From IMG/VR virus record IMGVR_UViG_3300035698_020423, positions 1 to 29,352 of that record: a DNA stretch of 29,352 bases; one strand, given 5' to 3'. How positions within the stretch are numbered: position 1 is the first letter of the stretch; every line of letters begins with the position of its first letter. The notes below the pieces were generated by a model, which had not been told where the DNA came from, did no database searches, and was given only the letters and a program-made list of their open reading frames with translations. Of this stretch, positions 1 through 29,352 are shown in pieces. This DNA is from a virus. A program made the position numbers and the translations under genes.

Positions 1-8
1 TAAATGGG

Positions 9-1748
9 GTGGATGAGACTACAGTTGTCGGTGTGCATGTTGACCCTCTTACCTCCGCTAGAACGGCTAAGGTAGGTGTATATGATGATTTAACTACCTA
101 TCCCTTTGACGGCAAAATAGACTTCCTTGGAGTCTTCGGAGCAGCACTCACTCCAGCTTTCCAGAAGGCATTCGATAAGAGTATATCCGATACCTTGTTA
201 TCCTTCACCCTAACAGGTGCCACTTATGGCATAGTAATAGGCAGCACAAAAGTCAAAATTGAGAAGGGTTCAACCTCGATTACCAAGCGCATAGAAGAAA
301 GAAGCGTTGCCAGTTTTAACGTTATTGATGAGGCAGGTTCCGAGAGTTATGCAAAGGGAACAAGAGTATATATTTATGATCCGGATCTGACTCTTATTTT
401 CTCGGGTTTTATTAATAAGCCTAAGCGGACAAGACTGGCCCCGGGCTCTGGGGCTATTCATTATATATCCTGCATGGACAATCATTATTTAGCTGATAAA
501 AGGCTGGCCGTTAAAGCGTATGAGGATAAGACTCTATCGCATATAGTTACTGATTTATTTACGGATTATCTCAGCGATGAGGGAATAACTGTCGGGGAGA
601 TCCAGACAGGGCCGACGATCTCCGAGGCGATATTCAATTATGTTCACATAAATGATTGCTTTGATGCCTTGAAGGAATTAAGCGGTTTTATCTGGTATAT
701 TGATGATTATAAAAGACTTTACTTTATTGACCGGGCTACTTATGCTGCTCCGTGGGATCTTGATATGTCTACTCACAGGCCGATAAAGAGCAGCGTTTAC
801 TTAGATACTGGAAACGACAAATACCGTAATAAACAATATATCCGTGGCGGCCACGGAATTACTGCACAGCAAACAGAAACCTTCACCGGCGATGGCGTGA
901 ATGTAGCTTTTACTGTTGGTTATGAAATAGCAGAAGAGCCGGTTGTTACTGTGAATGCAGCTCCGCAAACTGTAGGCATAAAAGGGATAGATACCGGGAT
1001 GGATTGCTACTGGAACAAAGGGGACAATACGGTGATCTTTACGGCAGCCCCTGGGGCGGTAGCTGTTGTAATAGTTTATTATGGTCAGTATCCTTTAATC
1101 GCAGCAGCGTTAAATGATACCTCAAGAGTGGCCAGGCAAACGATAGAAGGCGGGACTGGTTATGTCGAGAGTATTGCAGCGGAAGCTCAGCATACTACCA
1201 AAGAAGGAATGTCCGAATCAGCCAAGGCAAAATTGACTAGTTATTGTGTTGATGCCGAAAGGATCAGTTACCAGACTTATGAGCATGGATTAGCTCCGGG
1301 GCAATTACAGAATATCACTTATGCCCTATTTGGATTTGCTAGTCACCCGATGCTGATAGAGTCTATTGATATATCGGTTTATGGTCCTCATATCTTATAT
1401 GATGTGGTGGCGATAACTGGCCCAACGCTTGGGAGCTGGACTCAGTTCTTTAAGGATATTATAACCAGGCAGGATAAAGCTATAAAGATTGGGGATAGCC
1501 TTTTATTAGTTCTTTTACTTCAGGCCGAAACCCTGGTTGTTTCGGAGGCGGCAACAGATGAACAAGACAGCTTTGCCGGCGGTGAGGTTAACAGGTCAAT
1601 AGCCCTGCCGCCTTCCCAGGGTGAATTAGCTAACGTAGAACATGAACGATTAACAGTCGGAGAAACTCCCACGGATACAGAGCATATTACAGAGGACTAT
1701 GATTGGGATGATGCTGATGCCCTGTTCGGGTTTTTTACTTGGGGATAA
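9..1748 (+). CDS. Tail/baseplate hub-like protein, 5' end uncertain
   Basis: A 579-residue frame that is open to the left window edge. The GTG at 9 is only the first usable start, so the gene may be truncated. The N-terminal third (about 85-145) is beta-rich, with an ITKRIEERS...FNVIDE stretch like the first domain of siphovirus tail-tip and gpD/gp27-type hub proteins. Residues about 205-245 hold the motif region NYVHINDCFDALKELSGF followed by W-Y-I-D-D, which recurs in phage tail proteins that form the hub below the tail tube. The C-terminus is acidic (DYDWDDADALFGFF). It is followed after 9 nt by another structural gene with its own SD. The tail role is inferred from these patterns and the late position. 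The exact baseplate role is not certain. Confidence 0.6.
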   Translation: MDETTVVGVHVDPLTSARTAKVGVYDDLTTYPFDGKIDFLGVFGAALTPAFQKAFDKSISDTLLSFTLTGATYGIVIGSTKVKIEKGSTSITKRIEERSVASFNVIDEAGSESYAKGTRVYIYDPDLTLIFSGFINKPKRTRLAPGSGAIHYISCMDNHYLADKRLAVKAYEDKTLSHIVTDLFTDYLSDEGITVGEIQTGPTISEAIFNYVHINDCFDALKELSGFIWYIDDYKRLYFIDRATYAAPWDLDMSTHRPIKSSVYLDTGNDKYRNKQYIRGGHGITAQQTETFTGDGVNVAFTVGYEIAEEPVVTVNAAPQTVGIKGIDTGMDCYWNKGDNTVIFTAAPGAVAVVIVYYGQYPLIAAALNDTSRVARQTIEGGTGYVESIAAEAQHTTKEGMSESAKAKLTSYCVDAERISYQTYEHGLAPGQLQNITYALFGFASHPMLIESIDISVYGPHILYDVVAITGPTLGSWTQFFKDIITRQDKAIKIGDSLLLVLLLQAETLVVSEAATDEQDSFAGGEVNRSIALPPSQGELANVEHERLTVGETPTDTEHITEDYDWDDADALFGFFTWG

Positions 1749-1757
1749 GGAGAATAT

Positions 1758-2243
1758 ATGGAAACTAAATATAAGGAAAAAGCGCTTTTAGTTGGTAAGT
1801 GGAAGTTGACTGCCTATTTTAAAGGCACGAAGATTATAGCTAAACAGTTAGAGGGCCGGAATAGGATTGTCACCATAGGGTTAGGCTTTATCTCAAACGC
1901 TTTAATTGATACCTCAGCGGTTTATGATACTGGTTTAACCTATTGTGCTATTGGAACTGATAACACAGCTCCGGCAGCCGGGGATGCTGCGCTAGGGACT
2001 GAGTCTGCCAGGAAATCAATCACATCAAGAACTATAGTTGGAGTTGAGTCAACGTTCTCGACATTTATGACTGCAGCAGAATCTACTTTTGCAATAAAAG
2101 AAGCAGGTTTATTCGGTGGTTCAAATGCTGGAGCTGGTGCCGGGACAGGGTTGTTATTCTCGCATTGGTTAGTAGCATTTTCTAACATTTTGGGGGTATA
2201 TGATATTACCCTAGATTACGTTTTGACTCCTAGCTACAGTTGA
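1758..2243 (+). CDS. Tail appendage/fibre-like structural protein
   Basis: A 161-residue protein starting at an ATG behind AAGGAG (1747-1752). It contains the stretch CAIGTDNTAPAAGDAALGTE (about residues 63-82) followed by RKSITSRTIVG and IKEAGLFGG. This pattern is common in small phage tail-fibre or appendage proteins (structural proteins with a GTGTTAPA-type motif). No signal peptide or membrane segment is seen. It lies between the hub-like gene and an HNH gene, and its stop codon TGA (2241-2243) overlaps the -35 box of the HNH promoter. A virion appendage is the best guess. The receptor is unknown. Confidence 0.55.
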   Translation: METKYKEKALLVGKWKLTAYFKGTKIIAKQLEGRNRIVTIGLGFISNALIDTSAVYDTGLTYCAIGTDNTAPAAGDAALGTESARKSITSRTIVGVESTFSTFMTAAESTFAIKEAGLFGGSNAGAGAGTGLLFSHWLVAFSNILGVYDITLDYVLTPSYS

Positions 2244-2268
2244 CTATACTCCTTGATTTTGCTATAAT
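2240..2268 (+). promoter_or_regulatory. Sigma-70 promoter of the HNH gene
   Basis: TTGACT at 2240-2245, a 17-nt spacer and a perfect TATAAT at 2263-2268. The -35 overlaps the stop codon of the upstream tail gene. It gives the HNH gene transcription independent of the late operon, with an expected leader of about 25 nt that holds the SD (AGGTG near 2287). Confidence 0.8.
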
Positions 2269-2298
2269 ATCGGTAATAATGATATGAGGTGTGATATT

Positions 2299-3015
2299 AT
2301 GGCTAGAAGGAAATTAGATCTAAGAACGATAGACATTCCAGGGGACATACTACAACAACTCTATATTACCGAGCGATTGACTATAAAGCAAATTGCGGAT
2401 AAATTGGGTTATTCTGTTACCCCAGTTTGGCGGTCATTAAAGCGACATGGTATTAAATTACAACCTTCCGGAGGACAATACACTTATCAAGATAAGGGCA
2501 TCACTAAAGCAGAATTAAGCCGATTATATCTAAAGAAGGCATTACCAATAAGTAAAATAGCAGAAAAATTCAATTGTCACCGCCACACTGTAACAAGAGC
2601 ATTAAAACATTTTGATATTCCAATACGCTCACAATCCGAAGTAAATAAATTGTCAGCACAAAAGAGGGTATGGGCTACAAATGGACATGGAAGAAATTGG
2701 CAAGGTGGGAAGTCGCATAATACAACGAATGGTTATATTACTATATGGATGCCTAGTCATCACCGAGCTAGTAAACAAGGTTATGTTTATGAGCACATTT
2801 TGGTATGGGAAAAAGCTTACGGAAAGAGAGTCCCTAAAGGTTGGGTAATACACCATCTTAACGGTAATAAAACTGATAACCGCCCTGAGAATTTAGCAGC
2901 GATGTCAAGAGCTGCTCACAGGGATTTACCTAAACCATATAAAGAACGTATCCGGCAATTAGAAGCTGAAATAAAGAAACTACAACAGCTTAAATTATCA
3001 ATTCCTTATAGTTAG
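2299..3015 (+). CDS. Free-standing HNH homing endonuclease with HTH repeats
   Basis: A 238-residue protein. The ATG at 2299 is preferred over 2284 because AGGTG lies 8 nt upstream of it and the upstream ATG lacks an SD. The first half has two helix-turn-helix-like repeats (LTIKQIADKLGYSVTPVW and LPISKIAEKFNCHRHTVTRA), probably for DNA recognition. The C-terminal half is an HNH nuclease (GWVIHHLNGNKTDNRPENL, then a conserved AAH), with the HH pair and the N of N-x-x-E-N-L visible and no zinc cysteines. This is the arrangement of phage homing endonucleases. It sits between two structural genes with its own promoter, as expected of a mobile endonuclease gene. No intron core was recognised around it. 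Confidence 0.88.
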   Translation: MARRKLDLRTIDIPGDILQQLYITERLTIKQIADKLGYSVTPVWRSLKRHGIKLQPSGGQYTYQDKGITKAELSRLYLKKALPISKIAEKFNCHRHTVTRALKHFDIPIRSQSEVNKLSAQKRVWATNGHGRNWQGGKSHNTTNGYITIWMPSHHRASKQGYVYEHILVWEKAYGKRVPKGWVIHHLNGNKTDNRPENLAAMSRAAHRDLPKPYKERIRQLEAEIKKLQQLKLSIPYS

Positions 3016-3024
3016 GAGTAAATG

Positions 3025-3891
3025 ATGAGCATACAAACAGGGCAAACCGCATTAGCGGCAGATGTTCTCGGGAAGTTAGGTATTGCTATTTATGGCGACG
3101 GCTCAGATGGCGATGTTATTATTGCAGCTGATACTGATCTCACAAGGGATATGTATTACGATGATCTGACGGTTAACATTACTAAATATTTAGATACCAA
3201 AGGGTTTAGAGTATTCGTAAAAGGAACACTTACTAATAACGGGACTATTAAAAGCAATGGTGGCGATGGGCTTGCAAATGGCACAGCAGGAGCAGCGGCA
3301 CTTGCAGGAAGTCTTGGTGGAGGCTTGATTGGGGCAGTAGGCGCAGCAGCAGGTGGAAATCCTGGAGTTGCAGGCGCGGCTAGTAATCCTGGGCTTGGTG
3401 GCGCAGGAGGCGATGGCGGTAAGACTACGAATCAAGTTAAGGGTGCCGGTGGAGCGGTAACTGCTTCAACTGCAGTAAAGGGCGGTTTTAGGTCTTTACC
3501 ATTTGCTATTATTCTAAAAGAAATAGAAACCACAGTTGCCAAGATATTAGGCGGAGGTGGAGGAGGAAGTGGTGCAACAGAGGGTGGGTCGGTTAGCGGT
3601 GGCGGTGGTGGCAGTGGAGGAACTGTCTGTATAGCTGCTAGAGAAATTGTAAACACATCTGGAATAATACAAGCGAATGGAGGCGATGCAGGCGCGCCTG
3701 CCGCAGCACACACAGGAGGCAGCGGTGGCGGTGGCGGTGGTTTAGTGGTGCTGATTTACAATACGCTTGCTGCAGGAACTGAAGAGGCAGCTGGAGGAGC
3801 TCTCAGCGCTGAAAATCCGGGCACTGGTGCTGAAACTGGTGTTGATGGTAGCGCTGGCATAGTTATTAAAATAGTAAATTCCGTGGTTTAA
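3025..3891 (+). CDS. Glycine-rich phage adhesin/tail fibre-like protein
   Basis: A 288-residue protein. ATG 3025 is 6 nt from TAGGAG (3013-3018); ATG 3022 is also possible. An N-terminal region of about 80 residues (ALAADVLGKLGIAIYGDGSDG...) leads into long glycine/alanine runs (GGGGGG, GSGGGGGG) with beta-strand breaks such as GTVCIAAREIVNTSGIIQANG. This design of Gly-rich loops with short strands is typical of phage distal fibre adhesins and collar/spike proteins with polyglycine-II-like packing. Together with the previous appendage gene it probably contributes to host recognition. The function is inferred; no enzymatic motif is seen. Confidence 0.6.
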   Translation: MSIQTGQTALAADVLGKLGIAIYGDGSDGDVIIAADTDLTRDMYYDDLTVNITKYLDTKGFRVFVKGTLTNNGTIKSNGGDGLANGTAGAAALAGSLGGGLIGAVGAAAGGNPGVAGAASNPGLGGAGGDGGKTTNQVKGAGGAVTASTAVKGGFRSLPFAIILKEIETTVAKILGGGGGGSGATEGGSVSGGGGGSGGTVCIAAREIVNTSGIIQANGGDAGAPAAAHTGGSGGGGGGLVVLIYNTLAAGTEEAAGGALSAENPGTGAETGVDGSAGIVIKIVNSVV

Positions 3892-3902
3892 GGGGGCTAA
3901 CG

Positions 3903-4181
3903 ATGCCAAGAAGGATTTGGATTGTAACGGCAAAAAGTGAAGTAACTCAAAAAGTGATTGAAGAAGCTACTGCGAATAATTGCCCGGAAATAGCTCTCGG
4001 TATACCGCCGGCGCTATCGGCTGTTCTTAAAGACAAAGACCTACCTATAGCTTATGAGGAGCCTGAATCCTTGGAGAGTGAACCAACTATAGGTATTAAG
4101 GAGGAGTTGATTTTAATAAAATCCCGTCTATCAGACCTGGAGGAATTAAGCCCTAAAGTGGACACTCTGGATAGTAAATAA
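3903..4181 (+). CDS. Small hypothetical late protein
   Basis: A 92-residue protein behind an AAGGGGG SD. It starts MPRRIWIVTAKSEVTQKVIEEA, continues with an acidic Pro/Glu-rich linker, and ends in a heptad-like helix (LILIKSRLSDLEELSPKVDTLDSK) that could form a coiled coil. It lies between the glycine-rich fibre and the membrane protein near the end of the late operon. Proteins of this form often sit beside tail-fibre genes, but I do not recognise the family. Confidence 0.6.
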   Translation: MPRRIWIVTAKSEVTQKVIEEATANNCPEIALGIPPALSAVLKDKDLPIAYEEPESLESEPTIGIKEELILIKSRLSDLEELSPKVDTLDSK

Positions 4182-4223
4182 TGCGGCTTTGCGATAGCAA
4201 TATTGTATTAAGGGGTTATGATT

Positions 4224-4490
4224 ATGTCGGATGATTGTAAACTGGATATGATGGACCAAATGGACTTTGATAGAAAATTAGAGGAGATGGGAGATAACCC
4301 TGTGGCGTTAATAAAGTTTTTAGCTAGACAGCAATTCGCTACCGGGAAGGTCTTGGTTGCGCATGCTGGAAGGATTAAAGCCGTGGAGCGTAAGAATAAT
4401 AAAGTGATGGCTATTATCGGTGGAGCCGGAGCAATCATTGGATCTGTCGTAATTGCCCTTATTGATTATTTTACCAAAAACCCGAGTTAA
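4224..4490 (+). CDS. XhlA/holin-like small membrane protein
   Basis: An 88-residue protein. ATG 4224 is chosen because AGGGG (4211-4215) is 8 nt upstream, whereas ATG 4218 is only 2 nt away. A charged helical N-terminus (MDFDRKLEEMGDNPVALIKF) is followed by basic residues (RIKAVERKNNK) and one hydrophobic C-terminal segment (VMAIIGGAGAIIGSVVIALI). This topology matches XhlA-type holin-associated proteins. Its position, last before a terminator and after tail genes, fits a lysis role. No endolysin is visible here; it may lie outside the window. Confidence 0.5.
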   Translation: MSDDCKLDMMDQMDFDRKLEEMGDNPVALIKFLARQQFATGKVLVAHAGRIKAVERKNNKVMAIIGGAGAIIGSVVIALIDYFTKNPS

Positions 4491-4526
4491 TTGTAATTGC
4501 CTAATATAATAATGTGTCGAACAAAG

Positions 4527-4563
4527 ACCCCTTTCCCTTCCCCGGGAGAGGGGTTCTATTTTT
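4527..4563 (+). terminator. Rho-independent terminator closing the late operon
   Basis: ACCCCT (4527-4532) pairs with AGGGGT (4549-4554), and an inner TCCC (4534-4537) pairs with GGGA (4544-4547), followed by the T-rich run TTCTATTTTT. It directly follows the holin-like gene and precedes the early promoter at 4781. Confidence 0.8.
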
Positions 4564-4780
4564 GTGTCCAAATTCAAGCCCACGGTAAATGGGTTTACGG
4601 TAATTCTCCAACGCCAAGGCTATTGCCGCTTGCCATCTTATACACCCAAGGTGTAATCCCTCGGCTTTTGCTTTCAAGAGGGCGTGTTGCCCATCTGAGG
4701 ACGTGCCTATCTCAAGAATGAGCCAAAGGTGTCAATATCTAATTATTTTTGGAATAAGCCGTAAAATAGATGTTAAAGAG
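4564..4780 (+). other. Gene-poor spacer with several small hairpins
   Basis: About 280 bases between the terminator and the next gene without a convincing coding frame. One frame (4497-4721) has no SD, runs through the terminator and has no recognisable protein features. Small hairpins are visible: GTAAA/TTTAC near 4583-4596, TACACC-CAA-GGTGTA near 4640-4655, and GGGC/GCCC near 4679-4692. It may hold a structured RNA or a DNA site, but I cannot name it. Confidence 0.3.
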
Positions 4781-4809
4781 TTGACATTAGTATTATTGTC
4801 TGTTACTAT
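4781..4809 (+). promoter_or_regulatory. Early promoter, sigma-70 type
   Basis: TTGACA at 4781-4786, a 17-nt spacer and TACTAT at 4804-4809, with TGT just before the -10 (extended -10 form). It drives the 4845 gene and probably the small-gene cluster downstream. Confidence 0.85.
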
Positions 4810-4844
4810 GTTACTGTAGGTTAAAGATTAAGAAGGAGTTAGAA

Positions 4845-5075
4845 ATGAACAAGGTGAGAAGAAACGAACTGGAGACTATACTGGGAAAGCTTGAAGACTT
4901 GAAAGGGGAAATGGAGATACTGAATGAGCAAGAGGAAGAATATATGGAGAATATGCCGGAATCACTGCAAGAAAGTGAAAGACATGAAAGGGCCGAGGAT
5001 GCAGTATCTAACATGGACGATGCTATAAGCAACCTAGATGATGCAATCGAGTCAATAACACTAGCAAGCGAATAA
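4845..5075 (+). CDS. Small acidic coiled-coil phage protein
   Basis: A 76-residue, strongly acidic helical protein behind an AAGGAG SD, first gene after the 4781 promoter. The pattern MNKxRRxELETILGKLEDLK...NMPESLQESERHERAEDAVSNMDDAISNLDDAIESI matches a very common family of small early phage proteins of unknown role (PESLQxSER motif followed by repeated xNLDDAIxxI heptads). No catalytic motif is seen. It probably oligomerises as a helical bundle. Confidence 0.75.
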   Translation: MNKVRRNELETILGKLEDLKGEMEILNEQEEEYMENMPESLQESERHERAEDAVSNMDDAISNLDDAIESITLASE

Positions 5076-5102
5076 GAATAAATCAAAAGGAGAATATCAG
5101 AA

Positions 5103-5291
5103 ATGAAACTTACTAAAAATGAACAGGCTAAAAATGCACTAGACTGGATAGGAGCGAGCCAGGGATTAACCTCTAACGAAGTCATCGATCGTAACCAACT
5201 CCGGGAGCAGATTCCAAATCACATCGCTGATGATGAGGATGTAGAAGCGATCGCCACAAAGATAGAGCTGATTATCCGGGAGATGTGTTAA
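5103..5291 (+). CDS. Small hypothetical early protein
   Basis: A 62-residue protein behind AAAAGGAG. It is mostly helical and charged (MKLTKNEQAKNALDWIGAS...DDEDVEAIATKIELIIREMC), with no domain I recognise. Its stop TAA overlaps the next ATG by one base (TAATG), so the two are translationally coupled. Confidence 0.65.
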   Translation: MKLTKNEQAKNALDWIGASQGLTSNEVIDRNQLREQIPNHIADDEDVEAIATKIELIIREMC

Positions 5292-5443
5292 TGGATAAGG
5301 GATTTGAGAAGATGGTATCAACAATAATCCGGGTAAGCCCGGAAGTGGCGGGCCATATCTCGGCTAATGGTAAATATGGCGACAGCGCGGATGCTGTTCT
5401 CCGGAGACTGCTCGGGCTTCCAGGAAAGAAGATTAGGGGTTAG
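5291..5443 (+). CDS. Small ribbon-helix-helix-like protein
   Basis: A 50-residue frame read directly from the sequence. It starts at the TAATG overlap with the previous gene and ends in TAG at 5441-5443. The core TIIRVSPEVAGHISANGKYG followed by DSADAVLRRLLGLP is a strand-helix-helix pattern like short antitoxin or RHH DNA-binding proteins (xIRVSxEVxxxIxxxGKYGDTxDDVLRRLLGLP). It could be a small DNA-binding regulator of the early region. The match is by pattern only. Confidence 0.65.
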   Translation: MDKGFEKMVSTIIRVSPEVAGHISANGKYGDSADAVLRRLLGLPGKKIRG

Positions 5444-5445
5444 AA

Positions 5446-5655
5446 ATGAAAGCAAAGGTTATTAGTATCGTATCAATACTCTTGTTCTTTGTTTTTCTGT
5501 ATTTGGTTTATCTGCTGAACTTTATGGAAATTTACGGCGTGGCGCAAGAAATAGGTGGATGGGCTATCTTCGGCGGGGTAATGAGTATCTGGCTCACCTT
5601 GGGCGGACTAACCTTCCTTCTTTATCGGTGTATTGGGTGGGTATTAAAAGATTAA
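5446..5655 (+). CDS. Two-pass small membrane protein
   Basis: A 69-residue protein with two hydrophobic segments: residues about 5-25 (ISIVSILLFFVFLYLVYLL) and about 38-62 (WAIFGGVMSIWLTLGGLTFL). A weak AGGGG lies upstream, and the start is 2 nt after the previous stop, suggesting coupling. It is an early-expressed inner-membrane protein. Superinfection exclusion is one possible role for such genes, but nothing in the sequence decides it. Confidence 0.6.
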   Translation: MKAKVISIVSILLFFVFLYLVYLLNFMEIYGVAQEIGGWAIFGGVMSIWLTLGGLTFLLYRCIGWVLKD

Positions 5656-5686
5656 ACAATAATAAGGGCGTTAAATAGTATAATAC

Positions 5687-5715
5687 TTGACATTATAATC
5701 ACAATTGTTTATAAT
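5687..5715 (+). promoter_or_regulatory. Perfect-consensus sigma-70 promoter
   Basis: TTGACA at 5687-5692, a 17-nt spacer and TATAAT at 5710-5715, both boxes perfect. It directly precedes the zinc-ribbon gene at 5739 and the HTH and recombination genes that follow. Confidence 0.9.
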
Positions 5716-5738
5716 AAACATTAAGGAGCGTGTATAAC

Positions 5739-6080
5739 ATGAGTTATCAAGAAGAGCCGGATTATCAGGCCTTTGATGGGACTTGCCGTAGATGCGGTAA
5801 GGCGTTCACTTATTACAATAGCGTTAGGAAGCATCGTGATTTTGAAGTTTGCCGAGAATGTGAGGACGTGATTGCTCCGCCACAACACCCAAATTGCCGA
5901 TGCGTGGTCAGTCCAGAGAAGGTGCCTATTATTAGCCCAAAGAAGGTAGGCATTTTACTGTTAAAAGGTAAAGCCAAGGATGTTTTCGCTGAGCTGGCAT
6001 TACTGGCCAGGCTCGAGGCGGAATTGGGGCAGGTCCTTATTAAATTAAAGGCCGAGCTCCAGGATAATACACAAAATTGA
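5739..6080 (+). CDS. Zinc-ribbon protein with a MuF-like HPNCRCVV motif
   Basis: A 113-residue protein. ATG 5739 is chosen because AAGGAGC (5723-5729) is upstream; the GTG at 5730 lies inside the SD. Residues about 13-47 form a four-cysteine ribbon (CRRCGKAF...CREC). This is followed by APPQHPNCRCVVSPEKV (about 51-67), which closely resembles the C-terminal PQHPDCRCVVAPARL of the MuF-like head protein encoded at 21189-22022. The last 35 residues form a helix (FAELALLARLEAELGQVLIKL). It is the first gene after a perfect promoter, so it is early and strongly expressed. The function is unknown; see findings. Confidence 0.65.
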   Translation: MSYQEEPDYQAFDGTCRRCGKAFTYYNSVRKHRDFEVCRECEDVIAPPQHPNCRCVVSPEKVPIISPKKVGILLLKGKAKDVFAELALLARLEAELGQVLIKLKAELQDNTQN

Positions 6081-6091
6081 AAGGAGTATTT

Positions 6092-6259
6092 ATGGAAGCG
6101 GAAGAGATCAAGAAATTGAGGAACCGGTTAGGGTTAACTCAGGCACAGATGGCAATGAGACTCGGGGTTACTAGGACGACTGTTCATAATTGGGAGTATA
6201 AGCTGGCAAAGCCGTCAGGTTTGGCCAGAAGGCAACTTGCCCGGTTAGATAGAAAATAA
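6092..6259 (+). CDS. XRE/Cro-type helix-turn-helix protein
   Basis: A 55-residue protein. ATG 6092 lies 5 nt after AAGGAG (6081-6086); the TTG at 6077 is rejected because it overlaps the SD. Nearly the whole protein is one HTH: IKKLRNRLGLTQAQMAMRLG then VTRTTVHNWEYKLAKPSG. The T-Q-A-Q-M-A and T-V-H-N-W-E positions are typical of helices 2 and 3 of the XRE family. With no oligomerisation domain it resembles Cro or YiaG-like regulators. It probably regulates early transcription. No partner CI-type repressor is seen. Confidence 0.8.
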   Translation: MEAEEIKKLRNRLGLTQAQMAMRLGVTRTTVHNWEYKLAKPSGLARRQLARLDRK

Positions 6260-6289
6260 TAATACCAAATTAAAAAGGAGCGTGTTCAA

Positions 6290-7765
6290 ATGAAATGTAA
6301 AAAGCATGGGATTGAATTCGAGGATACCGGAGGGTGTCCTCAGTGTAATCAAGAAGACGCGGAGATAAATTCTCCGGATAACATTGGCAAGAGGATTGCC
6401 GCTGCCGAGGCGGCCGCAGATAGGCTTCCGGGGTTACTCGAAGCATTAGCCGATACCTCAGATCAGGAAGTAGAGAATTCTATTGTTAAGGTCCAATACT
6501 TCTCGGAGAAAACCGGGGAAATAAGCACAAGGGAATATACCTATTACTCAGAGAATCCCCTTAATGTGGGTGACGTTGTTATGGTTCCGGTGAGGGATAC
6601 TACTACTAAAGCAAAAGTAAGTGCTATTGATGTGCCCGAGTCGGAGATAGATGCCTTCAAAGATAAGGTGAAGATTATCCCGGCAACGAGGCGAGTGGAA
6701 GAGGTTGTCAGGGAAACACTAAATGGCCCAAATACTGAAGATGACAAACGAAAACTCGCTGCCCATGAAGCGGAATTGTCTAGGTCAATGGATGTTTCTG
6801 CCGCCTTTTCTTCAGTAGAGCCTTTCGAGTCTTTTAATCCTGATCAGGTGGCAGAGAATATAAAAAGGGAATTAAACAGCACCGGCGGTGAAGGAGTCAG
6901 TCTAGATAATGAGCCGCTTCCTTTGGTTGGACTGACCGAAGCCTTGGCTAAACCTGCGAATGATTATGGGGACGAACTGGCCAATGACTTAAAGCGCTGT
7001 TACATTGCGGCCAAGGCCGGCGCCGATGTGACTGTGGTTAATTCATCGGTGCAACAAGACCCCCTTTCCGATGAAGAAGAGGCTCGGATAATGGCCGAAG
7101 GGATGCCATCAGAAGTTGTTATGACCAGCCTGTCGATATATGAACGTGATGTAGAAGTTATCTCTCTAATAGAACAGGCCCAAGGGTTTCTGCGTTATGC
7201 TGAGGATCGGGTGGTTAGCGATGTTACTACAGTTAAGAGCGCCACTACGGACTTAGTTTTAATTGCCAACACAAAGAAAGCCATTGAATCTAAGCGGAAG
7301 GAATATCTCGACCCGGTTAATTCCCAAGCTGCTGATATACGGAATTTTTTCAAGCAACTCCAGGACCCTATCAAGGACGCTGATTCCATTACGCGGAAGA
7401 AGGTCTTGTCCTATAACGCCGAGATTGATAGGCAGCGCGCTGAGGCGGAACGCATCGAGGATGCGGCTTATAAGCTGGCCCATGAGCAGGATGTATTAAC
7501 AGGGGAACATACCGTTGCTTTGGATCCAGTTGATAAACCAGAGCCTACTCCCAAGAAGGTTCAAACTGACTTTGGGAGTTCTAGTAAGTCGGGGACGTGG
7601 AAGTATGAGGTAGTGGACTTTGCTCAGGTTCCAGATGATTGGAAGGTTATCGATTCATCGGGTTTAGCTGCCAGGGCTAAGAGCCATAAAGATACTAAAC
7701 CGGTTCCGGGAATTAGGTTCTATTTCGAACCCGGGCTTGTCGTTAGAAGCAGTTATATTAAATAA
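6290..7765 (+). CDS. Recombination/replication-associated phage protein
   Basis: A 491-residue protein behind AAAAAGGAGC. It opens with a CxxH/CxxC zinc module (CKKHGIEFEDTGGCPQC). Residues about 65-110 (VKVQYFSEKTGEISTREYTY then VGDVVMVPVRD) look like the PriA-type beta domain found in several phage proteins. Residues about 285-400 form a long helical section (LIEQAQGFLRYAEDRVVSDV, then KKAIESKRKEYLDPVNSQAA) like the coiled-coil proteins encoded beside RecT/SSB genes. The C-terminus has VVDFAQVPDDWKVIDSSGL and VPGIRFYFEP, also known from that group. It is followed by a small protein and an SSB-like gene, which supports a recombination role. The biochemical activity is not known to me. Confidence 0.55.
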   Translation: MKCKKHGIEFEDTGGCPQCNQEDAEINSPDNIGKRIAAAEAAADRLPGLLEALADTSDQEVENSIVKVQYFSEKTGEISTREYTYYSENPLNVGDVVMVPVRDTTTKAKVSAIDVPESEIDAFKDKVKIIPATRRVEEVVRETLNGPNTEDDKRKLAAHEAELSRSMDVSAAFSSVEPFESFNPDQVAENIKRELNSTGGEGVSLDNEPLPLVGLTEALAKPANDYGDELANDLKRCYIAAKAGADVTVVNSSVQQDPLSDEEEARIMAEGMPSEVVMTSLSIYERDVEVISLIEQAQGFLRYAEDRVVSDVTTVKSATTDLVLIANTKKAIESKRKEYLDPVNSQAADIRNFFKQLQDPIKDADSITRKKVLSYNAEIDRQRAEAERIEDAAYKLAHEQDVLTGEHTVALDPVDKPEPTPKKVQTDFGSSSKSGTWKYEVVDFAQVPDDWKVIDSSGLAARAKSHKDTKPVPGIRFYFEPGLVVRSSYIK

Positions 7766-7784
7766 AAGGTTGGGGTGAGTTTTA

Positions 7785-8060
7785 ATGGCTGAACTAATAT
7801 TTACAGAGGAAGAAAAAAAGGCCTCAACTTGGGGCGAATTAGAAGATGAATCACTTGGTAAGGTAATTAAGTCTATAATGTTTCGCATTAAACGATTCAG
7901 TGAAGAACGGGAGAAGTTGTATTTTTTATCTGCGGCCATCCTACTTTGTTCTTCAATCGCTAAATCAAACGCTGATAAAGCTACCTTTACAGTCAAAGGC
8001 CTTAAAGTCACAGGTAATGATTTTGGCAACTGGAAAGTAACAATTAAAAAAATCAAATAA
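7785..8060 (+). CDS. Hypothetical early protein
   Basis: A 91-residue protein between the recombination-associated gene and the SSB-like gene. The SD is GGGGTGAG. It begins with an acidic helix (LIFTEEEKKASTWGELEDES), has a moderately hydrophobic middle (KLYFLSAAILLCSSIAKSNA) that is too weak for a firm membrane call, and ends in a basic beta-like stretch (GNWKVTIKKIK). The family is not recognised. Its place suggests an accessory of DNA metabolism. Confidence 0.5.
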   Translation: MAELIFTEEEKKASTWGELEDESLGKVIKSIMFRIKRFSEEREKLYFLSAAILLCSSIAKSNADKATFTVKGLKVTGNDFGNWKVTIKKIK

Positions 8061-8083
8061 AAATAAAAAAGGAGCGACAGTAA

Positions 8084-8860
8084 ATGCAAATAACAGTTAA
8101 ATCATTAAGGGTTATCAAGGAAGGTTTTCAGAGAGATGGCACCACTCCATATAAGTGGTGTTCTGTAATGTCCGAGGATGGAAGTGAGAAAGGAACCGAA
8201 TACACGACATTCGATAAAAGTGTGCTGGACCTTGGGCCCGGTTCTATTATTGATATCGGGGAGATGAGCGGAGATAAACCTAATCTGCAAATCGTAGAGG
8301 GGAAGCTAAAATTCAAAAAGGTGGTTGCTATTATTCTGGGAGCTCCTGCCACTCCAGCTCCTGCCGCCACCGCTCCGGTTCCTACCAGTAATTCCCCGGA
8401 CATGACGAAGGAAGATTGGGAGAATAAACAGCTCATCGAGCGCGCAAGCTACGAAGCTCAAACTGCTTACAAAGGAATCATTACTCTTGCGCAAGTATTC
8501 GTTGAGAAGGATTTTGACCCTCGAGGCGAGAAGTCTTTCATTAAAGAGGAATTCACTCTTGCTATGGAATGGGCCCGGAAGCGGCTTAATTCTACCTTGG
8601 GTGAAGTTCTGTCAGGTATGCCACATTTAGCCAGACCAGAACCAGAGGGCAATCAGAAACCAGAGGACAGTGGTGAAGCTGAAGAACATGAACCATTCCG
8701 GCATATGGGGGATCTGTTAGCCGCATGTCTTAAAAGAAATATAACCAGGGCCGAGGCTCTCCAAAGGTTGGGAGTGAAAGAAGGGGATTCTATTGCCCAC
8801 TTAGAGCTGAATGAGGCTTGGGAGACAATCATAAAAGTAGAAGAGGAGCTTCCATTTTAA
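8084..8860 (+). CDS. SSB-like OB-fold protein with acidic C-terminal tip
   Basis: A 258-residue protein behind AAAAAAGGAGC. The N-terminal ~85 residues (MQITVKSLRVIKEGFQ... VVAIILG) form a short beta barrel-like pattern. A Pro/Ala-rich linker (APATPAPAATAPVPT) and a helical section follow (residues about 105-180). The protein ends in KVEEELPF, which resembles the acidic DDDLPF-type tip by which SSB proteins recruit partner enzymes. A phage single-strand-binding role in replication and recombination is inferred from this architecture and the neighbouring genes. The OB fold itself needs structural confirmation. Confidence 0.5.
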   Translation: MQITVKSLRVIKEGFQRDGTTPYKWCSVMSEDGSEKGTEYTTFDKSVLDLGPGSIIDIGEMSGDKPNLQIVEGKLKFKKVVAIILGAPATPAPAATAPVPTSNSPDMTKEDWENKQLIERASYEAQTAYKGIITLAQVFVEKDFDPRGEKSFIKEEFTLAMEWARKRLNSTLGEVLSGMPHLARPEPEGNQKPEDSGEAEEHEPFRHMGDLLAACLKRNITRAEALQRLGVKEGDSIAHLELNEAWETIIKVEEELPF

Positions 8861-8872
8861 AAGGAGAGGCGT

Positions 8873-9028
8873 ATGAGCAGTAGACAATACGAATTTTATG
8901 CGTTGGTTTGTTTTGGGGTTGGATTTGGGATCTTATCTAATATGTATAAGTTGGAATATTTCCATTATTTGAGCGGTTTTCTCATCGGGCTTGCCTGCGG
9001 AAAATTAAAGAAAAAGAAGGAGCGGTGA
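8873..9028 (+). CDS. Small membrane protein, 51 residues
   Basis: A short frame read directly, behind AAGGAG (8861-8866). It has two hydrophobic stretches (FYALVCFGVGFGILSNM and YLSGFLIGLACG) and a lysine-rich tail (KLKKKKER) that would stay in the cytoplasm. It ends in TGATG, overlapping the next start by one base. The role is unknown. Confidence 0.6.
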   Translation: MSSRQYEFYALVCFGVGFGILSNMYKLEYFHYLSGFLIGLACGKLKKKKER

Positions 9029-9315
9029 TGAAAGACTTTAAATTAGAAGATATGACCAAGCCAGAGTTAATAAAAATAATAAGGCAAAGCCTTGCCTATC
9101 AGCCGACACAAAAAATAATGAGACTTATTAGGTGGAAGTCCATGTGCGAGCAAACACAAGCCCTTATGAATGAGGCGATAAAAGAACAGCAATTATATAC
9201 TGGCAAAGCGGACATGACGAGTCATAATAGGTGGATGGATGCCCAAAAGAAGTTCGACAAAGGTATTAAATTAGGTGTCAAAGCAGATGCTTTTTGGGAA
9301 GAGATCAAGAGTTAG
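9028..9315 (+). CDS. Hypothetical helical protein
   Basis: A 95-residue protein starting at the TGATG overlap, with AAGGAG at about 9016. It is rich in helix-forming and basic residues (TKPELIKIIRQSLAYQPTQK, then RWKSMCEQTQALMNEAIK). The family is not recognised. It lies directly before an HNH-type gene, which starts 4 nt after its stop. Confidence 0.55.
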   Translation: MKDFKLEDMTKPELIKIIRQSLAYQPTQKIMRLIRWKSMCEQTQALMNEAIKEQQLYTGKADMTSHNRWMDAQKKFDKGIKLGVKADAFWEEIKS

Positions 9316-9319
9316 AATC

Positions 9320-9616
9320 ATGAAAAGGTCACCGATTAAAAGAACACAGATTAGTCGCCGGCCAAGCTCCAAGCAAAGGAAGGAGCTGGCCGAGCGGTCT
9401 AAGCTCAAAAAAACATTGCTTGAGGAGGGTCCACATGATGAGGCGGGTAATCCCCTTTGTAATCATTGTAAGAAGCTCCCTGACTTTAGGGGATTACAGT
9501 TAGTTCACCTAAAGTCTATCGGTATGGGCGGTCGCAAAGGAATGACTACCAGAGAGAACTGCGAAGTTTGGTGTGCGCCATGCCACTTTGGAGCAGATGG
9601 ACATAATACGGAATGA
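9320..9616 (+). CDS. HNH-type nuclease-like protein (NinG/HNH group)
   Basis: A 98-residue protein; ATG 9320 follows the previous stop by 4 nt. The basic N-terminus (MKRSPIKRTQISRRPSSKQR) is typical of phage NinG-like and small HNH proteins. The C-terminal half has a CNHC pair, then LQLVHLKSIGMGGRKGMTTRENCEVWCAPCH and a final G-x-x-G-H, giving the H...N...CxxCH order of an HNH fold. The first histidine stands alone (VH) rather than HH. It could be a junction-processing or HNH nuclease of the replication module, not necessarily a homing enzyme. There is no strong SD, so it is likely expressed by coupling. Confidence 0.65.
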   Translation: MKRSPIKRTQISRRPSSKQRKELAERSKLKKTLLEEGPHDEAGNPLCNHCKKLPDFRGLQLVHLKSIGMGGRKGMTTRENCEVWCAPCHFGADGHNTE

Positions 9617-9622
9617 TAGTTA

Positions 9623-9652
9623 TTGACAACCATCGACAATGTTTGTTACAAT
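9623..9652 (+). promoter_or_regulatory. Sigma-70 promoter of the second HNH gene
   Basis: TTGACA at 9623-9628, an 18-nt spacer and TACAAT at 9647-9652, 19 nt before the ATG at 9671. The short leader still contains GGAGG (9659-9663). Confidence 0.75.
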
Positions 9653-9670
9653 ACTATTGGAGGTATTGTA

Positions 9671-10153
9671 ATGGCATTTAAGAATAATTTGAACGGAAAA
9701 AGGTTTGGTAGATTACTCGTTGTTTCCGATTCCGGTGAACGTAGGGATGGGTGTGTTATGTGGGTTTGTCATTGTGATTGTGGAAATGTGGCTATAGTAA
9801 GGAGTAGCTCTTTGACAAGTGGAGCCACTGTATCCTGTGGTTGTTACCTTAAGGAACGTCGCGCTGATAAGATGGGAGAGAAGAATATTAATTGGAAGGG
9901 CGATAATGCTGGTCGAATTGCTCAACATGCTTGGATACGAAGGCGAAAACCAAAGCCTGCTTTATGTGTTAGGTGTGAGAAGCGGAAACCTTTTGACTTA
10001 GCGAATATTTCAGGTGACTACAAAAGAGATGTCGATGACTATGAGTGGCTGTGCCGAAGGTGTCACATGAAAGATGATAAGCGGATAGAAAGAAGGCAAA
10101 AGAATGGACAATATGAAAAGCATCCGGAGAGGAGGAATAAAGATGGGGAATGA
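9671..10153 (+). CDS. HNH homing endonuclease with zinc-finger DNA-binding N-terminus
   Basis: A 160-residue protein; ATG 9671 is 7 nt after GGAGG. The upstream in-frame ATG at 9623 lies in the -35 box and is rejected. Residues 1-65 hold the well-known homing-endonuclease module NLNGKRFGRLLVV...WVCHCDCGN...LTSGATVSCGCY, with cysteines for zinc. After a linker (KNINWKGDNAGRI) come ALCVRCEKRKPFDLANISG and DVDDYEWLCRRCHMKDDKR, an HNH-like CxxC...CxxCH core with Asn and Asp residues between. It has its own promoter and overlaps the next small gene by 11 nt, as though inserted between replication genes. Confidence 0.82.
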   Translation: MAFKNNLNGKRFGRLLVVSDSGERRDGCVMWVCHCDCGNVAIVRSSSLTSGATVSCGCYLKERRADKMGEKNINWKGDNAGRIAQHAWIRRRKPKPALCVRCEKRKPFDLANISGDYKRDVDDYEWLCRRCHMKDDKRIERRQKNGQYEKHPERRNKDGE

Positions 10154-10340
10154 ACGGAGGAACATGGCTAAGTTAAGGAAGCTATTACGCAATAGGGGGA
10201 TTAATAAAAGGCGCATTCTGGTCCTACCAAGGAATGATAAAGAGGAATCTTTACTTGATATATGTAGTAAGGAAAGCGGTGGGTGCGATAGCTGCAAGGA
10301 TTTAGTGGAATGCCGAAGGTTATTTGATAGCGTTTGCTAA
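10143..10340 (+). CDS. Small cysteine-rich protein
   Basis: A 65-residue protein. ATG 10143 is preferred because GGAGG (10131-10135) is 7 nt upstream. It has a basic first half (RRNMAKLRKLLRNRGINKRR) and a C-terminal cluster C-x7-C-x2-C-x5-C ending in C (DICSKESGGCDSCKDLVECR), which may bind a metal. The SD is inside the end of the HNH gene, so the HNH message may also carry it. Function unknown. Confidence 0.6.
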   Translation: MGNERRNMAKLRKLLRNRGINKRRILVLPRNDKEESLLDICSKESGGCDSCKDLVECRRLFDSVC

Positions 10341-10367
10341 TGGTTCGCTCAATAAAAGTTCAAGGAC

Positions 10368-10396
10368 TTGACATATTATTTATAAAAATGTAGCAT
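10368..10396 (+). promoter_or_regulatory. Promoter of the replication initiator operon
   Basis: TTGACA at 10368-10373, a 17-nt spacer and TAGCAT at 10391-10396. The -10 is weaker than in the other promoters (4 of 6). It lies in the 83-nt gap before the 10424 gene. Confidence 0.65.
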
Positions 10397-10423
10397 GTTA
10401 TACATAGTTTTAAGGAGCGTAGA

Positions 10424-11380
10424 ATGGCAAAGAAGGACCAATTATTATTTGACGAACATCCTCTCGTAATAAATCCGCAGTTAGCCAAGATTATTGGATT
10501 AAACGAAGCGATTGTTCTGCAGCAGGTCCATTACTGGGTAAAGCTCAACGAGAGGGCCGGCAAGAACTTAAAAGAGGATTACACCTGGACCTATAACACA
10601 TTAAAGGAATGGCAAGAGCAGTTTCCGTTCTGGTCAGCCATGACGATCCGTCGGACCATATCATCCCTGGAGAAGTCCGGTTATCTTATTAGCACTAATC
10701 TCAATAAACGGAAATCCGACAAGACGAAGTGGTATCGAGTCAGCCTTGACTTTATCTCATCAGTGAACAGTCCATGTGTTCAAAATGAACAGTCGGTGGG
10801 TGTTCAAGATGAACAGTCCACATGTTCAAATAGAGCAGTCCAGGTGTCCAATTTGGACAGAGCGTTACCAGAGACTAACTCAGAGACTAACTTACCAAAG
10901 ACTAACTTAGTAAAGAGTGAAGGGATGAACCCTTCCCCTATTTCACCTGTTGATATTTGCTTTAAAGCTATGCATATGTTTTACGGTTACCCTGATAAGA
11001 TGAAACAGGATCCAATACCTAGTTATGGGAAGGAAGGGAAAGCTATTAAAAAAATGCTGGCGCGTGGTTTTTCCTTAGAGCAGATACTTGTTTGCTGGAC
11101 CGAGAAGGTTAAGCAGCGCGATAAATTTGTATCCATGGTTTGGGTTAATGAGGATATCGCTGGCGCTCCGGCCCCAGCTCTTGTTAAACAAGTTCAGGTT
11201 GTGGATAACTTTCATTATTTTAATACAGCTCTTATCCGGAGAATTGAAAAGGAAAAAGGAAAAAGCCTTGACGGTAATGAGCGGCAGCGTATTGCGGATT
11301 GGATTAGGGAGAAGTCCAGGGAAGGTTGTGGGATGAGTGAGATATTAGAAGGGAATCCATTCGAGGGGGTGGAAGTATGA
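10424..11380 (+). CDS. Phage replication initiator/replisome organiser, winged-helix
   Basis: A 318-residue protein behind TTTTAAGGAGC. The N-terminal ~110 residues match the phage replication-protein winged helix: IGLNEAIVLQQVHYWVKLNE, then TYNTLKEWQEQFPFWSAMTI, RRTISSLEKSGYLIS and DKTKWYRVSLDF. A Thr/Asn-rich linker (ETNSETNLPKTNLVK) and a helical C-terminal domain (about 175-318, with KAIKKMLARGFSLEQILVCW) follow, as in DnaD-like initiators. It probably binds the phage origin and loads the host helicase. The region 10760-10920, encoding the polar linker, has several near-repeats of GTTCAA..GAACAG that could include origin iterons. Confidence 0.75.
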   Translation: MAKKDQLLFDEHPLVINPQLAKIIGLNEAIVLQQVHYWVKLNERAGKNLKEDYTWTYNTLKEWQEQFPFWSAMTIRRTISSLEKSGYLISTNLNKRKSDKTKWYRVSLDFISSVNSPCVQNEQSVGVQDEQSTCSNRAVQVSNLDRALPETNSETNLPKTNLVKSEGMNPSPISPVDICFKAMHMFYGYPDKMKQDPIPSYGKEGKAIKKMLARGFSLEQILVCWTEKVKQRDKFVSMVWVNEDIAGAPAPALVKQVQVVDNFHYFNTALIRRIEKEKGKSLDGNERQRIADWIREKSREGCGMSEILEGNPFEGVEV

Positions 11381-11571
11381 GGATAAGGCGATGTGATAAT
11401 CGGTGCCATGAAGCGAAAGGGACCAGGTGCAAGTGTTGGTGTGGCGGCTTTTATCATGGGGAGAAAGGTGTAGAGAACAGAAAGAAACTCGAAGAAGCCA
11501 CTCGATTCCTTGAGGAGCATGGGGCCAAAAAAGGAGAGGCTTATATTGACCAGTTAGGGTTATTATTATGA
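11377..11571 (+). CDS. Cysteine-rich small phage protein
   Basis: A 64-residue protein whose ATGA start overlaps the stop of the initiator gene. The N-terminus CDNRCHEAKGTRCKCWCGGF then YHG is a metal-binding-like cysteine cluster that I have seen as a conserved small phage protein of unknown role. The second half is helical (ENRKKLEEATRFLEEHG). It is coupled at both ends by ATGA overlaps. Confidence 0.65.
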   Translation: MRIRRCDNRCHEAKGTRCKCWCGGFYHGEKGVENRKKLEEATRFLEEHGAKKGEAYIDQLGLLL

Positions 11572-11921
11572 GGGAAACCGTTGAAGAATATGAGGCCAGG
11601 ATAGAGGCAGAAGTTCATGCGGTGGTATTAGAGGCCGACCCAATACACTGCACGTGTCGATATGTTAGCTTCACGAGTAAGTCAAAGGGTATACGAAACG
11701 GTAAACAGAGGTTGCGGCGCAACTGGAAGGATATACAACTTGTGCAGTATAGGGAAGGACTTGTTACTCAATGGCACCGCTTTCCGTTTGATGAATGTGC
11801 CACAGAGATATTTGGGGTTAGCGTGAGCCCCGATGAGGCTGACGCCACGCTACGCGAATTATTACCAGAACGAGCTAAGAAGGGGGTGATATTAGTTAAA
11901 AATACCAGTGTTGTAAAATAA
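11568..11921 (+). CDS. Hypothetical early protein
   Basis: A 117-residue protein starting at an ATGA overlap. It has a helical acidic start (VEEYEARIEAEVHAVVLEAD), then CTCRYVSFTSKSKGIRNGKQ and many basic residues with scattered aromatics (QLVQYREGLVTQWHRFPFDE). The family is not recognised. It is the third gene of the replication initiator operon. Confidence 0.55.
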   Translation: MRETVEEYEARIEAEVHAVVLEADPIHCTCRYVSFTSKSKGIRNGKQRLRRNWKDIQLVQYREGLVTQWHRFPFDECATEIFGVSVSPDEADATLRELLPERAKKGVILVKNTSVVK

Positions 11922-11940
11922 AAAATTAAAGGAGCATATT

Positions 11941-12816
11941 TTGAAAAAGAGACTTACGTTAATAATAGTGACAGTTTTAGCACTAATCTTGGGTTCTGCT
12001 ATCCCAATATTTGCTTATGGGGGTGGCGCTGTAGATGTGGAGTTATCCCCGATAGATATTGAGTTTGAAAATCCCGAGCAATTTGTCGGGACTAATGTGA
12101 CGGCATCAGGGACGATAAGTGTCTACTCCGATGCGTGGGCGTTAGGGTTATTCGCATCTACAGAAGTAAGCGCAAAGGCTACCTATAAAGTCACTGATCC
12201 TGATGGCGATAAAGCGGCCAGGCATACAGTCAAAGAAGATGAAAGCGACCGTGGTTTGTTTTATTCTGACAGTGAGATAGCTTTAGTATATCCCTGGGAA
12301 GTTACTTTCATGCTCACGGGGGAAGGAGAGTGGACTGTTAAACAGGTTGGTTCCGGGGATGCGTTCTGGGAAGAAGGCTTTTGGTGGTTTTATGATAGTG
12401 GGTATTTAGATGATAGAGCTGTTAACTCAGTGAAATTTACGGCTAACACAGATTTCAGGCCTTACTTCCAGGTCAACCTTAATTTAGGCTGCGATACAGC
12501 TCATTATCTCAACGACTATGACATTACTGGAATCGAAGTGGCAGGAGAGTATAATGGGGACCAATACTTGCTCGTAATCCCATATAATACAACGGTAATG
12601 CAGCCCGGGGGTGGTCGGTTGAACTTCCTTTATCTTAGTTCTATCGATGGTGATGTAGTAACCTTTGGGGGTGCTAATGTAATCTTCAGCAACCAGTGCA
12701 CGTTATTCAAGGGGGATGGTGGTAAAATATACCAAACCGCAGATGGTGGGTGGTCTGGCGGAGAATGGATAGAAGTATTGTCATTCAACACGATAGCTGG
12801 TGGGATAGCTCAATAA
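11941..12816 (+). CDS. Secreted protein with signal peptide, unknown function
   Basis: A 291-residue protein starting at TTG 11941, 7 nt after AAAGGAGC. Residues 1-25 are a classical signal peptide: KKR, a hydrophobic core (LTLIIVTVLALILGSAIPIF) and an Ala just before YGGG. No lipobox cysteine is seen. The mature part is polar and beta-rich, with many aromatic and Gly residues (WEEGFWWFYDSGYLDD, then GDGGKIYQTADGGW) and only two cysteines. It is exported by the host Sec system. The location in the early/replication block is unusual for an exported protein. A conversion, surface or exclusion role is possible but not shown. Confidence 0.65.
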   Translation: MKKRLTLIIVTVLALILGSAIPIFAYGGGAVDVELSPIDIEFENPEQFVGTNVTASGTISVYSDAWALGLFASTEVSAKATYKVTDPDGDKAARHTVKEDESDRGLFYSDSEIALVYPWEVTFMLTGEGEWTVKQVGSGDAFWEEGFWWFYDSGYLDDRAVNSVKFTANTDFRPYFQVNLNLGCDTAHYLNDYDITGIEVAGEYNGDQYLLVIPYNTTVMQPGGGRLNFLYLSSIDGDVVTFGGANVIFSNQCTLFKGDGGKIYQTADGGWSGGEWIEVLSFNTIAGGIAQ

Positions 12817-12822
12817 TATAAT

Positions 12823-12865
12823 TGTTTACTGGTGCTTTTCGGCTATCGGGGGGTGCCAGTAAACA
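12823..12865 (+). repeat. Inverted repeat/hairpin after the secreted-protein gene
   Basis: TGTTTACTGG (12823-12832) pairs perfectly with CCAGTAAACA (12856-12865), leaving a 23-nt GC-rich loop. No T-run follows, so it is not a standard terminator. It lies between the secreted-protein stop and the RusA start. Confidence 0.7.
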
Positions 12866-12885
12866 GACTTAGAAGGATGGGTTAT

Positions 12886-13272
12886 ATGATTTATGAATTA
12901 GAGATAGGGATGTTACCCCCGGTGGAATATTCTGGGAACTCTCGGGCCCATTGGTCGCAGAGATATCGGGCTGGTAAAGAATACGGCCAAGCTGTGTTTT
13001 ATTCTGCAGTCGATAAAAAGAACCGTGCTTTGGAAGCTAAGGAGACATTGCCGGTATTTAACCAACCCCGGCTCGAGCTGACCTTTGTATTCTCTGTTAA
13101 CCGAACCAGAGATTTCGACAATCTATTATCCCGATTCAAGCCTGGGTTGGATGCCTTGGTCCGGGCCGCGGTATTGCCCGATGATAATACAAATAAATTA
13201 AAACTTGGCGAGATTACTGTGATTGTGGACAAGGAAAGGGCGCCATTAACGATTGTGAGGTTGGTAGAATGA
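12886..13272 (+). CDS. rusA: RusA-like Holliday junction resolvase
   Basis: A 128-residue protein. ATG 12886 is chosen because AGAAGG (12871-12876) is 9 nt upstream; ATG 12877 is also possible, and the longer frame from GTG 12832 runs into the hairpin. The family pattern is clear: N-terminal beta strand and NSRAHW, then FVFSVNRTRDFDNLLSRFKP, followed by GLDALVRAAVLPDDNT. The D-x-D-N and the PDD aspartates correspond to the metal-binding acids of RusA nucleases. It would resolve junctions during phage recombination and replication. Its stop overlaps the next ATG. Confidence 0.8.
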   Translation: MIYELEIGMLPPVEYSGNSRAHWSQRYRAGKEYGQAVFYSAVDKKNRALEAKETLPVFNQPRLELTFVFSVNRTRDFDNLLSRFKPGLDALVRAAVLPDDNTNKLKLGEITVIVDKERAPLTIVRLVE

Positions 13273-13628
13273 TCGATTTAAACCAAAAAGTATTAAAGGA
13301 TTGGGCCGCTAGTAATTTCGGGGAGAAAAAAGCGGACATTATGATGTGTGTAGTTGGTATGGCCGAAGAATTAGGAGAGCTCTCTCATTGGGTATTAAAG
13401 AGGAAACAGGGTATAAGGGAAGCGGCAAACGGTGGCGATTTCAAAGAAGAGATTGGGGATGCCTTCGCTGATGTGGTGATTTTTGGTATCCAGGCTATGA
13501 GTTGTGAGGGCATAGATGCTGAGGAAGTCTTAAGGAAGACAATGGCGGCAGTTCTAAAAAGGGATTTTAAGGCTAATCCGTCAGGTGCTGGATATAGCCA
13601 ACATAAAGTAGGAATGGAGCAATTATGA
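13269..13628 (+). CDS. MazG-like nucleotide pyrophosphohydrolase
   Basis: A 119-residue protein starting at an ATGA overlap with the resolvase gene. The MazG-type acid motifs are present: MAEELGELSHWVLKRKQGI (E-E-x-x-E, residues about 33-38) and FKEEIGDAFADVVIFG (E-E-x-x-D...D, residues about 58-68). These coordinate magnesium and hydrolyse nucleoside triphosphates to monophosphates. Phages often carry such genes to adjust nucleotide or alarmone pools. The protein is single-domain. The substrate cannot be read from the sequence. Confidence 0.8.
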   Translation: MIDLNQKVLKDWAASNFGEKKADIMMCVVGMAEELGELSHWVLKRKQGIREAANGGDFKEEIGDAFADVVIFGIQAMSCEGIDAEEVLRKTMAAVLKRDFKANPSGAGYSQHKVGMEQL

Positions 13629-13879
13629 GAAATGCTTATCCTTTAATTTGGTGTATACCAGAAGGGGCTCGGGCAAAACTTCTGGGGATGGTTTCAGGCC
13701 CCGATGTTATTCCTTCCCCAAGGTGGGTTAAGTGGCCCGACGGAACCCCATTAGTTATTGACAAAGGTATAGACTATAAACCGATCGTTCACACCAATCA
13801 AGAAAAAGAACACATCCAATCACATACTGATGCTATTAATAAGATTTTAAGTCAGGCGCCATCCAGGAGTCGCGTATGA
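13625..13879 (+). CDS. Hypothetical protein
   Basis: An 84-residue protein with an ATGA overlap at both ends and GGAGC just upstream. It contains PRWVKWPDGTPLVIDKGIDY, and I recognise no family. Its position in the tightly coupled resolvase-MazG cluster suggests a small accessory of DNA metabolism. Confidence 0.55.
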   Translation: MRNAYPLIWCIPEGARAKLLGMVSGPDVIPSPRWVKWPDGTPLVIDKGIDYKPIVHTNQEKEHIQSHTDAINKILSQAPSRSRV

Positions 13880-14286
13880 AGGATACTGTTTGGTATTCGC
13901 CAGGGGAGATTCACTTTCGGAGAGAAGAGATGATCTGGTTGATTAGCTGGCTTGGTTTATTATCTGAAGGAAATTGGCCGCCAGAGGGCAAAGAGACAGG
14001 CTACTCAGGTTATCAGAAAAACAGGGGCCACAAAGCACCGTTTGAAACTCCGGCAGAATATGCAGCAGAAGTAAAGAGTAGGCTTAAAACTACATTAGAA
14101 GCTGGCGAAGCGCTAGTTGACGAGGTCCAGGGTGGCATATTGAATTATGAAGAATTGTGTGGTCCAGCACGGAGGGTTTTAAATTATATATCAGGCTGGC
14201 GGCGGAGAAAAGAGACATATAGCCGGTGGAAGGCGACCCAAGTAAACAGGGGGAAATTTGCCATAAATATATGGCAAAAGGCTTGA
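13876..14286 (+). CDS. Conserved-type hypothetical phage protein
   Basis: A 136-residue protein with AGGAG upstream and an ATGA overlap. It is rich in Trp and Glu (HFRREEMIWLISWLGLLSEG, then GWRRRKETYSRWKATQVNRG). A YxxWK-x-R-type ending after a helical middle is common in early proteins of small siphophages. The end of the gene contains a perfect 9-bp inverted repeat (14257-14278), and its stop lies inside a TTGACA box. Function unknown. Confidence 0.55.
   Translation: MKDTVWYSPGEIHFRREEMIWLISWLGLLSEGNWPPEGKETGYSGYQKNRGHKAPFETPAEYAAEVKSRLKTTLEAGEALVDEVQGGILNYEELCGPARRVLNYISGWRRRKETYSRWKATQVNRGKFAINIWQKA
14257..14278 (+). repeat. Perfect 9-bp inverted repeat
   Basis: TTTGCCATA and TATGGCAAA separated by 4 nt, within the last codons of the preceding gene. 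TTGACA follows at 14283-14288, but no -10 box is found at 16-18 nt. It could be an operator or a small hairpin. Confidence 0.6.
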
Positions 14287-14316
14287 CAAGGTATTTAATT
14301 AAAAAAGGAGCAAATA

Positions 14317-14772
14317 ATGAGAGAACCTATTTATTGTCAGGGGAAGTTAATCGGTTTCTTAGAGGACAAAATATTCAAACAGGATGTGGGGCCGAGGAGC
14401 ACTTTTAACAACTTAAATTCCAAAGGGATGGATGTCAAGGAAGTCCACCGGAGTTTAAATGGCCGGTGTAATTGGTGGCTGCTCACCTTTTCGGATAAGT
14501 CGCAGGTCAAGATTAAGTTTAGTGATGTTGCCAAGGTCGGCAAGATTAAGGTCCATGGGAAGGGAGTCGGCAGCCAGTATATGGTAAATTATAGCTTTTT
14601 CGATGATGCTAGACCGAAGCTCCAGTCAGATCTGGATATCCCGAAGGCGGATGTTTGTTATGTCTGCGGTAGCATGGAGAAATGGTTTAGACCGGATAGT
14701 AATCTTGGCGGTCCTGGGGAGTGGCTCTGCAGCAGGTGCCACCCAAAACCAAAGCCGAAGGGGGAGAAGTAA
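14317..14772 (+). CDS. Zinc-ribbon phage protein
   Basis: A 151-residue protein behind AAAAAAGGAGC. The first 110 residues are beta-rich and basic (NWWLLTFSDKSQVKIKFSDV). The C-terminus is a clear zinc ribbon: CYVCGSMEKWFRPDSNLGGP then GEWLCSRCH, with the two CxxC pairs 24 residues apart. Such ribbons occur in phage DNA-metabolism proteins, including primase-like ones, but no catalytic domain is visible. Its stop TAA overlaps the next ATG (TAATG). Confidence 0.6.
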   Translation: MREPIYCQGKLIGFLEDKIFKQDVGPRSTFNNLNSKGMDVKEVHRSLNGRCNWWLLTFSDKSQVKIKFSDVAKVGKIKVHGKGVGSQYMVNYSFFDDARPKLQSDLDIPKADVCYVCGSMEKWFRPDSNLGGPGEWLCSRCHPKPKPKGEK

Positions 14773-15146
14773 TGAAATTATTTTGGTTTATTTATTCTGC
14801 TTTTATGTGTGTCCCGGCTGCTCTAGCAGCTTTTGTCTATTATAAAATAATGCAGGATGGGAGCGCTATATTCTGTGAACCTGTCACTGTAATAAGAATC
14901 TTTGAAACTATATGCGCATTTACCTTTGCCCTATTAGCAGTAGCAGGGTGGATTGTAGCTAGTATATTCTATGTAAAAGAGGACTCAGAGATAGACAAGG
15001 CTGCTAAGGCTGCAAGGGAACTAGCATATTCTTGGCTAACTTCTGAGTGGAAAGAAATGGATAATGATACAGCAACATACTGTCGTAAAGATATCGAGGA
15101 GTATTTTGGGGAAGCCCTGGCTAAGAAGGAGAAAAAAATTGACTGA
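14772..15146 (+). CDS. Two-pass membrane protein with cytoplasmic tail
   Basis: A 124-residue protein. ATG 14772 at the TAATG overlap is preferred over the in-frame 14721 start, which lies in the previous gene and has no SD. Hydrophobic segments cover about residues 3-25 (LFWFIYSAFMCVPAALAAFV) and about 42-68 (IFETICAFTFALLAVAGWIV). A charged C-terminal half follows (EDSEIDKAAKAARELAYSWL, ending KKEKKID). Function unknown. Confidence 0.6.
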   Translation: MKLFWFIYSAFMCVPAALAAFVYYKIMQDGSAIFCEPVTVIRIFETICAFTFALLAVAGWIVASIFYVKEDSEIDKAAKAARELAYSWLTSEWKEMDNDTATYCRKDIEEYFGEALAKKEKKID

Positions 15147-15597
15147 TAAACATACAGTTCCGGGCGATGCAGGTTATGATTGTAGAGATTTTGAGAAGGA
15201 TAAGCAGAGGGGTGATTTACTAGCAATACTAAACTGCGAAACAATGATTGAGTGCCCTACTGAATACGATGACCCGTGTGCTGAATGTCGCACAAAGCAA
15301 ATCCAAGCCCTCTATGATGGGTGGGTATCGCCTGAAAAGTTTGAGAGAATGAGACTTTATTACAGAGCAGAGCGGATAGAACGTGAAGATATTACCACAG
15401 AGATAGACAAGGCTGTTAAGGCGGAAAGGGATAGGATAAGGAAAGTGGTAGCGGGGGCTATGCCAGATATTCCAATTAGGTCTGTTGGCAGCGTGGATAA
15501 AGAAAATTATGGTAGGGCGATTATTAAAGAAACACAAGAGAAAACACTCCAAGCTATTCTAAAGGCATTATCTAATAAGGAGGACTCTAATGGCTGA
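15139..15597 (+). CDS. Hypothetical protein, TTG start
   Basis: A 152-residue protein. TTG 15139 is chosen because AAGGAG (15126-15131) lies 7 nt upstream; the upstream in-frame ATG at 15064 is deep inside the previous gene. The protein is charged, with a central cysteine group (CETMIECPTEYDDPCAECRT) that may bind metal and a long basic-acidic helix (RIEREDITTEIDKAVKAERD). The family is not recognised. Confidence 0.55.
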   Translation: MTDKHTVPGDAGYDCRDFEKDKQRGDLLAILNCETMIECPTEYDDPCAECRTKQIQALYDGWVSPEKFERMRLYYRAERIEREDITTEIDKAVKAERDRIRKVVAGAMPDIPIRSVGSVDKENYGRAIIKETQEKTLQAILKALSNKEDSNG

Positions 15598-15640
15598 TAA
15601 ACCTACATTAAAAGATCAGATATTCAAGGGGGTGTTATGA
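15590..15640 (+). CDS. Mini-ORF of 16 residues
   Basis: ATG 15590 lies 7 nt after AAGGAGG, encodes MADKPTLKDQIFKGVL and stops with TGA at 15638-15640. It starts inside the last codons of the previous gene. The start signals are as good as those of true genes. It may be a leader peptide, a remnant of a deleted gene or a coupling element. Confidence 0.35.
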   Translation: MADKPTLKDQIFKGVL

Positions 15641-15669
15641 AGTTACAAGACCCAGAAAGGAGGAAGGAA

Positions 15670-15906
15670 ATGTTACGTATAAGGACTGACCCAAGAGCAG
15701 ATGCTATCTACATTCGATTACTTGATGAGCCAATAGGCTTCACTGAGGAACTTGACGATAACCGTCTTATTGACCGCACTCTGGACTCCGGCAAAGTTGT
15801 AGGCATTGACCTAAGTTCAGTGAGTAAAGGCGTCAATTTGGCTGGGTTACCTGAGGCTGAGGCTATTGGGAAGATGTTGGTAGGTCTTGGAATCAAGGTA
15901 TATTAA
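15670..15906 (+). CDS. DUF2283 family protein
   Basis: A 78-residue protein. ATG 15670 is chosen because AAGGAGG (15657-15663) is 6 nt upstream and the family normally begins just before the R-I-R-x-D-P motif. The in-frame ATG at 15637 is an alternative. The pattern LRIRTDPRADAIYIRLLDEP, then DNRLIDRTLDSGKVVGIDLS and VSKGVNLAGLP, matches the DUF2283 family. Function is unknown, though such small proteins are often found in toxin-antitoxin-like or phage contexts. It is the last gene before the late promoter. Confidence 0.75.
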   Translation: MLRIRTDPRADAIYIRLLDEPIGFTEELDDNRLIDRTLDSGKVVGIDLSSVSKGVNLAGLPEAEAIGKMLVGLGIKVY

Positions 15907-15947
15907 TAAGGTAGGTATATAGACCAGATAAAGGGGATGCCTAACGT

Positions 15948-15976
15948 TTGACAAATTAGTGGGAATGTAGTATGTT
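15948..15976 (+). promoter_or_regulatory. Late/head operon promoter
   Basis: TTGACA at 15948-15953, a 17-nt spacer and TATGTT at 15971-15976. The -10 matches 4 of 6. It precedes the tandem repeat and terminase genes, with a leader of about 80 nt. Confidence 0.65.
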
Positions 15977-15984
15977 ATCATTAA

Positions 15985-16026
15985 CCGAAAGGTATGAGGG
16001 CTCGGCCGAAAGGTATGAGGGCTCGG
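15985..16026 (+). repeat. Two exact 21-bp tandem repeats plus a partial third
   Basis: Two identical 21-bp units start at 15985 and 16006, each beginning CCGAAAGG and ending GGGCTCGG. A partial third unit (CCGAGAGG) begins at 16027. They lie in the leader of the terminase operon. Confidence 0.9.
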
Positions 16027-16044
16027 CCGAGAGGCCGGGTCTTT
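16017..16044 (+). promoter_or_regulatory. GNRA-loop hairpin in the terminase leader
   Basis: GAGGGCTCGGCC (16017-16028) pairs with GGCCGGGTCTTT (16033-16044) with some G-T pairs, around a GAGA loop. The stem is followed by CCTTTT and then the SD AAGGAGC (16051-16057). It could act as an attenuator, an RNA-stabilising hairpin or a protein site. Confidence 0.55.
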
Positions 16045-16064
16045 CCTTTTAAGGAGCAAGTCAT

Positions 16065-16661
16065 ATGGTCAATAAATTATCAGACAAACAGAGATCATTC
16101 ACCTTGAGGGTATTCGAGGCCAAGCAAGAGCCCGGGCAGATTTACTTCGATATTTATAAAGTCAAGTCCATGGCGGTGGCGAGTGTTTGCGCATCAAAAT
16201 TGCTAAGAATTGCTAAGATTGATGAATACCTGAAGGAACTCCGGCAGAAGGCGGAAGATGATGCCATTGCGAGGTCTGTCGAAATGCAGAAGACACTAAC
16301 GCAGATAATTAGGGGGAGGGTCTCCCATTTCATTAAAAATAATAGGATAAGCGTTTCCCTAGGGGACATAGAGACAGCTGCGGTCTCTGAATGCAATACA
16401 TCGGAAGTTCAAATTGGAAAAGGGAAAGCTGCTCTTCTGATTGAAGTGACAAAGCTTAAATTAAATGACCCGATTAGAGCGATAGACTTACTAGCCAAGC
16501 TCCAAGGGTTATTCCCAGGAACTCCCGGAAACGTTATTAATATCGATAACAGCGACAATCGGTCAGTCAATATAGGAGTGGGTGAAGATGCCAAGAGTCA
16601 ACTCATTGCTGAGCTCAATCGCTTTGCTGGAAGAATCGAAGCGCATCGAGGCGATAAATAA
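16065..16661 (+). CDS. terS: Terminase small subunit
   Basis: A 198-residue protein behind TTTTAAGGAGC. It begins with the usual small-terminase helix-turn-helix section: LSDKQRSFTLRVFEAKQEPG, then SVCASKLLRIAKIDEYLKEL. This is followed by the oligomerisation helices and a conserved-looking LNDPIRAIDLLAKLQGLFPG motif found near the C-terminus of Terminase_2-type proteins. It recognises the packaging site and recruits the large subunit. It overlaps the large-subunit gene by 74 nt in another frame. Confidence 0.82.
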   Translation: MVNKLSDKQRSFTLRVFEAKQEPGQIYFDIYKVKSMAVASVCASKLLRIAKIDEYLKELRQKAEDDAIARSVEMQKTLTQIIRGRVSHFIKNNRISVSLGDIETAAVSECNTSEVQIGKGKAALLIEVTKLKLNDPIRAIDLLAKLQGLFPGTPGNVINIDNSDNRSVNIGVGEDAKSQLIAELNRFAGRIEAHRGDK

Positions 16662-17925
16662 TTTAAGCCAGGAACAGGCGCATAAACTTTTATACGATTG
16701 GGAATATCGGGCGCGGCCCAAGCAGTTACCCCCTGATTGGCTTTGGTATACATGGTTATTGTTATCTGGCCGAGGTGGCGGTAAGACTCGGGTTGGCGCT
16801 GAGATGGTCAGGAAGTGGGCGAAGGCAGGCTACAGTCCTATTGCCCTGGTCGGGCAGACTAAGGGTGATGTCAGGGATACAATGGTGGAGATAGGTGATT
16901 CTTCTATCCTTAAGATAAGCCCACCTGATTTTATGCCGGTTTATGAATCATCCAAGAGAAGGTTAACCTGGCCCAATGGTGTCATTGCTATTATCTATTC
17001 CGGGGACGAGCCGGAGCAGTTAAGGGGCCCACAACACATGAAGGCTTGGGTTGACGAGCTGGCCAAGTTTCAATACCCCGATGATGCCTGGGCGAATCTT
17101 ATGTTTGGCTTAAGAATTGGTGATAACCCTCAGTCGGTTGTTACTACTACTCCGAAACCAATCAAGATTATCAAAGAGCTAATAGCTGATAAAACCACCG
17201 CAGTTACACGAGGTCACACCTTAGAGAATCGTGATAACCTAAGCCCTACTTTTATGCGGTATATTCTTAATAAATATCAGGGGACCCGCTTAGGCCGGCA
17301 GGAGCTGGCCGGGGAAATCCTAGACGATAATCCTGACGCTCTCTGGGAGAGGTCTAAACTTGACGAGTTAAGGGTCCGGGAGACTCCAAAGCTATATAGA
17401 GTTGTGGTGGCGGTTGACCCAGCCGTATCGACAAATGCGAACAGCTCGGACACCGGTATAATTGTTGCCGGTATAGCCCGGGTGGGCCAGGTCATACACG
17501 GTTATGTTTTAGCAGATCTAACATTAAAAGGAAGCCCAGACCAGTGGGCCAACGCGGCGGTGACAGGATTCAAAACGAATGCTGCAGATCGCATAGTTGG
17601 TGAGGCGAATAATGGCGGTGACATGGTGGAGTATACGGTCAAGACAATTGATGCAAATGTTCCATTCAAGAAGGTCCACGCCAGCCGAGGTAAGTATATA
17701 AGGGCCGAACCAGTTTCGGCTCTCTACGAGCAGGGCAGGATTCACCATGTCGGGTTCTACCCTGAACTGGAAGATCAACTCTGTGAATGGGTGCCGGGTG
17801 ACGCATCTCCGGATCGGCTTGATGCTTTAGTTTGGGCCATTACCGAACTGATGCTCGAGGAAGAGGAACCGGAAGAAACAACGGTTGTTTATGACGCCAT
17901 GCGTGGTGTTAACATGGATCTGTAG
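16588..17925 (+). CDS. terL: Terminase large subunit (packaging ATPase/nuclease)
   Basis: A 445-residue protein. ATG 16588 is chosen; GTG 16582 is nearer AGGAG and also possible. Walker A is SGRGGGKT (about residues 60-67). The Walker B acidic pair is in AWVDELAKF (D156, E157). The coupling segment is SVVTTTPKP (about 190). The nuclease domain shows VAVDPA (D277), a middle RIVGEANNGG acid and SPDRLDALVWA (D412), the metal-binding set of RNase H-fold terminases. The length is normal for the family. It translocates and cuts DNA at the portal. Confidence 0.95.
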   Translation: MPRVNSLLSSIALLEESKRIEAINNLSQEQAHKLLYDWEYRARPKQLPPDWLWYTWLLLSGRGGGKTRVGAEMVRKWAKAGYSPIALVGQTKGDVRDTMVEIGDSSILKISPPDFMPVYESSKRRLTWPNGVIAIIYSGDEPEQLRGPQHMKAWVDELAKFQYPDDAWANLMFGLRIGDNPQSVVTTTPKPIKIIKELIADKTTAVTRGHTLENRDNLSPTFMRYILNKYQGTRLGRQELAGEILDDNPDALWERSKLDELRVRETPKLYRVVVAVDPAVSTNANSSDTGIIVAGIARVGQVIHGYVLADLTLKGSPDQWANAAVTGFKTNAADRIVGEANNGGDMVEYTVKTIDANVPFKKVHASRGKYIRAEPVSALYEQGRIHHVGFYPELEDQLCEWVPGDASPDRLDALVWAITELMLEEEEPEETTVVYDAMRGVNMDL

Positions 17926-18003
17926 CTTACCATAACATTTTGTAATTCGAGACTAAAAGGCACATATCCCCACCGGCGGGATGGAATTATAAAGGGGGAC
18001 AAT

Positions 18004-18171
18004 ATGAAAGCATTAGCAATCGTGGGACAGTTTGTTCAGGTTAGAATCTCATTCATAGGTTTCAATAAGAATACTCAATGGATCTGGGGCAGGACGGATG
18101 CCAGTCATAAATTGGCAGAGGTCAGTGTCGCGGTGCTGACATTTGGAGTTAGACTTACTGTAAGGTGGTAG
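18004..18171 (+). CDS. Small hypothetical protein, 55 residues
   Basis: A frame read directly, behind AAAGGGGGAC. It is beta-rich (MKALAIVGQFVQVRISFIGF, then VAVLTFGVRLTVRW) with a basic ending. The 78-nt gap before it contains a small hairpin with ATCCC/GGGAT arms. The family is not recognised. It lies between terminase and portal, where small head-completion or hypothetical genes are common. Confidence 0.55.
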   Translation: MKALAIVGQFVQVRISFIGFNKNTQWIWGRTDASHKLAEVSVAVLTFGVRLTVRW

Positions 18172-18175
18172 ATAA

Positions 18176-18385
18176 ATGCATTCACTGAAATTAAAACCTC
18201 AAGAACAGGTAGAGGCTTGGATAGATAGGGCGGAAAATGAAGAGAAGGAATTTACGCTGAGATTAGCTTTAAATTATGCCCTAGATGGCAAAGGTATATA
18301 TCAACATATTCTAGTTTATTGTTGCCTAGCTATATGTTTTCCAATAGCATTGATAATAAGATTATTCCTTAAGATGAGGGTGTAA
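18176..18385 (+). CDS. Small membrane protein
   Basis: A 69-residue protein with AAGGTGG upstream. The first 40 residues are acidic and helical (PQEQVEAWIDRAENEEKEFT). A single hydrophobic segment (ILVYCCLAICFPIALIIRLF) precedes a basic end (LKMRV). The stop overlaps the portal ATG (TAATG). Function unknown. Confidence 0.55.
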   Translation: MHSLKLKPQEQVEAWIDRAENEEKEFTLRLALNYALDGKGIYQHILVYCCLAICFPIALIIRLFLKMRV

Positions 18386-19782
18386 TGGCGAACTCAGATA
18401 ACACCAAATTAAAAGAATTAGCTCCGGTTAATGAGCTTAATGCCATCATCCGGGAAGCGACCCAGAACGTAGAGGACCAACTTAAGTTAGAAGATGCAGG
18501 GTGGATTTCGCTTGGTTCTCAGACCGCTGATGTTATCACTGGCGGCGAGAGGGTCACTAACATGAAACTCTCCCGGCTCTACGCGGTGAAGGATCCGTTA
18601 GGGAAGCAATCTATTAGACTGTGGACTGATTACACCTTTGGTATAGGTATGACCTGGGATGCTAAGGATGATAAGACAAAGAAGGTTCTCGAGGCCTTCT
18701 GGAATGCTCCGGAGAATAAGTCGGTATTATCTAATCGGGGGCAAAGGAAGTCGTCAGATAAGCTACTCATCGATGGTGAGATATTTTTCTGTATTTTCCT
18801 CGGACCCCAGGGCAAGGCGACTATTCGATTTATCGAACCGTTGGAGATATCGGAGATAGTCACTGACCCGGACGACAAAGACGTGGTTCTTTTCTATAAG
18901 CGCTCATGGGCGGACCCACAAGGTAACGCTCATTCAACCGTTTATCGTAGTCACACCAATTTAAAGAATGAGAGAGGCGTTGACTCAGCAGGGGCTACGG
19001 TATCAGCAACTGATGATGGTATCGTTTACCATCTTACTTATAATACCACCACACAGAGAGGTAACCCTTTATTGCTTCCTGCCCTGGATTGGATTAAGCA
19101 GTATCGAAGGTTTCTGGCATCGCGGATTGCGGTTATACTTGCGTTAGCACGGTTTGCCTGGAGGACAAAAGTCAAAGGTGGGCAGTCTGTTGTTGACGCA
19201 ATAAAGGCTCAGACCGAAGGTAAGGAAATCGCTGCCGGGTCGCAGCTATTAGAGAACCTCGGATCCGACACTATGCCTATTAAGACAGAATCTGGAGCAT
19301 CTTCAGCTTACCAGGATGGCCGGATGGTTAAACTCCAAGTATGCGCTTCAGTTGGTATATCAGAGCAGTATTATGGCGATATCTCTATCGGTAATCTGGC
19401 CACAGCAAAGACCGTGGAATTGCCAATGCTTAAGATGTTCCAGTCCTATCAGGCCATCTGGGATGGCGCCTACCAGGACATTGACGAGATTGTCCTGGCT
19501 CATAACGGCGTGGCCCCGGATAAGTGGTATGTTGACCGGGACTTCCCTGAGATAAATGGAGAGGGAGTTGGTGAAGTTGCCAAGGCGATAGCGGACACAG
19601 TTAGCACCTTCCCAGAGCTTGGCGAGTCACCGGATGTTCAGCAGAGGGCTTTATTGAATATCGGGATTGATGATCCGGGCGAGGTGATTGACGCCTTGAC
19701 CAAAGAGGCGAAGAGAAACCCAACCATTAAGTTACTTAAAGCCGCTAAGGCTTTTAGAGAATCATTAGAAAAAAAGGAGTAG
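18385..19782 (+). CDS. Portal protein
   Basis: A 465-residue protein directly downstream of terminase. It has the portal-family layout: an N-terminal section with SRLYAVKDPLGKQSIRLWTD, a wing region with DKLLIDGEIFFCIFLGPQGK and FIEPLEISEIVTDPDDKD, then GNPLLLPALDWIKQYRRFLA, the long stem helices and SIGNLATAKTVELPMLKMFQ. These match dodecameric portals (phage_portal families) by pattern. It forms the DNA channel at the capsid vertex and binds the terminase motor. The C-terminus is helical and basic. Confidence 0.85.
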   Translation: MANSDNTKLKELAPVNELNAIIREATQNVEDQLKLEDAGWISLGSQTADVITGGERVTNMKLSRLYAVKDPLGKQSIRLWTDYTFGIGMTWDAKDDKTKKVLEAFWNAPENKSVLSNRGQRKSSDKLLIDGEIFFCIFLGPQGKATIRFIEPLEISEIVTDPDDKDVVLFYKRSWADPQGNAHSTVYRSHTNLKNERGVDSAGATVSATDDGIVYHLTYNTTTQRGNPLLLPALDWIKQYRRFLASRIAVILALARFAWRTKVKGGQSVVDAIKAQTEGKEIAAGSQLLENLGSDTMPIKTESGASSAYQDGRMVKLQVCASVGISEQYYGDISIGNLATAKTVELPMLKMFQSYQAIWDGAYQDIDEIVLAHNGVAPDKWYVDRDFPEINGEGVGEVAKAIADTVSTFPELGESPDVQQRALLNIGIDDPGEVIDALTKEAKRNPTIKLLKAAKAFRESLEKKE

Positions 19783-19786
19783 TAAT

Positions 19787-19978
19787 ATGGAAGAAGCAAC
19801 ATTAATTTATTTATGGACTCGTGATGGGCAATTCCCTGTGAACCAAGAAACAGAGGATTATATTGAAGGGCAGTTAACGGCAATTAAAAATGGTGGAGAG
19901 CCAGTCTTTAGTGATACTGGAAGAGCTGAAATGGCAAAGCGTATAGTTAATAATGTTAAAAAAGGAGTGAAAAAATGA
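19787..19978 (+). CDS. Small hypothetical protein
   Basis: A 63-residue protein behind AAAAAGGAG. It starts MEEATLIYLWTRDGQFPVNQ and ends with a lysine-rich tail (VNNVKKGVKK). Its ATGA end overlaps the next gene. The family is not recognised. It lies between the portal and a zinc-finger protein. Confidence 0.5.
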   Translation: MEEATLIYLWTRDGQFPVNQETEDYIEGQLTAIKNGGEPVFSDTGRAEMAKRIVNNVKKGVKK

Positions 19979-20673
19979 GCACTAGATTTATAGTAGCAAG
20001 GGAATTTGCAGAGAAGGATGGGCACGATTGGGATAAATTACCCGAGATGTATCAGAAGGCGTATCTCCATTTTGCCGATACTGACATCGCTACCAGGGCG
20101 GCATCTCCGGTCGTTGTTGATGGGAAGGAAGTCAAGTATTCCTGTAAGAGGTGCAAGGACCAGGCATATATTGATGGCATAAAATGCCCTGAATGTAACC
20201 CGGTAGGGCTGCCTGCAGAGAAGGTTCACCCCGGGGCCGTGAAGCAGGAGGAAACAGAAAAACCCAAGGAAATCAAAATTTACGTGGCAGATGTAGCAAA
20301 GACACTCTTGGCAATTGGTGACATTAACTTATGTGACTCTTGTGTCTTAGATTATCCGTTTTGCGATTCTCCTGATGTTGAATACAGTGGGGAGATAGGG
20401 AAGAGTAATATTATCAAGTGTGTTATTTACGATTTCAAAAAACCTGATAGTGAGTTCAAGTGGTCTGCTACAATTGACGGGGATGAACCTGACGCAGATG
20501 CTGACGCAGAGAAGGCTAGAATAGAGGCAGCAGAAGAGGCAGAGCATGCCAGGGCAACTAGGAAGTTGGGCAAGGACGAATACCGTTGTTCGAAGTGCTC
20601 GAAGCCCGGGAAGACCGCAATTCATAGAAAGACCACAGGGGTTGGGAAGAAACATTTTGAGTTTAAGGTATAA
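19975..20673 (+). CDS. Multi-zinc-ribbon protein in the head module
   Basis: A 232-residue protein with AAAGGAG upstream and an ATGA overlap. Three cysteine clusters are visible: CKRCKDQAYIDGIKCPEC (about 57-74), CDSCVLDYPFC (about 121-131), and a last CSKCSKPGKTAIH (about 211-223). Between the last two lies an acidic Ala-rich stretch (DEPDADADAEKARIEAAEEA). It may be a nucleic-acid or protein-binding adaptor; I do not recognise the family. It is unusual to find a protein with this many metal sites between the portal and MuF genes. Confidence 0.5.
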   Translation: MSTRFIVAREFAEKDGHDWDKLPEMYQKAYLHFADTDIATRAASPVVVDGKEVKYSCKRCKDQAYIDGIKCPECNPVGLPAEKVHPGAVKQEETEKPKEIKIYVADVAKTLLAIGDINLCDSCVLDYPFCDSPDVEYSGEIGKSNIIKCVIYDFKKPDSEFKWSATIDGDEPDADADAEKARIEAAEEAEHARATRKLGKDEYRCSKCSKPGKTAIHRKTTGVGKKHFEFKV

Positions 20674-20698
20674 ATAAAAAGTAAAAGGAGCGAGCGAA

Positions 20699-21019
20699 AT
20701 GGAAAGCAAGGATACAACCAAAGAGATGGGAGCTACAGGCATGGTAATGGTTAAGGCTGATATAGTTACTGGTATGGTTTGTGCCATTAAAGCAACTAAT
20801 CGGAAGGTTTTGGTAGATACAATAAACCAGTTTACGAATAGTGATGATTTTAAAGGCAAGGATGGTTCGGTTTATCTTCGTGCGGAGTTGTCAGGCGAGC
20901 AATTAGGGTGTGAGGGGAGTTCAGTGGATTACGCTACAGAGGCAGATGTCCCATATAAGTCAGTGCCTTGCCCTTGCGGTAATCCTAATCATTGGTTAAT
21001 TAAATACGACGAGGAATAA
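20699..21019 (+). CDS. Hypothetical protein with C-terminal Cys cluster
   Basis: A 106-residue protein behind AAAAGGAGC. It has a beta-like N-terminus (ATGMVMVKADIVTGMVCAIK) and ends with CPCGNPNHWLIKYDEE, a small CxC...H cluster. The family is not recognised. Confidence 0.5.
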   Translation: MESKDTTKEMGATGMVMVKADIVTGMVCAIKATNRKVLVDTINQFTNSDDFKGKDGSVYLRAELSGEQLGCEGSSVDYATEADVPYKSVPCPCGNPNHWLIKYDEE

Positions 21020-21020
21020 A

Positions 21021-21188
21021 ATGAACCATAAATCACCGCCGAAGCCAAGCCCGGATAAAGACCCAAGTATGATTATTAAAGAGGGGAGCGCCATCGGAAC
21101 GGTAATAGAAGTCATTTTAGTTTTAACTATTGGTGCCATTGTGATTATTGCAGCCGCTTCCGGAAGGCTTGATGCTCTGTGGGGTTAA
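21021..21188 (+). CDS. Small membrane protein, 55 residues
   Basis: A frame read directly. It begins one base after the previous stop and ends exactly before the ATG of the MuF-like gene. Proline-rich N-terminus (NHKSPPKPSPDKD), then one hydrophobic segment (VIEVILVLTIGAIVIIAAA). The role is unknown. Confidence 0.55.
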   Translation: MNHKSPPKPSPDKDPSMIIKEGSAIGTVIEVILVLTIGAIVIIAAASGRLDALWG

Positions 21189-22022
21189 ATGACTTTAATT
21201 CAAGAGTTTGACAAGATAATTAATATACTTGAGGCGGAGATTCCGGCCAACCCGGAGAGCCCAAAGAACCAGAGGGCCCGGAGTCGGTTTGAGAAAGTCT
21301 TGGCGAAGTATTTCATAGCTTTGTCTAACGCATTTCCTTATCAGAGATTAGGCAGTATTTACAATAAGAATGTTAAGGAGAGTGTTGGCTCAGATTCCAA
21401 GGGAATACTCAACCCTTTATTGGCTACATTTAGCAAGCAGCTTAAAACGGGGTTAACCGAACAATTAACTGAGATCTACATCTCTGGTCAAGCGGAGATG
21501 ATATCTTGGGGGAAGACGAAAGCCGGTATCCCTATTGCTTATGAGGGGCCTCCAGTATCTCAGGCTATTAGTTGGGCTGAGTCTCATATTTCTGAGGCAA
21601 AGCTAGTGGATGGGTTGAATGTTGAAACAAGGAAGCAACTCTCTAATGTTATCGCTGATGGCATAAGGAATAAGCGCGGAATCCCCGGGATTAAAAGCGA
21701 TATCCGTCATAAGTTGGAATGGATGGCTAGAGGTAAGCCTTCTGATATAAAGGGGTTGACATTAGCCTCAAGGGCAGAGCTTATCGCCAGAACTGAGACA
21801 GCTAAAGCCCTGGGTCAATCCAGCCTTGATAACATGAAGAGTATGGGTATTAATGGTAAAGAATGGATTACCTCCGGCGATGATAGAGTTAGTGACGCAT
21901 GTTTAGCCAATGAGGCAGAGGGGGTCATACCAGTTGACCGGGAGTTTAGCGGTGGTGTGATGACTGTTCCTCAGCATCCTGATTGTCGGTGCGTCGTTGC
22001 TCCGGCTCGGTTAAAGAAATAA
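21189..22022 (+). CDS. MuF-like head morphogenesis/minor capsid protein
   Basis: A 277-residue protein in the usual place between portal and protease. The C-terminal half carries the Phage_Mu_F signature: RAELIARTETAKALGQSSLD, then GKEWITSGDDRVSDACLANE, GVIPVDREF and PQHPDCRCVVAPARL at the end (cysteines for metal). The N-terminal part is helical. MuF/SPP1 gp7-type proteins are injected or head-completion proteins present in few copies near the portal. There is no toxin extension. The end motif is shared with the early 5739 gene. Confidence 0.85.
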   Translation: MTLIQEFDKIINILEAEIPANPESPKNQRARSRFEKVLAKYFIALSNAFPYQRLGSIYNKNVKESVGSDSKGILNPLLATFSKQLKTGLTEQLTEIYISGQAEMISWGKTKAGIPIAYEGPPVSQAISWAESHISEAKLVDGLNVETRKQLSNVIADGIRNKRGIPGIKSDIRHKLEWMARGKPSDIKGLTLASRAELIARTETAKALGQSSLDNMKSMGINGKEWITSGDDRVSDACLANEAEGVIPVDREFSGGVMTVPQHPDCRCVVAPARLKK

Positions 22023-22025
22023 AAT

Positions 22026-22208
22026 GTTATGGTGGCGGAATAGGTAGACGCGAGGGAGTAGACACAGGGATTGATTGACCCCTGACTCTGAGGCTTATCA
22101 TTCATAGCATCTAGGGTGACTAAGACACCAGCCATTTGAGTCCCATTGCTAATAACCCTTTGGGTTTAGGTTGCAATGGGCAGTGTGGTGCAAATCCCTG
22201 GCCATAAC
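22026..22208 (+). ncRNA. tRNA-like structured RNA, 183 nt
   Basis: The ends pair as an acceptor-like stem (GTTATGG 22026-22032 with CCATAAC 22202-22208). The bases after it read TGGCGGAATAGGTAGACGCG, the exact form of a tRNA-Leu D-arm, with GCG/CGC paired (22035-22037/22049-22051). The interior does not give a normal anticodon arm. It holds hairpins at 22055-22089 (GGAGT and CAGGG arms), GGCT/AGCC 22092-22133 with GGTG-7 nt-CACC inside, and CCCATTGC/GCAATGGG 22142-22180. A T-loop-like TGCAAAT (22189-22195) lies near the end. It may be a decayed tRNA-Leu with an insertion or a distinct tRNA-like RNA. No anticodon is assigned. Confidence 0.5.
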
Positions 22209-22220
22209 TTAGTTTATTAG

Positions 22221-22252
22221 AGCAGTATGCAAAAAATGCATAATGCTATTTT
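22221..22252 (+). terminator. Hairpin with short T-run after the tRNA-like RNA
   Basis: AGCA-G-TATGCA (22221-22231) pairs with TGCATA-A-TGCT (22237-22247), with one G-A mismatch, around an A5 loop and followed by ATTTT. It could end or process the tRNA-like transcript while letting part of the late message through. Confidence 0.5.
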
Positions 22253-22263
22253 AAGGAGCGATT

Positions 22264-22431
22264 ATGAACGGCAGATTAGCGAAGGCTATCCGGAAGGCAG
22301 GCAAGAAAGACGCTATTGAACGGCTCCGGGAGCTGGCCGGCTATCCATTCTGGAATAGAGTGTTGTTTGCATGGTGGCTGGTATTTGGGGATAAGGGCCA
22401 CTTAGATAAGAGAGGGAAGCATGACGATTAA
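22264..22431 (+). CDS. Small hypothetical protein, 55 residues
   Basis: A frame read directly, behind TTTTAAGGAGC. It has a basic N-terminus (NGRLAKAIRKAGKKDAIERL) and an aromatic/hydrophobic middle (PFWNRVLFAWWLVFG) that may be a short membrane or amphipathic segment. It overlaps the protease gene by 11 nt. Function unknown. Confidence 0.55.
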   Translation: MNGRLAKAIRKAGKKDAIERLRELAGYPFWNRVLFAWWLVFGDKGHLDKRGKHDD

Positions 22432-24343
22432 AATAACAGAAGCGGTTCATCCTCACGGTGACCATGCTTGTGTTTGCTCTGAATGTAAAACTGAGATAAC
22501 TGTCGGTGAAGGCATTAAATGTAATACTCAGAAGTGCCCTGATTGTGGTGCTCTTATGGTGGCGGCGCAGGCAGGCGAGAAAAGAACCAAGGAGGCGAGT
22601 ATGTTAAGTGACAAGGAAAAGCAAAACCTACTCCAGGCGGCATTGACGAAAGAATACGGCCTGGGGGTTGAAACGCCAAAGCCCAAGAGCCTGACTATTG
22701 AGGAAGTATTCGGTGATCGCATTATCTACTATATAGATGGACAACTATATGAAGCCAGTTATGAATTGGTTGATAATGAGCCGAGATTTACTGACCCCAG
22801 GAAGGTCACTAGCACCAAGATATTCACCCAGGAATCCCTGCAGGAAACATACTCCGAGTTGGTCCAGGAGGCTGGCAAGCGGAATGCTGTCAAGGATGCT
22901 TCGAGGGTCCGGAAGATTTTAGCGCTTTGTGAGGAGTTGCTATCATCTGAGAAACCGGCCGAGGCGAAAATTACAAAGGCAGGGAAGGAAGCGGCCAAGG
23001 TTTTGGATTGGATTAAGACCCTGGAGGTCATGAAGACCGAGGAAGGTGTTCAGTATCCGGTGGAAGCTTATGCCTATACTCCTGACACTCTCATATCTTC
23101 TGGTTGGGAATTACGGCTTTGGGAGAGCACAGAGAAAAAGGTTACCCGGGCACAACTCAAAATTGCTTCAGCCTATCTTAGTGATGGCGGCTTTGCTGGT
23201 AAACACGTAATGATCCCCGAGGCGGCTCTTACTAATGTAAAGCGTAGAGTCCGGGAGGGTTATCGTAGCCTTGGGATCTCCGAGTCCGATATTCCCCGGT
23301 GGGTTAAGGAATCCGAAACAAGGGAACTGATTAATGATTTTGTTCCTTTGACTGAGGCTAAGTTCGATAAGGGCAGGGCTTCAGTTATTGTCATCAAGCC
23401 TGGATTTAACGCCACTTCGGAACGGTATTATCCGGCCGAGATGTTAAAGCGAGATTATGGAATATTTGAAGGCCAGAAAATGTATGCAGATCATCCGACA
23501 GATGCAGAGGACCAAGCCCGGCCTGAGCGGTCGATTAAGGATTGGGTTGCTACTCTGACGAGTGTTGTTGTTGACGAGTCCGGAATAGTTTCAGGCGTAG
23601 CCGAGATAATCGAGCCGTGGATGATGCTGAAGTTAGCTGCTTTGCGAGATAAGACGATGCTTTCAGAAATGGGCATCTCTATCAATGCAGTTGGCAGCGC
23701 GACTAAAGCTACCATTGATGGCAAGGAAACTCTGGTTATAGAGAAGCTTGTCGCTGCCCGATCGGTTGATTTTGTCACCGAGCCGGGTGCTGGCGGAGAA
23801 GTCACACTGTATGAGTCAGACAGAAGTCGGGATATCGATTTAATAGAATTAGCAGGGTTGAGGGAGCGGAGGCCAGACCTGGTTTCAGTAATAGAAACCG
23901 AGGCCCGGAATGAAATAACCAAGGAGGTTAAAAAGGTCATGGATTCAGAAGCTAGAATTAAGGAATTGGAAACGGAAAATGCTACGCTCGTTACTGAAAG
24001 GGATGGGTTGCAGGCAACCGTTACTAAAGAAGCAGAAGCGAAAGCAAAAGCCGAGGCGCAGGCCGCTATTAAAGAGGCCGTTGAGAAGGCAGAGCTACCG
24101 CAGGCTTCCAAGGATGTTCTTGTAGCCAGGTTCGGAGAAGCTATAACGGCCGAAGGCATTGAGGAAGCGATAAAATCAGAGATTGATTATATTGCCAAAC
24201 TTGCCGAGTCCGGGAAGGTTCGGAACTTGGGCCCCACCAAGCCGGATAAAGAGAGTTCAGTCAAGGCTCTCCGTGAGTCATATAAATTGGCACATCCGGA
24301 ATGGTCTGACGAGCAGTTAGAGACTGCAGTTACTGGTCGCTAG
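22421..24343 (+). CDS. Prohead protease with scaffold domain and N-terminal zinc ribbon
   Basis: A 640-residue protein with GAGGGA before ATG 22421. Residues about 15-48 are a four-cysteine ribbon (CVCSEC...CNTQKCPDCG). Residues about 200-300 are an uncharacterised helical section. Residues about 310-470 carry the protease: GFNATSERYYPAEML, then MYADHP (H358) and MGISINAVGSA (S420), the His and Ser expected for HK97-type capsid maturation proteases. From about 500 a coiled coil (IKELETENATLVTERDGLQA) and a charged C-terminus act as scaffold. It would shape and then mature the procapsid. The active-site assignment is inferred. Confidence 0.75.
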   Translation: MTIKITEAVHPHGDHACVCSECKTEITVGEGIKCNTQKCPDCGALMVAAQAGEKRTKEASMLSDKEKQNLLQAALTKEYGLGVETPKPKSLTIEEVFGDRIIYYIDGQLYEASYELVDNEPRFTDPRKVTSTKIFTQESLQETYSELVQEAGKRNAVKDASRVRKILALCEELLSSEKPAEAKITKAGKEAAKVLDWIKTLEVMKTEEGVQYPVEAYAYTPDTLISSGWELRLWESTEKKVTRAQLKIASAYLSDGGFAGKHVMIPEAALTNVKRRVREGYRSLGISESDIPRWVKESETRELINDFVPLTEAKFDKGRASVIVIKPGFNATSERYYPAEMLKRDYGIFEGQKMYADHPTDAEDQARPERSIKDWVATLTSVVVDESGIVSGVAEIIEPWMMLKLAALRDKTMLSEMGISINAVGSATKATIDGKETLVIEKLVAARSVDFVTEPGAGGEVTLYESDRSRDIDLIELAGLRERRPDLVSVIETEARNEITKEVKKVMDSEARIKELETENATLVTERDGLQATVTKEAEAKAKAEAQAAIKEAVEKAELPQASKDVLVARFGEAITAEGIEEAIKSEIDYIAKLAESGKVRNLGPTKPDKESSVKALRESYKLAHPEWSDEQLETAVTGR

Positions 24344-24372
24344 TGTGGCCGATGGTTGCATCCTGAATGCAG

Positions 24373-24432
24373 CTATAGAGGTTAGAGTAAAACGCAAACT
24401 CTAATCTATAGGACAAGGTAAAACGCAAACCT
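24373..24432 (+). promoter_or_regulatory. Twin hairpins with identical 9-nt loops
   Basis: Hairpin 1 (24373-24411): CTATAGA and TTAGAGT arms paired with ACTCTAA and TCTATAG, interrupted by a GG bulge. Hairpin 2 (24416-24432): AGGT/ACCT. Both loops read AAAACGCAA. A smaller TGCAT/ATGCA hairpin lies at 24357-24371. They are in the 124-nt leader of the cement gene, upstream of its AGGAGG. Confidence 0.65.
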
Positions 24433-24467
24433 AGATTCCTTATTAAATACTACTAGGAGGTAGTGAT

Positions 24468-25778
24468 ATGTGTCCAGCTTATGGTTCTTATCCAATCGCT
24501 GACGTAAAAGACGCCGGCGAAGAAATATCCTCGACCTACGAAGGTCGCCACATAACTCTATTAGAGAGTGATTTAATTCACCCTTCCCATACTGATGGGT
24601 TTGTAAATAAGGGTGACCCGGTTGTCGCGGCAACTGGAACCCCGGCTCCTGTCGGGGTAGCGCTTAAGAGCGCTTCCGCAGCCACAGACAGGATTGCTAT
24701 TGATACCGAGGGTATCTGGGTCCTTGATGTAGTTGCAGAGAATGACGACGGCAACGAAGCAGTGGCCGGTGGTGATCAGCTTTATATCAATATCACGACT
24801 GCTGTTATCTCGAAAATTAGCAACTCAGTGACACAGGTTCCGTTCGGTTATGCTCTTGGTATAGTGGCAGCCGGTGAGACCAATACCATCGCTGTTAAGG
24901 TTCACTTTGACCAACCGCTTACTGGCGGGATAGACGCGAAAGGCGTTGACCATGTCCAAGGAACTGCGGAGGATCCCATTGCCTGGGGAGTTGACGGAAG
25001 CCATATTAAATCAAATGTGTTTACCGTTGGTGTCCTGACTGACTATATTAACTATCAGCGAATTCACATGCTAACCACGGACGACATTACTGCCGGCGGT
25101 GTTTATAACATCTATTCACGGCAGGATATTAAGCACGATATTCAAAACATGGTTGGTATTCACGCCCTTGGATATGTTATTCCAGACACTCCGGCAGCTC
25201 TGGCCGTGAATCAGTTACTTGGTATTAGTGGGCAGGTGTATGTCAACAATCCTGGCTTTACCACAACCATTGGAGACCAGATTTCAGCCGGTTTCTTTAC
25301 GATGAATCAGTCGCTTACTTCTGCCATAACAGGGACCTTCCCTGCAGAGAACGGTTGGATCAACGGCGTATTCGTTTATATGAACGGCATCGAGCACGAC
25401 AATGGCGGAAGGACCGCAGGTGTGCATGTTGTTCAAGGTGGCGGTGTTACTTCATTTCCTGATTATGGTATCTATATCCTACAGGAGTCCGAGAACGCAT
25501 TAGCTGCTATTAAGATTGAATCCAAAGCGATAGATATGTTTGGTATAGAATTTGAATGCGCTCTTGGTTTTGGTTATGTAGCGATGATTCGTTACTCCGG
25601 TGGCGCAACTGCTGCCAACTGTGAATATTTCCTGCAATTTGATAATGCCGCAGGAGCAGAGGGCAACACTATGGTTCTGGAAGATGAGACCAACAACGAT
25701 GCTGATGCTGACTTTGCCATTCGTGTAAGGTTAGCCGGTGATGCTGTTGATCGTGTTATCCGACTCTATGAAGCATAA
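24468..25778 (+). CDS. Capsid cement (DUF2190-like) fusion protein
   Basis: A 436-residue protein behind a strong AGGAGG (24455-24460). Residues about 45-150 match the DUF2190 capsid cement/decoration fold: NKGDPVVAATGTPAPVGVAL, ATDRIAIDTEGIWVLDVVAE, GGDQLYI, then VPFGYALGIVAAGETNTIAV and KVHFD. The rest (about 160-436) is a beta-rich domain with no family I recognise (GVDHVQGTAEDPIAWGVDGS, TAGVHVVQGGGVTSF). Ordinary cement proteins are about 100-150 residues, so this is a large fusion. It lies before the major capsid gene and probably decorates or fibres the capsid. Confidence 0.7.
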   Translation: MCPAYGSYPIADVKDAGEEISSTYEGRHITLLESDLIHPSHTDGFVNKGDPVVAATGTPAPVGVALKSASAATDRIAIDTEGIWVLDVVAENDDGNEAVAGGDQLYINITTAVISKISNSVTQVPFGYALGIVAAGETNTIAVKVHFDQPLTGGIDAKGVDHVQGTAEDPIAWGVDGSHIKSNVFTVGVLTDYINYQRIHMLTTDDITAGGVYNIYSRQDIKHDIQNMVGIHALGYVIPDTPAALAVNQLLGISGQVYVNNPGFTTTIGDQISAGFFTMNQSLTSAITGTFPAENGWINGVFVYMNGIEHDNGGRTAGVHVVQGGGVTSFPDYGIYILQESENALAAIKIESKAIDMFGIEFECALGFGYVAMIRYSGGATAANCEYFLQFDNAAGAEGNTMVLEDETNNDADADFAIRVRLAGDAVDRVIRLYEA

Positions 25779-25816
25779 TTAAAATAAACTAAGGAAATAA
25801 AAAAGGAGCATATCTC

Positions 25817-26188
25817 ATGAAATTCACAATATCAGAAATCTATAACGTATCAAAACCCATAGCAGCCCTTTCTAAGATAAAGTTGCCTGTTAAGGCCAGC
25901 TTGGCTGTTGTTAGGCTAGTAAAGAAACTTGACGGGCATCTTGTTCCTGCAAAGGAATGCGAGAACGGTTTAATATCCCATTACGGAAAACCGCTCGAAG
26001 AAGGACCGAACAAAGGAATGGTTGCTGTTAAACCTGGGGATGAGGGTTGGCAGAAGTTCAGCGAGGAATTCGGCGAACTCATGACTCAGGAAGTCGAGAT
26101 TGTTTTCGACAAAATCCAGTTACCCGAAACGTTAGAGATTGAACCAGGTATCCTGATGGCCTTAGAGAGGTTCGTCAGGATAGTCTAA
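25817..26188 (+). CDS. DUF1617-like phage protein
   Basis: A 123-residue protein behind AAAAAGGAGC. The start MKFTISEIYNVSKPIAALSK then IKLPVKASLAVVRLVKKLD, and the end VEIVFDKIQLPETLEIEPGI then LMALERF, match the pattern I associate with the DUF1617 family of phage proteins. It lies between the cement and capsid genes. The function is unknown; a head-related role is suggested only by context. Confidence 0.55.
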   Translation: MKFTISEIYNVSKPIAALSKIKLPVKASLAVVRLVKKLDGHLVPAKECENGLISHYGKPLEEGPNKGMVAVKPGDEGWQKFSEEFGELMTQEVEIVFDKIQLPETLEIEPGILMALERFVRIV

Positions 26189-26212
26189 AATAACAGAGGA
26201 GGACTAAATCCC

Positions 26213-26664
26213 ATGGAACTTAAGGAAACATTAAAAGAAATCACCAAAGGATGGGAACAATACGCCGTCCTTAATGGATCCCGGCGACCCGATGATTGGG
26301 AGATGAGACTGGCGGAAGCCAATAAACTGATCTACAATCTTGACGGTTTGCCATCCCATCGTTGGGAATACCTAGTTAAGGAAGCCCTGACGACCTCGGA
26401 CTTCCCCTATTTATTTGGGGACACACTTGACCGGCAGCTCCTGGTTAACTATAAAGCTGCGCCGGCAGTATGGAAGGCATTTACCAAAATATCGACAAAC
26501 CGCGACTTCAAACAGGCGAGCCGACACCAGATGTTTGGTGGAGACAATTACCTTGATGAGGTTGGGGAGAAGGGCGAGTATCAAGCCAGCCCTCGAACTG
26601 AGGCTGAATACAATATTCAGTTGAAGAAATATGGCCGTCAATTCGATATCTCCTGGGAAGCCAT
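26213..26664 (+). CDS. Major capsid protein, exon 1 of 2
   Basis: Starts at ATG 26213 behind AGAGGAGGAC and codes 150 residues plus two bases of the next codon. Without splicing the frame stops at 26675-26677 after EAINLN. The sequence KKYGRQFDISWEAI is the classic phage major head motif that normally continues xNDDL, which is what exon 2 supplies. The joined gene (26213-26664 + 27609-28299) is 1143 nt and encodes 380 residues, a normal length for a gpT/HK97-fold capsid protein. The splice site follows GCCAT, whose last T pairs with G26677 in the intron guide sequence. Confidence 0.88.
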
Positions 26665-26931
26665 TAATTTAAACTAGTGGCATAGTGAAGGAAACTTACT
26701 ATGAAAAACGCTGTGAATTCGGTGAAAAACTTAATAAAAGTCAATACCGAGCCAAGCCTGGTAGAAAACTACCTTGAAGGTGTAACGACTAGGGTTGAAC
26801 CTAAAGCGAAAGCTATGGTGATAATTACCCACTCAATAGAGAGTAATCTTATTGAGAAGCGCAGCGCACCCTTCGCGGGTGATGATATAGTCTGGTCTGC
26901 ATGGAGACATGCAGAGATAGGCAGAAATGAC

Positions 26932-27540
26932 CTATCTATTTTTGGAGAGTTCAACTTTAACATGGCAAGAACGGCAATAAGAAATCAGGTTACTAAGGTG
27001 GTTAGCAGATTCCCAATCACCATTAAACGAAACATAGGGGCGAACATGATGAACATCAAGTCTCTGGCTTATCTGGGCCTCTGTGAGTCCGCAAAGCTGG
27101 CAAGCGTGATTATCTCTCTTTCTAGCTTTCGCCGATTGTTGGCCCCAGTTCTGTCCTTTATCTCGTTTGATGTCCCCTTTGTTTCTCCAGTGATTAGGGC
27201 TTCTTCTAACAGCAGCCGAACCCCAAATCTGGCATTCTTTAGAACAATACTTACGAGGGAATTCAGTTCTCTTGTGAGAAAATGTCTTACCACAATAAGG
27301 ACACACCTTCGTAATCTCACCAATGTATCGAGGGTTATTCTTGCCAGAATTGACCTTGCTGCGAAGCTTGGCAAAACATTCACGACTGCAAGCCTTTTTA
27401 GCCAGAGGGTGCTGGGGCATGGATTGACCACAGATAACGCAAGTTTTAAAGGTTAGTCTTGATATGCTATAGCATTTTCTAGAACAGTATTTGCCGTTCT
27501 TATTGGGGAGTTGCTTACCACAAATCAAGCAAATTCTCAT
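26932..27540 (-). CDS. HNH homing endonuclease encoded antisense inside the intron
   Basis: A 202-residue protein on the strand opposite the intron. It has three N-terminal zinc-finger-like cysteine modules (CLICGKQL...CSRKC, CVICGQSM...CSREC, CPYCGKTF...CSKEC) and a C-terminal HNH core: CQLCGLTEAQ, LDVHHVRPY (HH), NHLSNLISYCRSCH. It is a plausible site-specific nuclease that spreads the intron. Its promoter (27547-27575) places the start at about the ATG, so the message would have no leader; no SD fits. Its stop lies inside a 3' hairpin of the intron. Intron endonucleases are normally encoded on the sense strand. Confidence 0.88.
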   Translation of the reverse strand: MRICLICGKQLPNKNGKYCSRKCYSISRLTFKTCVICGQSMPQHPLAKKACSRECFAKLRSKVNSGKNNPRYIGEITKVCPYCGKTFSHKRTEFPRKYCSKECQIWGSAAVRRSPNHWRNKGDIKRDKGQNWGQQSAKARKRDNHACQLCGLTEAQISQRLDVHHVRPYVSFNGDWESANHLSNLISYCRSCHVKVELSKNR

Positions 27541-27546
27541 ATTTAT

Positions 27547-27575
27547 ATTATAGTATAGTTGGACTCATTAGTCAA
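27547..27575 (-). promoter_or_regulatory. Minus-strand promoter inside the intron
   Basis: Read on the minus strand: TTGACT (27575-27570), a 17-nt spacer and TATAAT (27552-27547). Six bases separate the -10 from the ATG at 27540. It overlaps a small hairpin (TTG-ACT/AGTCAA) near the intron 3' end. Confidence 0.8.
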
Positions 27576-27608
27576 TTAACAAACTACTCCAAAAGTATAA
27601 CAATAACG

Positions 27609-28299
27609 AGTCAATGATGACCTGGGAGCCCTGAGAGATACTCCTGCGCGATTTGCTTCGGCGGCAACAAGGACAGAGCATCGATTGGTTACAGCTCAGT
27701 ATTGTTATAATAACGTATTGGCAACAGCCGGTCGTGGCAACTTAACAGTCAACCCGCTTACAATTGCTAACTTGGAGACTGGTATACAATGGTTTGCAGG
27801 TCGGACCGATCCTCTTGGCGAGCCTATTCCTACCAGGCCAAAATATTTAGTAGTGGTGCCAGGGCAGGAAATGACAGCTCGGGCGATTCTAACATCGGCA
27901 AGCAAGATGGGCCTAGCTGGCGCGACAACGATTGCCGGCGCTCCTGATGTTTGGGTGCCTACCACGAATGTATTATCCCAAATGGGGCTCGAGTTAATCG
28001 TTGATCCAGTTGCGGCCATACTTAACGTAGCGGCAGCGCATCCTTTGACTGCTGCAGCCGGTTGGTATTTATTCACCGACCCGAAGGAACTGGCAGTTCT
28101 GGAAGCCGCACATCTTCGCGGTCATGAGAGACCGGAAATCGCCATGAAGGCAAGCGACAAAGTAACCGTTGGCGGAGCAGCCATCGACCCAATGTCAGGC
28201 GATTTTGCCACAGACAACATATTCTACAGGGTCCGTTTACCCTTCGGTGTTACTACTCTCGATTGGAGAGGATTCTATTTCGGAGGTTACCTGGACTAA
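27609..28299 (+). CDS. Major capsid protein, exon 2 of 2
   Basis: Begins with the third base of the split codon (AT|A) and continues VNDDLGALRDTPARFASAAT, the motif expected after exon 1. It then encodes YLVVVPGQEMTARAIL, DVWVPTTNVL and the usual C-terminal capsid strands, ending FGVTTLDWRGFYFGGYLD. It forms the P-domain and shell part of the capsid subunit. A frame starting at ATG 27685 would lack the conserved first part, so the start there is not real. Confidence 0.88.
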
Positions 28300-28302
28300 T
28301 TT

Positions 28303-28337
28303 CGGGTATAACTGGACTTTTAGTCCGTATTAATACC
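28303..28337 (+). repeat. Hairpin after the capsid gene
   Basis: GGTAT/ATACC (28305-28309/28333-28337) encloses GGACT-TTT-AGTCC (28314-28326). It lies 5 nt after the capsid stop and has no T-run. It might stabilise or process the capsid message. The remaining bases to 28406 show nothing else. Confidence 0.5.
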
Positions 28338-28406
28338 GCCCGGTCAGGAGTCTTGGTTATGCTCCTTTCCATTACTCTTGGCCGGCTGATAAATTTGGAG
28401 GTTGAA

Positions 28407-29288
28407 ATGTCAGATAAAATTGTTGTCAATGTAATACCTAATATAAAGGCCGTGGACTTGGGTGATGGAACTTACGGAGTGGCTACTGTAACGGAAACGG
28501 CCCAGGATAGAGGTATTGCTACTGGCGGTTCTAATGTCACTTGTATAGATACAACCAAAGCCTGGATTGTAAATCATTTCATAGGCGATACTTTGGAAGT
28601 GACTATTGATGAGGTTGAATATCACAGTCTTATCACGGCAAATACAGCTAATACCATAACGATGAATGTAATCGGCGCAGTTGTTGTCGCCGGTGCTCCG
28701 TATAAAATCATCAGCGCAGCTGGCGCAGAGTCGACTATCGCTGATGGGGCTGATGTAACCCAAGGAGCAATAGCTGATGCCATCGTGGCAGCCGGGGCGG
28801 CTGGAACTAATTCAGCCAAGTTAAGGCGGTTAACTTCAGACTTAGCAGGGGTGTTACTTGATACCGCTGATATTGAGACGGCTACTGAAGCTATTAATAC
28901 GGCTTTACAAGCTGGTGGAATAACTCAACTACAATTAGCCGCTCTTTTGACCGGAGTAATCTTGGCAACCGGGACCAATGCTATCGGTAGGGTCGGTCAT
29001 GATGTCACCGGGATAGCTGATAATAGGCGAGTGGTTGTTGCCGCTGGAACAAGGCTTACTTTGGTGGCAGCTACTATACCGGCGAAAGCGGTTACTATTA
29101 CAGCCGAAGATAATAATACTGGTGTGATAGTTATTGGAGGAGCTACTTGTGTGGCAGCATTAGCCACAAGACGCGGCACTCCTTTAGATTCTGGGGACAG
29201 CGTCACTATAGCTTGTGACGACTTAGTTGATATATACCTGGATTCAACAGTCGCTGGCGATGGTGTAACCTTTACTTATATAACATAG
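28407..29288 (+). CDS. Beta-rich virion structural protein
   Basis: A 293-residue protein. ATG 28407 follows GGAGGT (28397-28402) by 4 nt; the in-frame ATG at 28263 lies inside the capsid gene and has no SD. It is rich in Ala, Thr, Val and Gly. A middle section (DTTKAWIVNHFIGDTLEVTI) precedes an Ala-rich helix, and the C-terminus is beta-structured (VVVAAGTRLTLVAATIPAKA, then GDSVTIACDDLVDIYLDSTV). Similar ends occur in head-fibre or neck-associated proteins. Head or connector role inferred from position. Confidence 0.6.
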   Translation: MSDKIVVNVIPNIKAVDLGDGTYGVATVTETAQDRGIATGGSNVTCIDTTKAWIVNHFIGDTLEVTIDEVEYHSLITANTANTITMNVIGAVVVAGAPYKIISAAGAESTIADGADVTQGAIADAIVAAGAAGTNSAKLRRLTSDLAGVLLDTADIETATEAINTALQAGGITQLQLAALLTGVILATGTNAIGRVGHDVTGIADNRRVVVAAGTRLTLVAATIPAKAVTITAEDNNTGVIVIGGATCVAALATRRGTPLDSGDSVTIACDDLVDIYLDSTVAGDGVTFTYIT

Positions 29289-29301
29289 GAGTTGGATAAA
29301 C

Positions 29302-29352
29302 ATGAATATTTTAAGTATAAATAGAACAGCGAAAGCGGTAATTGCAGCCTTA
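29302..29352 (+). CDS. Partial gene at the right edge
   Basis: ATG 29302 with TAGGAG upstream; 17 codons (MNILSINRTAKAVIAAL) before the window ends. The product cannot be named. Confidence 0.55.
   Translation, partial: MNILSINRTAKAVIAAL

Follow-up and report, generated by a model that had tools for sequence, protein, structure and literature searches.

An HNH endonuclease gene antisense to its group I intron in the major capsid gene of an uncultured virus

Results

Organisation of the interrupted capsid gene

The DNA analysed here, referred to as the window, is a 29,352-base stretch representing an uncultured virus record. Its major capsid gene lies on the plus strand in two parts, separated by a group I intron which carries an HNH endonuclease gene on the opposite strand. 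The features of the locus are listed below in order of position.

26213..26664, plus strand: 5' exon of the major capsid gene (PF25209, 2.2e-13; 79% identity to the intronless L006 capsid)
26660..26681, plus strand: P1 (GCCAUUA/UAGUGGC), with the U.G wobble at the 5' splice site (Rfam alignment and fold)
26665..27608, plus strand: group I intron, 944 nt, with the omega G at 27608 (RF00028, 80.4 bits, E 3.6e-19)
26701..27456, plus strand: overlapping sense ORF, 251 aa, running through ribozyme P3-P9
26787-26791/26888-26892, plus strand: P7 (Rfam alignment)
26860-26866, plus strand: 3' strand of P3 (Rfam alignment and fold)
26867-26881, plus strand: P8 (Rfam alignment and fold)
26897-26914, plus strand: P9 (fold)
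26915-26921/26931-26937, plus strand: P9.1, with loop CAGAAAUGA (fold; LittleE intron sequence)
26932..27540, minus strand: HNH endonuclease gene, 202 aa, ATG start (PF01844 and PHROG 1271)
27541..27608, plus strand: A+T-rich intron tail, 68 nt, 25% GC, from the HNH start to the 3' splice site, holding the predicted promoter
27547..27575, minus strand: sigma-70-like promoter, TTGACT-17-TATAAT (11/12), ending 6 nt before the HNH ATG
27609..28299, plus strand: 3' exon of the major capsid gene (PF25209, 4.6e-10; 82% identity to L006)

Both halves of the capsid gene matched Phage_capsid_4 (PF25209), and excision of 26665-27608 joins the exons in frame to give an uninterrupted capsid ORF of 380 aa, which is 81% identical to the intronless L006 capsid over the full protein. 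Four IMG/VR relatives (L006-L009) carry the same capsid gene with no intron at the insertion point. Upstream of the capsid gene, a 436-aa ORF (24468-25778, plus strand) matched nothing in PHROG, and nothing in Pfam above the cut-off.

The intron exceeds the RF00028 gathering score of 50 bits, and its conserved P3-P8 core, P7 and P1 are all present. The end of exon 1 was set at the U of the P1 U.G pair (the last base of GCCAU) because an in-frame splice results, and G27608 was taken as the last intron base. The locus therefore combines a U.G pair at the 5' splice site, a terminal omega G, exons that join in frame and homologues lacking the intron. The core folded more stably than shuffled sequences (z = -5.35), while the tail (27541..27608) was no more structured than its shuffles. 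A P7.1/P7.2-type insertion between the 5' strand of P7 and the 3' strand of P3 suggests placement in subgroup IA, and the intron is predicted from its sequence to be self-splicing. Along the plus strand the order is core, P9, P9.1, antisense gene, 68-nt tail and 3' splice site.

The antisense gene encodes an HNH endonuclease

The initial annotation had described a minus-strand ORF for 202 residues at 26932-27540, which is correct to the base, and had named its product an HNH endonuclease. Homology searches bore this out, with a match to PF01844 at 9.5e-8 (32.5 bits against a curated cut-off of 21.4) and to PHROG 1271 at 2.4e-25 over residues 1-199. N-terminal CxxC...CxxxC zinc-finger pairs precede a C-terminal HNH domain at residues 147-195. 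In an alignment with seven relatives, H164-H165, N184, H193 and the Cys pairs were invariant, and all of the Cys and His residues invariant across those relatives are retained in the 202-aa protein. A sequence match to the phage HNH protein 5h0m was obtained at 0.0007; the structure comparison, made with a low-confidence model (pLDDT 66.6) that was too poor for the purpose, gave no match at E <= 0.001.

That the gene runs antisense to both the intron and the capsid gene, as had also been proposed, is confirmed by the plus-strand positions of the RF00028 match and of both PF25209 halves. The overlapping plus-strand ORF at 26701-27456 matched neither PHROG nor, above the cut-off, any Pfam family; it was rejected as a real gene and judged a non-coding shadow. 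The gene had further been said to overlap the last hairpins of the intron. This holds for the last core hairpin, P9.1, whose 3' arm (26931-26937) contains the HNH stop codon, and for that hairpin only.

Relatives of the HNH protein in sequenced phages are distant, the best being about 36% identical across most of the length, and were found in haloarchaeal viruses, in Enterococcus phage Sw5 and as inserts in mycobacteriophage methylases. No close relatives were found in bacterial and archaeal genome contigs. One relative, gp39 of Haloferax tailed virus 1 (L024 1249-2127), is encoded opposite to every gene that flanks it, adjoins the gene for the tape measure C-terminus and is annotated solely as a zinc-finger protein. 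In the mycobacteriophages, genes annotated as DNA methyltransferase (for example L313 2501-2839) contain an internal match to the HNH protein, and this match is apparently the out-of-frame ShiLan HNH (PMC11855218). Codon usage of the HNH gene is unlike that of the other window genes, which is uninformative as proof of coding and also fits a recent acquisition.

Expression signals on the minus strand

The promoter-like site at 27547..27575 had a probability of 0.0028 for a stretch of such composition, and only four sites of equal quality, itself included, occur in the entire window. At a threshold of 9/12, three promoter matches were found against 2.8 expected in a 2.1-kb region, and consensus matches alone are no proof of a promoter. 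From its position, transcription is predicted to start at or next to the HNH ATG. No Shine-Dalgarno site was found for the HNH gene, and a leaderless mRNA is therefore the natural reading; together these sequence signals suggest that the gene has a separate, leaderless transcript. The 68-nt tail precedes the HNH start and would be missing from any transcript begun at the predicted promoter. A search of 26200-28320 revealed no terminator on the minus strand and, with the promoter-like site inside the intron, antisense RNA could thus span the core and exon 1, so that complementarity to the capsid transcript is possible.

A second HNH gene, encoding HNH_3 and helix-turn-helix domains (PF13392, 1.4e-17), is located at 2284-3015 on the plus strand, outside the detected introns. 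The same TTGACT-17-TATAAT lies just upstream of it, at 2240-2268, and is among the window's four sites of that quality. We also considered autorepression of the I-TevI kind, in which the promoter resembles the homing site, as the -35 region of the antisense gene and the capsid junction share TAGTCAAT. This was rejected, since 17% of shuffled sequences and 37% of stretches drawn at random from the window matched as well or better.

Nuclease orientation in viral group I introns

The orientation of intron nucleases was surveyed at 293 loci from IMG/VR pattern scans for the 3' strand of P7. Among 50 survey records tested with Rfam, RF00028 was matched by 46 (E <= 0.001), and 35 reached its gathering threshold. 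Within 1.3 kb of a core, iterated phmmer identified 128 nuclease-like ORFs in sense and nine in antisense orientation, or 119 sense versus eight antisense clusters; within 400 nt there were 102 sense versus six antisense distinct clusters (about 6% antisense), all of these counts being approximate because ORFs were matched automatically. Antisense placement is therefore a minority layout, in agreement with the initial annotation, which had called it unusual.

The antisense layout recurs with HNH, LAGLIDADG and GIY-YIG nucleases. Pfam identified an antisense HNH gene in a capsid gene (L019), an HNH_3 gene (L038) and a LAGLIDADG_3 gene (L079); similarity and motif identified LAGLIDADG genes in L242 and, in a capsid gene, L281/L303, and a GIY-YIG gene in L255. 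Two more probable cases occur in L261, where location within an intron is unsure. Among the group I introns of phages, antisense nuclease genes thus form a class that is small but recurs. The P9.1 loop CAGAAAUGA was present in one of the six antisense introns of the survey versus two of 108, too few cases to indicate enrichment, and promoter scores showed no clear difference between antisense and sense nuclease genes, the window and L261 aside.

Several of these records have further features. The two L261 ORFs (reverse complement, 7225-8133 and 9799-10707) are different LAGLIDADG-like sequences in the vicinity of several weak matches to group I introns, and the first has a perfect TTGACA-17-TATAAT upstream. 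In L038, a 99-kb virus record, seven matches to group I introns are clustered within about 5 kb; one of them contains the antisense HNH_3 gene and others lie near sense HNH genes. In L079, the final codons of the antisense LAGLIDADG gene (4482-5330, minus strand) traverse the P7 region of the ribozyme. A relative of this nuclease with 40% identity is present in the cultured Flavobacterium phage Fpv1 (L315), where its gene opposes the flanking genes and overlies a motif resembling P7; ThiF follows downstream, as it does in L079. Rfam gave no score for the Fpv1 intron, which is thus considered only a probable antisense case. The position near ThiF is apparently conserved between the IMG/VR virus (L079 4482-5330) and cultured Flavobacterium phages (L315 2004-2753).

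Discussion

Comparison with known systems

The antisense layout is not new, having been published for the cultured mycobacteriophage LittleE and being known in slime-mould rDNA introns. The words antisense, opposite and orientation are absent from a review of bacterial group I introns (PMC3984707). LittleE (JF937101) has a group I intron in capsid gene gp13, with gene 14 on the bottom strand (Pope et al. 2013, PMC3706429). As in the window, the intron interrupts the major capsid gene, the nuclease gene lies 3' of the ribozyme core, within the intron and opposite to the strand of ribozyme and host gene, its stop codon falls in P9.1, and the P9.1 loop CAGAAAUGA is identical; the tail to the 3' splice site is 57 nt in LittleE and 68 nt in the window. 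In contrast, gp14 is LAGLIDADG-like rather than HNH, the capsid protein and the insertion site are different, and the host is a mycobacterium. Splicing of the LittleE intron was demonstrated by RT-PCR and capsid N-terminal sequencing, and the spliced capsid protein is present in virions; the authors presume that splicing is very efficient (PMC3706429). The LittleE case shows that an antisense gene need not stop the capsid intron from splicing.

In Didymium, the nuclear rDNA group I introns Dir.S956-2 and Dsq.L2066 carry antisense His-Cys homing endonuclease genes (PMC9548176), which like the window gene oppose the ribozyme strand (within P9 in Dsq.L2066). A separate promoter was proposed for the nuclease there, antisense interference was raised as a problem, and two polymerases were proposed to separate the transcripts (PMC9548176). 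These introns differ from that of the window in residing in eukaryotic rDNA, in belonging to group IE (Dsq.L2066) and in encoding a His-Cys nuclease with a spliceosomal intron. The T4 nucleases I-TevI, I-TevII and I-TevIII likewise belong to mobile group I introns in phage genes, and an internal promoter times the nuclease apart from the host gene (PMC2988022); unlike the window gene, however, they are encoded on the sense strand, with middle and late promoters and autorepression via an operator resembling the homing site. A group I-type intron of phage PVP-SE1 also encodes an HNH nuclease (gp14, annotated as similar to I-HmuI), though in sense orientation. The ShiLan-domain HNH of mycobacteriophage methylases, for which leaderless initiation has been discussed (PMC11855218), is apparently what the antisense HNH protein matches, at about 32% identity, within genes annotated only as methylase, but there the HNH frame lies on the same strand, out of frame, and no intron is involved.

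A proposed role for the antisense gene

Five features are directly established at the locus: the intron, the in-frame joining of its exons, the HNH gene on the antisense strand, the existence of an intronless allele and the promoter-like site. Together they probably mark the group I intron of the capsid gene as mobile, its antisense HNH homing endonuclease being expressed from a host-type promoter of its own, uncoupled from late capsid transcription. The late plus-strand transcript would self-splice to give capsid mRNA, and no endonuclease could be obtained from that strand. As sense transcripts of the capsid gene cannot give the HNH nuclease, a minus-strand transcript of its own is needed; this mRNA would arise from the host-type sigma-70 promoter in the final 68 nt of the intron and would probably be leaderless. 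Capsid alleles that lack the intron, for example in L006-L009, would then be cut or nicked by the endonuclease, and the intron would spread as these were repaired from the copy that contains it. A separate promoter would uncouple the nuclease from late capsid transcription, with early or low-level expression most likely. Host-type promoters are usually active early in phage infection, and the nuclease may thus precede late transcription across the site. Self-splicing, use of the promoter, leaderless translation, cleavage of capsid alleles and the timing of expression are what we infer here.

The HNH gene could instead be a passenger, a free-standing element with its own promoter that inserted into the intron in whichever orientation chance gave, fails to recognise the capsid site and confers no mobility. 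In favour of this, most of the nearest relatives are genes that stand alone, in haloarchaeal viruses and other phages, the second HNH gene of the window has a promoter of the same kind, and the codon usage differs from the remainder of the window. However, the gene fits exactly between P9.1 and the tail, the slot occupied by the antisense LAGLIDADG gene of LittleE, and orientation across introns is far from arbitrary, at 102 sense against six antisense clusters, so that we regard a passenger as unlikely. Loss of expression altogether, with the gene persisting as a silent relic devoid of a translation signal, would agree with the missing Shine-Dalgarno site and the atypical codon usage, but the 202-aa frame is intact, the conserved Cys and His residues and the HNH motif have all been kept, and a promoter-like site stands exactly ahead of the ATG; of the alternatives this is the least probable. 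It is also very improbable that the arrangement is a regulatory device in which, as the initial annotation suggested, the HNH mRNA and the capsid pre-mRNA interfere, keeping the nuclease off late in infection or modulating splicing. The transcripts would overlap, and antisense RNA unchecked by a terminator in 26200-28320 could reach the core and exon 1, yet LittleE yields spliced capsid mRNA despite its antisense gene, and the T4 intron nucleases are timed otherwise, by promoters, RNA hairpins and autorepression (PMC2988022).

The mobile intron with a separately expressed antisense nuclease accordingly remains our preferred reading. A broader proposal, which we offer tentatively and consider rather doubtful, is that antisense placement is a selected strategy in phage introns of late genes, whereby a host-type promoter within the intron would give an early nuclease and exclude it in time from capsid expression. 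If true, this would account for the involvement of three nuclease families and for stop codons located inside the ribozyme core. For rDNA and phage introns alike, the literature has posed the question of how a nuclease can be expressed inside a highly transcribed gene without harm to that gene. The window locus and the recurrent cases, about 6% and drawn from three nuclease families, widen the single case of LittleE into a class, and suggest a possible answer in the form of a separate antisense promoter within the intron.
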